From contig JAGRIE010000024.1 of the NCBI GenBank assembly GCA_020443425.1, positions 1-56,770 of the forward strand: DNA of 56,770 bases, given 5' to 3'. The first letter of the stretch is position 1; the number at the start of each line of letters is the position of its first letter. The position numbers were made by a program, and so were the translations under genes. Below the pieces are notes generated by a model. That model saw nothing but the letters and a program-made list of their open reading frames with translations. It was not told the DNA's origin and ran no database searches. Shown here in pieces: positions 1-56,770 of this stretch. Source of the stretch: Halioglobus sp. (GTDB taxonomy: Bacteria > Pseudomonadota > Gammaproteobacteria > Pseudomonadales > Halieaceae).

Positions 1-377
1 ACAATACCTTCCTCACCCCGCACATCGGCGGCAGCACACTGGAGGCGCAGGAAAATATCGGTATGGAAGTAGCCGAGAAGCTGGCGCGCTACAGCGACAA
101 CGGCACCACCACATCGTCCATCAACCTGCCGGCAGTGGCGCTGCCCGAGCACACCGGCAAACACCGCCTGCTGCATATCCACCGCAATATTCCCGGCGTG
201 ATGAGTGCGATTAACAACGTGTTCTCTGAAAACCGGATCAACGTCTCCGCACAGTTCCTGCAGACCAATGAGACTGTGGGCTATGTCGTGATCGACATCG
301 ATGCAGAGTACAGCGAAATCGCGCTGAAGAAACTGGCGGCCATCGATGGCACCATCCGCAGCCGGGTGCTGTTCTAG
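1..377 (+). CDS. serA: D-3-phosphoglycerate dehydrogenase, C-terminal part
   Basis: Partial gene whose 5' end lies outside the window; the reading frame is open from base 3. It begins in the end of the NAD-binding domain (TPHIGGSTLEAQENIG, the usual PHIGGST motif) and continues into a C-terminal ACT domain (HRNIPGVMSAINNVFSENRINV), which in this family binds L-serine for feedback inhibition. The enzyme oxidises 3-phosphoglycerate to 3-phosphohydroxypyruvate, the first step of serine synthesis. The protein ends SRVLF, close to the short form typical of enterobacteria and pseudomonads. No clear terminator follows the stop. Identity is secure from the motifs; only the missing N-terminus cannot be judged. 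Confidence 0.95.
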   Translation, partial: NTFLTPHIGGSTLEAQENIGMEVAEKLARYSDNGTTTSSINLPAVALPEHTGKHRLLHIHRNIPGVMSAINNVFSENRINVSAQFLQTNETVGYVVIDIDAEYSEIALKKLAAIDGTIRSRVLF

Positions 378-457
378 GCAGCGCCCCAATACACTGTCAA
401 TGATTACAAACCCTTGCAGGTAGTTGGCTTAACATATTGACCGGAAACGGTAATTTT

Positions 458-483
458 CCGCCTTATAGACCATTTTAAGGCGG
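458..483. promoter_or_regulatory. Inverted repeat upstream of the TonB receptor
   Basis: In the 277-base gap between serA and the receptor, CCGCCTTA (458-465) and TAAGGCGG (476-483) form a perfect 8-bp inverted repeat with a 10-base spacer. About 30 bases downstream lies a possible -10 box, TATAAA (516-521), with only a poor -35. The repeat could be an operator or, less likely, a weak terminator of serA, since no T-run follows. The rest of the gap shows nothing I recognise. Confidence 0.35.
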
Positions 484-654
484 CGGCCTGTGGTGTTACC
501 TTATTAGCGTAGAGCTATAAAAAGACAGGCGTCTCAATGACGGGGCGATCCGCGAGCTGAGAATCGACGCGAAATTACCGGGCGACAGGGAAGAGCCTTA
601 TATCTAGCGAAACTCAAAGGAAACAATGAGTTGGCAACGCAAGTAGGGGCAAAC

Positions 655-3003
655 ATGCGTAAAAGCAGGGCGTTTCAGATCACCACACTATCGGCGGCGG
701 TCACATCTGCGCTGATCTCCGGCAACAGTGTGGCGCAGGAAACCCGGCTGGAAGAGACTATCGTGACGGCCACCCGCCGGGCGCAGTCCATCCAGGATAT
801 TCCTATTAATATCACGTCCCTGGACGCTGAGCTGATCAATCGCGACCGGATCGAAAACCTCTCTGATATTGCGCGGCACGTTCCCGGGCTGACACTGGTC
901 GATCAAGGCCCTCGCAGCGGCAATACGCTCACAGTGCGCGGGCTGACAGTGGATTCCATCGCCGCCCCCGACACCAACAATAACGGTGGCGGTTCCGTAG
1001 CCACCTATGTCGGTGAAGTGCCCATCTATGTCGATCTCAAACTCAACGACATCGACAGGGTGGAGGTCTTGCTGGGGCCCCAGGGAACGCTGTACGGTGC
1101 CGGCACCCTGGCGGGTGCGGTGCGTTACATCCCCAACAAACCCGAATCAGATGCCTTGAGCTATCAACTGCGCGGCGACGCCTATGGCATGAGCCATTCG
1201 GACGGCACGGGCTACGAAGGGGGCGGTACAATCAACCTGCCCATTATCGATGGCCGCCTGGCGGTCCGCGCTTCGCTGGACTACCTCGATGACCCGGGGT
1301 TCATCGACTACGATTACCTGGTTCGCAACCCTGGCGTATCCGACCCGCAACCTCTCCCCGCTCTCAGCGACGAGAACATTAAGAGCAAGAAGGACGCCAA
1401 CACACAGCAAACCTGGTCTGGCCGCCTTGCTGTACGCTACACCGGCGATGTACTGGACAGCACCCTCTCGTATTACTATCAGGACATGGATATCGGGGGC
1501 CGCCAGGTCAACTATCGGGATTCATTCGGTACCGGGAAATACGAATCTGCCGCCCGCTTTGAGGAGCCCAACAAACGCAAGAACGAGTTACTGGCTCTTG
1601 AAATGGTGGCGGACCTGGGTTTCGCGGACCTCACCTCGGCCACCGGCTATAACGAATACACCGAGAACGGCCAACGCGACCAAACCGACTTCCTGCTCAG
1701 GGCCCGATACGGCTACGAGTTCTTCCCGAGTTTTGTCGCCTACTCGCGAGAGGATGCGGATGAGGACACGTTCACCCAGGAGTTACGCCTGGTGTCTAAC
1801 GGCGATGGCCCGTTCAACTGGATAGTGGGCGGTTTCTACAGCCACTTCAAAATCGATGCCATGAGTCAGGAGTACTACCCGGGGCTGAGTGACTATCCGC
1901 TGGGCTTCGTAAGCAGCCTGGAAGAAAAAACAACGGAAACTGCCGCCTTTGGTGAACTCGGATATGAGATAACCGACGCCTGGCAAGTCACTGTGGGGGC
2001 GCGCTGGTTCAAGTTTGAACTGGATTCAACGACCGGCGTCGCGTTTCCGCTGGGCGACCCGAACCCGGTTGACCTTATGACAGAGGATTACGATGTCGAT
2101 GACGATGACGTCATCTATAAGTTCAACACATCCTATACTTTCAGCGATGACATCATGGGTTATTTAACTGTCAGCCAGGGCTACAGGCTCGGCGGGCTGA
2201 ACCCACGGCCGCTGTGTGAAGACCCGCCCCAGGGCGAGTGCCTGTCAGCCGAGGAACAGTTGATCAAGCCCGACACCACGACCAACTATGAGCTGGGCGT
2301 GCACTCTGAGTTGTTTGACAATACAGTGCTGCTCAATGCCGCTGTCTACTATATCAAATGGGACGATGTCCGCATCGTCGCCGACGCGCAGAACTCCAGT
2401 ATTGATATTTTTTCAAACGGCGGCTCCGCCGAGAGTACCGGTATTGAGCTGCAGAGCCAATGGCTGGTCACACCCAGATTCTCTGTGACGGCGGCCTATT
2501 CATACAACAAGGCTGAGCTTACCGACGATGCGCCCTGCCTGCTGGGCGGGCCTGATGACCCGGACAACCTGGATCGGGAGCAGGCCTGTGCTGACAGCGC
2601 CGGCGATGTCAATGCCTACAGTGGCGACCGCCTGCCCGGGACACCCGAGAACCAGCTGTATCTCGGCACGAACTACGCCCTGCCCCTCAACGACGGCTCA
2701 CACATCGATTTTGACTGGTCAATGAGTTACCAGAGCAATGTTCTCACCAAGGTCGGCAAACGCGACAACGGCGAGAGCCTGTCGGGATTTGCATTGCACA
2801 ATATCTCTGCCACCTGGTTCAAGGACAGCTGGTCAGTGGCCCTGTATGCGGACAATGTATTTGATGAGTACGGGGAAACCGGTGTGCGAGGCGATTTCGA
2901 AGACATCGAGAATGTCGAAGGCTTTGATTCGAGATACTATTATCACAATGTCGTAAGACCACGGCAGTTCGGGGTGCGCTTCAGGTACACTTTTGATGGC
3001 TAA
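655..3003 (+). CDS. TonB-dependent outer-membrane receptor
   Basis: Outer-membrane beta-barrel transporter of 782 residues that takes up a ligand using energy from TonB-ExbBD. A signal peptide is clear (MRKSRAFQ, hydrophobic stretch, NSVAQ). It is followed by a TonB-box-like segment (EETIVTATRR), a plug domain (QDIPINITSL; RHVPGLTL; TVRGLT; RVEVLLGPQGTLYG) and a long barrel ending in aromatic-rich strands (RQFGVRFRYTF plus DG). The ATG at 655 is preceded by AGGGG at 645-649. A TTG at 631 would add eight residues before the signal peptide and is less likely. The plug and barrel resemble the large receptor families of Sphingomonas and marine gammaproteobacteria. The substrate cannot be told from sequence, and no dedicated catabolic genes flank it. 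Confidence 0.93.
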   Translation: MRKSRAFQITTLSAAVTSALISGNSVAQETRLEETIVTATRRAQSIQDIPINITSLDAELINRDRIENLSDIARHVPGLTLVDQGPRSGNTLTVRGLTVDSIAAPDTNNNGGGSVATYVGEVPIYVDLKLNDIDRVEVLLGPQGTLYGAGTLAGAVRYIPNKPESDALSYQLRGDAYGMSHSDGTGYEGGGTINLPIIDGRLAVRASLDYLDDPGFIDYDYLVRNPGVSDPQPLPALSDENIKSKKDANTQQTWSGRLAVRYTGDVLDSTLSYYYQDMDIGGRQVNYRDSFGTGKYESAARFEEPNKRKNELLALEMVADLGFADLTSATGYNEYTENGQRDQTDFLLRARYGYEFFPSFVAYSREDADEDTFTQELRLVSNGDGPFNWIVGGFYSHFKIDAMSQEYYPGLSDYPLGFVSSLEEKTTETAAFGELGYEITDAWQVTVGARWFKFELDSTTGVAFPLGDPNPVDLMTEDYDVDDDDVIYKFNTSYTFSDDIMGYLTVSQGYRLGGLNPRPLCEDPPQGECLSAEEQLIKPDTTTNYELGVHSELFDNTVLLNAAVYYIKWDDVRIVADAQNSSIDIFSNGGSAESTGIELQSQWLVTPRFSVTAAYSYNKAELTDDAPCLLGGPDDPDNLDREQACADSAGDVNAYSGDRLPGTPENQLYLGTNYALPLNDGSHIDFDWSMSYQSNVLTKVGKRDNGESLSGFALHNISATWFKDSWSVALYADNVFDEYGETGVRGDFEDIENVEGFDSRYYYHNVVRPRQFGVRFRYTFDG

Positions 3004-3022
3004 GCGAAGCCGTTCCATAGAT

Positions 3023-3047
3023 AGGGCGCTTGCTAGCGCCCTTTTTT
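3023..3047 (+). terminator. Rho-independent terminator of the TonB receptor gene
   Basis: AGGGCGCT (3023-3030), loop TGCT, AGCGCCCT (3035-3042), then a run of six T. A textbook intrinsic terminator 20 bases after the receptor stop. It separates that gene from the TPR-sulfotransferase starting at 3073. Confidence 0.93.
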
Positions 3048-3072
3048 GTGCCCGGTTTAAGCCAGTATCGCC

Positions 3073-4695
3073 ATGAACGCCAAGCTGCAACAGATTGCCG
3101 AACACCACGCTGCAGCCCAGAAGGCGCTGCAGGCGGGGCAGCTGCGGGCCGCGCATCAACACTGTCTCGCCATCCTCAGGATGGATACTTCATTCGCTGA
3201 TGCCTGGTTCCTCTGTGGCATTATCGCCGCCCATAATGGGCAGGTGGCCAAGGCGATCGAGATCCTGGAGAAATCAGTCGAACTCGCCCCACAGAACCCG
3301 GAGTACCGCACGGAGCTGGGGAAACAGCGGCTGGTCCTCGAGCAGCCGGAAAGAGCGCTGCAGGAAGCTGACAGGGCGCTGGCTCTGAACCCGGGAGCGC
3401 TGCCGGTTCTAAACACGCTGGGCACCCTCTTCAGCCACACAGGCGAGCACGGGAAAGCGCTGCGCTGTTTCGACAAAGCCGAATATATCCTGCAGAAGCG
3501 GCCACAACAAGCGCGCGGCATGCCCCGGGCATGGCAGGCCGCCTTCTATTTCAATCAGGCGGTCTCACTACAATTCGCCGGTCGACTGGACGCGGCCGAA
3601 AACGCGTACGAAAAGGCTATACAGTTACAACCGCAGATGTTCAAGGCGCATTCGGCCCTGTCCACCCTGAGGCGCCAGACACCGGAGAATAACCACCTGG
3701 AGCGGCTGAACGCACTGCGCAGCGAGGTGGCAGATGCCCGCGACCAGCTGCATCTTGGTCACGCCATCGCCAAGGAGCTGGAGGACCTGGGGCAATACCG
3801 GGAAGCTTTCGCCAGCCTTGAATGGGCGAAACAGGCGCAGGCGGCAACAGCGGGATACAGTGTGGAGGCCGAAGCGCGGCATTTTGCTGCCATCATGCAA
3901 CGCTTCAACCGTGAATCCATCCGCGCATCCCGCACCGGCTGCGACAACCCCGAGCCGATTTTCATCGTCGGCATGCCCCGCACCGGCACCACGCTGGTGG
4001 AACAGATACTTTCCGGCCATTCACAGGTATTCGCCGCCGGCGAGCTGCAAAATTTCCCACTGCAGGTCAGACGTGCCACCGGGGCCGGGCACGGTGAGCT
4101 CTTCGACATCGAAAGCCTGGGCAGGTCTCTCGATATCAACTTGCCGGCACTGGGTGCGGCGTATATCGACAGCACCCGGCCAAGAACCGGGCATACACCC
4201 CGTTTCATCGACAAACTACCCCTCAATTTCCTGCTGCTGGGATTGATCCACATGGTCCTGCCCAACGCGAAACTGGTCTGCTTGCGGCGCGACCCCATGG
4301 ATACCTGCCTGAGTAATTTCCGTCAGCTGTTCGCGATCGATTTCAAACCCTATCACTACAACTACAACCTGCTCGACTGCGGGCGCTACTTCATGCTATT
4401 TGACCGCCTGATGCAACACTGGGCAGAAGTAATGCCGGGCGCAGTGCATGAAGTGAGCTACGAGGCGCTGGTGGCGGACCCGCAACAGGTCACCCGGGAA
4501 TTGCTGCACTACTGCGACCTGCCCTGGGAAGAGCAGTGCCTCGACGTCCACCGACGCACCGCCAGCGTGGCAACGCCGAGCGCGGTGCAGGTCAAGCAAC
4601 AGATTTACCGCACCTCAATAGGCCGCTGGCGACAGTACGGTGATGCCATGCAGCCGCTTTACGAACTACTCAGGTCCGCCGGCTACTACCAATGA
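3073..4695 (+). CDS. TPR-repeat sulfotransferase family protein
   Basis: A 540-residue two-part protein. Residues about 1-220 form tetratricopeptide repeats (DAWFLCGIIAAHNGQVAKAIEIL; NPEYRTELGKQRLVLEQPERAL). From residue about 295 a PAPS-dependent sulfotransferase domain follows. Its 5'-phosphosulfate loop is FIVGMPRTGTTLVEQ near residue 297, and its 3'-phosphate region is LVCLRRDPMDTCLSNF. The C-terminal [17 protein letters not shown] is typical of this bacterial family. There is no signal peptide, so a cytoplasmic or membrane-associated role is expected. The acceptor is unknown. A second, distinct member lies at 20712-22361. The last 30 bases overlap the oppositely transcribed hydrolase gene. 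Confidence 0.88.
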   Translation: MNAKLQQIAEHHAAAQKALQAGQLRAAHQHCLAILRMDTSFADAWFLCGIIAAHNGQVAKAIEILEKSVELAPQNPEYRTELGKQRLVLEQPERALQEADRALALNPGALPVLNTLGTLFSHTGEHGKALRCFDKAEYILQKRPQQARGMPRAWQAAFYFNQAVSLQFAGRLDAAENAYEKAIQLQPQMFKAHSALSTLRRQTPENNHLERLNALRSEVADARDQLHLGHAIAKELEDLGQYREAFASLEWAKQAQAATAGYSVEAEARHFAAIMQRFNRESIRASRTGCDNPEPIFIVGMPRTGTTLVEQILSGHSQVFAAGELQNFPLQVRRATGAGHGELFDIESLGRSLDINLPALGAAYIDSTRPRTGHTPRFIDKLPLNFLLLGLIHMVLPNAKLVCLRRDPMDTCLSNFRQLFAIDFKPYHYNYNLLDCGRYFMLFDRLMQHWAEVMPGAVHEVSYEALVADPQQVTRELLHYCDLPWEEQCLDVHRRTASVATPSAVQVKQQIYRTSIGRWRQYGDAMQPLYELLRSAGYYQ

Positions 4696-5661
4696 GGAAT
4701 CGTCCAGCGCAATACCGTGCCGCGCCAGCCAATCCTGCACATCCTGCAAATATCCGTCGCGAATCGCCGCGGATTCATTGGCCAGTTGGTGACCCGCCCC
4801 GGGCAGATACAACACCCGGCTGCCGGGAAACAGGCGGCAGGTAAACGGCACGTTATACCGCCAGTCCACTGTACCGTCGGCATCGCCCTGCACAACAAGG
4901 GCAGGCCCCACCCCCAGGTCGTGCGGCCGCAACTGTCCCAGCCAGCGGCGTAAAGCGGCGATCCAGCGCAGTGAGGTACGTCGGCACTGCAGCGGATCGC
5001 GCTTGATGAACGCCAGGAACTCGCGATCCGAGGAATTCTCCGCAAACGTCCGCGGTACCCCTGTGATAAACGGATTCAGGATGCGGTGAGCAATGTTTAT
5101 ACCCAGCCACCCCGCAGGGCGCACCAGAGGTGCCAGCAGTACCGTCGCGGCAAAAGGCCAGTGGTGTTTCCCCGCGTAATCGACCAGCGCCGCGCAACCC
5201 GTGCTCTGCGCCATCACCCACCAGGGCAGCGTCGGCAGGTCGACTGCCGACAGCACATCGTGAATGGCACAGCTGTACTCGGCAAAGTCATCGATCACGG
5301 CCGGTGCACCGCTGGACAGGCCGTGTCCGGGCAGATCAAAGATCAACACATTGCAGCCGTGCGCGAGCCCCCAGTCCACCAGTTTGCCGAACAGGCCGCT
5401 GTGATCGAAATACCCGTGCAATAGCAACAGATTGGCGCGTGCACCGGGCTGGCACCACTGGTGCACAGCGAGCGCGTAGGCGCCGCTGGTGACGCGACCG
5501 GCGACATGGGAGACACCGGGGTAGCGTGTCGTGAAATCGAGGCCATAGATACTGCAGAAAGCGGCGAGGGCGGGCGATGGCGCGACGCCGTCTGCAAAGG
5601 GCGGCAGCTGCTCGCGCAGTTGCTGCAGCTGCTGTGGTGTCAGCGCCAAGCCGGGTGTCAA
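4666..5661 (-). CDS. Alpha/beta hydrolase, lysophospholipase-like
   Basis: 331 residues with an alpha/beta-hydrolase core: oxyanion motif [12 protein letters not shown], nucleophile elbow MAQSTGC (an AxSxG variant of GxSxG), acid GDADGTVD and histidine GAGHQLANE. This pattern suits the Hydrolase_4 group of monoacylglycerol lipases and lysophospholipases. No signal peptide is seen. The start is a TTG at 5661 whose bases overlap the TGA stop of fba (TTGA), implying translational coupling, so it seems to be the last gene of the tkt-epd-pgk-fba unit. Its 3' end overlaps the TPR-sulfotransferase gene tail to tail by 30 bases. The substrate is not predictable. Confidence 0.85.
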
Positions 5662-6722
5662 TTCACCGCGGGTGTCAGGTCCCCGGAATCATAGGCCAGC
5701 TGCATGTCAGCCAGCGAGCGCACCTTGATCTTGTCGGCGTTGCCGGCCGTGCCGAACGCCTCGTAGCGCGCGATACAGATGTCCCGCATCGCGGTGATGG
5801 TCTGCGCCAGGTATTTGCGCGGATCAAACTCGGCCGGGTTCTGCGCCAGGAAGCGGCGGATTGCGCCGGTGGAGGCCAGCCGCAGGTCGGTGTCGATATT
5901 GACCTTGCGCACCCCGTGGCGAATACCTTCCTGCACCTGCTCTACCGGTACCCCGTAGGTCTCGGGGATTTCACCGCCGTACTCATTGATAATCGCCAAC
6001 CAGTCCTGCGGTACCGCTGAGGAGCCGTGCATCACCAGATGGGTATTGGGGATACGCGCGTGGATATCCTTGATGCGATCGATGGCGAGAATATCGCCGG
6101 TCGGCGGGCGGGTGAACTTGTAGGCGCCGTGACTGGTGCCGCAGGCGATGGCGAGTGCATCCACACCGGTGGCCTGCACAAAGCGGGCGGCCTCTTCCGG
6201 ATCGGTCAGCATCTGGTCGTGGGTCAGGATACCGGCGGCGCCGATGCCGTCCTCTTCGCCGGCCTCGCCCGTTTCCAGCGAGCCCAGGCAGCCCAGTTCG
6301 CCCTCGACCGAGACGCCGCAGGCGTGCGCCAGATCCACCACGGCGCGCGTCACCGCGACATTGTAGTCGTAGTCCATCGGTGTCTTACCGTCTTCGCCCA
6401 GCGAGCCGTCCATCATCACTGAGCTGAAGCCCAGCTGGATCGAGCGCTGGCACACGGCGGCCGAGACACCGTGATCCTGGTGCACTACCACCGGGATATG
6501 CGGAAATTCATTCATCGCCGCTTCCATCATAGCGCGCAGAAACGGCGCGCCGGCGTATTTGCGGGCGCCGGCACTGGCCTGCATGATCACCGGGGAATTG
6601 GTGGCATCAGCCGCCTCCATAATGGCGCGGGTCTGCTCCAGGTTGTTGACGTTGAAAGCCGGTACACCGTAATTGTGTTCGGCGGCGTGATCCAGCAACT
6701 GACGCAAACTGATTAATGCCAT
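5658..6722 (-). CDS. fba: Fructose-1,6-bisphosphate aldolase, class II
   Basis: Zinc-dependent aldolase interconverting fructose-1,6-bisphosphate with glyceraldehyde-3-phosphate and dihydroxyacetone phosphate in glycolysis and gluconeogenesis. Metal and active-site motifs are present: HQDHG (residues 81-85), [22 protein letters not shown] and [11 protein letters not shown]. At 354 residues it fits the Calvin-cycle/Pseudomonas type (subclass B) rather than the E. coli FbaA type. The ATG is preceded by AAAGGA about 9 bases upstream. It lies 41 bases after pgk and overlaps the following hydrolase by 4 bases. Function is certain from the motifs and the glycolytic neighbours. Confidence 0.97.
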
Positions 6723-6763
6723 GGTAGTAATCCTTTCAATCGTAAAATGTGTTGAAGCCCGGT

Positions 6764-7942
6764 TTACTTCGGTTTGTCACCGGCGCGCTGCTCCAGCATA
6801 GCGACTGCGGGCAGCGTTTTGCCCTCCACATACTCCAGGAATGCGCCGCCGCCGGTAGAGATATACGAAACTTTATCTGCGATTTCAAATTTGTCTATCG
6901 CGGCCAGGGTGTCGCCGCCGCCCGCCAGCGAGAACGCGGGGCTGTCGGCAATGGCGCGGGCCAGGATTTTGGTGCCGTGGGCAAACTGGTCGAACTCGAA
7001 CACACCCACCGGGCCGTTCCACAGGATGGTGCCGGCGCTCTTCAATATCCCGGCGATCTCCTGTGCAGACTGCGGACCGATATCAAAAATCATATCGTCC
7101 TCCGCCACCTCGCTGGCGAGTTTTACCGTCGCCGCCGCGTCCTCGGCGAACGCCTTGCCGGTCACGACATCGACCGGCAACGGAATCCGGGTTTTCTGCA
7201 TCAGGGCCTGTGCGGTGGGGATCAGGTCGTGCTCGCACAGGGATTTGCCCACCGGGCTGCCGTTGGCGGCGAGGAAAGTGTTGGCAATCCCGCCGCCGAC
7301 GATCAGCTGATCCACTTTCTCTGACAGCGCTTCCAGCACCTCAAGCTTGGTCGACACCTTCGAGCCCCCGACAATCGCGACCAGCGGTCGGGCGGGATTC
7401 GACAATGCCTGCGACAGCGCACGCAGTTCCTCGGCGAGCAGCGGCCCGGCACAGGCCAGCGGCGCAAATTTGGCAACGCCGTGCGTGGAGGCCTGGGCCC
7501 GGTGCGCGGTGCCAAAGGCATCCATCACGAAAATATCGCACAGCGATGCATAGGCGCGGGCCAGCGCCTCATCATCCTTTTTCTCGCCCGGATTGAAGCG
7601 CACATTCTCCAGCAGCGCCACCTCGCCGTCTGCCAGTGTCACGCCATCACGCCACTCTGGCACCAGCGCCACGGGCTTGCCGAGCAGGCCGGACAGATGC
7701 TCCGCCACCGGAGCCAGGGAGAAGGCCGGATCGAACTCACCCTCTACCGGCCGGCCCAGGTGCGACATGAGAATGACCTTGGCGCCGGCCGCCAGCGCCG
7801 TCTCGATAGTGGGCAGCGCGGCGCGGATGCGGGCATCGCTGGTGACCGCGCCATCCTTGACCGGTACGTTGAGATCTTCACGGATCAACACCCGCTTGCC
7901 GCGCAGATCCAGATCCTGCATCAGGTGAACTTTGGACGTCAT
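6764..7942 (-). CDS. pgk: Phosphoglycerate kinase
   Basis: Makes ATP and 3-phosphoglycerate from 1,3-bisphosphoglycerate. The protein has the N-terminal substrate motif [14 protein letters not shown], then [16 protein letters not shown], the mid-hinge [12 protein letters not shown], and the C-terminal nucleotide loop [10 protein letters not shown] with [14 protein letters not shown] chose the ATG at 7942 (392 residues). A sequence AGGGA sits 9 bases upstream of it but directly abuts an alternative in-frame ATG at 7951, which would add MTS. The gene lies between epd and fba, the order normal for gammaproteobacteria. Confidence 0.97.
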
Positions 7943-8020
7943 ACTCGTCATTCCCTATTCATTCAATGTTGGCTAACCGGAACGCGCTCAATACCACCGA
8001 CGAAAGGTATCGACCCCGCG

Positions 8021-9031
8021 CTATAAACGACCCCACACATTGGCGACATCCAGCATGCGGTTGGCGTAACCCCACTCGTTGTCAAACCAGGTCAGGACCT
8101 TGACCAGGCGCTTGCCACTGACGCGCGTCTGGCTGGCGTCGACAATACTGGAGCGCGGGTCGTGATTAAAATCACAGGATGCCAGAAGCTCCTCGGTATA
8201 GCCAAGTACGCCGTCGAAATCAGAGTGTGATGCCTCTCGCAGAATACGATTGATCGCGGAGACATCGGTGTCCTGGCGCGTCTGAACGGTCAGATCCAGT
8301 GCCGATACATTGAGGGTCGGCACCCGCAGCGCCTGCGCGCTGAAGCGACCAGCCATGTCGGGCAGGATGCGCTCGATGCCCTTGGCCAGCTCCGTATCCA
8401 CCGGGATGATCGACTGGGAGGCGGCCCGTGTCTTGCGCAGGTCCGTATGGTGATAAGCATCGAGTACCGGCTGGTCGTTCATCGCCGAGTGGATAGTGGT
8501 GATGGTGCCGCTCTCTATGCCAACGGCATCGTCCAGCGCCTTGATAACAGGCAGGATGCCGTTGGTCGTGCACGATGCATTGGAGGCGATACGGTGTTCG
8601 GCACGCAGTTGCCGGTGGTTGACGCCGTAGACCACCGTCTGGTCCACATCGGGCTGCGCCGGCTGCGAAAACAGGACTCGCGTCGCGCCCTGGCGCAAGT
8701 GCTGTTCAGCGGTCGCGCGATCGGAAAAGGCGCCGGTGCATTCCAGCACAATGTCCACCCCGAAATCTTTCCAGGGCAGGGCGTCAATCCGCTCGTGATT
8801 CAGTAGCGCGATGGCGTCACCGTCTACACGCAATTGCGTGGCATCGCCGGCCAGCGGCAGCGCAAAACGCCCATGGGTGGAGTCGTAGCGGGTCAGGTGC
8901 AGCACCGTACCGGCGTCGGCCAGTTCGTTTATCGCAACGATAGCCACCTCGTCGCGCAGCGGGCTTTCGTACAGGGCACGCAGGATGCTGCGACCGATTC
9001 GGCCATAGCCATTGATAGCCAGACGCAGCAC
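8021..9031 (-). CDS. epd: D-erythrose-4-phosphate dehydrogenase (GAPDH family)
   Basis: NAD-dependent enzyme of the glyceraldehyde-3-phosphate dehydrogenase fold, 336 residues. It has the Rossmann motif INGYGRIGR, the catalytic cysteine in NASCTTNG (Cys154), HSAMNDQPVLDAYH, and RAASQSIIPVDTELAKGI. The last motif and SCDFNHDPRSSIVD resemble Epd more than GapA. Epd oxidises erythrose-4-phosphate to 4-phosphoerythronate for pyridoxal-phosphate synthesis; some homologues act as GAPDH, so a glycolytic role cannot be excluded. The start is a GTG at 9031, 11 bases after the tkt stop and without an evident ribosome-binding site. The order tkt-epd-pgk-fba supports the call. Confidence 0.88.
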   Translation of the reverse strand: MLRLAINGYGRIGRSILRALYESPLRDEVAIVAINELADAGTVLHLTRYDSTHGRFALPLAGDATQLRVDGDAIALLNHERIDALPWKDFGVDIVLECTGAFSDRATAEQHLRQGATRVLFSQPAQPDVDQTVVYGVNHRQLRAEHRIASNASCTTNGILPVIKALDDAVGIESGTITTIHSAMNDQPVLDAYHHTDLRKTRAASQSIIPVDTELAKGIERILPDMAGRFSAQALRVPTLNVSALDLTVQTRQDTDVSAINRILREASHSDFDGVLGYTEELLASCDFNHDPRSSIVDASQTRVSGKRLVKVLTWFDNEWGYANRMLDVANVWGRL

Positions 9032-9042
9032 GGGGATGGGCT

Positions 9043-11043
9043 CTACAGCAGCACGTCTTCGACAGTCGCCACAACGTTCTCAGTGGTGAAGCCAAAGTGT
9101 TGCATCAGGTCACCCGCCGGCGCGGACTCGCCGAACGACGTCATGCCGACAACACGGCCGTCGAGACCGACATACTTGTACCAGTAATCGGCGTGGAGTG
9201 CCTCGACCGCGACGCGGGCCAGCACGTCGCTGGGCAGCACGGCCTCGCGATAGCTTGCCTCCTGCTGCTCAAACAGCTCGGCACAGGGCATGGAGACAAC
9301 CCGTATCTGCCGGCCCTTGCCCGCCAGCACTGCCGCTGCCGCCATCGCCAGCTGCACCTCGGAACCGGTGGCGATCAGGATGGCGTCCGGCGTCCCTGCG
9401 CAATCCCGCAGCACATAGGCACCGCGCGCAATCGCCGCCAACTGCTGGTCGCTGCGCGCCTGGTGCGGCAAGCCCTGGCGGGAGAAGATCAGCGATGAAG
9501 GACCATCCCGGCGCTCGATCGCCGCCTTCCACGCCACCGCCGATTCGACCGCGTCACAGGGCCGCCAGGTCTGCATATTGGGGGTGGAGCGCAGCGCCGT
9601 TAACTGCTCGACCGGCTGGTGCGTGGGGCCGTCTTCACCGAGGCCGATGGAGTCGTGGGTGAACACAAAAATCGACTGCTGCTTCATCAGCGCGGCCATA
9701 CGCACCGCGTTGCGGGCATACTCCATGAAAATCAGGAAAGTGGCGCCGTAATTGATAAAGCCGCCGTGCAGCGCGATACCGTTCATAATCGCCGCCATCG
9801 CAAATTCGCGCACGCCGTAGTAGATATAGTTGCCGCTGGCGTCGCCGGCACTGATGCCTTGGGAGCCGCTCCAGATAGTCAGGTTGGAGCCGGCCAGATC
9901 AGCTGATCCACCGAGCAGTTCCGGCAGCAGTGGACCATAGCTGTTCAGGCAGTTCTCGGAGGCCTTGCGCGAGGCGATGCTGGCGCCCTCCTGCTGGCAG
10001 CGCGCGATATAGTCGCTGGCCTGCGCGGAGAAATCTTCCGGCAGCTCACCGGCCAGGCGCCGGCGCAGCTCCGCCGCCAGTTCCGGGTGGGCAGCCGCAT
10101 AGGCGGCCATCGCCTCGTCCCAGCTCACTTCCAGCGCACAGCCGCGCTCGCGGGCATCCCAGCCGGCGTAGACATCGTCCGGGATCTCGAACGGCGGGTA
10201 CTCCCAGCCGAGGGCGGCACGGGTCGCGGCGACCTCTTCCTCACCCAGTGCCGCACCGTGAACGGACTCGGTGCCCTGCTTGTTGGGCGCACCCTTGCCG
10301 ATAACGGTCTTGCAGCAGACCAGGGTCGGTCGGTCGCTGTCGCCGCGGGCGGTTTCGATGGCCGCCTTCACGGCATCGGGGTCGTGCCCGTCCACATCGC
10401 TGACCACCTGCCAGCCGTAGGCGCGGAAACGGGCCGGTGTGTCATCCGTGAACCAGCCGGCCACCTCGCCGTCAATGGAGATCCCGTTGTCATCATAGAA
10501 CGCGACCAGTTTACCCAGGCCCAGCGTACCCGCCAGCGAGCAGGCCTCGTGGGAAATCCCCTCCATCAGGCAGCCATCGCCGAGGAAGACATAGGTGTTG
10601 TGATCCACCACCGCGTGACCGGGCCGGTTGAACTGCGCCGCCAACACCTTCTCCGCCAGCGCCATGCCGACCGCATTCGCCAGGCCCTGGCCCAGCGGGC
10701 CGGTCGTCGTCTCCACACCCGGTGTATAACCGTACTCAGGGTGGCCAGGGGTTTTGGAGTGCAGCTGGCGGAAATTCTCGATTTCCGACATTGGCAGTTC
10801 GTAGCCGGTCAGGTGCAGCAGTGAGTACATCAGCATGGAGCCGTGGCCATTGGACAGCACAAAGCGGTCGCGCCCTGGCCACGCCGGATTCGCCGGGTTG
10901 TGCCGGAGATAGTCGTTCCACAGCACCTCGGCGATATCCGCCATGCCCATCGGGGCCCCGGGGTGGCCGCTTTTGGCCTTTTGGACGGCGTCCATGCTCA
11001 GGACGCGGATGGCATTGGCAAGTCTGGTGCGTGAGGACGACAT
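9043..11043 (-). CDS. tkt: Transketolase
   Basis: Thiamine-diphosphate enzyme of 666 residues that moves two-carbon units between sugar phosphates. It shows the substrate motif [12 protein letters not shown], the thiamine-diphosphate motif [18 protein letters not shown] ending near [28 protein letters not shown] and the C-terminal [11 protein letters not shown]. The ATG at 11043 ([13 protein letters not shown]) is chosen because GGAG lies just upstream and the family starts here. A longer reading from 11145 would add 34 residues unlike the family. First gene of the minus-strand carbon cluster, divergent from the SahR-type regulator; the 187-base gap holds that regulator's palindromic operator. 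Confidence 0.97.
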
Positions 11044-11177
11044 CGGGTTCTCCGGGACGGAAATCAGGTGGGACCAAAATGGGCCGCTATTTTCGCGTAA
11101 GCGCGCGCGATGGGCAAACAAATAGGGAAAAATTTGGCCTCTCACGACGATTTTATTGTTGTGACAGGGGTCTCAGC

Positions 11178-11203
11178 CCTATATCAAAATATTTTGATAT
11201 AGG
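11178..11203. promoter_or_regulatory. Perfect 26-bp palindrome, likely SahR operator
   Basis: Bases 11178-11190 (CCTATATCAAAAT) are exactly the reverse complement of 11191-11203. The palindrome lies directly upstream of an ArsR-family regulator and the metK-ahcY-metF genes and covers the -35 element of the promoter described next. ArsR proteins bind palindromes of this kind, and SahR regulators of the SAM cycle are known to use AT-rich ATCAA/TTGAT-type sites, so autoregulation of the cluster is the natural reading. It could also affect tkt on the other strand. Confidence 0.82.
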
Positions 11204-11222
11204 TATTCGGGCCTGCTAGACT
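11194..11222 (+). promoter_or_regulatory. Extended -10 promoter giving a leaderless transcript
   Basis: TTGATA (11194-11199), a 17-base spacer, then TAGACT (11217-11222) preceded by TG one base upstream (extended -10). Transcription should begin about 7 bases further on, at or within a few bases of the regulator's ATG at 11231. The bases before that ATG (CTCCTACGCC) hold no ribosome-binding site. The -35 hexamer lies inside the palindromic operator, so a bound repressor would block polymerase. Confidence 0.6.
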
Positions 11223-11230
11223 CCTACGCC

Positions 11231-12241
11231 ATGTCGCCCAACAACACCGCCAAACTGGTAACGCCAATACCAGAGCAGCCGCCGTCAGACCAATCCCTGA
11301 CCGCGCTCACCAACCTGTGCAAGGCCAGTGCCGATACGCTGCGCCTGCTGGTACTGCGGGTGTTGCGCAAGGATTCCTTCGGCGTCTCCGAACTGTGTTC
11401 GCTCTTTAACATTCGCCAGCCCGCGCTCAGCCACCACCTGAAGGTCCTGGCCAACGCCGGCCTGGTCGCCGCGCGGCGCGAGGCCAACTCTGTTTTCTAC
11501 CGGCGCAGTGAACTGGGGCAGCAGCCCGGTCTGGAGGCCTTGCAGCACAGTCTTTTTGAGGCCGTTGATGCCATCGACCTGCCGCCGGACATCCAGGACC
11601 GGCTGGCAATCCTGCACCGGCAGCGGGAGGAGAACTCGAACAGCTTTTTCCGGCTCAATGCCCACAAGTTCCGCCAGCAGCAGGACCTGATCGCCAGCTA
11701 TGGGCAGTATGCCGATGTCGTCGCGCAGGTACTGTCCGACGCACCGCTGACACGTCGCCACACGGTGCTGGAAGTGGGACCGGGCGACGGCTCCTTCCTG
11801 ATGGAACTGGCACCGCTGTTCGACCGGGTCGTAGCGCTGGACAACGCGCCCGGCATGCTGGAGCAGGCGCGCGAGAAGGTCGCGGCAGCCGGATTACAGA
11901 ATGTGGAATTTATTCTCGATGACACACGCAGTACCAAACTGCAGGGCCTGCAAGCCGACTGCGTTGTCATCAACATGGTTTTACACCACACCCCCGCTCC
12001 CGGAGACGTTCTGCGGGACGTCGCCGCCTGCCTCGCGCCCAAGGGTGTAGTGCTGGTCACCGACCTGTGCAGCCATGACCAGGGCTGGGCACGGGAGAAC
12101 TGCGGTGACCTGTGGTTGGGTTTCGATCCCCAGGAGCTGGCCCGGTGGGCCGAGGCTGCGGGGCTGACGGAAATCGCCAGTGAATACCTGGCGCAGCGCA
12201 ATGGGTTTCAAGTACAGGTACGGCTGTTTGGCCGCGCCTGA
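11231..12241 (+). CDS. sahR: ArsR-family regulator fused to SAM-dependent methyltransferase domain (SahR type)
   Basis: 336 residues. An ArsR winged helix-turn-helix spans about 25-100 ([38 protein letters not shown]). A class I methyltransferase-like domain follows from about 155, with the SAM motif [12 protein letters not shown] (179-190), [11 protein letters not shown] and [12 protein letters not shown]. This architecture next to metK, ahcY and metF matches SahR, a repressor that senses S-adenosylhomocysteine and controls the methyl cycle. The methyltransferase fold probably serves as the ligand sensor; whether it still catalyses is unknown. The start ATG seems to be leaderless. metK begins 29 bases after its stop. 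The gene symbol is inferred from domains and context. Confidence 0.85.
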
Positions 12242-12270
12242 AAATTTTAAGTTATAGGGATGATAGAGCT

Positions 12271-13434
12271 ATGAGCGAGTACAGAGTTTTCACCTCAGAA
12301 TCCGTGTCCGAGGGACACCCGGACAAAATGGCGGACCAGATTTCTGATGCCGTGCTGGATTACCTGTTGAAAAGGGACAAGAACGCGCGTGTCGCGGTTG
12401 AAACCATGGTTAAAACCGGCATGGCGATCGTCGCCGGGGAAGTGACCACCACTGCCACCATGGATCTGGAGGAGACTATCCGCCAGACCATCCTCGACAT
12501 CGGCTACGACAGCTCCGACGTGGGTTTTGACGGCGCATCGTGTGCGGTGATAAACGCTATCGGCAAACAGTCGCCGGATATCGCCATGGGCGTGGATGAG
12601 AGCGAGGATCACGAACAGGGTGCTGGCGACCAGGGCCTGATGTTCGGCTACGCCACCAATGAGACCGATGTGCTGATGCCGGCTCCAATCTACTACTCAC
12701 ACCGTCTGGTAGAGCGCCAGGCGGAACTGCGCAAGAATGGCAAGCTCCCCTGGTTGCGCCCCGACGCCAAAAGCCAGGTGACACTGCGCTACGAGAACGG
12801 CAAACCGGTCGCCATTGACGCCGTCGTCCTGTCCACCCAGCACGATGAAAAAGTCAGCCAGAAAGAGATCCACAAGCAGATCCTCAAGCATGTGATCAAG
12901 GATGTACTGCCGGCGGAGTGGCTGCACAAGGGCACCCAATACCACATCAACCCGACCGGCCAGTTCATTATCGGCGGCCCGGTGGGCGATTGTGGCCTGA
13001 CCGGTCGCAAGATCATCGTGGATACCTACGGCGGCATGGCGCGCCACGGCGGCGGTGCGTTTTCCGGTAAGGATCCGTCCAAGGTGGACCGCTCTGCCGC
13101 CTACGCTGGCCGCTATGTGGCGAAGAATGTCGTCGCCGCTGGCCTCGCAGATCGCTGCGAGATCCAGGTCTCATACGCGATCGGCGTCGCCGAGCCGACA
13201 TCCATCTCCATCGATACCTTCGGCACCGGCAAGATTTCTGATGAAAATATCGCGACGCTGGTACGCGAGCACTTCGACCTGCGTCCCAAGGGCCTGATTG
13301 CGATGCTTAATCTGAAACGCCCCATCTACCGTAAAACCGCTGCCTATGGTCACTTCGGACGTGAGGACAAGGATTTCACCTGGGAGAAGAAGAACAAGGC
13401 CAGCGCGCTGAAAAAAGCAGCCCGCAGCCTGTAA
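12271..13434 (+). CDS. metK: S-adenosylmethionine synthetase
   Basis: Makes S-adenosylmethionine from methionine and ATP. The 387-residue protein has the N-terminal [21 protein letters not shown], the hexapeptide region [12 protein letters not shown], and the phosphate-binding loop [19 protein letters not shown], with length close to E. coli MetK. A TAGGGA sequence lies 10 bases before the ATG. It is second in the SahR-type cluster, followed by a strong hairpin and ahcY. Together with AhcY and MetF it forms most of the activated methyl cycle; methionine synthase is not in the window. Confidence 0.98.
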
Positions 13435-13439
13435 GATCC

Positions 13440-13463
13440 GGCCGGCACCTGAGGGTGCCGGCC
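13440..13463 (+). other. Strong hairpin between metK and ahcY
   Basis: GGCCGGCACC (13440-13449), loop TGAG, GGTGCCGGCC (13454-13463): a perfect 10-bp GC-rich stem. No T-run follows, so it is probably not a full intrinsic terminator. It may protect the metK message end or set the metK/ahcY ratio. I found no SAH-riboswitch core in this 67-base gap. Confidence 0.6.
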
Positions 13464-13501
13464 CACAGTAAACACAGGGCCACAGCCCAGAGGAATACAC
13501 G

Positions 13502-14893
13502 ATGAGCAAAGCAGAAAAGTTACCGCAGAACGAAGATTTCAAAGTCGCCGATATCGGCCTCGCACAGTGGGGTCGTCGCGAGCTGGATATCGCTGAGAGC
13601 GAAATGCCCGCGCTGATGGCAATGCGCGAAAAATACTCCGGCAGCAAGCCGCTGCAGGGCGCCAAAATTCTCGGCTGTATCCACATGACCATCCAGACGG
13701 GCGTGCTGATCGAAACACTGGTCCAGCTGGGCGCAGAAGTCCGCTGGTCCTCCTGCAATATCTTCTCGACGCAGGATCACGCCGCCGCCGCTATCGCCGC
13801 CGCCGGCATTCCAGTGTTTGCCTGGAAAGGTGAAACCGAAGAGGAATACGACTGGTGTCTTGAGCAGACCATTCTCAAGGACGGCCAGCCCTGGGACGCC
13901 AATATGGTGCTGGACGACGGCGGCGACCTGACCGCGATGCTGCACGACAAGTACCCCGAGATGCTGGATAAGATCCACGGCATCACCGAGGAGACCACCA
14001 CCGGCGTACACCGCCTGCAGGAAATGCTGGAGCACGGTACGCTGAAGGTCCCGGCCATCAACGTCAACGATTCAGTCACCAAGTCCAAGAACGACAACAA
14101 GTACGGCTGTCGTCACAGCCTCAACGACGCTATCAAGCGCGGCACAGATCACCTGATGGCCGGCAAGAAAGCGCTCGTTATCGGCTATGGTGATGTCGGC
14201 AAAGGGTCCGCCCAGTCGCTGCGCCAGGAAGGCATGATCGTCAAGATATCCGAGATCGACCCGATCTGTGCGATGCAGGCCTGTATGGACGGCTTTGAAG
14301 TGGTATCGCCTTTCATCGACGGCATAAACGACGGCACTGAGGCCTGTATCAATCGCGAGTTGCTGTCGAACACCGATCTCGTGGTCACCACAACCGGCAA
14401 CTACAAGGTTTGCGACTCCAACATGCTGAAGGCGCTGAAAGCCAACTCCGTGGTGTGCAATATCGGCCACTTCGACAATGAGATTGACACCGCGTTTATG
14501 CGCCGCAACTGGGAGTGGGAAGAGGTCAAGCCGCAGGTGCACAAGGTCTACCGCGACAAAGCCGCCAACGACTACCTGATCCTGCTGTCAGAGGGCCGGC
14601 TGGTCAACCTGGGGAACGCCACAGGCCACCCATCCCGTATTATGGACGGTTCATTCGCCAACCAGGTGCTGGCCCAGATCTACCTCTACGAGCGCAGGTT
14701 CGCCGATCTGGAGCCGAACATGAAACCGGCTGCGCTGTCGGTCGAGGTCCTGCCCAAGAAGCTGGACGAGGAAGTGGCGGCCCATATGATCGGTGGCTTC
14801 GGCGCGGTACTGACTCGCCTCACACCCGAGCAGGCAGACTACATCAAAGTCAACGCGGATGGCCCTTACAAGCCCGACAGCTACAAGTACTGA
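13502..14893 (+). CDS. ahcY: S-adenosylhomocysteine hydrolase
   Basis: Reversibly splits S-adenosylhomocysteine to adenosine and homocysteine, removing the product inhibitor of methyltransferases. 463 residues with the NAD-binding motif [12 protein letters not shown], active-site segment [28 protein letters not shown], and the C-terminal end [10 protein letters not shown] that contributes to the neighbouring subunit's NAD site. AGAGGA lies 7 bases before the ATG. It follows metK and precedes metF by 10 bases. Having AhcY rather than the Pfs/LuxS route fits the SahR-type regulator, which responds to the enzyme's substrate. Confidence 0.98.
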
Positions 14894-14903
14894 GGGGCTA
14901 TAA

Positions 14904-15743
14904 ATGGCAGCGCAACAACAGCGCATCAGCTGCGAGTTTTTCCCGCCCAAGACCGAGGCCGGCACCAGCAAACTGCTGAACGAGGTGGCGCCCGCCCTGA
15001 ACGCCCTGGGTCCCGAGTTTTTCTCGGTGACCTATGGCGCCGGCGGCAGTACCCGCGACACCACGCTTGGCGTGGTGTCTGCGATACGGGAGGCCGGTAT
15101 CGATGTTGCGCCCCATCTCAGTTTCGGCGGCGACGATGAAAATGCCGTGGCCTCACTGCTGGAGACCTACCAGAGCCGGGGTATCCGGCGGCTGGTTGCA
15201 CTGCGCGGCGATGTCCCCTCGGGGACCGGCGGCGCGGCGCACATGGTCTATGCCAGTGAACTGGTTGAGTTTGTGCGCAAGCGCAGTGGCGACCACTTCG
15301 AGATAGAGGTGGCGGCGTACCCGGAAACCCATCCCGAGGCGAAAAGCTACGACAGCGATATCCGCTACCTGAAAGCCAAGCTCGATGCGGGAGCGAACAG
15401 CGCGATCACGCAGTATTTCTACAATGTGGAGGCCTACTTCTACTTCCTGGACCAGTGCGCCGCGATCGGTATCGACAAACCGATTTATGCCGGCATTATG
15501 CCCATCACCAACTTCGCCAATCTGCAGCGATTCTCGCGCAACAGCGGCGCTGAAATACCGCGCTGGATATGCCAGCGGATCGAGGCGTTCGGCGACGATC
15601 AGGACAGTATCAAGGCATTTGGCGTGGAAGTGGTCACGCAGCTGTGCCAGACCCTGCTCGACAGCGGTGCACCCGGCATTCATTTTTACACGATGAACCA
15701 GGTGGAGCCGACACGGGAAATCTACAACAACCTGGGTCTCTGA
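14904..15743 (+). CDS. metF: 5,10-methylenetetrahydrofolate reductase
   Basis: Flavin enzyme reducing methylene-THF to methyl-THF, the methyl donor for methionine synthesis. 279 residues forming one TIM barrel: SCEFFPPKTEAG, SVTYGAGGSTRDTT, LVALRGDVPSG, AAYPETHPEA, ITQYFYNVEAYFYFLD and PGIHFYTMNQ are the family's signature blocks. GAGGGG lies 6 bases before the ATG, 10 bases after ahcY, so co-transcription with metK-ahcY is very likely. It completes the methyl-supply part of the SahR cluster. Confidence 0.97.
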   Translation: MAAQQQRISCEFFPPKTEAGTSKLLNEVAPALNALGPEFFSVTYGAGGSTRDTTLGVVSAIREAGIDVAPHLSFGGDDENAVASLLETYQSRGIRRLVALRGDVPSGTGGAAHMVYASELVEFVRKRSGDHFEIEVAAYPETHPEAKSYDSDIRYLKAKLDAGANSAITQYFYNVEAYFYFLDQCAAIGIDKPIYAGIMPITNFANLQRFSRNSGAEIPRWICQRIEAFGDDQDSIKAFGVEVVTQLCQTLLDSGAPGIHFYTMNQVEPTREIYNNLGL

Positions 15744-15771
15744 CGGGACCCTGCTACCCGGTTGCAGCGCC

Positions 15772-16509
15772 ATGCGCACTACCCGTATCCATACTACACA
15801 GAGGCTGGGCCCCGGTGCCGTCGTACTGCTGGAACCGGAGCCCAGCCGCCACCTGGCGCGCGCCCTGCGCCTGGGCGTGGGCGACACCCTGACGCTGTTC
15901 GACGGCCGCGGCGGTGAATACCCCGCTGAGATTACCGCCGTCGACAAGAAGCAGGTGCAGGTGGTGACCGGTGAACATGTACAGTGCGAGCGCGAATCGC
16001 CGCTGGACATCCATCTGGGTATCGCGGTCTCCCGCGGCGACCGCATGGACTGGGTGGTGCAAAAGGCCACGGAGTTGGGCGTCACCGCGCTGACACCACT
16101 GCTGACAGAGCACACCGGGGTGAAGTTGAGCGGGGAGCGGGCCGGCAAAAAGATCCAGCACTGGCAACAGATTGCAATCAGTGCCTGCGAGCAGTGCGGT
16201 CGCAACCGCCCGCCAGTGGTTCACGCCCTGCAGGCACAGTCACAGTGGCTGGCATCGACCAGCGCCGAACAAAAATTTGTCCTGCATCACCGGGCGACCG
16301 CGCACGCCCACGCAGGCCTCGCACCCACCAGTATCGCGCTACTGGTGGGCCCGGAGGGAGGCCTGAGTGAGGCCGAGATTTCAGCGGCAGAGCAGGCCGG
16401 TTTCGCCGCGCTGAGGCTGGGTCCAAGGGTATTGCGCACGGAGACGGCGCCGCTCGCGGCGATCGCGATCCTGCAATCCCACTGGGGTGACATGCCGCCG
16501 GTAAAATAG
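15772..16509 (+). CDS. rsmE: 16S rRNA (uracil1498-N3)-methyltransferase
   Basis: SPOUT-class methyltransferase that methylates U1498 of 16S rRNA using SAM. 245 residues: N-terminal PUA-like part (HLARALRLGVGDTLTLFDG), then VSRGDRMDWVVQKATELGV, ISACEQCGRNRPP and the SAM-knot motif LLVGPEGGLSEAEI with LGPRVLRTETAPLAA. It lies 28 bases after metF on the same strand and ends 3 bases before the converging esterase gene. Whether it belongs to the methyl-cycle operon or only follows it is open; no promoter is evident in the short gap. Confidence 0.95.
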   Translation: MRTTRIHTTQRLGPGAVVLLEPEPSRHLARALRLGVGDTLTLFDGRGGEYPAEITAVDKKQVQVVTGEHVQCERESPLDIHLGIAVSRGDRMDWVVQKATELGVTALTPLLTEHTGVKLSGERAGKKIQHWQQIAISACEQCGRNRPPVVHALQAQSQWLASTSAEQKFVLHHRATAHAHAGLAPTSIALLVGPEGGLSEAEISAAEQAGFAALRLGPRVLRTETAPLAAIAILQSHWGDMPPVK

Positions 16510-16512
16510 CTG

Positions 16513-17760
16513 CTAGCGGCGCAGCCAGCGCGCGTGAGTCCACTCCAGGAAATGCCCTATTGCATTGACCGTGTGGTCTGTTCGCACCGAGTGGAAAACT
16601 TCAAACGCGTGCTGTGCACCCGGCAGCTCAGCGTAGGCGACTGGGCTGGTCGATATACTTTGCAGGGCATCGACGAACACCCTCGCCTCCTCGACCCACA
16701 CCAGTGAATCGTGCGTACCCTGGATCACAAAGGTAGGCGGGGCATCTGCGCGGACATGACTCAGCGGTGAACCCGTATCCCACAGGTCCGGGTTGTCGTC
16801 CGGCTTGCACTGCAATACCTTGTCCGCAATCATGTCGCTCATCGACATCTCGCCGCGAATACGATGCCGGTCGCGGAAGTCGTACACCCCGTAGATAGGC
16901 ACCGCCGCCTGCACCGCCGTGTCGACCTCCTCAAACCCCGGCTGCCACTCGGCGCGATTGGGGGTGAGCGCCGCCAGCGAGCTGAGATGGCCGCCGGCCG
17001 AGCCGCCGGTAATGGCGATGAAATCCGGATTGCCACCGTAGTCCCGGATGTGCCCTCGAATCCAGGCAATGGCTTTCTTCACATCGATAATATGCTCCGG
17101 GAAGGCGACCATGGGACTCAGCCGGTAATTGATCGCCACACACAGCCAGCCGCGTTGCGCCATGTGATACATCAGCGGCTTGGCCTGCTGCTCCTTTTCC
17201 CCGATAAGCCAGGCGCCGCCATGCACCTGCAACAGCACGGGGCAACCGCCCTCTCGCGGCTCATCGGGCAGGTAGATATCGAGCAGATTGCGCACACCGG
17301 CGTCGGAGTAGGCGATATTGCGGTGATGCTGCACACCATCGCGTTTGAAATGAAACGGCCGCAGCCAGTCGCGCGTGCGGATATCATCGCACAACAGGTG
17401 GCGCCGCTCGGCCGGGATATCGGAGCGGTAATCGTCCCCCAGTGCGCGCTGCAATGCCGGTCGCAGGTGGAAAGGCGCGTCCATGGACTGGACGTGAAGG
17501 TAGATCAGCCCCAGCCAGGACAGCGCAAAAAGGCCGAGACCGCACTGCGCCAGCGGATCCGACAGGGCGCCAAAAAAGCCGAGCAACGCCGTCAGCGCCA
17601 CCTGCCATAGCAGGTGTATCAGTGCCAGTTCGCCGCACAGCCAGGCGAGCAGGAAGTACACCGGCACCATCCAGTAGAGACGCCGCGCCTGGACAATGGC
17701 CGTGATGACAGAAATGACGCTTACCAGCGCCAGCGCAAAATAGACACCTGCTACACTCAC
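16513..17760 (-). CDS. Membrane-anchored HSL-type esterase (alpha/beta hydrolase)
   Basis: 415 residues. The first about 95 hold three probable membrane helices (VYFALALVSVISVITAIV; WMVPVYFLLAWLC; ALLGFFGALS onward). A carboxylesterase domain follows: oxyanion motif VHGGAWLIGEK, nucleophile GGSAGGH, acid GTHDSLVWVEE and histidine AQHAFEVFH, the hormone-sensitive-lipase pattern. I chose the GTG at 17760 because GGAG lies 6 bases upstream. A TTG at 17772 would put that ribosome-binding site inside the coding region. A dyad nearly identical to one before the GMC oxidoreductase gene lies 37 bases upstream. The substrate is unknown; lipophilic esters are likely. Confidence 0.83.
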   Translation of the reverse strand: MSVAGVYFALALVSVISVITAIVQARRLYWMVPVYFLLAWLCGELALIHLLWQVALTALLGFFGALSDPLAQCGLGLFALSWLGLIYLHVQSMDAPFHLRPALQRALGDDYRSDIPAERRHLLCDDIRTRDWLRPFHFKRDGVQHHRNIAYSDAGVRNLLDIYLPDEPREGGCPVLLQVHGGAWLIGEKEQQAKPLMYHMAQRGWLCVAINYRLSPMVAFPEHIIDVKKAIAWIRGHIRDYGGNPDFIAITGGSAGGHLSSLAALTPNRAEWQPGFEEVDTAVQAAVPIYGVYDFRDRHRIRGEMSMSDMIADKVLQCKPDDNPDLWDTGSPLSHVRADAPPTFVIQGTHDSLVWVEEARVFVDALQSISTSPVAYAELPGAQHAFEVFHSVRTDHTVNAIGHFLEWTHARWLRR

Positions 17761-17796
17761 ATTATTCTCCAATCCAACTGATACGCCCCGGGGCCG

Positions 17797-17812
17797 CTAT
17801 TCTAGAATACTT
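17797..17812 (-). promoter_or_regulatory. Dyad upstream of the esterase, shared with the GMC gene
   Basis: Contains the perfect 12-bp palindrome TATTCTAGAATA (17798-17809). The 16 bases 17797-17812 match 25561-25576 at 14 positions. Read on the minus strand it includes TAGAAT, a good -10 box, with a weak GCGACA -35 18 bases upstream (plus-strand 17823-17828). It is therefore either a promoter core, an operator over the promoter, or both. Confidence 0.5.
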
Positions 17813-18034
17813 GGCACTTCCGTGTCGCTCACCGCCCGGCGGTTGCCCGCTGCATTCGTATACCCGCGGACACAGGTGCACACACGCCACACTGGCCGTG
17901 ATTTGCCGCGCAATCGCGACCGCGGCAGGGCGTCATCCACCGCTGCGGCAAGTTTAATCCTGTTCCAAGCTGGCACTTTGCTACACTTCAGGTAAAAATA
18001 ACACACAACGCAGCAGCCAACGGAGATCACTACC

Positions 18035-18370
18035 ATGCGCAGACACCACACACGTTCAGCCCGCCAACCGGTCAGCGGCGCCGGTTTTCGAATCGCAGCG
18101 TTCACTGTCCTGATCCCGCTGCTCGCCACCGGGTGCGCCATGAACCAGACAGAAAAACGCACCGGAACCGGCGCAGCCATCGGTGCACTGGGGGGCGCAT
18201 TGCTCGGCACCAGCAGGGAAAGTGCCGCAATCGGCGCCGCGGTCGGTGCCGCCGGCGGCTATATCTACGACCAGTACAACAAACGCGAGGATGCCGAGTC
18301 GGAGAACGCCCAACTGCGCCAGGAGAACGAGCGATTGAAACAGGAAGCGGCGGCAAGTTCCGGTGAATAG
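18035..18370 (+). CDS. Glycine-zipper lipoprotein
   Basis: 111 residues. The N-terminus is basic (MRRHHTRSARQ), followed by a hydrophobic segment ending LLATGC, a plausible lipobox placing the mature N-terminal cysteine near residue 34. Next come glycine-zipper repeats (GTGAAIGALGGALLG; AAIGAAVGAAGGYIYDQ), then a charged coiled coil (ESENAQLRQENERLKQE). Small lipoproteins of this kind associate with the outer membrane or cell envelope; the precise role is not known. The start fits an upstream CGGAGA. The 274-base region before it (17761-18034) otherwise holds only the esterase promoter and dyad. The next gene begins 61 bases downstream. Confidence 0.8.
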   Translation: MRRHHTRSARQPVSGAGFRIAAFTVLIPLLATGCAMNQTEKRTGTGAAIGALGGALLGTSRESAAIGAAVGAAGGYIYDQYNKREDAESENAQLRQENERLKQEAAASSGE

Positions 18371-18431
18371 GGCATTCTACAACGGCATTTCGCGCAAGTT
18401 TAAGCGCAGTGGACATACAGGAGTTACAGCA

Positions 18432-18839
18432 ATGACAGCACGGCGATTGGTTGGCATTTTGGGTGCGGCAATCTGGGGGACATTCGGCATGATGCCGGCA
18501 CAGGCTTCTGCTGCCGGGGGTGACCCGGCGCCACAGGATATCCGGCTGGGCTCAGCCGGCGCTCTGGTGGATATCTGTACCGTCGAGCCGACGCACGACG
18601 ACTACGCGGCCTCGCTGGGCTTCTGCTACGGGTTTTTTGAGGGCGCTGTGCGCTATCACCAGGCCGTATCCGGAGCCGGCGTGAACCGCCATCTGGTCTG
18701 TGCACCCGAGGACACGACGCGGCAGCAGGGGGTGGAGGTGTTTATCGACTATATACAGGAAAACCCACAGTACGCCTCCGAAGCCTCCGTCGACGCGGTA
18801 TTTCGCGCACTGGGCGCACGCTGGCCCTGTAAAGACTAG
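18432..18839 (+). CDS. Secreted Rap1a/Tai-like domain protein
   Basis: 135 residues starting at the ATG preceded by AGGAG (18419-18423, 8-base spacing). A signal peptide is evident (MTARRLVGILGAAIWGTFGMMPAQASA). The mature part has the spaced cysteines and motifs of the Rap1a/Tai immunity-protein family: LVDICTVEP, SLGFCYGFFEGAV, HLVCAPEDTTRQQGVEVFIDYIQENPQ and a terminal ALGARWPC. Founders of the family protect against type VI secretion peptidoglycan amidases, but most chromosomal members have no known function. No secretion or toxin gene is near, so I infer only a small periplasmic protein. It follows the glycine-zipper lipoprotein on the same strand. Confidence 0.72.
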   Translation: MTARRLVGILGAAIWGTFGMMPAQASAAGGDPAPQDIRLGSAGALVDICTVEPTHDDYAASLGFCYGFFEGAVRYHQAVSGAGVNRHLVCAPEDTTRQQGVEVFIDYIQENPQYASEASVDAVFRALGARWPCKD

Positions 18840-18862
18840 CCGCCAGGACCGGCGCTGGAGGC

Positions 18863-19606
18863 CTACGCGGCTGATTCGATAGCGGCGACGGTGCGGATAG
18901 CATCGCGGTACAGGGTCGGCTTACCGATGCCCAGTTCAGCGCGCAGTTTATCCAGCGGCTCTGCGAGTCGCTGCTCCCAATTGACGGTGGCGAACCAGGT
19001 GGCAGCTTCGCCGATCCGGCGGCCCTCCTCAATGCAGTCGTCCACGGAAAACAGCTGTGTCGCCTGTCGGGCCTTGCGCCGCGCCATGAAAATAATAAAG
19101 GCGATCCCGCGGTTGGGTGTCTGCGTCACCATAAACGACAGCAGGCACAGCTCACCGAGCTGGTCGCGGCCGTAGCCACACATCACATGTTGCAGATCGT
19201 GGATATCGCGCAGCCGATTACCCAGCCAGCTCTCATCGGGGCTCAACCCCTCTCCGCGCGGCGCCTCCTCACTCGCCGCGACCAGGCCGTCTGCGCTGAG
19301 CGACTGCGACTCGACAAAGCGCAGGTAGGCGCGGCCGACGCTGCCCTCGGGCATGGCCCGCAGCGCCTCTCGGTCATTCAGTACGGGCAGGATATCCGGT
19401 TTCGTGCGCAGCAGCTCACGCCCCTCCGGCGTGGACCTCAGCCGCTCCACGGCTCGGCCCAGGCTGCCGCCTTTGAGGGCCTGGATGATCTTGAAAACCT
19501 CGCCGGTATCATCCGGGTTGGCAATCAGTGCCCGCACTGAGCGCAACGCGCGCAGTGGCTTTACGCCCCTGAAATCGCTGACAATCCTGGAAATATACGC
19601 TGCCAT
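18863..19606 (-). CDS. coq4: Coq4-family ubiquinone biosynthesis protein
   Basis: 247 residues with the hallmark Coq4 motif HDxxH-x11-E (H136, D137, H140, E152: DIHDLQHVMCGYGRDQLGE), preceded by SWLGNRLRDIHD. Coq4 homologues bind metal through this motif and act in coenzyme Q synthesis, reported to carry out oxidative decarboxylation and hydroxylation of the ring C1, replacing UbiD/UbiX and a hydroxylase. Bacterial Coq4 is best known in alphaproteobacteria, so its presence here is notable. It stands alone, convergent with the Rap1a-like gene and divergent from the PEP-CTERM gene, with no other ubi gene in the window. Family membership is firm; the exact step is inferred. Confidence 0.85.
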   Translation of the reverse strand: MAAYISRIVSDFRGVKPLRALRSVRALIANPDDTGEVFKIIQALKGGSLGRAVERLRSTPEGRELLRTKPDILPVLNDREALRAMPEGSVGRAYLRFVESQSLSADGLVAASEEAPRGEGLSPDESWLGNRLRDIHDLQHVMCGYGRDQLGELCLLSFMVTQTPNRGIAFIIFMARRKARQATQLFSVDDCIEEGRRIGEAATWFATVNWEQRLAEPLDKLRAELGIGKPTLYRDAIRTVAAIESAA

Positions 19607-19941
19607 TGCTGGAGACCCCGCCGCCCCGCGGGCGGTACCGAATACACGGGCTTCATGGTGCCCTAATCCCGCGCTTTGGGGTAGACCCCGCAGCGGGCAA
19701 ATACAGCGTCGCCCCTGGCCACCGCACTGCCCCGCGAGAGGCCAACGGGCCTGCAGCGACGTGTTCTGCTGTCACTAAACTTTACGACTCCTGACGACCC
19801 GATTTGTAAGTTATTGATTATAAAAGGGTAAAAATGTTGGCACGCTTAATGCTTAGTAACCTGCGAACCCTACTTCAGAACCTTTAACTGACGCAGGCGA
19901 TCATCTACTTTGGTCAGTCGCACCCTAAGGAGGGGCACGAA
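19607..19941. other. Intergenic region between coq4 and the PEP-CTERM gene
   Basis: 335 bases without a credible gene. The half next to coq4 is GC-rich and holds no recognised element. The half next to the PEP-CTERM gene is AT-rich from about 19785 and contains the sigma-54 promoter described next, then a leader of about 80 bases ending in a very strong ribosome-binding site, AAGGAGG (19927-19933). Confidence 0.8.
19837..19854 (+). promoter_or_regulatory. Sigma-54 (RpoN) promoter of the PEP-CTERM gene
   Basis: TTGGCACG CTTA ATGCTT. The invariant GG (19839-19840) and GC (19851-19852) are exactly 12 bases apart, matching the -24/-12 consensus TGGCACG-N4-TTGCW except for one T to A change. The expected start of transcription is near 19864. 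PEP-CTERM genes in other proteobacteria are known to use RpoN with the PrsK/PrsR system, so the element fits its gene. Confidence 0.82.
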
Positions 19942-20646
19942 ATGAAAACAATGAAGAGAAACTTACTCTTTGCGGCAATCGCAACCGCATTGCCATTGGC
20001 CTCGGCGCAGGCCTCTGTGATTGTACTGGACTTCGAGAACATCAATTCCTCGTATCCAACCATCAATTACGCCAATATCCAGGAGTTCTACAACGGCGGT
20101 ACCAGCAGCCAGGGCACCAGCGGCACCAACTTTGGCGTGAGCTTCGAAGACAATGCCCGCGCGATCTGCCTGAACACTCTGGGTACCACCAGCGGCTGTT
20201 CCAACACTTCGCGCGGTGGACTGGGTGACCCCAATTCACAGCGCGGCGGCCTGTTCTTCACCGCGGGCAACGAGACCACGATGAATTTTGCAGCGGGTTT
20301 TGAAACCGGCTTCTCATTCTTCTACTCCGCGATCAACCAGGGCGGCTCTGTACAGGTGTTTGATGGCCTGGACGGCACCGGAAACCTGCTGGCGACCCTG
20401 AACCTCAGCACCACCGCCAGCTCTTGCAGTGGCTATGGGGCGGGCTTCTGCCCATTCGTTGCAGCGGGCGTCAACTTTGCCGGCACTGCGCGTTCAGTCA
20501 ACTGGGGCGGCGTGGCCAACCAGGTTGTGTTTGACGATGTTACCTTCGGTTCGTCAACCCCCGGCGAAGTGCCTGTTCCCGGCACCCTCGGCATTGTCGG
20601 CCTGGGTCTCGTTGGCCTGGCCAGAATGCGTCGTCGCAAAAAGTAA
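19942..20646 (+). CDS. PEP-CTERM sorting-domain protein
   Basis: 234 residues. An N-terminal signal peptide (MKTMKRNLLFAAIATALPLASAQAS) leads into a low-complexity, Gly/Ser/Asn-rich extracellular domain with four cysteines. The C-terminus has the tripartite sorting signal: VPVPGTLGI, the variant PEP motif (residues 210-218), a short membrane helix and a basic tail (RMRRRKK). Exosortase (EpsH/Xrt) is expected to process it and deliver it to the surface or extracellular matrix; no exosortase lies in this window. A sigma-54 promoter and a strong ribosome-binding site precede it and a clean terminator follows, so it is a single-gene unit. The ligand or structural role is unknown. Confidence 0.9.
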   Translation: MKTMKRNLLFAAIATALPLASAQASVIVLDFENINSSYPTINYANIQEFYNGGTSSQGTSGTNFGVSFEDNARAICLNTLGTTSGCSNTSRGGLGDPNSQRGGLFFTAGNETTMNFAAGFETGFSFFYSAINQGGSVQVFDGLDGTGNLLATLNLSTTASSCSGYGAGFCPFVAAGVNFAGTARSVNWGGVANQVVFDDVTFGSSTPGEVPVPGTLGIVGLGLVGLARMRRRKK

Positions 20647-20662
20647 GCGGCTCTCGCAGAGC

Positions 20663-20691
20663 AAAAGCCCCGCTAACGCGGGGTTTTTTTT
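20663..20691 (+). terminator. Terminator after the PEP-CTERM gene, perhaps bidirectional
   Basis: CCCCGC (20668-20673), loop TAAC, GCGGGG (20678-20683), then eight T. Four A precede the stem, so it could also weakly stop the converging sulfotransferase message. Confidence 0.93.
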
Positions 20692-20711
20692 GCCTGTCAC
20701 TATCGCCAGCG

Positions 20712-22361
20712 TCAACCGTTGAGTGTGTAACCGTAACGCTGCACCCAGGGCGCGAGCACATCCGTCACCGGTGCCATTGGGTCACTGTAGCGGCGCCATT
20801 GTCCCAGCCCGCTGGCGTTCAGGCCGCGCCTGAGCTGCAGGTCACTGGGCGTGCGCGGGTCTGCCGGCAGCGTGTCGGCGAAGTGCAGCAGCGCCGGCTG
20901 CCATTCCAGGCCGACAAACTCCAGCACCCGGCGAACCGTGTGCTCGAACTGCTCTACCATCTGTTCGTGACGGACCTCCCACACCGCAATCGGCAGGACG
21001 GCACGGCACACCTCGGCCAGGTTCATCACCTCGTGGTAAAACTGCGCCGCACTGCGCAGGTCGAGCAGTTCGTACATCGCCGGATTCACCTGGAAGCGCC
21101 GCCGGAAACAGCTCAGCACCACGTCCCGTGGATCGCGCACCGCAAACAGTATTTTCGCCTGCGGGAACAGCCTCGCGATCACCGGCAGGCACAGTGTGTG
21201 CAAAGGCAGTTTGTCCAGTACAGTCCTGCCACTGAGCTCTACACCGGTCGCATCCCGCACACCCTGCCAGTAGCGCGCCCGGTGTACGGCGGCCTCCCGC
21301 GGCCCGAGCGCGGCCAGGGCATCGATGCCAGCGTCCTGTGCCAGCCATTCACTGGCGATATCACTCAGCAGATCCACCTCCTCCAGTGCCACAACGTCAC
21401 TGTGGCTGCTCAGGACCTTCTCCAGCAAAGTGGTGCCGGAACGGGGAAAGCTGAGCAGGAAGACATGGCGACAACCGGCGTCAGCGCCAGCCTCGTCGGG
21501 GCCGGCGCTGTGTCGCTGCCACGGCGCCGCGGCCTGCGAGGAGAAAACCCGGGCCAGCCTGCGCGCCCTGTCCACAGAGCGCTCGGACACTTCACGCTCC
21601 ATGCGCGCGGCGAATTTTTGCGACAGGATGGCGTTGCGACTCGCGTAATCGGCAAACGCCGCCTCCGTGCGATCCAGTGCATCCAGCGCGTCAGCACGCA
21701 GGTCGAGGACGGCTACCCGGGCGTCATCGTCGAGGCCGGAGCGAGCGAGTAACCGGTCCATCCGGGCGTGCACCCGCTCCGGCTCACCGTCGATAAGGTC
21801 GGCGCGGCCAATGGCCATCTCCGCACTGAAATTCCCCGGCTGCAGGGCCAGCGCCCGGGAGGCCATAGCGCGCGCCTGGGCGGTATCACGCCGACGCGCG
21901 GCGATCGCGGCCAGCGCCGCCAGCGCGTCGGTGCTGTCCGGATCGAGTGCGACAAGCTGGCGATAGTAGGACTCGGCGTCCGTCAGGTGTCCGAGCCGGT
22001 AACTGACCGCCGCGGCGTTCGCGAGTGCGGGCAGAAAATTCGCCTGCAGGGACAGCGCGGTTTCAAGGTCGGCGAGCCCCGCCTCGTCCAGGCCCTGTCG
22101 AATCCTCATGGTACCCAGGCAGAACCAGACCTGTGCTTCCTCAGGGGCGATTTCGGCCGCCTCGAGAAGCAACTCAATTCCCTCCGCCCCGCGTCCGTCT
22201 TCCTCCAGGGCTTCACCGGCCAGCAGCAGCACCAGCGGTTCGTCCAGCCCCTGCTCAAGTGCGGAGACCGCCAGCCGCATCGCGGTATCCCGCTCCCCCC
22301 GCTCAAAGCTGGCGACGATATTTTCAAACAGCGATTCAGCCGCTTCCGGCGATAAGGTCAT
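20712..22361 (-). CDS. TPR-repeat sulfotransferase family protein
   Basis: 549 residues. About 1-300 form TPR-like helices (LVLLLAGEALEEDGRGAEGIEL; VWFCLGTMRIRQGLDEAGLADL; LGHLTDAESYYRQLVALDPDS). A sulfotransferase domain follows, with the PAPS loop HVFLLSFPRSGTTLLEKVLSSH, 3'-phosphate region ILFAVRDPRDVVLSCF and the ending GLGQWRRYSDPM. The ATG at 22361 (MTLSPEAAESLF) is taken as start; a longer frame to 22565 adds 68 basic, atypical residues. Same architecture as the protein at 3073-4695 but clearly diverged, so not a recent duplicate. It lies downstream of the diguanylate cyclase gene on the same strand, 227 bases away, and converges on the PEP-CTERM gene. The acceptor is unknown; matrix or surface polymers are one possibility. 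Confidence 0.86.
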   Translation of the reverse strand: MTLSPEAAESLFENIVASFERGERDTAMRLAVSALEQGLDEPLVLLLAGEALEEDGRGAEGIELLLEAAEIAPEEAQVWFCLGTMRIRQGLDEAGLADLETALSLQANFLPALANAAAVSYRLGHLTDAESYYRQLVALDPDSTDALAALAAIAARRRDTAQARAMASRALALQPGNFSAEMAIGRADLIDGEPERVHARMDRLLARSGLDDDARVAVLDLRADALDALDRTEAAFADYASRNAILSQKFAARMEREVSERSVDRARRLARVFSSQAAAPWQRHSAGPDEAGADAGCRHVFLLSFPRSGTTLLEKVLSSHSDVVALEEVDLLSDIASEWLAQDAGIDALAALGPREAAVHRARYWQGVRDATGVELSGRTVLDKLPLHTLCLPVIARLFPQAKILFAVRDPRDVVLSCFRRRFQVNPAMYELLDLRSAAQFYHEVMNLAEVCRAVLPIAVWEVRHEQMVEQFEHTVRRVLEFVGLEWQPALLHFADTLPADPRTPSDLQLRRGLNASGLGQWRRYSDPMAPVTDVLAPWVQRYGYTLNG

Positions 22362-22588
22362 GCGCGGTATCCGTAGCGTAGTGTCCCTGAAAGCTACAAC
22401 AGCCCGGACAACTTGCGCAATAGGCTGTCCCGCCAATACCCCGGTTCCCGGCAGAAGGTGGGTGTTTCTGTGACGGTGGCACGCACCGAAGCGGGCTGAC
22501 AGCAGATTCCGCTCATCCACACGGCTGGCCGGTATCGCCGCGCCCGGGACACAAGTCCGGGACACAACGCTGCACTTACAGGCCGTAC

Positions 22589-23665
22589 TTACATAGAGCG
22601 CGCCAGTATCGGCACGACTCTCGCTTCCTCGCTATCGCGTACCGCTCGCATCTGCAGCGGTGCCGCAGGGACCATTTCCCGCGCTGCAATCACCTGGTTG
22701 CGCCCGCCTTTCTTGGCGCGGTAAAGCGCTTTGTCGGCGCGTCCCAGCCAGGCCTCCCGATCTTCCCTACCCTGCAGTTGTGCAACACCGATGGATACGG
22801 TGAGGGAGATACCGGCCGTGAACCGGGCGCGCTCGATCCTGCGGCGCAAGTTCTCAGCCAGATTGGCCGCGGCGTCCAGTGCGGTGTGCTCCGCCACCAC
22901 GACAAATTCCTCACCCCCGTAGCGGTAGACGCTCTCTGTCGCCCGTGTCTTGCCGCGCAGCAGCGCGCTGAGATCAACCAGTATCTGATCGCCCACGATA
23001 TGTCCGTAGGTGTCATTTATCTGCTTGAAATGGTCGATATCGAGAATCAGCAGGCTGACCGGGCTGCTGTTGCGCCGAAAGATCGCGCTGACCGCATCGA
23101 CCTTCAAATTCTGCGCACGTCGATTGCCGGCGCCTGTCAAAGGGTCCACATGGACCATGCGACGCAATTCTTCCAGTTGCCGCCGGTTGGTCAGCGCAAA
23201 TGCATTGGCCAGCAGTACGGTAGTGACGACTGTCAGGCAGATTTTGGTCAGTGCTGTCGCCGATACATCATCCCAAACGATCGCGAGGAAGCAGCCGACA
23301 AAACCGGCCGTGAGAATGGTTGCCTGCCGCGTATCCAGCATGAAGTAAGCCACCATCAGCGCCGGAAACACCCAGAACAACTCACTGACGCCAAGCAGCA
23401 GTGTGGACATCAGTGCGGCGCCGATAAAACCCAGCGCCATCAGGATGCCGGCCGTTCGGGTTTTACGGCTGACGTAGACAAAAAGCAGCAGCAGCAACAT
23501 GATGGCGACGAACCCCATGTCGACTGCGGCCAGCGTCCAGTTCTTGTTCAGCAGGCGCATACAGGCCAACAGTGTTACCGCTATGGCCATGGAACCGCCG
23601 AGCAGCAGCAACAGGGTTTCCTTGATCGAACGCTGCCGCGGGGAATCTGCGTCAATTTCAAGCAT
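22589..23665 (-). CDS. Membrane-bound diguanylate cyclase
   Basis: 358 residues. The first about 165 contain several hydrophobic helices (LLLLLGGSMAIAVTLLACM; GFVAIMLLLLLFVYV; GILMALGFIGAALMSTLLL; ELFWVFPALMVAYFML; LTVVTTVLLANAFAL). A GGDEF domain follows: DPLTGAGNRRA, LILDIDHFKQINDTYGH and the active site RYGGEEF (GGEEF at 250-254). It should make cyclic di-GMP from two GTP at the inner membrane in response to an unknown signal. The inhibitory I-site position reads RATE (241-244) rather than RxxD, so product inhibition may be altered. AAGGAGA lies 8 bases before the ATG. A CRP/Vfr-like site lies about 200 bases upstream. Confidence 0.92.
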   Translation of the reverse strand: MLEIDADSPRQRSIKETLLLLLGGSMAIAVTLLACMRLLNKNWTLAAVDMGFVAIMLLLLLFVYVSRKTRTAGILMALGFIGAALMSTLLLGVSELFWVFPALMVAYFMLDTRQATILTAGFVGCFLAIVWDDVSATALTKICLTVVTTVLLANAFALTNRRQLEELRRMVHVDPLTGAGNRRAQNLKVDAVSAIFRRNSSPVSLLILDIDHFKQINDTYGHIVGDQILVDLSALLRGKTRATESVYRYGGEEFVVVAEHTALDAAANLAENLRRRIERARFTAGISLTVSIGVAQLQGREDREAWLGRADKALYRAKKGGRNQVIAAREMVPAAPLQMRAVRDSEEARVVPILARSM

Positions 23666-23979
23666 GCCATCCGTCTCCTTGATAGCTCCTCCGCCCGCAC
23701 ATCGGATGGAGGATATCTTGCCGCACGCATTACCGCGTACGACCGGGATGCCAGAGAATATTGTTGCGGGGAACCTGCAGGGAGCTCACGGCTGTGGCTC
23801 CATCAGTGACGAGCTGATTCTGCGATTTCCAAAAAGCCCCTTCTTGACCACGAGAGGCGTGAATAGTGTGATGTTAGTCACAGAATCGGGCTTAGTCCAA
23901 CGATTCACCGGGAAAAACTGGAGAAATCGCGTTTTTTTTGCTAGTGGAAACTAGTCAAACAGCGCGCGAGCCGGCGGTG
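23666..23979. other. Intergenic region upstream of the diguanylate cyclase
   Basis: 314 bases between the GMC oxidoreductase stop and the diguanylate cyclase start (both minus strand), more AT-rich than its surroundings. It contains the CRP-like site at 23867-23882. A run of eight T (23933-23940) is followed on the plus strand by a small CTAGT/ACTAG hairpin. I see no coding potential I trust and no convincing -35/-10 pair. Confidence 0.75.
23867..23882. promoter_or_regulatory. CRP/Vfr-type binding site
   Basis: TGTGATGTTAGTCACA, a perfect match to the TGTGA-N6-TCACA core of cyclic-AMP receptor protein sites. The nearest gene able to use it as an activator site is the diguanylate cyclase on the minus strand, whose start is about 200 bases away. 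It could act instead as a boundary or repressor site for the gene ending at 23980. A CRP homologue is not in the window. Confidence 0.6.
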
Positions 23980-25521
23980 TCAGCGCCTCACGAGGCGCGG
24001 GACCAGCTGCTCCATAATGCGCTCAGCATTGGCGGCAATGGTCAGTGACGGGTTGGCGGCTGCCGCTGTCCCGGGCAACAGGCTGCCATCAACCACAAAG
24101 AGATTCCTGTATCCGTACAGCTGGCCGATGTGATCGCAGGCGTCTCCCATCACCGCGCCACCGAGCGGATGCCATACTGTCGGCCTGCCCGCGAGACCGT
24201 CGAGGCTGGTACCGCCCGTTTGTGTCAACAGGCGATTGAAGCTGTCGACCCGGGCCCGCGCCGCAGGGGTGTCGACGTCGCGGGGCCAGCGAATCATTGA
24301 GCGACCGGAGTCGGCGTCGTACACCACCTCGCCGCTGGCATCCGGAACTGACATCGCCAGCTGTATCTGGATATCGACCGGCACCCGGGCAGGTGAATGC
24401 ATGAACGTCACCGGGTAGGCGGCGTCGCTGGCATCGATCGCCGCGACACAGGCCGGCCCCCCCTGCGGACCACTGACCGGCCGGCTGGAATACTCCAGCA
24501 TCAACTGGTCGCCGTTGGTGCCCCAGCGCTGGCCGATGCGATCATTGCCGCCGTGCAAACCGCCGGCCAGCTGGCTTTTCAGCAGCAGTTTACTGGTGTT
24601 GAGAGAACCGGCTGCGAGGAAGACATAGTCGGCCTGCAATTCGTAGCGCTCCAGCTCGTCTCCCTGAGCATTGATACAGCGGCACTCGAGCGCGTAGCCG
24701 CCGCTGTCGCGCTCGCGCATCATCACCACCTCGGTCAGGCTGCGGATCTCCACCTTCCCGGTCGCCCTGGCATGCCAAAGATAGTTCTTGTCCGTGGACA
24801 ACTTGGCGCCGCTATTGCAGCCGTAGATGTATTCACTGACGCTGGCGGCAGCGGCCTCTCTGCCATTGATTTCCCTGCGGATAATGTCCCAGTCAAACCC
24901 CGTATGCGGCCGCTGCACTGCAAACCCCGCCGCCCGCGCATCCTCCAGAAACGCGCGGTGCGCAGCATAGTTCTGGCTGGCCAGCACATCGTCCGGAATC
25001 CGCGCAGCGCCAATCTCGGCGATGACACGGGGATAGTAGACCTGGTCCATGTCATCGTAGTTGATCTGGGGGAACACCTGGCTGAACAGCTCGCGCTGTG
25101 GCTGGATCAGCACCCCGCCATAGACCAGCGAGCCCCCACCCACACAGGCACCACAGATGGCATCGAGCGTATCCCCGGCAACCCGTTCCAGCATACCTGC
25201 CCAGGGCGTGACAGCGGCAGCGCCGGTCAGCGCCTCGACCTCCCCAAACCACGTGGTGCGCCGGTCGGGCTGGCCGATACGCGGAAAAGTATCGGGGCCT
25301 GCCAGTGTCCACTGCTGGCCGCGCTCCAGCACCACCGTACTGATACCAGCCTGCCCCAGGCGCAGCGCCGCGACCGAGCCGCCAAAACCGGAGCCGATGA
25401 CGACCGCCCTGGGCCTCGCACCGGCGCGGGAACCGGTGTCGCTGCAGGCCGACCCCAGTGTGGCGGCGGCAGCGACCAGAGAGGAGCGCTGAACAAACTG
25501 TCGACGGGTAAGCGAACGCAT
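23980..25521 (-). CDS. GMC oxidoreductase, cholesterol-oxidase-like, Tat-exported
   Basis: 513 residues. The N-terminus carries a twin-arginine signal (LTRRQFVQ, then a mild hydrophobic segment), and SAC near residue 26 could be a lipidation site. FAD binding is shown by VVIGSGFGGSVAALRLGQAG, with the second motif GACVGGGSLVYGGVL. Near the C-terminus WHPLGGAVMGDACD holds the catalytic histidine, and LFVVDGSLLPGTAAAANPSLTIAANAERI completes the FAD site. These blocks are closer to cholesterol oxidases than to choline dehydrogenases, so a sterol or other hydrophobic alcohol is the likely substrate, acting in the periplasm. An imperfect dyad 40 bases upstream matches the one before the esterase gene. 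Confidence 0.85.
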   Translation of the reverse strand: MRSLTRRQFVQRSSLVAAAATLGSACSDTGSRAGARPRAVVIGSGFGGSVAALRLGQAGISTVVLERGQQWTLAGPDTFPRIGQPDRRTTWFGEVEALTGAAAVTPWAGMLERVAGDTLDAICGACVGGGSLVYGGVLIQPQRELFSQVFPQINYDDMDQVYYPRVIAEIGAARIPDDVLASQNYAAHRAFLEDARAAGFAVQRPHTGFDWDIIRREINGREAAAASVSEYIYGCNSGAKLSTDKNYLWHARATGKVEIRSLTEVVMMRERDSGGYALECRCINAQGDELERYELQADYVFLAAGSLNTSKLLLKSQLAGGLHGGNDRIGQRWGTNGDQLMLEYSSRPVSGPQGGPACVAAIDASDAAYPVTFMHSPARVPVDIQIQLAMSVPDASGEVVYDADSGRSMIRWPRDVDTPAARARVDSFNRLLTQTGGTSLDGLAGRPTVWHPLGGAVMGDACDHIGQLYGYRNLFVVDGSLLPGTAAAANPSLTIAANAERIMEQLVPRLVRR

Positions 25522-25560
25522 GGAGCTGCCTTATCGTTATGTGTTGGCGGGGTCGAACAG

Positions 25561-25576
25561 GTATTCTAGGATACTT
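25561..25576 (-). promoter_or_regulatory. Dyad upstream of the GMC oxidoreductase gene
   Basis: GTATTCTAGGATACTT, 14 of 16 bases equal to 17797-17812 before the esterase gene, and 40 bases from the GMC start codon compared with 37 there. On the minus strand it includes TAGAAT, but no -35 can be found at normal spacing. An operator or an activator-dependent promoter is therefore more likely than a plain promoter core. It lies in the 152-base divergent gap shared with gshB. Confidence 0.45.
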
Positions 25577-25673
25577 CGCCGTCTTTACGGCACAGATTAT
25601 CAACCGCCGCCCGCTTGCACCGCCGATCGCCTTTGCGTAAGTTAGCAGGCCGTCGGGGCAGGAGCGCAACACA

Positions 25674-26630
25674 ATGACCATCAAGCTGGGCGTGGTGATG
25701 GATCCCATCGCCAGTATCAACTACAAGAAAGACACTACACTGGCTATGCTCTGGGCGGCGCAGGAGCGGGGCTGGCAACTGTTCTATATGGAGCAGGGTG
25801 ACCTCTACCTCGAACACGGTGTCGCCCGCGCGCGCATGGCGGCGCTGGCAGTGGCACGCGACCCGAACGACTGGTTCTCGCTGGCCGAGGCGCAGGACCG
25901 GGACCTTGGGCAACTCGACGTGATCCTGATGCGCAAGGACCCCCCGTTCGACAACGAATACATCTACAGCACCTACATTCTGGAGGCAGCCGAACGCCTC
26001 GGCACACTGATTGTGAATCGCTGCCAGAGTTTGCGTGACTGCAACGAAAAGGTATTCGCCACGCAGTTCCCGGAATGCTGCCCGCCGGTTTTGGTCAGCG
26101 CCGACATGGCGCGCCTCAAAGCGTTCCACCTGCAGCACAGCGATGCGATATTCAAGCCGCTGGACGGCATGGGCGGCAGTGCGATATTCAGGGTCAAGCC
26201 GGGCGACCCGAATGTCAGCGTGATTCTGGAGATGCTGACCAACCACGGCAGCCGGACCATTATGGCGCAGCAGTTCATTCCGCAGATCGAAAAAGGCGAT
26301 AAACGCATCCTGATGATCAATGGCGAGCCGGTGCCCTACTGCCTCGCGCGCGTGCCACTGGCGGGTGAGACCCGCGGCAACCTGGCTGCCGGTGGCACCG
26401 GCATAGCCCAGCCGCTGAGCGAGCGGGACCAGTGGATTGCCGCACAGGTGGGCCCCAGCCTGCGCGCCAAAGGCCTGCTGTTCGTCGGTCTCGACGTAAT
26501 TGGCGACTATCTCACCGAGATCAATGTCACCAGCCCCACCTGTATTCGGGAAATTGACGCCGCTTATGATCTGGACATCGGTGGGCAACTGATGGATTGT
26601 ATCGCCGGAGAGTTGAAGGACAGGCGCTAG
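25674..26630 (+). CDS. gshB: Glutathione synthetase
   Basis: Joins glycine to gamma-glutamylcysteine using ATP, the last step of glutathione synthesis. 318 residues with the prokaryotic GshB blocks KLGVVMDPIASINYKKDTTLAML, MRKDPPFDNEYIYSTYILE, the ATP-grasp loop KPLDGMGGSAIFR, and the metal-binding end DYLTEINVTSPTCIREI. A GGAG-type ribosome-binding site precedes the ATG. It starts the plus-strand run gshB-tonB-yqgE-yqgF, the same order as in Pseudomonas, where pilGHI lie on its other side; here the neighbour is the GMC oxidoreductase instead. Confidence 0.97.
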   Translation: MTIKLGVVMDPIASINYKKDTTLAMLWAAQERGWQLFYMEQGDLYLEHGVARARMAALAVARDPNDWFSLAEAQDRDLGQLDVILMRKDPPFDNEYIYSTYILEAAERLGTLIVNRCQSLRDCNEKVFATQFPECCPPVLVSADMARLKAFHLQHSDAIFKPLDGMGGSAIFRVKPGDPNVSVILEMLTNHGSRTIMAQQFIPQIEKGDKRILMINGEPVPYCLARVPLAGETRGNLAAGGTGIAQPLSERDQWIAAQVGPSLRAKGLLFVGLDVIGDYLTEINVTSPTCIREIDAAYDLDIGGQLMDCIAGELKDRR

Positions 26631-26637
26631 CCATTCC

Positions 26638-27504
26638 ATGTATTACCTGGCGACGGGCAACGACAGCGACACACGGTTTCGAAATGCCATACTGGTGGCA
26701 ATTGCGGTGCACGCGGCCCTGATTCTCGCTGTCTCCTTCAACGCCAGCCTGTCGACGCCACCGACCAGCCCGCAAATCGAGGTCACACTCGCCACCCGGC
26801 CGAGCGCGGTTGCGCCCGAGGATGCCACCCAGATTGCACAGGCCAACCAGGTCGGCAGCGGCAACGACGCCGCGTTAAACCAGCTCACTACGCGCAACCC
26901 GCTGCAGACCGAGAATCCCACAGAGCAACAGGCAATCCTGCAACAGGCACGCGAGCAATCAGCGCGGCAGCACGATACGCTGGTGACCGCTGCGAATGCC
27001 GAGCGCCGTGTCACCGCACAGGAAGCGGACGCATCGACACAGCAGTTCGATATCGAGGGAATCAGCCCCGAGATAGACAGGATCAACCGGGAGATCGCCA
27101 GCCTGCAGGCGGAACTGGATGACGAGACCCGCACCTCGGCCGACCAACCCCGGGTAAGACGGCTGACCGCAGCGTCTGCCAGGCAAGCTGTCGATGCGGC
27201 CTACCTGCTGGACTGGCGCCGGCGACTCGAGGCGGTGGGCAACCAGTACTACCCCCAGGCATCGATCCGCTACGGCCTCTACGGCGACTTGCGCATGCTG
27301 GTGATCATCCGCAACGATGGCAGCCTGGAGGACATCCAGATTCTCTCCTCATCCGGCTACGCCGTGCTCGATGAAGCCGCCATCAAGATCGTGCGGATGG
27401 CGGCGCCGTACTCCCCGTTCCCGCCCGAATTGCGAGCCACTACTGATAAACTGGAAATCGTTCGCACATGGCATTTTCAGGAAAACCAGCTAAGCTCACC
27501 CTAG
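26638..27504 (+). CDS. tonB: TonB-like energy transducer
   Basis: 288 residues with one N-terminal membrane helix (NAILVAIAVHAALILAVSF). A long periplasmic Gln/Ala-rich linker with coiled-coil character follows (QQAILQQAREQSARQHD; INREIASLQAELDDE). The C-terminal TonB domain is at about 190-288 (LRMLVIIRNDGSLEDIQILSSSG; LDEAAIKIVRMAAPYSPFPPE). It starts 7 bases after gshB and precedes yqgE, matching the position of P. aeruginosa tonB3, which is needed for twitching motility. The pilT/pilU genes lie close by here too, so a link with type IV pili or peptidoglycan rather than iron uptake is plausible but inferred. Confidence 0.87.
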   Translation: MYYLATGNDSDTRFRNAILVAIAVHAALILAVSFNASLSTPPTSPQIEVTLATRPSAVAPEDATQIAQANQVGSGNDAALNQLTTRNPLQTENPTEQQAILQQAREQSARQHDTLVTAANAERRVTAQEADASTQQFDIEGISPEIDRINREIASLQAELDDETRTSADQPRVRRLTAASARQAVDAAYLLDWRRRLEAVGNQYYPQASIRYGLYGDLRMLVIIRNDGSLEDIQILSSSGYAVLDEAAIKIVRMAAPYSPFPPELRATTDKLEIVRTWHFQENQLSSP

Positions 27505-27553
27505 GGCCCAGCGATTCACAACCGCATTTTTTACGCCGGAGAACAGCGTTTTT

Positions 27554-28144
27554 ATGTCCGCAAAACATTCCGTGAGCACAGCAAAAAGTGGCGACTGCCT
27601 GCGGGATCATTTCCTGCTGGCCATGCCCTGCCTCACGGAAGGCATTTTCTCGCAGAGCATCACGTACATCTGTGAACACGGTGAAAGCGGCGCCATGGGT
27701 ATCGTGATCAACCGCCCGCTGGATCTGTCGGTCAGCGAGATTTTCGAGCACCTGCAAATCGAAACCAGTGGCAACTTCTCATCAGAGCCCGTGATGGCGG
27801 GCGGGCCGGTGCAGATGGATCACGGGTTCGTGCTGCACCGCTACTGCGACAGGAGCTGGGAGGCCAGCCTGAAAATCACCCCCGAGATCACCCTGACCAC
27901 CTCGCGGGACATCTTGCGGGCCATTGCGGCCGGCGAGGGGCCGCGCGACCACTTGATCGCGCTGGGCTACGCCGGGTGGAGCGCAGGCCAGCTGGAGCAG
28001 GAGCTGGCCGATAACAGCTGGCTGACGCTGCCGGGCAGCAGCGACATCATTTTTTCCACGCCCTGCGACCAGCGACTGGATGCGGCGGCCGCGCGCCTGG
28101 GTATCGATATGAACCTGATCTCCGGCCAGGCCGGACACGCCTGA
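27554..28144 (+). CDS. yqgE: YqgE/AlgH family protein
   Basis: 196 residues of the UPF0301 (DUF179) family: LRDHFLLAMPCLTEGIFSQSITYICEHGESGAMGIVINRPL, then PVMAGGPVQMDHGFVLH and LIALGYAGWSAGQLEQELADNSWL are the conserved blocks, and the length is normal. In Pseudomonas the homologue AlgH has been tied to alginate regulation; the biochemical role remains uncertain. It lies between tonB and yqgF, 26 bases before the latter, a very widely conserved pairing. The start ATG is the first in-frame methionine and fits the family. Confidence 0.94.
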   Translation: MSAKHSVSTAKSGDCLRDHFLLAMPCLTEGIFSQSITYICEHGESGAMGIVINRPLDLSVSEIFEHLQIETSGNFSSEPVMAGGPVQMDHGFVLHRYCDRSWEASLKITPEITLTTSRDILRAIAAGEGPRDHLIALGYAGWSAGQLEQELADNSWLTLPGSSDIIFSTPCDQRLDAAAARLGIDMNLISGQAGHA

Positions 28145-28170
28145 GTGCACAGACGGCTCAAGCAGCGCGC

Positions 28171-28596
28171 ATGAAAAAACCCCACAGTACGGTAATGGCC
28201 TTTGATTTCGGCCTGCGTCAGATCGGTGTGGCCACGGGCAACTGCCTGCTGGGCACAGCCACTGCGCTGATGACACTCAAGGCAAAAGACGGCTCGCCGG
28301 ACTGGCGCGTGGTGGAAAACCTGGTCGCAGAGTGGCGTCCCGACCTCCTGGTCGTGGGAGACCCGCTGAATATGGACGGCAGCGCCAGCGACCTCAGCGC
28401 CCTGGCCGCCAAATTCGCCCGGCGCCTGCACGGCAGGCTCGGCCTTGAGGTAGTGATGGTCGATGAGCGTTTAAGCAGTTTTGAGGCGAAACAGGAGAGC
28501 CGCGAACGCGGCCACCGCGGCGATTACAAACGCAGCCCTGTGGACGCCCTTGCGGCAGAACTCATCCTGCGCACCTGGCTTGCGGAGAACACCTAG
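28171..28596 (+). CDS. yqgF: Pre-16S rRNA nuclease YqgF (RuvX)
   Basis: 141 residues with an RNase H-like fold: VMAFDFGLRQIGVATG (first catalytic Asp), LVVGDPLNMDGSASD, VVMVDERLSSFEA and a C-terminal VDALAAELIL with the last acidic position. The protein is needed for maturation of the 5' end of 16S rRNA; earlier work proposed a Holliday-junction resolvase role. It pairs with yqgE. In Pseudomonas the next genes would be pyrR-pyrB-pyrC, but here its TAG stop interlocks with that of the converging pilU (shared bases CTAG, 28593-28596). Confidence 0.95.
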   Translation: MKKPHSTVMAFDFGLRQIGVATGNCLLGTATALMTLKAKDGSPDWRVVENLVAEWRPDLLVVGDPLNMDGSASDLSALAAKFARRLHGRLGLEVVMVDERLSSFEAKQESRERGHRGDYKRSPVDALAAELILRTWLAENT

Positions 28597-29732
28597 CGGC
28601 GGTGGAAACGCCCGCCCTGGTCCGGCTCGCCGGCGGCGAGCGCCAAACCGTCTCCGGTGCCCAATTCGTTCCTGTCCAGCATCTTGATCTGCAGGCGCAC
28701 ATCGTTGGCGGAGTCGGCAAAGCGTATCGCCTCTTCCTTCGAGATCAGGTCTTCGCTGTAGGCTTTCACCAGCGACTGATCGAGCGTCTGCATACCCAGC
28801 TCGGTGGATTTGGACATCAGGTCCTTGATCAGGTGCACCTCACCCTTGCGGATGTACTCCGCGACCAGCGGTGAGTTGAGCAGCACCTCGACCACGGGTG
28901 TGCGCCCCTTGCCGTCCTTGCGCGGCAGCAACTGCTGGGCGACCATGGATTTGAGGTTCAGCGACAGGTCCATCCACACCTGGTTGTGCAGTGCGGCGGG
29001 GAAAAAACTCTGTATACGGTCCAGCGCCTGGTTGGCGTTATTGGCGTGCAGGGTACACAGGCACAGGTGGCCGGTCTCGGCGAAAGTCAGCGCCTGCTGC
29101 ATGGTCTCTGCGGTGCGCACCTCGCCGATCAGGATGACATCGGGCGCCTGGCGCAGGGTATTTTTCAGCGCCACATCGAAGGATTCGGTATCCATACCCA
29201 CCTCGCGCTGGGTGACAATGCAGCCCGCGTGCTCGTGGATAAACTCTATCGGGTCCTCAATGCTGATGATGTGGCCGCGGCTGTTGTGGTTGCGGTAGTC
29301 CACCATGGATGCCAGTGACGTCGACTTGCCGGTACCGGTGGCGCCGACAAAAATCACCAGGCCGCGCTTGGTCATCGCAAGGTCTTTGATGATCGGGGGC
29401 AGGCCCAATTCGTCGATCGTGGGAATCACGGTCTGGATACGGCGCACCACCAGTCCACACTGCCCGCGCTGCACAAACGCACTGGCCCGAAAACGGCCGA
29501 GGTTTTCCGTACTCAATGCGTAGTTGCACTCATGGTGCTTGCGGAATTCGATCTGCTGATCCTGCCGCATGGTGGACAGCACCATTTCCCGCGCCTGCTC
29601 CTCGGTGATCTTGTGCTTGCTGATCGGATAGATCTGGCCGTCCACCTTGATACAGGGCGGGGAGTGCGCCGTGATAAATCCATCGGAGGCGCCCTCCTTG
29701 ACCATTCGCTGCAGCAATCCTTCGATATTCAT
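28593..29732 (-). CDS. pilU: Twitching-motility ATPase PilU
   Basis: 379-residue PilT-like ATPase of the type II/IV secretion family. It has an N-terminal PAS-like part, Walker A GATGTGKSTS, Asp box SIEDPIEFIHEHAGC, Walker B VILIGEVRTAETMQ and His box LCTLHANNANQALDR. PilU works with PilT to retract type IV pili under load. It follows pilT by 44 bases on the same strand and differs from it in the C-terminal tail (Gly/Asp-rich) and in lacking the AIRNLIRE motif, as expected for PilU. The stop codon interlocks with that of yqgF. Confidence 0.95.
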   Translation of the reverse strand: MNIEGLLQRMVKEGASDGFITAHSPPCIKVDGQIYPISKHKITEEQAREMVLSTMRQDQQIEFRKHHECNYALSTENLGRFRASAFVQRGQCGLVVRRIQTVIPTIDELGLPPIIKDLAMTKRGLVIFVGATGTGKSTSLASMVDYRNHNSRGHIISIEDPIEFIHEHAGCIVTQREVGMDTESFDVALKNTLRQAPDVILIGEVRTAETMQQALTFAETGHLCLCTLHANNANQALDRIQSFFPAALHNQVWMDLSLNLKSMVAQQLLPRKDGKGRTPVVEVLLNSPLVAEYIRKGEVHLIKDLMSKSTELGMQTLDQSLVKAYSEDLISKEEAIRFADSANDVRLQIKMLDRNELGTGDGLALAAGEPDQGGRFHRR

Positions 29733-29776
29733 ACTGACAGTCCTTCCTCTGCGCCACGCAGCAGGGCACTACCGGC

Positions 29777-30811
29777 CTAAAAGTTCTCCGGCATCCTGGC
29801 TTTCTCGCGCGCAACTTCCTTGGTGATAATTCGTTTCCCGACCAGGTCTTCAAGGCATTGATCCATGGTCTGCATGCCCAGTGCGTGGCCCGTCTGTATG
29901 GCGGAGTACATCTGCGCCACTTTGTCCTCGCGAATCAGGTTGCGTATGGCCGAGGTGCCGCGCATGATCTCGTGCGCGGCGACCCGCCCGCCGGTCGCGC
30001 GTTTCAACAGGGTCTGCGAGACCACTGCCTGCAGCGATTCTGACAACATCGAGCGCACCATGGATTTCTCCGCCGCCGGGAACACGTCGATGACCCGGTC
30101 AATGGTCTTGGCCGCAGACGTGGTGTGCAGGGTGCCGAACACCAGGTGACCGGTCTCGGCGGCTGTCAGCGCCAGGCGAATGGTTTCCAGGTCACGCAAC
30201 TCACCCACCAGGATGATGTCCGGGTCCTCACGCAGCGCCGAGCGCAGCGCTTCGGAAAAGCCCAGTGTATCGCGGTGTACCTCGCGCTGGTTGACCAGGC
30301 ATTTCTTGCTCTCGTGCACAAATTCAATCGGGTCCTCGATGGTGAGGATGTGCTCGTATTTGTTGTCGTTGATAAAATCGACCATCGCCGCCAGCGTGGT
30401 CGATTTACCCGAGCCGGTCGGCCCGGTGACCAGGACCAGCCCGCGGGGCATCATCGCGATATCGCGGAACACCTGGCCCATGCCGAGATCCTCCATCGTC
30501 AGTACCTTGGAGGGAATGGTACGGAACACTCCACCGGCACCGCGGTTCTGGTTGAACGCGTTGACACGGAAACGGGCGACGCCGGGCACTTCAAAAGAGA
30601 AATCGGTCTCGAGGAACTCCTCGTAGTCCTTGCGCTGCTTATCGTTCATGATGTCGTAGATAAGCTCGTGAACCTGCTTGTGCTCCATCGGCGGCAGGTT
30701 GATGCGGCGGATATCGCCGTCCACGCGAATCATCGGTGGCAATCCCGCCGACAGGTGCAGGTCAGATGCACCCTGCTTGGCGCTGAAGGCCAATAATTCC
30801 GTTATATCCAT
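29777..30811 (-). CDS. pilT: Type IV pilus retraction ATPase PilT
   Basis: 344-residue hexameric motor that depolymerises type IV pili at the inner membrane, giving twitching motility. Motifs: MDITELLAFSAKQGASDLHLS, Walker A GPTGSGKSTT (130-139), Asp box TIEDPIEFVHESKKC, Walker B IILVGELRDLETIR, His box FGTLHTTSAAKTIDR and the PilT-specific TSAIRNLIRE. AGGGGAGA precedes the ATG. A perfect 8-bp hairpin with a 3-base loop sits immediately upstream of that ribosome-binding site. Divergent from yggS across 133 bases; pilU follows. Confidence 0.97.
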   Translation of the reverse strand: MDITELLAFSAKQGASDLHLSAGLPPMIRVDGDIRRINLPPMEHKQVHELIYDIMNDKQRKDYEEFLETDFSFEVPGVARFRVNAFNQNRGAGGVFRTIPSKVLTMEDLGMGQVFRDIAMMPRGLVLVTGPTGSGKSTTLAAMVDFINDNKYEHILTIEDPIEFVHESKKCLVNQREVHRDTLGFSEALRSALREDPDIILVGELRDLETIRLALTAAETGHLVFGTLHTTSAAKTIDRVIDVFPAAEKSMVRSMLSESLQAVVSQTLLKRATGGRVAAHEIMRGTSAIRNLIREDKVAQMYSAIQTGHALGMQTMDQCLEDLVGKRIITKEVAREKARMPENF

Positions 30812-30829
30812 TTCTTCGTCTTCTCCCCT

Positions 30830-30848
30830 GTCGACACTGTGTGTCGAC
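30830..30848 (-). promoter_or_regulatory. Perfect tight hairpin before the pilT ribosome-binding site
   Basis: GTCGACAC (30830-30837), TGT, GTGTCGAC (30841-30848): perfect inverted repeat. It ends 19 bases before the pilT start and touches the Shine-Dalgarno region AGGGGAGA on the minus strand. In RNA it would be a stable stem just upstream of the ribosome-binding site; in DNA it could be an operator. Confidence 0.5.
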
Positions 30849-30944
30849 CGCTCCCCGGCCAGGATGTCTCTTGTGACAGAGCGCTTCCGTCACTTCATAT
30901 TATTGTCGTGTCACAGTGGCAACAAATCCGCTAACATCCGCGCC

Positions 30945-31637
30945 ATGGACGAACAACAGCTCTCCAAGAATATAGCAAAGCTGCTCCAAAGGGTAAGGCG
31001 CGCCGCTGAAAAAAGCCAGTACAGCGGCCCCGGGGTCACCGTGATGGCAGCCAGTAAAACCCGGCCCGCGCGGGACGTCAGGGCCGCCTATGCCTGCGGC
31101 CTGACGCATTTCGGCGAAAGCTATCTGCAGGAGGCGGTGGCAAAGATCCGCGAATTGCAGGACCTGCCACTGACCTGGCACTTCATTGGCCCCATCCAGT
31201 CCAACAAGACCGCTGGCATCGCCGAACACTTCGACTGGGTGCACAGCGTGGACCGCGCCAAGATCGCCTACCGCCTCAGCGAACAGCGCCCGGCGGCACT
31301 GGCGCCGCTGCAGGTCTGCCTGCAAGTCAATATATCGGCCGAGGCCAGCAAGTCCGGGGTGAGCCTCGAGGAACTGCCACAGCTGGCCCGCACCGTTCTC
31401 GACCTGCCCCGCCTCAAACTGCGGGGACTGATGGCAATACCCGCCGCCTCGACGGATACCGACGCACAGCGGGCCGCCTTCCGGCACCTGCGCGAGGCGG
31501 CCGCGCACCTGCGCGAGTTGGCGCCCGATATCGATACATTATCCATGGGTATGTCAGCGGATATGGACGCGGCGATCAGTGAGGGCGCCACCATCATCCG
31601 GGTGGGCAGCGCCATTTTCGGCCCGCGCAACAGGTGA
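30945..31637 (+). CDS. yggS: YggS family PLP-binding protein
   Basis: 230 residues of the PLPBP/COG0325 family, a single-domain alanine-racemase-like barrel that carries pyridoxal phosphate and maintains vitamin B6 and amino-acid balance; it has no known racemase activity. Motifs: VMAASKTRPARDVRAAY (PLP lysine), FGESYLQEAVAKI, WHFIGPIQSNKT, LQVNISAEASKSGV, LSMGMSADMDAAISEGATIIRVGSAIFG. I start at the ATG at 30945 (MDEQQLSKNIAKLL), which matches the family; upstream in-frame sequence does not. It lies directly before proC, as in most gammaproteobacteria. Confidence 0.95.
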   Translation: MDEQQLSKNIAKLLQRVRRAAEKSQYSGPGVTVMAASKTRPARDVRAAYACGLTHFGESYLQEAVAKIRELQDLPLTWHFIGPIQSNKTAGIAEHFDWVHSVDRAKIAYRLSEQRPAALAPLQVCLQVNISAEASKSGVSLEELPQLARTVLDLPRLKLRGLMAIPAASTDTDAQRAAFRHLREAAAHLRELAPDIDTLSMGMSADMDAAISEGATIIRVGSAIFGPRNR

Positions 31638-31691
31638 TTTTGACAGATCGCGACGTGTATACTGCACAACAATTTTATCCTTGGTAACCCT

Positions 31692-32528
31692 ATGGCAGAC
31701 GGACACACAGCACTACCGCGCATTGCATTTGTCGGCGCTGGCAATATGGCCAGCAGCATCATCGGCGGCCTGGTTGAAAGCGGCCACCCCGCAGAGCGCA
31801 TCAGTGCAGCAGACCCTTACCCCGACAGTCTGGAGCGCTTGCGCGCGATTGCACCGGTCGCAGTGTTCAGCGACAACGCCGCCGCAGTAGCGGGTGCAGA
31901 CATCATCATCCTGGCGGTAAAACCGCAGGTGATGGCAGATGCCGTCGCCAGCATCGCCAGCGCCGTGCAGGCCAATGGCGCACTGGTGATTTCCATCGCC
32001 GCCGGTATCACCATAGCCAGTATGCAGGCGAGACTCGGGCCCGACACCGCCATCGTGCGCTGTATGCCCAATACACCGGCGCTGGTCGGCTGCGGCGCCA
32101 GCGGACTGTTTGCCAATACCGCCACATCCGATCAACAGCGCGAGTATGCGCACCGGGTCCTGTCCGCTGTCGGCATTACCTGCTGGGTCGACTCCGAACC
32201 GGAGCTGGATGCGATCACCGCGCTCTCCGGCAGTGGGCCAGCGTATTTTTTCCTGCTGACAGAAGCGATGGTCGCGGCCGGCGTCGCGCTTGGGCTGACG
32301 CGGGAGACCGCCACCCGGCTCGCTACGCAGACCGGCCTCGGCGCCGCCCGGATGGCGGTCGAAAGCGATGTCGACCTGGTGGAACTGCGGCGCAGGGTAA
32401 CCAGCCCGGGCGGCACCACAGAGCGCGCGATACAGAGCTTTGAAGCCGACGGCCTGCGGGATACGGTGTCCCGCGCCATGCGCGCCGCCGCCGACCGCGC
32501 CGTCGAAATGTCCCGGGAAATGGGTTAG
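31692..32528 (+). CDS. proC: Pyrroline-5-carboxylate reductase
   Basis: Reduces pyrroline-5-carboxylate to proline with NAD(P)H. 278 residues: N-terminal Rossmann motif RIAFVGAGNMASSIIGGL, middle ILAVKPQVM, VRCMPNTPALVGCGASGL, and the C-terminal family signature ALSGSGPAYFFLLTEAMVAAGVALGL with VTSPGGTTERAI. It follows yggS by 54 bases and precedes yggT by 15, a conserved order. No clear promoter is seen in front of it. Confidence 0.97.
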   Translation: MADGHTALPRIAFVGAGNMASSIIGGLVESGHPAERISAADPYPDSLERLRAIAPVAVFSDNAAAVAGADIIILAVKPQVMADAVASIASAVQANGALVISIAAGITIASMQARLGPDTAIVRCMPNTPALVGCGASGLFANTATSDQQREYAHRVLSAVGITCWVDSEPELDAITALSGSGPAYFFLLTEAMVAAGVALGLTRETATRLATQTGLGAARMAVESDVDLVELRRRVTSPGGTTERAIQSFEADGLRDTVSRAMRAAADRAVEMSREMG

Positions 32529-32543
32529 GGGAGACAACTGCCA

Positions 32544-33131
32544 ATGAACGCCATTTACGCCATTCTGGTCTACCTGATCCAGACCTTGCTCAGCCTGTAC
32601 CTGATGGTCATGCTGCTGCGCTTCGTGTTGCAGTGGGTGCGCGCCGACTTTTACAACCCCATCTCGCAATTCGTAGTGAAGGTTACCAATCCTCTGGTAA
32701 TACCGCTGCGCAGGGTTATTCCCGGTTACGGCGGCTTTGATGTCGCCACCGTGTTGTTGGCGGTGCTGCTGCAGATGGCTGGTATTGCAGCCGTCTTCAT
32801 GATTCGCTTCGGCGCGATCCCGGCGCCGTTGCCACTGCTGCTCGGCGGCTTGCTCGGCGTGGTCGCACTGCTGGTGCAGATGTATTTTTTCGCACTGCTG
32901 GCGATGATCATCCTGAGCTGGGTCGCCCAGGGCAGTCGCCATCCCGCTATTTTGTTGCTGTACCAGATCACCGAGCCGCTGATGGCCCCCGTGCGTAAAC
33001 TGCTGCCGCCAATGGGTGGCCTGGATTTTTCACCCATCCTTGCGTTCATCCTGATCAATATTGTCCAGATCGCGCTACAGCATATGGCCGCAGCTGTCGG
33101 CGTGCTGGGATTCGCACCCTGGTTGAGTTGA
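32544..33131 (+). CDS. yggT: YggT family membrane protein
   Basis: 195 residues made of two YGGT repeats, each a pair of membrane helices around a conserved stretch ([68 protein letters not shown]). GGGGAG precedes the ATG. The family is implicated in osmotic tolerance and division-site or chloroplast-membrane organisation, but the molecular role is unclear. It sits between proC and metX, four bases before the latter, so it is co-transcribed with both. Confidence 0.93.
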
Positions 33132-33135
33132 TGCC

Positions 33136-34275
33136 ATGAGCGCCCAGCAATCCGTCGGTATTGTCACGCCACAGGTCGCTCGCTTTGACGAGCCGCTGGC
33201 GCTGACCTGCGGCCGCCAGCTGGACACCTATGAACTGGTGTATGAAACCTATGGCGAGCTCAATGCGTCGCGCAGCAACGCCGTGCTGATCTGCCACGCC
33301 CTCAGTGGCAATCACCACGCCGCCGGCTATCACAGTGCCGATGACAAAAAACCCGGCTGGTGGAACGAGTGTATCGGCCCGGGCAAGCCCATCGATACCA
33401 ACCGCTTCTTCGTGGTGTGCCTGAACAACCTCGGCGGCTGTCACGGCTCCACTGGCCCCAGCTCCATCAACCCCGCCACGGGCAGGCCCTGGGGGCCGGA
33501 TTTCCCACCGCTGCGCACCCGGGACTGGGTGCACAGCCAGGCACGGCTGGCCGATTATCTCGGCATCGGGTGCTGGGCCGCAGTGATCGGTGGCAGTCTC
33601 GGCGGTATGCAGGCGATGCGCTGGTCACTGGAATTCCCCGATCGCATCAGGCACTGCATCGTCATCGCGGCGGCGCTGAAGCTGAGCGCCCAGAACCTGG
33701 CGTTCAACGAGGTGGCGCGGCAAGCCATTGAATCCGACCCGGACTATTTCGGGGGCAACTACCAGAGCAGCAATACCGTGCCGGCGCGGGGCCTGGCGCT
33801 GGCGCGCATGATCGGCCATATCACCTACCTGTCAGACGACGCCATGGCGAATAAATTCGGGCGCGACCTGCGGTCCGGCAGTTTGAGCAGGGGCGAGGAC
33901 AGCAACGCGGAATTCCAGGTGCAGAGCTACCTGCGGTACCAGGGCAGCCAGTTCTCCGGCCATTTTGACGCCAACACCTACATACTGATGACTCGCGCGC
34001 TCGACTACTTTGACCTGGCGCTGGAGTATGACAACGACCCGGTCGCCGCGTTTCGCCACGCGCAGTGCAGCTTCCTGGTGATCTCCTTCTCGACCGACTG
34101 GCGATTTTCGCCGGAGCGTTCCCGTGAAATCGTGGACGCGCTGATCGCCGCCGAGCGCCCGGTGACCTATGCTGAAATCGATGCAAAAGAGGGCCACGAC
34201 GCATTCCTGATGCCCATACCCCGTTACCTCGATGTGTTTCGCGCCTACATGCGGCGTGTCGGAGATGAGACCTGA
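33136..34275 (+). CDS. metX: Homoserine O-acyltransferase
   Basis: 379-residue alpha/beta-hydrolase-fold enzyme that activates homoserine at the start of methionine synthesis. Motifs: [29 protein letters not shown], nucleophile elbow [12 protein letters not shown] (Ser near residue 154), [16 protein letters not shown] (acid) and EGHDAFLM (histidine). In pseudomonads the MetX partnered by MetW uses succinyl-CoA; sequence alone does not prove the donor here. Its stop overlaps the metW start (TGATG), so the two are translated together. The window thus holds both methionine synthesis and its use (metK-ahcY-metF), about 20 kb apart. Confidence 0.95.
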
Positions 34276-34865
34276 TGCGCCTCGACCTGTCTCACATACA
34301 GCGCTGGATCGCACCCGGCTCCCGCGTACTGGATCTCGGCTGTGGCGATGGCGTATTCCTCGAATTCCTGCGCGACCAGCGGCAGGTTCGCGGTACCGGG
34401 CTGGAGATTGACCAGAAATATATCACAGCCGCTATCGCCCGCGGGCTCAATGTCATCGAGCAGAACATGGACGAAGGCCTATCCAACTTTCCCGACCAGA
34501 GCTTCGATACCGTCGTCCTGGCCCTCGCACTGCAGGCGGTGAGATACCCCGAGCGGGTGCTGGACGAGATGTTGCGTATCGGCCGCGAGGGCATTGTGAC
34601 GTTCCCCAATTTCGGCCACTGGCGCTGCCGCCTGATGCTGGGCCTGCAGGGCCATATGCCGGTATCCAGTTTCATGCCGTACACCTGGTACAACACACCG
34701 AACATCCACTTCTGCACGGTCAAGGATTTTGAAGACCTGTGCGTCGCCAAGGACATTCGTATAGTCTCCAGGGAAGTCGTTGGCGAGACGCGGGATAAAC
34801 CCCTGCTGTCCAACACATGGCCCAACCTTTTCGCCTCCACGGCGATCTACCGGATTACCCGATAA
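34275..34865 (+). CDS. metW: Methionine biosynthesis protein MetW
   Basis: 196-residue class I methyltransferase-like protein: SAM motif VLDLGCGDGVFLEFL, GLEIDQKYITAAIARGL, VVLALALQAVRYPERVLDEMLRI, and the diagnostic FPNFGHWRCRLML, VSSFMPYTWYNTPNIHFCTVKDFEDLC. MetW is required for full MetX activity in pseudomonads and rhizobia. It overlaps metX by one base and is followed one base later by the DUF4426 gene, within a tightly packed operon. Confidence 0.95.
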   Translation: MRLDLSHIQRWIAPGSRVLDLGCGDGVFLEFLRDQRQVRGTGLEIDQKYITAAIARGLNVIEQNMDEGLSNFPDQSFDTVVLALALQAVRYPERVLDEMLRIGREGIVTFPNFGHWRCRLMLGLQGHMPVSSFMPYTWYNTPNIHFCTVKDFEDLCVAKDIRIVSREVVGETRDKPLLSNTWPNLFASTAIYRITR

Positions 34866-34866
34866 T

Positions 34867-35310
34867 ATGCGTGTTTCAGCCCACATCCGCTCTACCTTTA
34901 TCCTCTGGCTGGCCCTGTTGGCCGGCCCCGCGCTGGCACAACAGTCAGAGACGTTCGGCCCCTACGAACTGTATTACAGTGTCGTCAACACCACCTTTCT
35001 GGAGCCGGCGATTGCCGCCACCTACGGCATCACCCGCGGCGAGAAACGCGCGATACTCAATCTTGCGGTGCGCGAAAAGCTGGGCGACGACAGTGAGGCC
35101 CGCGCCATGGTATTACAGGGCAAGACCTGGGACCTGATGCAGAACCAGGCGCTGGAGTTCAGGGAGATCCGCGAGGGCGAGGCGATCTACTACATTGCCG
35201 AATTCCCCTTCATCAATGAAGAGTGGCGCTTTTTCGAGATTGACTTCAAACCGGATGGCGCGCAGCAGAGCTATACCTTCAAATTCAAGCACCAACTGTA
35301 CACAGACTGA
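34867..35310 (+). CDS. DUF4426 periplasmic protein
   Basis: 147 residues starting at the ATG one base after metW; it has a signal peptide ([19 protein letters not shown]). The mature part reads [39 protein letters not shown], which fits the DUF4426 family always found between metW and rdgB in Pseudomonas relatives. It has no catalytic motif I recognise. The stop overlaps the rdgB start (TGATG). The function is unknown. Confidence 0.88.
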
Positions 35311-35915
35311 TGACGGCTGCCGGTGATACGCAAACCATCGTGCTCGCCAGCGGCAACGCCGGCAAGTTGCGGGAGCTGGGCGAGGTACTCGCACCACTCG
35401 GTGTCACTCTCGCGCCCCAATCCGATTACCGGGTGCCGGATGTCGCCGAGGACGGTCTCAGCTTCGTCGAGAACGCCATCATCAAAGCGCGCGCCGCTGC
35501 CCGGCACAGCGGGTTGCCGGCCATCGCAGACGACTCGGGACTGGAAGTCGACGCCCTCCACGGCGCGCCCGGTATCTACTCAGCCCGCTATTCCGGTGCC
35601 GGTGATGCCGGCAACAATGCGCGGCTGCTGCAGGAACTGGCCGACACGCCCGAGACCCAGCGCAGCGCGCGCTTCCAGTGCGTGCTGGTGTACATGCGCC
35701 ACGCACTCGACCCCACTCCCCTCGTATGCCAGGCCAGCTGGGAGGGTTCCATCCTGTTTGAGCCACGCGGCGAAGAGGGTTTCGGCTACGACCCGCTTTT
35801 CTTCGTGCCGGAACACCAGTGCAGCTCAGCGCAGCTGCCGCGGGAGCTGAAAAACCGCATCAGCCACCGCGCGAAAGCCAGTGCCCTGCTGTTCGAAGCC
35901 CTGCGCCAGCGGTGA
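35310..35915 (+). CDS. rdgB: dITP/XTP pyrophosphatase
   Basis: 201-residue Ham1-family house-cleaning enzyme that hydrolyses dITP and XTP to monophosphates. Motifs: [60 protein letters not shown], and [14 protein letters not shown]. It overlaps the DUF4426 gene before it and hemW after it by one base each, giving TGATG junctions on both sides. The operon is as in Pseudomonas. Confidence 0.96.
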
Positions 35916-37060
35916 TGCAACTCCCACCATTGGGGCTGTATATCCACCTGCCCTGGTGCGAACGCAAATGTCCCTACTGCGATTTCAATTCACACGAGAC
36001 CGATACGGTTCCGGAAACACAGTATATCGAGGCTCTGCTGCGAGACCTTGAGGGCGACCTCCATCTGCTGCAGGGCAGGGAGATCGAGACACTGTTCATC
36101 GGTGGCGGCACTCCCAGCCTGTTTTCTGCCGCAGCCATCCGCCGGCTGTTACAGGGTATTGCCGTGCGAGCGCCGCTGGCCGCGACGCTGGAAGCCACTA
36201 TGGAAGCCAACCCCGGCAGCGCCGAGGCGGACAAGTTCTGCGGCTTCAGGGACGCGGGAATCAACCGCCTGTCACTCGGCATCCAGAGTTTCAACGATGC
36301 CCACCTGCAGGCGCTGGGGCGGGTTCACACCAGTGAACAGGCACACGCCGCGATCGGGTGTGTGCGCAAAGCCGGCTTTGACAACTTCAATCTCGATCTC
36401 ATGCACGGCCTGCCCGGACAAACCCTGGGTGACGCCGAGGCTGATGTGAAGTCCGCGATCGCGTGTGGGCCAAGTCACATTTCCTGGTACCAGTTGACGA
36501 TCGAGCCGAATACGGTTTACCACAAGCGTCCACCACAGCTGCCGCTGGAGGACGAGCTAGCGGATATCCAGTCCCGGGGCGAGCAACTGCTGGCAGCGCA
36601 CGGCTACGCCCAGTACGAGGTGTCTGCCTACAGCACGTCCGGCCACAACTGCCAGCACAACCGCAACTACTGGTCATTCGGTGACTACCTGGGCATCGGC
36701 GCCGGCGCACATGGCAAAATCAGTTTTACCGATGGCCGTATCCAGCGCCTCGCCAAGCGGCGGCAACCGCAACAGTATATGCAGGCGGGTGCCGGCCACT
36801 TCGTTGGCAGCTCTCGCGCCGTCGAGCGGGACGACATTATCGGCGAGTTCATGATGAATGCCCTGCGACTCAACGATGGTTTCACGCTGTCGCAGTTCAG
36901 CGCGCACACGGGGCTGGATGCCGCAGTGTTGGCTCCCACAGTAACGCTACTGTGTCAGCGCGAACTGCTGGAGTGCGGGGCTGACACGGTAAAAGCCACC
37001 GCTTTCGGCCGGCGCTTCCTCGATAGCGTCGTTGCGGAATTTCTTACCAGCGGGCACTGA
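35915..37060 (+). CDS. hemW: Heme chaperone HemW (radical SAM)
   Basis: 381 residues. The radical-SAM cluster motif is CERKCPYC (CX3CX2C) in IHLPWCERKCPYCDFNSH near residue 15. GGGTPSLF, EANPGSAE, GINRLSLGIQSFND and NFNLDLMHGLPGQ follow, plus a C-terminal HemN-like domain (GIGAGAHGKIS). The fourth cysteine of coproporphyrinogen oxidase HemN is replaced by Phe after YCD, as in HemW, which inserts heme rather than oxidising a substrate. The ATG at 35915 overlaps the rdgB stop. Last gene of the metX-to-hemW operon. Confidence 0.95.
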   Translation: MQLPPLGLYIHLPWCERKCPYCDFNSHETDTVPETQYIEALLRDLEGDLHLLQGREIETLFIGGGTPSLFSAAAIRRLLQGIAVRAPLAATLEATMEANPGSAEADKFCGFRDAGINRLSLGIQSFNDAHLQALGRVHTSEQAHAAIGCVRKAGFDNFNLDLMHGLPGQTLGDAEADVKSAIACGPSHISWYQLTIEPNTVYHKRPPQLPLEDELADIQSRGEQLLAAHGYAQYEVSAYSTSGHNCQHNRNYWSFGDYLGIGAGAHGKISFTDGRIQRLAKRRQPQQYMQAGAGHFVGSSRAVERDDIIGEFMMNALRLNDGFTLSQFSAHTGLDAAVLAPTVTLLCQRELLECGADTVKATAFGRRFLDSVVAEFLTSGH

Positions 37061-37200
37061 TCTGCGCTGCACAGGGCCGGGCTCGCGATGTCCCGCTGTG
37101 CCAGCAGATCGATAAAGTGCAGCCCAGTGCGCCGGATATCCTATACTCAACCCGGTACCCATGGCGTCAGCCTTTCAATAACAGAGAATGGAGTCCCACC

Positions 37201-37887
37201 ATGCCAGAGCAGGCAGAGAGTCAACGCAATGATGAACACCCGGGCGCATTGAATCAGGACTGGACTATACCCGCAGTACTGGAGGAGGCATGGAAGCTGC
37301 AAAACGGGTTCAAGGCTATCTACTGGAGTGCGCTGGCGGTGTTGCTCATCGTCAACCTGTTACTCTCGGGCGTCGCCGAGCTGCTCGGCGACGGCTCCGA
37401 CGCGGTCGATTTCATACGGCAACTCATCACTGCAGTCATCACCTACCCGCTGATGGTGGGACTGATGATGATCGCGATAAAACACAGCGCAGGCCTCCCC
37501 ACCAGCGCTTCGATGGTTTTTGACTACTACCCCAGCACCATCCCGATTTTCCTGACCTACCTGCTCATGGCGGTACTGATCGGGGTCGGGTTTTTTTTGC
37601 TGGTGGTGCCGGGTATCTATCTGATGTTTGCGTATATGCTGGCGCTACCGTTATTGGTAGACAGGCAACTGGGCATCTGGCAGGCATTGGAAACATCACG
37701 GAAAGCCATCACCCCGTGCTGGTTCAGGGTCTTCGGGCTCAGCGTGGTTACCGCTGTTATCGTGGTAGTCAGTGCCATTCCACTGGGTATCGGATTGATA
37801 TGGACACTGCCCTTCATGGGGCTGGTGATGGGCATCCTGTACCGCAATATAGTGGGCGCGCCCGCCGTGGACACGGCACCGGGCTAG
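37201..37887 (+). CDS. Polytopic membrane protein of unknown function
   Basis: 228 residues starting at the ATG preceded by GGAG (about 37189-37192). A polar N-terminus of about 50 residues precedes roughly five membrane helices (IYWSALAVLLIVNLLLSG; LITAVITYPLMVGLMMIAI; IFLTYLLMAVLIGVGFFLLVVPGIYLM; VFGLSVVTAVIVVVSAIPLG; IWTLPFMGLVMGILY). The stretch VPGIYLMFAYMLALPLLVDRQLGIWQALETSRK resembles YciC/BPSS1780-like integral membrane proteins. No catalytic residues are evident. Its TAG stop interlocks with that of the converging trmB (CTAG, 37884-37887). Confidence 0.8.
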   Translation: MPEQAESQRNDEHPGALNQDWTIPAVLEEAWKLQNGFKAIYWSALAVLLIVNLLLSGVAELLGDGSDAVDFIRQLITAVITYPLMVGLMMIAIKHSAGLPTSASMVFDYYPSTIPIFLTYLLMAVLIGVGFFLLVVPGIYLMFAYMLALPLLVDRQLGIWQALETSRKAITPCWFRVFGLSVVTAVIVVVSAIPLGIGLIWTLPFMGLVMGILYRNIVGAPAVDTAPG

Positions 37888-38570
37888 GCCCGGGAAAAGA
37901 CCAGGTCCCAGACGCCGTGACCGAGGCGCTCGCCGCGCTGCTCAAACTTTGTCAGCGGCCGCTGTTCCGGGCGCGGTGAAAACGCCCCCTCACCACAGGT
38001 GTTGGACAGCCCCTCGGCCGCGCTGAGTACGGCCATCATCTGCTGCGCGTAATCTTCCCAGTCGGTGGCCAGATGTACGATTCCACCGGATTTCAGTTTG
38101 CGGACCAACAGCGCCACAAACGCCGGCTGGATCAGGCGGCGTTTGTTATGCCGCTTCTTGTGCCACGGATCGGGGAAGAAAATCTGCACGGCATCCAGTG
38201 AGGAGTCCGCAATGCTGTCGCGCAGGACTTCTACCGCATCGTGACAATAGATGCGGATATTGCGGATATCGTGCTCCGCAATACTGTGCAGCAGCCTGCC
38301 GACACCGGGGCGGTGGACCTCAATACCGATATAGTTGGTGTCAGGATTGGCGCGCGCCATTGCCGCCAGCGACTGGCCCATGCCGAAACCGATCTCCAGC
38401 ACAACGGGGCCGGGGCGGCCGAAGACGGCGTCAAACGCCAGCTCCCCGGGACTGTAGTCAAGACCCCAGAGCTGCCACCCCTCGTCATAGGCGCGGCGCT
38501 GGCCCGGCGTCATACGGCCCGTGCGCAGCACATAGCTGCGTATGCGCTGCCTGTTATCGGGTTCAATCAT
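37884..38570 (-). CDS. trmB: tRNA (guanine-N7)-methyltransferase
   Basis: 228 residues. It methylates G46 in the tRNA variable loop using SAM. Motifs: RIRSYVLRTGRMTPGQRRAYDEGW, SAM motif LEIGFGMGQSLAAMA, YIGIEVHRPGVGRLL, IFFPDPWHKKRHNKRRLIQP and PLTKFEQRGERLGHGVWDL. It lies 19 bases after the DUF423 gene on the minus strand. The match to the family is complete. Confidence 0.97.
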   Translation of the reverse strand: MIEPDNRQRIRSYVLRTGRMTPGQRRAYDEGWQLWGLDYSPGELAFDAVFGRPGPVVLEIGFGMGQSLAAMARANPDTNYIGIEVHRPGVGRLLHSIAEHDIRNIRIYCHDAVEVLRDSIADSSLDAVQIFFPDPWHKKRHNKRRLIQPAFVALLVRKLKSGGIVHLATDWEDYAQQMMAVLSAAEGLSNTCGEGAFSPRPEQRPLTKFEQRGERLGHGVWDLVFSRA

Positions 38571-38589
38571 GGCATGCCTCTGTCGCAGA

Positions 38590-38967
38590 TCAGTCCAGCA
38601 GCTTCCAGCCGCTGGCAGCGAGGCAGCCCCAGCCCGCTATGAACGCCAGCCCGCCCAACGGCGTGACGGCGCCAAGCCAGCGCGCCCCTGTCATACTCAG
38701 GAGGTAGAGGCTGCCAGAGAACACCAGGATACCGAGCAGGAACAGCCAGCCGCTGCTCTTCAGCAGTGCCGCGTGTGGCTGGCTCAGCGCGAGGATACCC
38801 ACCGCCAACAGTGCGAAGCTGTGATAGAAGTGATATTGAACGGCGGTCTCATAGATGCCGAGCGCGTAGGCATCCAGCTTGCCCTTCAGTGCATGCGCAC
38901 CGAAAGCACCGAGAATAACGGCCAGCATGCCGCTGAGCGACGCCAGGGTAATGAATAGTTTTGCCAT
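38590..38967 (-). CDS. DUF423 small membrane protein (YgdD family)
   Basis: 125 residues with four hydrophobic helices: LFITLASLSGMLAVILGAFGAHALKGKL, YHFYHSFALLAVGILAL, LFLLGILVFSGSLYLLSMTGARWLG and GGLAFIAGWGCLAASGW. The FGAHALK and SGSLYLL blocks are the DUF423 signature. The function is unknown; the family is widespread in proteobacteria. It is positioned between rpoH and trmB on the minus strand, with a GC-rich hairpin between its start and the rpoH stop. Confidence 0.92.
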   Translation of the reverse strand: MAKLFITLASLSGMLAVILGAFGAHALKGKLDAYALGIYETAVQYHFYHSFALLAVGILALSQPHAALLKSSGWLFLLGILVFSGSLYLLSMTGARWLGAVTPLGGLAFIAGWGCLAASGWKLLD

Positions 38968-38983
38968 GCGCGGATTGTAACAG

Positions 38984-39004
38984 GGAGGCGGTTATCCCGC
39001 CTCC
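38984..39004 (-). terminator. Hairpin after rpoH, weak terminator candidate
   Basis: GGAGGCGG (38984-38991) and CCGCCTCC (38997-39004) form a perfect 8-bp stem with a 5-base loop just after the rpoH stop. On the minus strand it is followed by CTGTTAC, not a T-run, so it may only stabilise the rpoH message end or act as a weak terminator. Confidence 0.4.
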
Positions 39005-39016
39005 ATCATTGGGGGG

Positions 39017-39871
39017 TCAGACCGCAATCGCCGCTCGCAGCTTTGCCATCGCACTCTGCTCCAGCTGACGGATGCGCTCAGCCGAAACGCTGTACTGCGC
39101 TGCCAAATCGTGCAGGGTGGCCTTTTTCTCGGCCAGCCAGCGCTGCGACAGAATATCGCGGCTGCGTTCATCGAGGTCGGACAGGGCGCTGTGCAGTTTG
39201 GCTTCGCTGCTGTCCTGCCAGTCATTGGACTCGAGAATCTGCGCCGGATCGGCGCTGTGATCTTCCAGATAGTACTGCGGCGAGTGCCAGGCTTCGTCAT
39301 CATCGGCGTCGACGGGCTGGTCGTAACCGAGGTCGCGACTGCTCAGCCGACCTTCCATACGCTGTACTTCAGTGACATCCACACCGAGATCTTCAGCGAT
39401 AGCCTGCGCTTCGTCTGCACTCAGCCAGGACAGGGATTTCTTGGCACTGCGCAGGTTGAAAAACAGCTTGCGCTGCGCCTTGGTGGTGGCGATTTTGACG
39501 ATCCGCCAGTTGCGGAGGATAAACTCGTGCATTTCGGCTTTGATCCAGTGCACGGCGAACGATACCAGACGCACCCCTTTCTCGGGGTTAAAGCGCTTGA
39601 CCGCCTTCATCAGGCCGACATTGCCCTCCTGGATCAGGTCTGCCTCAGCGAGGCCATACCCTGAGTAGCTGCGAGCGATATGCACGACAAAGCGCAGGTG
39701 CGACATCACCAGCTCGCGAGCCGCCTGCAAATTCTGGTTGTAGAAAAGATCTTCCGCCAGCTCGCGCTCACGCTCGACGCTGAGTATCGGAATACTGCTG
39801 ACTGCCTGTACATAGGCCGGCAGGTTCGCCCCCGGCACCATCTGATCAACGGGCAACAAGCTTTTCGTCAT
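39017..39871 (-). CDS. rpoH: RNA polymerase sigma-32 (heat-shock sigma factor)
   Basis: 284 residues, the same length as E. coli RpoH. Region 2 has ARELVMSHLRFVVHIARSYSGYGL and EADLIQEGNVGLMKAVKRFNPEKGVRLVSFAVHWIKAEMHEFI. The RpoH box QRKLFFNLR and the region 4 helix-turn-helix SAERIRQLEQSAMAKLR complete the match. The ATG at 39871 has GAGGG 8 bases upstream; a longer reading to 39913 would run through the CIRCE element. RpoH directs transcription of chaperone and protease genes on heat shock. It follows ftsY-ftsE-ftsX as in other gammaproteobacteria. A CIRCE operator 31 bases before the start suggests HrcA control. Confidence 0.97.
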   Translation of the reverse strand: MTKSLLPVDQMVPGANLPAYVQAVSSIPILSVERERELAEDLFYNQNLQAARELVMSHLRFVVHIARSYSGYGLAEADLIQEGNVGLMKAVKRFNPEKGVRLVSFAVHWIKAEMHEFILRNWRIVKIATTKAQRKLFFNLRSAKKSLSWLSADEAQAIAEDLGVDVTEVQRMEGRLSSRDLGYDQPVDADDDEAWHSPQYYLEDHSADPAQILESNDWQDSSEAKLHSALSDLDERSRDILSQRWLAEKKATLHDLAAQYSVSAERIRQLEQSAMAKLRAAIAV

Positions 39872-39902
39872 TTTTTGACCCTCGCAATATCGGGTGCCGA
39901 TT

Positions 39903-39929
39903 TTAGCACTCAATACTTTAGAGTGCTAA
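39903..39929 (-). promoter_or_regulatory. CIRCE element (HrcA operator) upstream of rpoH
   Basis: TTAGCACTC (39903-39911) and GAGTGCTAA (39921-39929) separated by exactly nine bases: a full match to the CIRCE consensus on both arms. HrcA binds this site to repress heat-shock genes, normally groESL or hrcA-grpE-dnaK. Here the nearest downstream gene is rpoH, 31 bases away. The AT-rich stretch upstream (39930-40020) could carry the promoter, for instance TTGATT with a TATTTT 16 bases later, but I cannot fix it. Confidence 0.93.
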
Positions 39930-40023
39930 TTTCAAAAAAGTTCACCGCATACCGAAAAAAAATATCATTTATTTATTAGTAATCAACAACTTATCTATAG
40001 AACCGCAAACCTATCGCCACGGG

Positions 40024-41007
40024 TTACCGGGGCTCAATATGAACCAGGTGCCGTGACACCGCCAGCCAGGCGCCGCCCAGACCCAGCAGCCCACCGAGGA
40101 TAACCAGGTTCAGCGCGCCCATCACGCCCAGCCCTGTCAGGTAGAATGCACTCTCGTACAACAGCGCGAGATTGGCAATCGGCTCCTCGAGAAACCACAG
40201 GGACACCGACACCAGTATAGCAGCCAGCACACCACCCCCGACGCCATACCACAAGCCTGTGTACAGAAACGGCCGCCTGACAAACCCGTTGCTGCCGCCG
40301 ACCAGTTTGACGATGACTATTTCATCCCTGCGGCTCTCAATCGCGAGCCGAATCGTATTGCCGAGGATCAATAGCACGCCGGTGACCAGCATTATCCCTA
40401 CCGCCAGCACAATGCGACGGCTCAGTTCCATCAGGGTGTTGAGCCGCTGCAGCCACTCCATATCCAACACCGCCTCGGCGACCTCTGCGTTGTCCTCCAG
40501 CTCCGCCCGCAGCGCTGACACGGCCGGTTCATCCAGCGTCGCTGAAGGCGTGACCAGAATCAGGTTCGGCAGCGGATTTTCCTCCAGATTGGCCAGCACA
40601 TCGGCAAAACCCGAGAGTTCACGAAACTCATCGAGGGCCTCTTCACGGGAGATAAACCGCGTCTCGCGCACCGCCCCAAGGGCCGCCAGTTCGGCCTCGA
40701 GTTGCTGCACCCGCTCGCCGCTCACCCCCTCCTGCAGGAAAAGTGATATCTGGGCCGGACTGTCCCACCCCTCGCTCACCTTGCTGACGTTGTCCAGCGC
40801 CACATTCATGCCTACCGGCAGGGCCAGCGCGATACCGATGACCAACCATGTCAGCAGGCTGCTCCCCGGGTTCTCGATGACCCGGACCAGGCTGTCGGCA
40901 GCGGAAAGCCGGTGGTGCTGCAGCCACGCGCTGAGCCGGTTCAGCATCCCGGTGCGACTGGGGCGCGCGCTCTCTTTGCGACGCGCTGCTTTACGGCGTC
41001 GTATCAC
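40024..41007 (-). CDS. ftsX: Cell division protein FtsX
   Basis: 327 residues. A basic cytoplasmic N-terminus and four membrane helices are seen: LLTWLVIGIALALPVGMNVAL; VLAVGIMLVTGVLLILGNTIRLA; GVGGGVLAAILVSVSLWFL; GLGVMGALNLVILGGLLGLGGAWLAV. The large periplasmic loop after the first helix contacts peptidoglycan-hydrolase activators such as EnvC. With FtsE it forms the divisome ABC complex that triggers septal wall splitting. Its GTG start overlaps the ftsE stop (GTGA), so the two are coupled. The 152-base gap to rpoH carries the CIRCE site. Confidence 0.95.
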   Translation of the reverse strand: MIRRRKAARRKESARPSRTGMLNRLSAWLQHHRLSAADSLVRVIENPGSSLLTWLVIGIALALPVGMNVALDNVSKVSEGWDSPAQISLFLQEGVSGERVQQLEAELAALGAVRETRFISREEALDEFRELSGFADVLANLEENPLPNLILVTPSATLDEPAVSALRAELEDNAEVAEAVLDMEWLQRLNTLMELSRRIVLAVGIMLVTGVLLILGNTIRLAIESRRDEIVIVKLVGGSNGFVRRPFLYTGLWYGVGGGVLAAILVSVSLWFLEEPIANLALLYESAFYLTGLGVMGALNLVILGGLLGLGGAWLAVSRHLVHIEPR

Positions 41008-41669
41008 GGCGCACCGCCACTGACCAGGCTGCCCTGACGCAGGGTGATGATGCGGTGCTGCAAGCGGGAGATCAATGCCAGGTCGTGACTTGCAATCAGC
41101 ACCGTTACACCCACCTGGTTGAACTGCTCGAACAGATTCATGATCTCCGCCGACAGGGTTGGATCAAGGTTCCCGGTGGGCTCATCCGCCAGCAGTATCC
41201 CGGGCTTGCCGACGACCGCCCTGGCTATCCCCACTCGCTGTTGCTCACCCCCCGACAGCGCCCTTGGCATGGCCCACTCTCGCGCCAACAAGCCTACTTT
41301 ATCCAGGGCGGCGCGCACGCGCCGGCCGATCTCACGGTGTTCGTAGCCGGCGATGACGAGCGGTAGCGCTACGTTATCGAAGACCGTGCGATCGAACAGT
41401 AACTGGTGGTTCTGGAATACAACGCCAATATTGCGCCGGTGCTTCGGTATGCCGCGGGCACGCACTTTCGCCAGGTCCTGGCCATTGACCACAACCTGGC
41501 CCCGTGTCGCCCTGTCCATCAGCATAATCAGGCGCAACAGTGTACTCTTGCCCGCGCCGGAGTGGCCGGTGAGAAAAACCAGCTCCTCTCGTTCGATGTG
41601 GATACTGAGCTCTCGCAGGGCATCGTGCCCTTCCGGATAACGCTTGCTGACCCGGTCGAACGTGATCAT
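41004..41669 (-). CDS. ftsE: Cell division ATP-binding protein FtsE
   Basis: 221-residue ABC ATPase: Walker A GHSGAGKSTLL, Q-loop VVFQNHQLL, signature LSGGEQQRVGIARA, Walker B ILLADEPTGNLD and switch histidine IASHDLALI. The N-terminus MITFDRVSKRYPEG is typical of FtsE. It energises FtsX at the division site. The start overlaps the ftsY stop (ATGA) and the stop overlaps the ftsX start, so ftsY-ftsE-ftsX is one translationally linked unit. Confidence 0.97.
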   Translation of the reverse strand: MITFDRVSKRYPEGHDALRELSIHIEREELVFLTGHSGAGKSTLLRLIMLMDRATRGQVVVNGQDLAKVRARGIPKHRRNIGVVFQNHQLLFDRTVFDNVALPLVIAGYEHREIGRRVRAALDKVGLLAREWAMPRALSGGEQQRVGIARAVVGKPGILLADEPTGNLDPTLSAEIMNLFEQFNQVGVTVLIASHDLALISRLQHRIITLRQGSLVSGGAP

Positions 41670-43270
41670 GCAGACGAGTTGTCCACGTCAAACAGCGCCT
41701 CTATAAACTGCTCAGCCTTGAACGGCCGCAGGTCTTCGACGGCCTCTCCCACGCCGATAAAGCGTATCGGGAGCTGCAGCTTTTTGGCGATCGCGAAGAT
41801 GATCCCGCCTTTTGCGGTACCGTCGAGTTTGGTCAGGGTTATACCTGAGACACCGACCCACTGCTGGAAGTGCTCGGCCTGGGCCAGTGCGTTCTGCCCG
41901 GTGCCGGCATCGAGCACCAGCATCACCTCGTGCGGCGCGGACGGATCGATCTTGCCCATCACCCTCACCACTTTCTTCAACTCTTCCATGAGATTGTCCT
42001 TGTTGTGCAGTCGGCCGGCAGTATCGGCGATCAACACATCGATGTTGCGGGCGCGCGCGGCCTGCAGGGCATCGAACAGGACTGAGGCGCTGTCAGCCCC
42101 GGTGTGCTGGGCGACAACGGGCACATCGTTGCGCTCGCCCCAGACCTGGAGTTGCTCTACAGCGGCGGCGCGGAAAGTGTCACCCGCCGCCAGCATCACC
42201 GAGCGCCCGCTGGCCATATAATGCTTTGCCAGCTTGCCGATGGTGGTGGTCTTGCCCACACCGTTCACCCCCACCATCAGGATGACATAGGGCTGGTGGC
42301 CATCTACGGCGAGCGGCTGCTCACACGGCTGCAACAGTGCCAACAGCTCCTCGCGCAGGGCGCCGTGCAGTGCCTCAGGTCGCGTCAACTCCTTGCGGGA
42401 CACCCGCTGTGTCAGGCGGTTGATAATATCGAGGGTGGCGTCTATCCCCACATCGGCCATCAACAGCCGTGACTCCAGCTCCTCAAACAGGTCGGCATCG
42501 ATTTCCTTGCGCCCGAGAAACAGGTTGCCCAGCCCCTGCACCAGGGTGTCGCTGGTGCGCCCGAGGCCCCGGCGCAGCCGCGAGAAGAACCCGACTTTCT
42601 CGGCCTGGGCCGCAGTCGCCTCCGCGTCGGCAGCCGCGTCCACTGGCGCCGGTGGCTCCGTGGCGATGGCCGGGGCTTCGACAGTTAGCGCATCATCCGC
42701 AGGCTTCTCGACCGGGGTTTCCGCGACAGGCATCTCGACTTCAGGCTCTGTGACCGGAGCTTCAGCAGCGGCGGCTGCGACCTCCGGCTGCCCCGCTGTG
42801 ATCGCGGCAGCCCCGGGCGCATCCGTCGACGGTATCGCGGCCTGCCCGCTCGGCTCAAGCGTTGCTTCGGCGCTGGCAACTCCACCGCCGTCTGCGGGCT
42901 GTTCGGCCTCACTCGGCGCGATCGAAGCCTCGCTGGACGCTGCCGGCTTCCGACGCTTGAAACCGAGGCGGGAGAAAAATCCGGATTTTTCCTCCCCTTG
43001 CCCGGCGGCCTCAGTGACAGCGGGGCTTTCGACAGCTGCGGGTCCGGGGTGCGTGGCATCCTCCACCGGGACCTCCACCGGCACAGCCGGCAACTCGGCA
43101 GGCGCCTCGGCAGGCGGCTCGGTGACCGCTTCGCCCGGAGCAGCGGCACCGGTCCCAACGCGCTCCGCAGCGGGCACATCAGCTGTGTCCTGCACCTGCG
43201 CCGCCCCGGATTCTGGCTCTGCCGAGTGCTCCGCGGCCTCTGTCTGTTTGTTACGTTTGAAAAATTTCAT
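41666..43270 (-). CDS. ftsY: Signal recognition particle receptor FtsY
   Basis: 534 residues. Starts MKFFKRNK (basic, membrane-binding), then a long acidic, Ala/Pro/Glu-rich A domain of about 220 residues with repeated EAPA/EVPV-like units. The conserved NG GTPase domain follows: GFFSRLRRGLGRTSDTLVQGL, GVNGVGKTTTIGKLA, LAAGDTFRAAAVEQL, DTAGRLHNK and TKLDGTAKGG. It receives ribosome-SRP complexes at the inner membrane. I chose the ATG at 43270; no good ribosome-binding site is seen, but 29 further upstream residues look non-coding. Divergent from rsmD. Confidence 0.95.
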   Translation of the reverse strand: MKFFKRNKQTEAAEHSAEPESGAAQVQDTADVPAAERVGTGAAAPGEAVTEPPAEAPAELPAVPVEVPVEDATHPGPAAVESPAVTEAAGQGEEKSGFFSRLGFKRRKPAASSEASIAPSEAEQPADGGGVASAEATLEPSGQAAIPSTDAPGAAAITAGQPEVAAAAAEAPVTEPEVEMPVAETPVEKPADDALTVEAPAIATEPPAPVDAAADAEATAAQAEKVGFFSRLRRGLGRTSDTLVQGLGNLFLGRKEIDADLFEELESRLLMADVGIDATLDIINRLTQRVSRKELTRPEALHGALREELLALLQPCEQPLAVDGHQPYVILMVGVNGVGKTTTIGKLAKHYMASGRSVMLAAGDTFRAAAVEQLQVWGERNDVPVVAQHTGADSASVLFDALQAARARNIDVLIADTAGRLHNKDNLMEELKKVVRVMGKIDPSAPHEVMLVLDAGTGQNALAQAEHFQQWVGVSGITLTKLDGTAKGGIIFAIAKKLQLPIRFIGVGEAVEDLRPFKAEQFIEALFDVDNSSA

Positions 43271-43347
43271 AAGTGTCGTGCTAAAGTGAGTGCATAACGC
43301 ACGCCAGAAAAGGCGCCTATCGTAACACCCTTGGATAAGCCGAAGAA

Positions 43348-43947
43348 ATGTCAGCAACAGGAAGTCGCAACGCCAAACAAGGCCAGGTGCGAATCATCGG
43401 CGGCCAGTGGCGGGGCCGCAAACTCTCCTTCCCGCCAGCAGACGGGCTGCGCCCGACCGGCGACCGCACCCGTGAAACCCTGTTCAACTGGCTCGCCCCG
43501 CATATCCACGGAGCCCGCTGTGCCGACCTGTTTGCCGGCAGCGGGGCACTTGGGCTGGAGGCGCTGTCCAGGGGCGCCGCCCACTGCGATTTTGTCGATA
43601 TCGCCGGCGCGGCCGTGAGACAGATACAGCATCATCTGGAGACACTGGGCGCGCTCGACAGGGGCAGCTGCCACGTTCTGTCGGCACAGCAGTACCTTGA
43701 GCAGGCCGCGACACCCTGCGACATCGTCTTTGTCGACCCGCCGTTTGCACTGCAGCTGACCGGGGCGGTGTGCGCGCTTTTGGCCGACTCTCCCGCGCTA
43801 AACGAAGGCGCCCTGATCTACATCGAGACAGCAGCGAGCGAACCCATGCCGGATATCCCACCACAGTGGACACTACACCGGGAAAGGGCAGCGGGCGGTG
43901 TCACCTATCGCCTGTTCATCCACAGTGCGGTGGCGGATTCACACTGA
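43348..43947 (+). CDS. rsmD: 16S rRNA (guanine966-N2)-methyltransferase
   Basis: 199 residues. It methylates G966 of 16S rRNA. Motifs: VRIIGGQWRGRKLSFP, LRPTGDRTRETLFNWL, SAM motif DLFAGSGALGLEALSRGA and catalytic DPPF in IVFVDPPFAL. Divergent from ftsY, the usual arrangement in gammaproteobacteria, and upstream of coaD, separated by 96 bases in which I see nothing definite. Confidence 0.96.
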   Translation: MSATGSRNAKQGQVRIIGGQWRGRKLSFPPADGLRPTGDRTRETLFNWLAPHIHGARCADLFAGSGALGLEALSRGAAHCDFVDIAGAAVRQIQHHLETLGALDRGSCHVLSAQQYLEQAATPCDIVFVDPPFALQLTGAVCALLADSPALNEGALIYIETAASEPMPDIPPQWTLHRERAAGGVTYRLFIHSAVADSH

Positions 43948-44532
<585 letters not shown>

Positions 44533-44545
44533 GCGGGACGGCGCC

Positions 44546-44917
44546 TCAGGAGTCGCTATCCTCGGCGTTTCTCTCATTCATCCGCTTGATGGCCTCTGCA
44601 TCCTTGCCGGTATAACCGGTATTGCGACAGCCGAGACAGCGCATAAAAGTGGCTTCTGCCGGCCCGCCGACCAGTGTACCCGCCGCTTCGCTGGCACTGC
44701 CCGACAGCAGCGTAAACGGCAGGCTGACCAGCCAGACCGCCGCGCCACCGACTGTCAACACCACACCCAGCGGCCGAGCCACCAGCAGGTCGCCGGCCAT
44801 TGCCCACTCATTGGGACTCTCGTCGATCGCCTCTTCCGCCCACAGCAACTGCGGCCACAACAGGCATCCCACCATCAGCGCAGCCACTGCCCTGCGCGCC
44901 CGATCTTTTATTTTCAT
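44546..44917 (-). CDS. Small exported protein of unknown function
   Basis: 123 residues. The ATG at 44917 is chosen because GGGAG lies 7 bases upstream; a GTG at 44923 is too close to it. A signal peptide is likely (ALMVGCLLWPQLLWAEE). It is followed by a hydrophobic segment (LLVARPLGVVLTVGGAAVWLVSLPFTLLSG) and a tail with FMRCLGCRNTGYTG and charged residues. Such short proteins next to coaD/mutM occur in marine gammaproteobacteria, but I know no function. It faces coaD with 13 bases between stops. Confidence 0.75.
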   Translation of the reverse strand: MKIKDRARRAVAALMVGCLLWPQLLWAEEAIDESPNEWAMAGDLLVARPLGVVLTVGGAAVWLVSLPFTLLSGSASEAAGTLVGGPAEATFMRCLGCRNTGYTGKDAEAIKRMNERNAEDSDS

Positions 44918-44970
44918 AACCACACTCCCGGATTGTCACCCATGCCCCGTATCGAGTTAGTGTAGCCTGA

Positions 44971-45783
44971 TCACCGCTGGCAGGTCACGCAGTAGACGCT
45001 GCTGCGCTGGCCCAGACGCCGCTCGCGCAGCGGCGTCCCACAGGCTTTGCAGGGCTGCCCGGCACGGCCGTAAACGTACAGCTGCTGGGCGAAGTAGCCC
45101 GGCTTGCCATCACCGCCAACAAAATCTCGCAGCGTAGTGCCACCCTGCTCTATAGCGGAAGTAAGTACTCGCTTTATGCAATCAGCAAGCCGCAGGTACC
45201 GGGCCGGGGAGACGCGGCCCGCCGCGCGACCGGGGTGAATTCCGGACAGGAACAGCGCCTCGTTAGCGTAAATATTACCAACACCCACGACGACGGTTCC
45301 GTCCATGATGAAGTTCTTTACCGGGCTTCGACGACCGCGCGAGAATCGGTACAGCAGCTCGCCGTCGAACGCCTCGGATAACGGTTCCGGCCCCAGATGG
45401 GCAAGTAGAGGGTGCACCTCACCCGGCGCCTGCCACAGGAAACAGCCAAAGCGACGCGGGTCGTGGTAGCGCAGGCTCAGGCCGCTGTCCAGCAGCAGGT
45501 CGATATGATCGTGCCGGCCCGGCTCGGCGCCGGCCGCCACCACGCGCAGCGAGCCGGACATCCCCAGATGTACCAGCAGGCTGCCCTTCTCGGTGCGGAA
45601 AAGTAAGTACTTACCTCGACGCTCCACAGCGGTGATGACGAGCCCGGCCAGCGCAGGTGCCAGGGTATCGGGGACCGGCCAGCGCAGGCGCGGGTCGCGC
45701 ACCTGCAGCTGCTTCACGGTGCGACCCAGGCAGTGCGGCTCCACACCCCGACGGGTTGTTTCGACTTCAGGCAACTCGGGCAT
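44971..45783 (-). CDS. mutM: Formamidopyrimidine-DNA glycosylase
   Basis: 270-residue base-excision repair enzyme removing 8-oxoguanine. Catalytic N-terminus [16 protein letters not shown] (Pro after Met removal, Glu next), lysine in [14 protein letters not shown]2TH region [22 protein letters not shown], and a C-terminal zinc finger CKACGTPL...YCVTC. The start lies 50 bases after the rpmG terminator on the same strand, so it probably has its own promoter or gets read-through. Confidence 0.97.
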
Positions 45784-45832
45784 ACGCAGTCATTTCTGTT
45801 TTGGCGGGCCTGGAAAAACCGGACCCTGAAGC

Positions 45833-45859
45833 AAAAAACCCCGGCTATGGCCGGGGTTT
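45833..45859 (-). terminator. Terminator of the rpmB-rpmG operon
   Basis: On the minus strand AAACCCCGGC, loop CATA, GCCGGGGTTT followed by more T (six T opposite 45833-45838). It lies 26 bases after the rpmG stop and before mutM. Confidence 0.92.
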
Positions 45860-45885
45860 CGCGAACTGTACTTGCGGTGAGGCGA

Positions 45886-46041
45886 TTACTTGATTTTGCC
45901 TTCCTTGTACATGACATGCTTGCGCGCGACGGGGTCGTACTTTTTCATCTCAAGCTTGTCCGGCGTGGTGCGCTTGTTTTTGTCCGTGGTATAGAAATGG
46001 CCTGTACCAGCGGAGGAATTCATTCTGATCTTGTCTCTCAT
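45886..46041 (-). CDS. rpmG: 50S ribosomal protein L33
   Basis: 51 residues, [20 protein letters not shown] at the start and [17 protein letters not shown] at the end, a full match to bacterial L33. It is of the cysteine-free type (no CxxC zinc motifs), so zinc-independent. It lies 12 bases after rpmB on the same strand and is closed by a strong terminator. Confidence 0.96.
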
Positions 46042-46053
46042 GACAGCTCTCCT

Positions 46054-46290
46054 TTAAACCTTTTCGCCGCGAGCGCGGATATCCGCCAACACCTGCTCGA
46101 TACCGACTTTGTCGATAACACGCATACCTTTACTGGACACCCGCAAAGTGACGAAACGCTTCTCGTCTTGCAGCCAGAAACGGTGCTGGTGCAGGTTGGG
46201 CAAAAAACGCCGGCGTGTGCGGTTCTTTGCGTGTGACACGTTGTTTCCCGTTATCGGACGTTTGCCGGTAACCTGACAGACTCTAGCCAT
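46054..46290 (-). CDS. rpmB: 50S ribosomal protein L28
   Basis: 78 residues starting [39 protein letters not shown], the proteobacterial L28 pattern, ending with [21 protein letters not shown]. The ATG at 46290 is chosen; six upstream in-frame residues hold the ribosome-binding site (GGGAGAG) instead. A good promoter lies upstream at 46383-46411. First gene of the rpmB-rpmG operon. Confidence 0.96.
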
Positions 46291-46382
46291 GATTGTTTGC
46301 TCTCCCAAAATGACGCGGGATTTTCAGTAAATGTGATGTTGCTTAACGGTCCGAACGAGACCCAGGCCGCGCAGAGCGCGAC

Positions 46383-46411
46383 TTTATACCAGAACAATCC
46401 CGCCATAGCAA
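46383..46411 (-). promoter_or_regulatory. Promoter of rpmB-rpmG
   Basis: On the minus strand TTGCTA (46406-46411), a 17-base spacer, TATAAA (46383-46388), then a GC-rich discriminator (GTCGCGC), a feature of stringently controlled ribosomal promoters. The leader to rpmB is about 85 bases. Confidence 0.7.
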
Positions 46412-46425
46412 GCCCGACCTGCCAC

Positions 46426-47100
46426 TTACATCAGCCCCTCCTCAGCGAAAGAGTACTCCCTGCCGCTGCCGATGATAATGTGATCGAGCACGCGGATATC
46501 CAGTAGCGCCAGCGCGGCGCAGAGACGTTCCGTGATGCGCCTGTCGGCGCTGCTCGGCTCCGCCACACCGGAGGGATGATTGTGCGCGAAGATCACCGCC
46601 GCCGCCCCGTATTGTAACGCCCTGACCGCGACCTCCCGCGGATACACCGCCGCGCCATCCAGTGTGCCGAAAAACAGGTCCTCGCAGCGCTGCACCCGGT
46701 GTTGACTGTCCAGGAAGAGGCAGGTGAAGATTTCCCGGTTGCGACTGCCGAGGTGGTATTGCAAAAAACGGCGTGTATCGCCCGGGCTGCTCAACACATC
46801 GCCGGCACTGGCTGTCTGCAGCGCCTGCCGGCACACCAGTTCCGTCGCCGCGCGCAGACGCGCGTACTTCGCCGGGCCGACGCCCAACGCCCCCATCAGG
46901 CTGCCCTGTGGCGCGCGCATCAGGCCGCCGATACCACCGAACTCGGTAAGCAGGTTGCGCGCCAGCGCCAGCGCGCTGCAGTCGCGATAGCCGGTGTGCA
47001 ACAGCACGGCCAGCAGTTCCGCATCCGACAGTGCCGCTGCACCGCGTTCCAGCAACTTATCGCGGGGGCCCTCGCCGGGCATCCATTGGCTGATACTCAT
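46426..47100 (-). CDS. radC: RadC family JAB-domain protein
   Basis: 224 residues. The N-terminal helix-hairpin-helix part (PRDKLLERGAAALSDAELLAVLLHTG; LGVGPAKYARLRAA) is followed by a JAB1/MPN metalloprotease-like domain (IFTCLFLDSQHRVQ; FAHNHPSGVAEPSSADRRIT, with the metal motif HxH...D). Despite the name a DNA-repair role is disputed; the function is uncertain. It is divergent from coaBC and upstream of rpmB, as in E. coli (radC-rpmB-rpmG-mutM). Confidence 0.93.
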   Translation of the reverse strand: MSISQWMPGEGPRDKLLERGAAALSDAELLAVLLHTGYRDCSALALARNLLTEFGGIGGLMRAPQGSLMGALGVGPAKYARLRAATELVCRQALQTASAGDVLSSPGDTRRFLQYHLGSRNREIFTCLFLDSQHRVQRCEDLFFGTLDGAAVYPREVAVRALQYGAAAVIFAHNHPSGVAEPSSADRRITERLCAALALLDIRVLDHIIIGSGREYSFAEEGLM

Positions 47101-47195
47101 TGCACTCCTCCCTGAGCTCCTGTGTCCGCGGTGTCAAATGCTGCGTCACAGTGGTATCTTTCCCCCCTTATTATCCTCCCAGATAGAGCGAGTAA

Positions 47196-48386
47196 ATGGC
47201 ACATCTTTTCAATCGCAATGTCTTGCTCGGTGTCAGCGGCGGCATCGCCGCGTATAAATCAGCGGAGTTGGTCAGGGCGCTGCAGGATCGCGGCGCACAG
47301 GTGCGAGTGATCATGACGCACGGTGCACAGGAGTTCATTACGCCGCTGACGCTGCAGGCCCTCTCCGGCAACCCGGTACACACTGAACTGCTGGACGAAC
47401 GCGCTGAGCTCGGCATGGGCCATATCGAACTGGCGCGCTGGGCCGATCTACTCCTGGTCGCGCCGGCGACAGCTGACCTGATCTCGCGCCTAAGCGCCGG
47501 TCGCGCCGATGACCTGCTGTCCACCGTGGCGCTGGCCACGGCGGCGCCGCTGATGCTGGCCCCGGCGATGAACCAGCAGATGTGGAGGGACCAGGCGACC
47601 GTCGACAACGTCAAGACGCTGGCGGACAGAGGTGTGCATCTTGTCGGCCCCGCTGCCGGACAGCAGGCCTGTGGTGACGTCGGCCCCGGCCGCATGGAGG
47701 CGCCGGCCGCTATCGCCGATGCCGCCGCGGCCCTGTTCGCGACCGGTGAACTGGCCGGCAAGCGCGTGATCATCACAGCGGGCCCCACGCGGGAGGCGCT
47801 TGACCCGGTACGCTATATTTCCAACAACAGCTCGGGAAAAATGGGCTATGCGCTTGCCCAGGCGGCCGTGGATGCCGGCGCGACAACCACACTGGTCAGT
47901 GGCCCGGTGAATCTCACCGCGCCCGACCACACCCGTGTGGTGAGTGTCCTGAGCGCCGAGGACATGCTGGAGCAGTGCCTGAAGCTGTTGCCGGAGTGCG
48001 ATATTTTTATCGCCTGCGCCGCGGTGGCCGATTACCGCCCTGCGGCGGTACAGGGCCAGAAGATCAAGAAGGGCCCGCAGGAAATGACCCTGCAACTGGT
48101 GCGCACGCCCGATATCGTGGCGACGGTAGCGGCCGCGGAACAGCGCCCCTATACCGTCGGCTTTGCCGCGGAGACCAACGATGTGCTGGCCTACGCCAGG
48201 GAAAAAATGCAGCGCAAAGGTTTGGATATGATCATCGCCAACGACGTCGCTGACCCCACAATCGGCTTCAACAGCGACGAGAACGCAGTGACCGTATTGC
48301 GTCGCGACAACGAGCAGGCACTGGCAAGGGCCAGCAAGAACACCATCGCCCGGCAGATCGTGCATTTGATCGCACGAGACGTTTGA
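47196..48386 (+). CDS. coaBC: Bifunctional phosphopantothenoylcysteine decarboxylase/synthase
   Basis: 396 residues joining two CoA-synthesis steps. The N-terminal FMN flavoprotein CoaC has NVLLGVSGGIAAYKSAELVR, LAPAMNQQMW and the active cysteine in QQACGDVGPGRM. The C-terminal CoaB synthase has VIITAGPTREALDPVRYISNNSSGKMGYALA and IACAAVADYRP. Together they turn phosphopantothenate and cysteine into phosphopantetheine, the CoaD substrate. Divergent from radC. In related genomes dut follows; here only 151 bases separate it from algC. Confidence 0.96.
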   Translation: MAHLFNRNVLLGVSGGIAAYKSAELVRALQDRGAQVRVIMTHGAQEFITPLTLQALSGNPVHTELLDERAELGMGHIELARWADLLLVAPATADLISRLSAGRADDLLSTVALATAAPLMLAPAMNQQMWRDQATVDNVKTLADRGVHLVGPAAGQQACGDVGPGRMEAPAAIADAAAALFATGELAGKRVIITAGPTREALDPVRYISNNSSGKMGYALAQAAVDAGATTTLVSGPVNLTAPDHTRVVSVLSAEDMLEQCLKLLPECDIFIACAAVADYRPAAVQGQKIKKGPQEMTLQLVRTPDIVATVAAAEQRPYTVGFAAETNDVLAYAREKMQRKGLDMIIANDVADPTIGFNSDENAVTVLRRDNEQALARASKNTIARQIVHLIARDV

Positions 48387-48432
48387 GTATGCGCCGCCGC
48401 GCCCATTCCGCTGCTGCACCGCATGCCGTTCG

Positions 48433-48453
48433 CCCCGAACAACCCGTTCGGGG
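48433..48453 (+). other. Hairpin between coaBC and algC
   Basis: CCCCGAAC (48433-48440) and GTTCGGGG (48446-48453), a perfect 8-bp stem with a 5-base loop, 46 bases after the coaBC stop. No T-run follows. It may modulate read-through into algC. Nothing else is evident in the 151-base gap. Confidence 0.4.
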
Positions 48454-48537
48454 GCTGAACGAATGGGAGTATGACCGTTTGAGTGGCCACTACTATGTAC
48501 TATCATCCCACCCTGGACGTGCAAACTGGCTTAGTGA

Positions 48538-51159
48538 ATGCTGAAGTTTATAAAGAGAAAAAAAGCCAACAAAGATGACACCCCCAGGAAGGCTGCCACC
48601 GCGGGCCCACAGGGCATCAGCGCCAGCGGCAATGCGTTGCAGAAAATCACCGGCTTCGCCTTGTTGGCCGTATTGCTGCCGCTGCTGCTGGCCTTTGCCT
48701 ACCTGATTTTCCTGCGCCAACCGGCGCTGGAAGAGCAGCAGGTCGACCGGATTTCAACCTCCTATGCCCTCGAGCAGGCGACCATTATCCATCGACTGTT
48801 CTCGCAGCTGCAGTTGCGCATCAGGAGCGCGGCCCTGTCACCACTGGCTCTCTCCGCGATAGCAAGTACTTCCGAGGATGACCTGCCGCTGGTTGAGAAA
48901 GCGATGCTGGACTACTTTCCCGAAGTGGCCAGCCTGCGGATTATCCCGATAGGCGATATGGGCACCGCTGATTTTTCCGAGGGCAACCAGGGCCTGCGCA
49001 ACCATATCGAAGTCGACCTGGTGCGCCGCACCAGTGAAGGCGAAGAGACCAAGCCGGAGGCCTACCGGTTTGAGGACCGCTGGCTCACCTCCCTGGCAGC
49101 AAAAGTGACGCACCCCCGTATTGAAGACCGCTCGGCCGTTATCCTTGTCACCCTGGACAACGAGCAGCTATCGAAGCAACTGAAACCGCTGGGCGAGTCC
49201 AACGGCAGGTTCGCCCTGGAGCAGATGTTCGTCACGCCCGGTGGCCAGGACCGCGTAGATGTCATCGCCGAGAACGGTTCCGCCACGGTTGGGCCGAGCA
49301 CGCGCTACGCAGAGATCCCGGACACCTCCTGGCGGATCTCCTTCTCCCCGTCTGACCAGCTGATGGAGACATTGAGCGTCGACCCTGTCCCGCTGTACAC
49401 ACTGCTGGCACTGATGGTACTGGCCGCGTTTGGCTCTCTGTCTATTGTGCTTATCCTGTTTCCGAGAAAGCTGGATGCCGAAATCGAGCACCTTGTCGCC
49501 GCCGCCGACCAGAAAACACCCCTGAGCCTGAGCATTCCGGAACTGGTGCCGCTCGCCAAACAATTGCGGCGGGCCACGCTGCGCGCCCTGAGGCAGAGCA
49601 GTGCGCCTCCCGCTGCCGCGGCACCAAAGCCGGGCCAGGAGGAGCCACCGCGCGAACTGCAGGGCACGCAGCTCACCAACCCGCTGTTCCAGTCGAAAAA
49701 CATGCTGGATGACGACAGCGACGAGAGCCTCGACCTCGACCTGGCGACCAGCCCGGCGGCACCGGAAGTTCCAGTGGCGCAGGAGAGCGGTTTTCCCGAA
49801 CACGTTTTCCGTGCCTATGACATCCGCGGCAATGCGGAGACGGAACTGACCGATGAGCTGATTACCCGAATTGCACAGGCCATCGGCAGCATCGCCGGCG
49901 AGATGGGCGAGCAGGCGCTGATTATCGCTTGCGACGGCCGCACCTCCAGCCCTCGTATCAAATCGGCGCTGGTGCGCGCGCTGATGGGTACGGGGCGGGA
50001 TATTATCGATATCGGGCTGGTGCCGACACCCCTGCTCTATTTCGCCACGCGTCACCTGAACTGTCGATCCGGCATCATGATTACGGGCAGCCATAATCCT
50101 GCAGACCAGAACGGCCTGAAGATTGTGCTGAACCAACAGACCATTGCGGCGGGTGGCATACAGCAGATCCGCGCGCGGATGAGAAGCGGGGATTACAGCA
50201 CCGGCAACGGGCGCATGGTACGCGAGGATATTGTGCCCGCCTATAAAGAAGAGGTGCTGCATGATATCGCCATCGCAATGCCGCTGAAGATTGTCATCGA
50301 CGCCGGCAACGGGGCGACCAGCGACCTCGCCCCGCGCCTGTTCGAAGAACTCGGCTGTGAAGTGGAGCGCCTGAACTGCTACGTCGACGGGCGCTTTCCC
50401 GGCCACCCGCCGGACACCAGCAATGAGGCCAATCTCGCCGATCTCGCCCGCACGGTGGTCGAGGTACAGGCCGATTTTGGCGTGGCGTTTGACGGCGATG
50501 GAGACCGTCTCGCCGTCGTCACACGCAGCGGCCATATCATCCGCTCCGATGTGCTGCTGATGCTCTACGCCCAGGACGTGGTGTCACGCAATCCCGGCGC
50601 CGATGTCGTGTTCGACGTGAAATGCAGCCGGCACCTGTCCTCACTGATCACCAGCCACGGCGGTCGGCCAGTGCTGTGGAAGACCGGCCACGCTTTCATG
50701 AAAGAGAAGATGCAGGAGACCGGCGCACTGCTGGGCGGCGAATTCTCCGGCCATATGTTTTTCGGCGAGCGCTGGTTCGGGTTCGATGACGGCATGTACG
50801 CGGCAGCCCGTCTCGCCGAAATCCTCAGCACGCACGGAGAGAGCCTGGATGAGGCCATCGCCAAATTCCCCGCCACCGTCAACACGCCTGAGATCATTAT
50901 CCCGGTGCCCGACAGTTACAAGTTCGAGCTGATGGAAAAACTCATCGCCAGTGCGGAGTTCACATCCGGCAAGGTGAACACCATGGACGGCATCCGGGTG
51001 GACTTCAACAACGGCTGGGGGCTGGTGCGCGCCTCAAACACCGGGCCGGCGCTGACCGCGCGCTTTGAAGCAGACACCGAGGATGGCCTCGAAGTCATCC
51101 AGGAGGAGTTCAGGGCGCAGATCGAACTGGTCGACCCCGACATCGAACTCAATTTTTAA
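48538..51159 (+). CDS. algC: Phosphomannomutase/phosphoglucomutase with N-terminal membrane-sensor module
   Basis: 873 residues, about twice classical AlgC. Residues 38-59 and 282-308 are membrane helices (ITGFALLAVLLPLLLAFAYLIF; VPLYTLLALMVLAAFGSLSIVLILF) flanking a periplasmic domain of about 220 residues that looks like a sensor fold. A Pro/Ala-rich linker follows. From about 420 the full alpha-D-phosphohexomutase is present: FRAYDIRGNAE, catalytic serine in TGSHNPADQNGLK (Ser518), metal loop FDGDGDRLAV, sugar loop GGEFSGHMFF and phosphate loop RASNTGPALTARFEA. It makes mannose- and glucose-1-phosphate for LPS and exopolysaccharide. The N-terminal half suggests a membrane-tethered enzyme responsive to a periplasmic cue (inference). 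argB follows by 51 bases. Confidence 0.92.
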   Translation: MLKFIKRKKANKDDTPRKAATAGPQGISASGNALQKITGFALLAVLLPLLLAFAYLIFLRQPALEEQQVDRISTSYALEQATIIHRLFSQLQLRIRSAALSPLALSAIASTSEDDLPLVEKAMLDYFPEVASLRIIPIGDMGTADFSEGNQGLRNHIEVDLVRRTSEGEETKPEAYRFEDRWLTSLAAKVTHPRIEDRSAVILVTLDNEQLSKQLKPLGESNGRFALEQMFVTPGGQDRVDVIAENGSATVGPSTRYAEIPDTSWRISFSPSDQLMETLSVDPVPLYTLLALMVLAAFGSLSIVLILFPRKLDAEIEHLVAAADQKTPLSLSIPELVPLAKQLRRATLRALRQSSAPPAAAAPKPGQEEPPRELQGTQLTNPLFQSKNMLDDDSDESLDLDLATSPAAPEVPVAQESGFPEHVFRAYDIRGNAETELTDELITRIAQAIGSIAGEMGEQALIIACDGRTSSPRIKSALVRALMGTGRDIIDIGLVPTPLLYFATRHLNCRSGIMITGSHNPADQNGLKIVLNQQTIAAGGIQQIRARMRSGDYSTGNGRMVREDIVPAYKEEVLHDIAIAMPLKIVIDAGNGATSDLAPRLFEELGCEVERLNCYVDGRFPGHPPDTSNEANLADLARTVVEVQADFGVAFDGDGDRLAVVTRSGHIIRSDVLLMLYAQDVVSRNPGADVVFDVKCSRHLSSLITSHGGRPVLWKTGHAFMKEKMQETGALLGGEFSGHMFFGERWFGFDDGMYAAARLAEILSTHGESLDEAIAKFPATVNTPEIIIPVPDSYKFELMEKLIASAEFTSGKVNTMDGIRVDFNNGWGLVRASNTGPALTARFEADTEDGLEVIQEEFRAQIELVDPDIELNF

Positions 51160-52113
<954 letters not shown>

Positions 52114-52216
52114 CGGCAAAAAAAAGTAGAAATCCACTGCCACAGCGGTCGGCCTTATTGCAGGCGCGGCAGGTAATCGCTAGCATGTTCAGAAACGCTA
52201 TTTGAGTTGGAACGCC

Positions 52217-52852
52217 ATGCCTCCGAGAAAATCCCAAAGGCGCCAGCAAATATTGGAAGCCCTGGCCCATATGCTGGAGGCCAGCCCTGGCAACCGCATC
52301 ACCACCGCTGGCCTGGCGAAGCAGGTCGGCGTTTCCGAAGCCGCGCTGTACCGGCACTTCCCCAGCAAATCCAAGATGTTTGAAGGGCTGATCGAGTTTA
52401 TCGAGGACACCCTGTTCACTCGTGTCAGCATTATTCTCGGCGAAGAGCAGACGGCACAAAAGCGCTGCGAAAAGATGATGATGCTGCTGCTCGTGTTCAC
52501 CGAGCGCAACCCGGGCCTGACGCGCATCCTGACAGGGGATGCGCTGTCCGGGGAAACCGAGCGCCTGCACCAGCGGGTCGCGCAGCTGTTTGACCGCTTT
52601 GAAACCCAACTGAAGCAGGTTATCCGCGAGGCCGAGTTGCGCGAGGGGTTGCGCCCGAGCATCGCGCTGCCCGCCGCCGCCAACCTGTTGATGGCCGCAG
52701 CAGAGGGGCGCATCTCCCAGTATGTGCGCAGCGGCTTTCAACGCCCACCCACTGCGGAGTGGGGTAAGCAGTGGGAGATATTGATGGGGGGCTTCTTCCG
52801 CGACGCGGTCTCGCAGCCGCTACCGGGCCAGGCGAGCAGTTACGTCAGCTGA
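52217..52852 (+). CDS. slmA: Nucleoid-occlusion factor SlmA (TetR family)
   Basis: 211 residues with a TetR-type helix-turn-helix: [56 protein letters not shown], then [20 protein letters not shown], the SlmA-specific block. SlmA binds chromosomal sites and blocks FtsZ rings over the nucleoid. I use the ATG at 52217; a TTG at 52202 adds MSWNA. No strong ribosome-binding site is seen. Its place between argB and pyrE is conserved in gammaproteobacteria. Confidence 0.93.
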
Positions 52853-52860
52853 CAGGGCGG

Positions 52861-53520
52861 CTATTTCCGGGTGCGCAGTGTCTGGCGCAGTTCGACCACA
52901 TCACGCAGCATTTCAAAGCGCTCTATATCGGCATCGTAGGCCGTCTCCAGCTCCTCTATCTCTCGCTGCCGGTCGACGATGTCCCGCTCGGTACTCTCGA
53001 TTTCGCTCTGCAGTATTTCAATCGCCCTGAGGCGCTCCACATCTACCGCCATGCCGGAGCGTTCCATATTGGCCGCCTGGGCCTGGTAGTTCTCCACTTT
53101 TTGCTTGAGCGCGCGGCGATTGCCTTTGAGAATGCTCATGCGGATCTGCAACTCACTCAGGGCGCGGCGGCGGGCATCTTCAATATCATCGACGGTGCTG
53201 TAGCGGAGCATTAGCGATTCATCCCACTTTCGCAGGCGCTCCTGCTCCATCCGGGCTTCCTGCTCGCGCTTGTTTTCGGCGTCCTCCAGCACCTGCTCTT
53301 CCGGGGTCAGCGCCCGGGGCACCACCTTGATCACCATGCCCTCGTTATTCAGCACCTCGTAACCACCGGCTATGGATTCCGCCGGCACCTGGTAATCGAC
53401 GACGACATTGCCCTCGGCATTGCGATAACGATAGAGCTGCCTGGCCTCAACCAGGGAAGGGAGGCACAGCAAGAGTACGCACGCCAACACCCGGCGACGA
53501 AGACGTGTTCTGTTATTCAT
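52861..53520 (-). CDS. DUF4124 coiled-coil secreted protein
   Basis: 219 residues. Signal peptide (RRRVLACVLLLCLPSLVEA), then a short DUF4124 domain (RQLYRYRNAEGNVVVDYQVPAESIAGGYEVLNNEG, with the xxYRYxxxxGxxxxxxxxP pattern). A long charged coiled coil follows (EEQVLEDAENKREQEARMEQERLRK; SEIESTERDIVDRQREIEELETAY). No enzyme motif is visible; a periplasmic structural role is a guess. It converges on slmA, 8 bases between stops, and follows pyrE on the minus strand. Confidence 0.82.
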   Translation of the reverse strand: MNNRTRLRRRVLACVLLLCLPSLVEARQLYRYRNAEGNVVVDYQVPAESIAGGYEVLNNEGMVIKVVPRALTPEEQVLEDAENKREQEARMEQERLRKWDESLMLRYSTVDDIEDARRRALSELQIRMSILKGNRRALKQKVENYQAQAANMERSGMAVDVERLRAIEILQSEIESTERDIVDRQREIEELETAYDADIERFEMLRDVVELRQTLRTRK

Positions 53521-53556
53521 GTGCCCAATATAAAACCTGCACCCGGTTGGTACAAG

Positions 53557-54192
53557 CTACACCCCGTAGCGTTCGCGGTACTCTCGCATGGCGGCCAGCG
53601 GCCCCTGGTCTGCGGATTCCAGGTAGGCGATGATATGCGCCATATTGATAATGCTCATCACCGGCACAGACTGCGACTGCTCGACCTCCTGCACCGCAGA
53701 CAGGTCCCCGGCGCCGCGCTCCTGGCGATCCAGGCCGATGACGACTCCGGCCAGTTCGGCGCCGGCACCCTGGATCATCGCAATGACCTCGCGCACTGCC
53801 GTGCCAGCGGTGATCACGTCATCGATAACCAACACCCGGCCACGCAATGGCGCGCCCACCAGGGTGCCGCCCTCGCCATGGGCCTTGGCCTCCTTGCGAT
53901 TGTAGGCAAACGCGACATCGCGGCCGTGGTGGTCCGCCAGCGCGACCGCCGTGGCCGAGGCCAGCGGGATCCCCTTGTAGGCGGGCCCAAGCAGGACATC
54001 AAACTCAACACCTGAATCGACAATGCACTGGGCGTAACACCGCCCCAGTACCGCCAGCGCGGCGCCGGTTGAAAATGCCCCGGCATTGAAAAAATAGGGG
54101 CTGACCCTGCCCGACTTCAGGGTGAATTCACCAAATTTAAGGACTTCGCAGCGCCGCGCCAGCTCAATAAACTCTGTTTGATAGCCTTGCAT
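53557..54192 (-). CDS. pyrE: Orotate phosphoribosyltransferase
   Basis: 211 residues. It joins orotate to PRPP to give OMP in pyrimidine synthesis. Motifs: [55 protein letters not shown] and the PRPP loop [18 protein letters not shown]. Divergent from crc across a 260-base gap in which I see no firm element. It is the only pyrimidine gene in the window; the pyrR-pyrB-pyrC group expected near yqgF is absent. Confidence 0.97.
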
Positions 54193-54452
54193 ATCGATAT
54201 TTGATCCTTAAGGAAACATTGTAATCCCCCATTTACGCTATAGAATACGCAAATCCGGGTTTAATCACTTACTAATAACGGGGTCCGAGCTGTGCAATTC
54301 CGCTCCGGACGATATCGCGATCACCGCTGGCGAAACAGCGATGGTTCAACTTTAACGATCAGATGTGCGAGCGTTACCTTGAGAGCCCGGCGCGTTTTTA
54401 ACATGCCGCGTAGCCTGCGCATCATACACGCTCTCATATCAAGGGGCCAAGA

Positions 54453-55217
54453 ATGAGGATCATCAGCTTCAGCGCTGACGGTATAAAAAACGCCGCAGAG
54501 AATGGATTTTTCGACTGGCTGAACGAGCAGGACGCGGACTTTATCTGCGTGCAGGATTTGCAGTGCTCGGAATACGACCTGCAGGACAACCTTTTTTTCC
54601 CCACCGACTATAACGCCTACTTTTTTGACGATGTCGATGGCAAGGCCAACGGCGTCGCCATCTACTGCCGTAAAATGCCCAAGGCCATCATGACCGGGCT
54701 GGGCTTCACTGATTTCGATATGGAGGGGCGCTACATCCAGGCCGACTATGAAAATCTCAGTGTCGCCTGCCTGTTGGCGCCACATGCCGAGCCCGGTAAC
54801 GCCGCCCAACAGGGTCGCAAGAATGACTTTTACGCCCTGCTCGGCGCCCACCTGCAAAAAATCCGCAACAAGCGCCGGGAGTTCATCATCTGCGGCAACT
54901 GGCATATCGCCCACAGCGCCGCAGATGTGCAGGATACCCAGCGAAACAGCACCACGACCGGGTTTCTTGCGGAAGAGCGCCAGTGGATGGACGAACTGCT
55001 GGCATCCGGATACGTCGACGCCTTTCGCGAAATCAGTTCGGACCAGGACGAATTCACCTGGTGGCCGGACGGCAAGCGCGGAGAGAACGGCTGGCGCACG
55101 GATTTTCAAATCATTTCGCAGGGCCTGAAGTACGCCGTCGACTACGGCGCGATCTACAAGATCAAGGAGTTCTCAAACCACGCTCCCGTCATCATGGATT
55201 ACGATATAGAGGTGTAA
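54453..55217 (+). CDS. crc: Crc-like catabolite repression protein (inactive exonuclease III fold)
   Basis: 254 residues of the exonuclease III/EEP fold. It aligns by eye with Pseudomonas Crc: MRIISFSADGIKNAAENGFFDWL, FICVQDLQCSE, ICGNWHIAHSAADVQ, DEFTWWPDG, GWRTDFQIIS and FSNHAPVIMDYD. Catalytic positions are lost: LQE becomes VQD, GDxN becomes GNWH and SDH becomes SNH, as in Crc, which has no nuclease activity. Crc strengthens Hfq binding to A-rich target mRNAs in carbon catabolite repression. The position between pyrE and rph is also that of Pseudomonas crc. AAGGGG precedes the ATG. Whether a CrcZ-like RNA exists cannot be seen here. Confidence 0.86.
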   Translation: MRIISFSADGIKNAAENGFFDWLNEQDADFICVQDLQCSEYDLQDNLFFPTDYNAYFFDDVDGKANGVAIYCRKMPKAIMTGLGFTDFDMEGRYIQADYENLSVACLLAPHAEPGNAAQQGRKNDFYALLGAHLQKIRNKRREFIICGNWHIAHSAADVQDTQRNSTTTGFLAEERQWMDELLASGYVDAFREISSDQDEFTWWPDGKRGENGWRTDFQIISQGLKYAVDYGAIYKIKEFSNHAPVIMDYDIEV

Positions 55218-55235
55218 TCCCGGCTGGCGCACCGC

Positions 55236-55955
55236 TCAGGACGCCAGTGCGGCGTTCTGCAGGGTGATCAGCTGCTGTATTCCCGCAGTGGCCAAATCCA
55301 GCATACCCGTCAGTTCCGCGCGCGAAAAAGGTGCCTGTTCCGCAGTACCCTGCACCTCGATGATGCCACCCGACGCGCTCATAATGACATTCATGTCGGT
55401 ATCCGCTGACGAGTCCTCGGCGTAATCCAGGTCCAGCACCGGAACCCCCTGGTAAATTCCCACCGAGACAGACGCTATCATGTCCAGCAGGGGGTCTTGC
55501 TTGACCAGGTTCTCGCGCTGCAGAAAGCGGACCGCATCGACCACGGCGACACAGGCGCCCGTGATCGCGGCTGTGCGGGTGCCACCGTCGGCCTGAATGA
55601 CATCGCAGTCCACTGTAATGGTGTTCTCGCCAAGGCGGGACAGATCCAGCGCCGCACGCAGCGAGCGGCCGATCAGCCGTTGAATCTCCACCGTGCGACC
55701 ACCCTGTTTGCCACGACTGGCCTCACGCCCCATGCGGCTGCCGGTGGAGCGCGGCAACATGCCGTACTCGGCCGTGACCCAACCGCGCCCCTGGCCACGC
55801 ATAAAGCTGGGCACCCCCTTCTCAACTGAGGCGGTACAGATGACCTTGGTGTCGCCGAAGCACACCAGCACCGAACCCTCCGCATGCCGGGTGTAGTTGC
55901 GGGTAAAACTGATCTCTCGCAGTTGCTCGGGCGTGCGGCCACTGGGTCGTTGCAT
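55236..55955 (-). CDS. rph: Ribonuclease PH
   Basis: 239-residue phosphorolytic 3'-5' exoribonuclease that trims tRNA precursors. Motifs: [75 protein letters not shown] and [19 protein letters not shown]. The ATG at 55955 is preceded by GGAGAGA and matches the family; in-frame sequence further upstream is non-coding. Divergent from yicC and convergent with crc, as in pseudomonads. Confidence 0.97.
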
Positions 55956-56039
55956 GATTCTCTCTCCGGTTTTGGTAACAGCGCGGTAGTATACTCGAGG
56001 GCGTCGCCTGATGTTGTACTTCGGGACAACCGCTTCACT

Positions 56040-56067
56040 GCGCGGCCCGACCTGCGCGGCCCGACCT
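56040..56067. repeat. 14-bp tandem duplication
   Basis: The 14-base unit GCGCGGCCCGACCT occurs twice in direct tandem (56040-56053, 56054-56067) in the rph-yicC divergent gap. Probably a simple slippage duplication. Confidence 0.75.
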
Positions 56068-56131
56068 GTATGCGCCGGTGACAAGCTGCTACACTCGAAT
56101 CCCTGCGCACAACACAGGCTAGCCAGACAGA

Positions 56132-56770
56132 ATGATTCACAGCATGACCGCCTTTGCGCGTGAAAGCACTGCCACGGCACAGGGTGTCCTGACGGTGGAG
56201 ATGCGCTCGGTCAATCACCGCTACCTCGACTGCAGTTTCAAGCTGCCCGATACGCTCAGGGCGCTCGAGCCCCGCCTGCGCGAGCGCGCTGGTGCGGCGC
56301 TGGCGAGGGGCAAACTCGACTGTATCATCCGGCTGCAGGCGGACCCGACACAGCCGGGCGCTCTGGAGATCGACCGCGAGAGACTGGCTGCGCTGGTGAC
56401 AGCCACACGCACCATTGAGGGGCAACTGGACAACCCGGCACCGGTCAGCCCGCTGGCGGTTTTGCAGTTTCCCGGTATCTGCAGCGCGCCCCAGGCATCA
56501 GAGGAGCAGTTACAGTCGGAGGCGCTCGCGGTGTTCAGCCGGGCCCTGGCCAATATGCAACAGACTCGCCTGCGCGAGGGGGAGAAACTCGCAAGCGCGG
56601 TGCGCAATCGACTGGCACAGGTCGAGGCCGCCGTCGTCGCCACTCGCAAGATACTGCCCGCATTGATGCAGCAGCAGCGCGAGCGCATCACAGCCAGGAT
56701 TGCCGACCTGGGCGTGGAAATCGACCGCGGCCGGCTCGAACAGGAACTCGTCTACCTGGCGCAAAAGGCC
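56132..56770 (+). CDS. yicC: YicC-family endoribonuclease, N-terminal part
   Basis: Starts at ATG 56132 and remains open to the window end (213 codons seen of about 287 usual). [42 protein letters not shown] is the YicC N-terminal signature, followed by [32 protein letters not shown], and [18 protein letters not shown]. YicC proteins are reported to be endoribonucleases acting on small RNAs. Divergent from rph, as in most gammaproteobacteria. The 3' part is beyond the window. Confidence 0.94.

Follow-up and report, generated by a model that had tools for sequence, protein, structure and literature searches.

Introduction

The repressor HrcA and its operator CIRCE govern groESL and hrcA-grpE-dnaK in Bacillus subtilis and many other bacteria, and HrcA and the heat-shock sigma factor sigma-32 are as a rule presented as systems that replace each other or run in parallel. 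In the portion of the comparative study of Rodionov et al. (2004, PMC545781) used here, HrcA is described as a regulator with groESL as its only constant target, and a CIRCE before rpoH, the gene for sigma-32, is predicted in one genome of that study, Geobacter sulfurreducens. In other bacteria, according to an excerpt of PMC6032397, GroE raises the binding of HrcA, a role that is lost when GroE is titrated by unfolded protein. As for sigma-E, GGAACTT is a known RpoE -35 element (PMC8103513, in part) and GGAACTT and TCAAA are its canonical motifs (PMC4890791, in part), and the same portions of these two papers describe rpoH as transcribed, during envelope or heat stress, from a promoter of the GGAACTT type at P3 of E. 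coli and in Vibrio alginolyticus.

The window analyzed here, that is, the whole stretch of 56,770 nucleotides from Halioglobus sp., carries a CIRCE directly before rpoH. Judged from the DNA sequence, this site probably functions as an HrcA operator that overlies the rpoH promoters, at which HrcA, depending on free GroEL, would shut out RNA polymerase carrying either of two sigma factors.

Results

A perfect CIRCE in front of rpoH

The original prediction of a perfect CIRCE 31 bases before rpoH was borne out: positions 39903–39929 read TTAGCACTC-N9-GAGTGCTAA with 0 mismatches to the operator pattern, and the ATG of rpoH lies at 39871–39869 on the minus strand. The palindromic site, to which no strand is assigned, consists of two arms (39903–39911 and 39921–39929) and a spacer (39912–39920), and its designation as an HrcA box rests on the exact match to the consensus together with its conservation before rpoH. 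Both arms and spacer had been said to match the consensus; this holds exactly for the arms and also for the spacer length, but not for the spacer sequence, which is not part of the CIRCE consensus. The rpoH gene (39017–39871, minus strand) encodes a sigma-32 of 284 amino acids (TIGR02392, E 5.4e-118; sigma-70 regions 2 and 4), preceded by GAGGG (39879–39883, minus strand), a probable ribosome binding site by position only. Its upstream neighbor on the same strand is ftsX (40024–41007), itself preceded by a probable ftsE (41004–41669, minus strand), an ABC ATPase gene named by position. A search for a terminator-like site between ftsX and rpoH found none, and a terminator or attenuator role of the palindrome was rejected on this ground.

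The site is the sole CIRCE match at ≤3 mismatches in the window (of 100 shuffles a single one gave a match, a mean of 0.01) and also in the whole 4.33 Mb assembly. A reversed control pattern gave one match at ≤3 mismatches and none at ≤1 in this assembly, as against one at ≤1 for the real CIRCE, and it had no match at ≤1 mismatch in any of the 104 rows of the class table described below, this genome included. With a chance expectation of about 1.3e-4 per upstream stretch, the shuffles and the reversed control rule out a chance palindrome.

HrcA, GroESL and RpoE in the genome

The assembly contains hrcA, with grpE as the next gene; the match is to PF01628 (206.7 bits), the C-terminal domain by which, rather than by the DNA-binding domain, the presence of hrcA was scored throughout. 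A search of the genome for hrcA and further CIRCE sites, proposed with the original prediction, was thus positive for the gene and negative for a second site at ≤3 mismatches in the 4.33 Mb. No groES was found in this assembly, and groEL (G000:C152:5-1435) starts at base 5 of its contig, so that groES and the CIRCE expected with it have probably been cut off from the assembly and are not absent from the organism. In two genomes from the search of relatives, a CIRCE is found about 500 bases upstream of groEL, and a groES CIRCE was confirmed in 11 of the 24 genomes of the window's family, namely those whose groES stretch was examined. No sigma-32 promoter was picked up by a simple pattern upstream of hrcA in this genome. 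The genome also contains rpoE (G000:C88, 319 bits), and RpoE scored above the cut-off in all 12 family genomes searched. Since a sigma-E-like promoter, the customary sign of autoregulation, precedes rpoE itself at only 2 of 12 rpoE loci, this genome not among them, the sigma-E specificity of the lineage has no independent calibration.

The operator is conserved before rpoH and goes with hrcA

CIRCE occurs at ≤3 mismatches in 31 of 37 relatives searched. Within the window's family it stands directly before rpoH in 24 of 24 genomes, 22 times exactly and twice with one mismatch, and the spacers differ among them. Among 80 named rpoH loci, the site is found at 14, which belong to Halioglobus, Haliea, Sediminihaliea, Parahaliea, other Halieaceae, Luminiphilus, Ketobacter, and one unplaced gammaproteobacterium; the Pseudomonas and Marinobacter loci in this set all lack it. 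Two cultured relatives, Parahaliea mediterranea (L008) and Sediminihaliea albiluteola (L007), are examples that share the layout of the window. Presence of hrcA was scored for 33 of the 80 (all 14 loci with the site and 19 of the 66 without), and the gene was detected in 13 of the 14 genomes with the site versus none of the 19 without. Several Pseudomonas loci carry AGTGCTA about 40 bases before rpoH; this half-CIRCE was considered as an operator relic, but an extended -10 element accounts for it equally well or better, and no relic is claimed.

The pairing was scored across the class Gammaproteobacteria in a sample of 104 genomes, one per family, with an RpoH match in 94 and hrcA in 75. The 10 genomes lacking an RpoH match at the threshold, 7 of them with hrcA, were excluded, and upstream stretches were examined for 93 of the 94, with this genome itself left out of the count and the better of two rpoH copies taken for one genome (G099). 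Some genomes are common to the class or relatives sets and the named loci, and identical regions were merged only in the order-level comparison of rpoH and groES given below. A CIRCE at ≤3 mismatches precedes rpoH in 62 of 67 hrcA-bearing genomes (56 of them at ≤1 mismatch) versus 3 of 26 hrcA-less ones, with a Fisher p of 5.5e-14 that is not corrected for shared descent and therefore overstates the independence of the families. Conservation of the site upstream of rpoH in relatives is thereby confirmed at the level of both family and class. The phylum sample adds three more class members with hrcA, each of which has the site before rpoH. The contrast of 62/67 with 3/26 suggests that control of rpoH by HrcA is the usual state of hrcA-bearing class members, the site appearing to have been lost together with hrcA. 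This layout is found again in most of the sampled gammaproteobacterial families with HrcA, and the arrangement therefore looks like an old shared circuit and not a quirk of this genome.

The exceptions are the five hrcA-bearing genomes without the site and the three hrcA-less ones with it; missed hrcA genes could account for some of the latter. A CIRCE-like site kept before rpoH with no HrcA match was seen at L202 (G083), L140 (G150), and L142 (G134), where the gene may have been missed or recently lost, or something other than HrcA may read the site. The 75 hrcA-bearing class genomes mostly hold two or three CIRCE sites at ≤1 mismatch (58/75; two in 42 and three in 16), the others having one (12), none (4), or four (1). 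In one genome with three sites (G077, locus L178), the full CIRCE before rpoH is closely preceded by an additional half-operator, GAGTGCTAA.

Outside the class the pairing is rare: CIRCE at ≤3 mismatches precedes 2 of 44 rpoH copies from 31 hrcA-bearing genomes chosen among 110; both are in one family, and a third copy has a site with 4 mismatches. The two loci, L269 (G180) and L270 (G204), have 1 and 3 mismatches, respectively, and a sigma-E-like motif was not found at either by the simple pattern used.

Even if HrcA binds the site, its effect on the level of sigma-32 might be minor, with read-through from ftsX, translation, and protein turnover dominating. Consistent with this are the position of ftsX on the same strand with no terminator-like site in between, and the control of E. 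coli sigma-32 mainly by chaperones, turnover, and translation (partly from the excerpt of PMC6032397). Across most hrcA-bearing families, however, the two arms of the operator are kept while the spacer varies, which argues for selection on the operator itself, and we consider a merely minor effect very unlikely.

Two promoter-like signals under the operator

CIRCE overlaps two promoter-like signals, one sigma-E-like and one of the extended -10 kind, both of which were overlooked in the original prediction. All elements are on the minus strand. The sigma-E-type -35-like element is TGAACTT (39938–39944), most relatives having GGAACTT, and the corresponding -10-like element is TCTAA (39918–39922), 15 bases away, made up of TC, which ends the left arm, and TAA, which begins the spacer. 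Sigma-E promoters have a spacing of 15–17 bases between -35 and -10, and TGAACTT-N15-TCTAA fits a GGAACTT-like -35 combined with a TCnnA-like -10 at this distance. The second signal is the extended -10-like TGCTAAAAT (39900–39908), in which sequence of the CIRCE right arm is joined to three flanking bases (AAT) ending in a conserved T. It is paired at 18 bases with TTAGCA (39924–39929), a weak -35-like hexamer of the housekeeping type within the left arm, as compared with the pattern TGnTAnnnT plus a -35 at 16–18 bases; all but the flank falls within CIRCE. TTAGCA is the weakest of the elements, because the arm sequence is fixed by CIRCE itself. Likewise, CIRCE by itself already supplies the TG and TAA of the extended -10, which leaves the flanking bases alone as independent evidence.

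Elements of both signals are conserved in the class, those of the sigma-E-like one beyond the expectation from shuffling. Of 65 class sequences, 42 have a GAAC[CT] whose first base lies 13–18 bases ahead of CIRCE (mean of 0.6 and maximum of 4 over 1000 shuffles), and a full sigma-E-like promoter is present in 40 of the 65 (500 shuffles of the upstream part with CIRCE kept: mean 1.46, maximum 5); the remaining 25 gave no full match. CIRCE contains the -10 in 32 of these 40; in 7 others the -10 is placed upstream, without change to the internal spacing of the promoter, and in 1 (G086) downstream. The spacing of -35 and -10 is 16 in most class matches versus 15 in this genome. An A occupies the third spacer position in 48 of 65, and the T three bases after CIRCE, which closes the extended -10, is found in 60 of 65. 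Within the family, GAAC[CT] is at the fixed place in 23 of 24 genomes (all but G021); this -35 is also missing at the Luminiphilus-type loci L015, L016, and L029. Among the 66 named loci without CIRCE, a sigma-E -35 and an extended -10, separated by 34–37 bases and so by almost the distance seen with CIRCE, are found in 27 (300 shuffles: mean 0.26, maximum 2), which indicates that the promoter pair is independent of the operator.

It may be argued that HrcA represses rpoH with only the housekeeping promoter under the site, the sigma-E-like match being an old inherited promoter or an accident here. The -35 of this genome is TGAACTT and not the full GGAACTT, its spacing departs from that of most class matches, the T at the end of the extended -10 is more constant (60/65), and the full sigma-E-like match is absent from 25 of 65 class sequences. 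We nevertheless regard this alternative as unlikely, in view of the fixed place of GAAC[CT] in 42 of 65 class sequences (against a shuffle maximum of 4) and in 23 of 24 family genomes, the 7 genomes in which the whole sigma-E-like promoter has its place upstream of CIRCE, and the CIRCE-less relatives that retain the pair (27/66, against a shuffle maximum of 2).

An action of the inverted repeat in RNA instead of as an operator, namely as a leader hairpin, an attenuator, or the ftsX terminator, appears extremely improbable. A read-through transcript could fold into a hairpin here, with arms and loop of nine bases each, but no terminator-like site was found, and transcripts from the two predicted promoters would not contain both arms. 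Moreover, the presence of the site tracks hrcA, and the arms are kept letter for letter, not via paired changes, in 22 of 24 family genomes.

The rpoH and groES operators stand in different promoter settings

Thirty-five distinct rpoH regions were compared at the order level with 15 groES regions, all from the same order. GAAC[CT] at the set distance is present in 31/35 rpoH versus 0/15 groES regions, A as the third spacer base in 31/35 versus 1/15, and T at +3 after CIRCE in 35/35 versus 0/15; conversely, TTGAC is found upstream in 13/15 groES versus 0/35 rpoH regions. This split indicates that one operator is used in two different promoter settings.

At groES, a sigma-32-like promoter, CTTGAAA...CCCC, is seen below the operator in 9 of the 15 regions, and a TTGAC-type promoter upstream; the operator lies between these two promoters at L086, L087, L089, L091, L093, L103, and L105. 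Such a sigma-32-like promoter would close the loop from rpoH to groESL.

Discussion

The original prediction read the site as a link by which HrcA, tuned by GroEL, represses the gene for sigma-32, and presented such a link as unusual. The presence of hrcA and the conserved site support this reading in part. Its rarity does not stand, the wiring being found in 62 of 67 hrcA-bearing class genomes sampled at one per family, and having been predicted in 2004 for Geobacter sulfurreducens; the CIRCE–rpoH link is a widespread one.

According to the reading we prefer, a working HrcA operator over the rpoH promoters, bound HrcA would cover the sigma-E -10 and the whole core of the extended -10 housekeeping promoter, and RNA polymerase with either sigma factor would be excluded. 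HrcA would need free GroEL to bind, and when GroEL is occupied by unfolded protein, HrcA would leave the operator. Transcription of rpoH would then proceed, strongly if envelope stress also frees sigma-E, so that heat would lead to the release of both rpoH promoters. The resulting sigma-32 would raise the chaperones, including GroESL, until GroEL is free again. For this organism, such a feedback of GroEL on rpoH is presumed by analogy with the other bacteria in which GroE promotes the binding of HrcA.

Whether HrcA gating of rpoH is ancestral in the class seems to us evenly balanced. A single 45-base element would then combine the sigma-E promoter, the extended -10, and an operator with arms that also serve as promoter elements, and lineages that lost hrcA, such as those of Pseudomonas and E. 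coli, would have lost the operator and kept the promoters. If this is true, sigma-32 is made on envelope or growth demand and not while GroEL is free, and the textbook control of sigma-32, which is mainly post-transcriptional, is a derived state. A chaperonin-sensing repressor on the promoter of a sigma factor gene would tie the heat-shock regulon to both cytoplasmic folding load and envelope stress, through a single short DNA segment and across much of the class. This arrangement would also explain why the loss of hrcA changes how sigma-32 must be controlled, and it makes a plain testable prediction for many environmental bacteria. No description of an HrcA operator over a sigma-E promoter of rpoH was found in the open-access literature searched, which did not cover Permina and Gelfand 2003, a study cited in PMC545781 that, to go by its title, deals with the present subject and may have included rpoH among the targets of HrcA.

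Compared with the HrcA/CIRCE regulon of the Bacillus subtilis type, the operator and the repressor family are the same, and the relatives studied here have a groES CIRCE of their own; the present site, however, has the gene of the heat-shock sigma factor as its target and shares sequence with a sigma-E-like -10 and an extended -10. The predicted site of Geobacter sulfurreducens shares both wiring and consensus but belongs to another phylum-level group, and the portion of PMC545781 used here mentions no overlapping sigma-E promoter. E. coli is not among the control genomes with an HrcA match. At P3 of E. coli and before rpoH of Vibrio alginolyticus, the promoter is of the same kind as the sigma-E-like one in the window, where, in contrast, it is overlapped by an HrcA operator.
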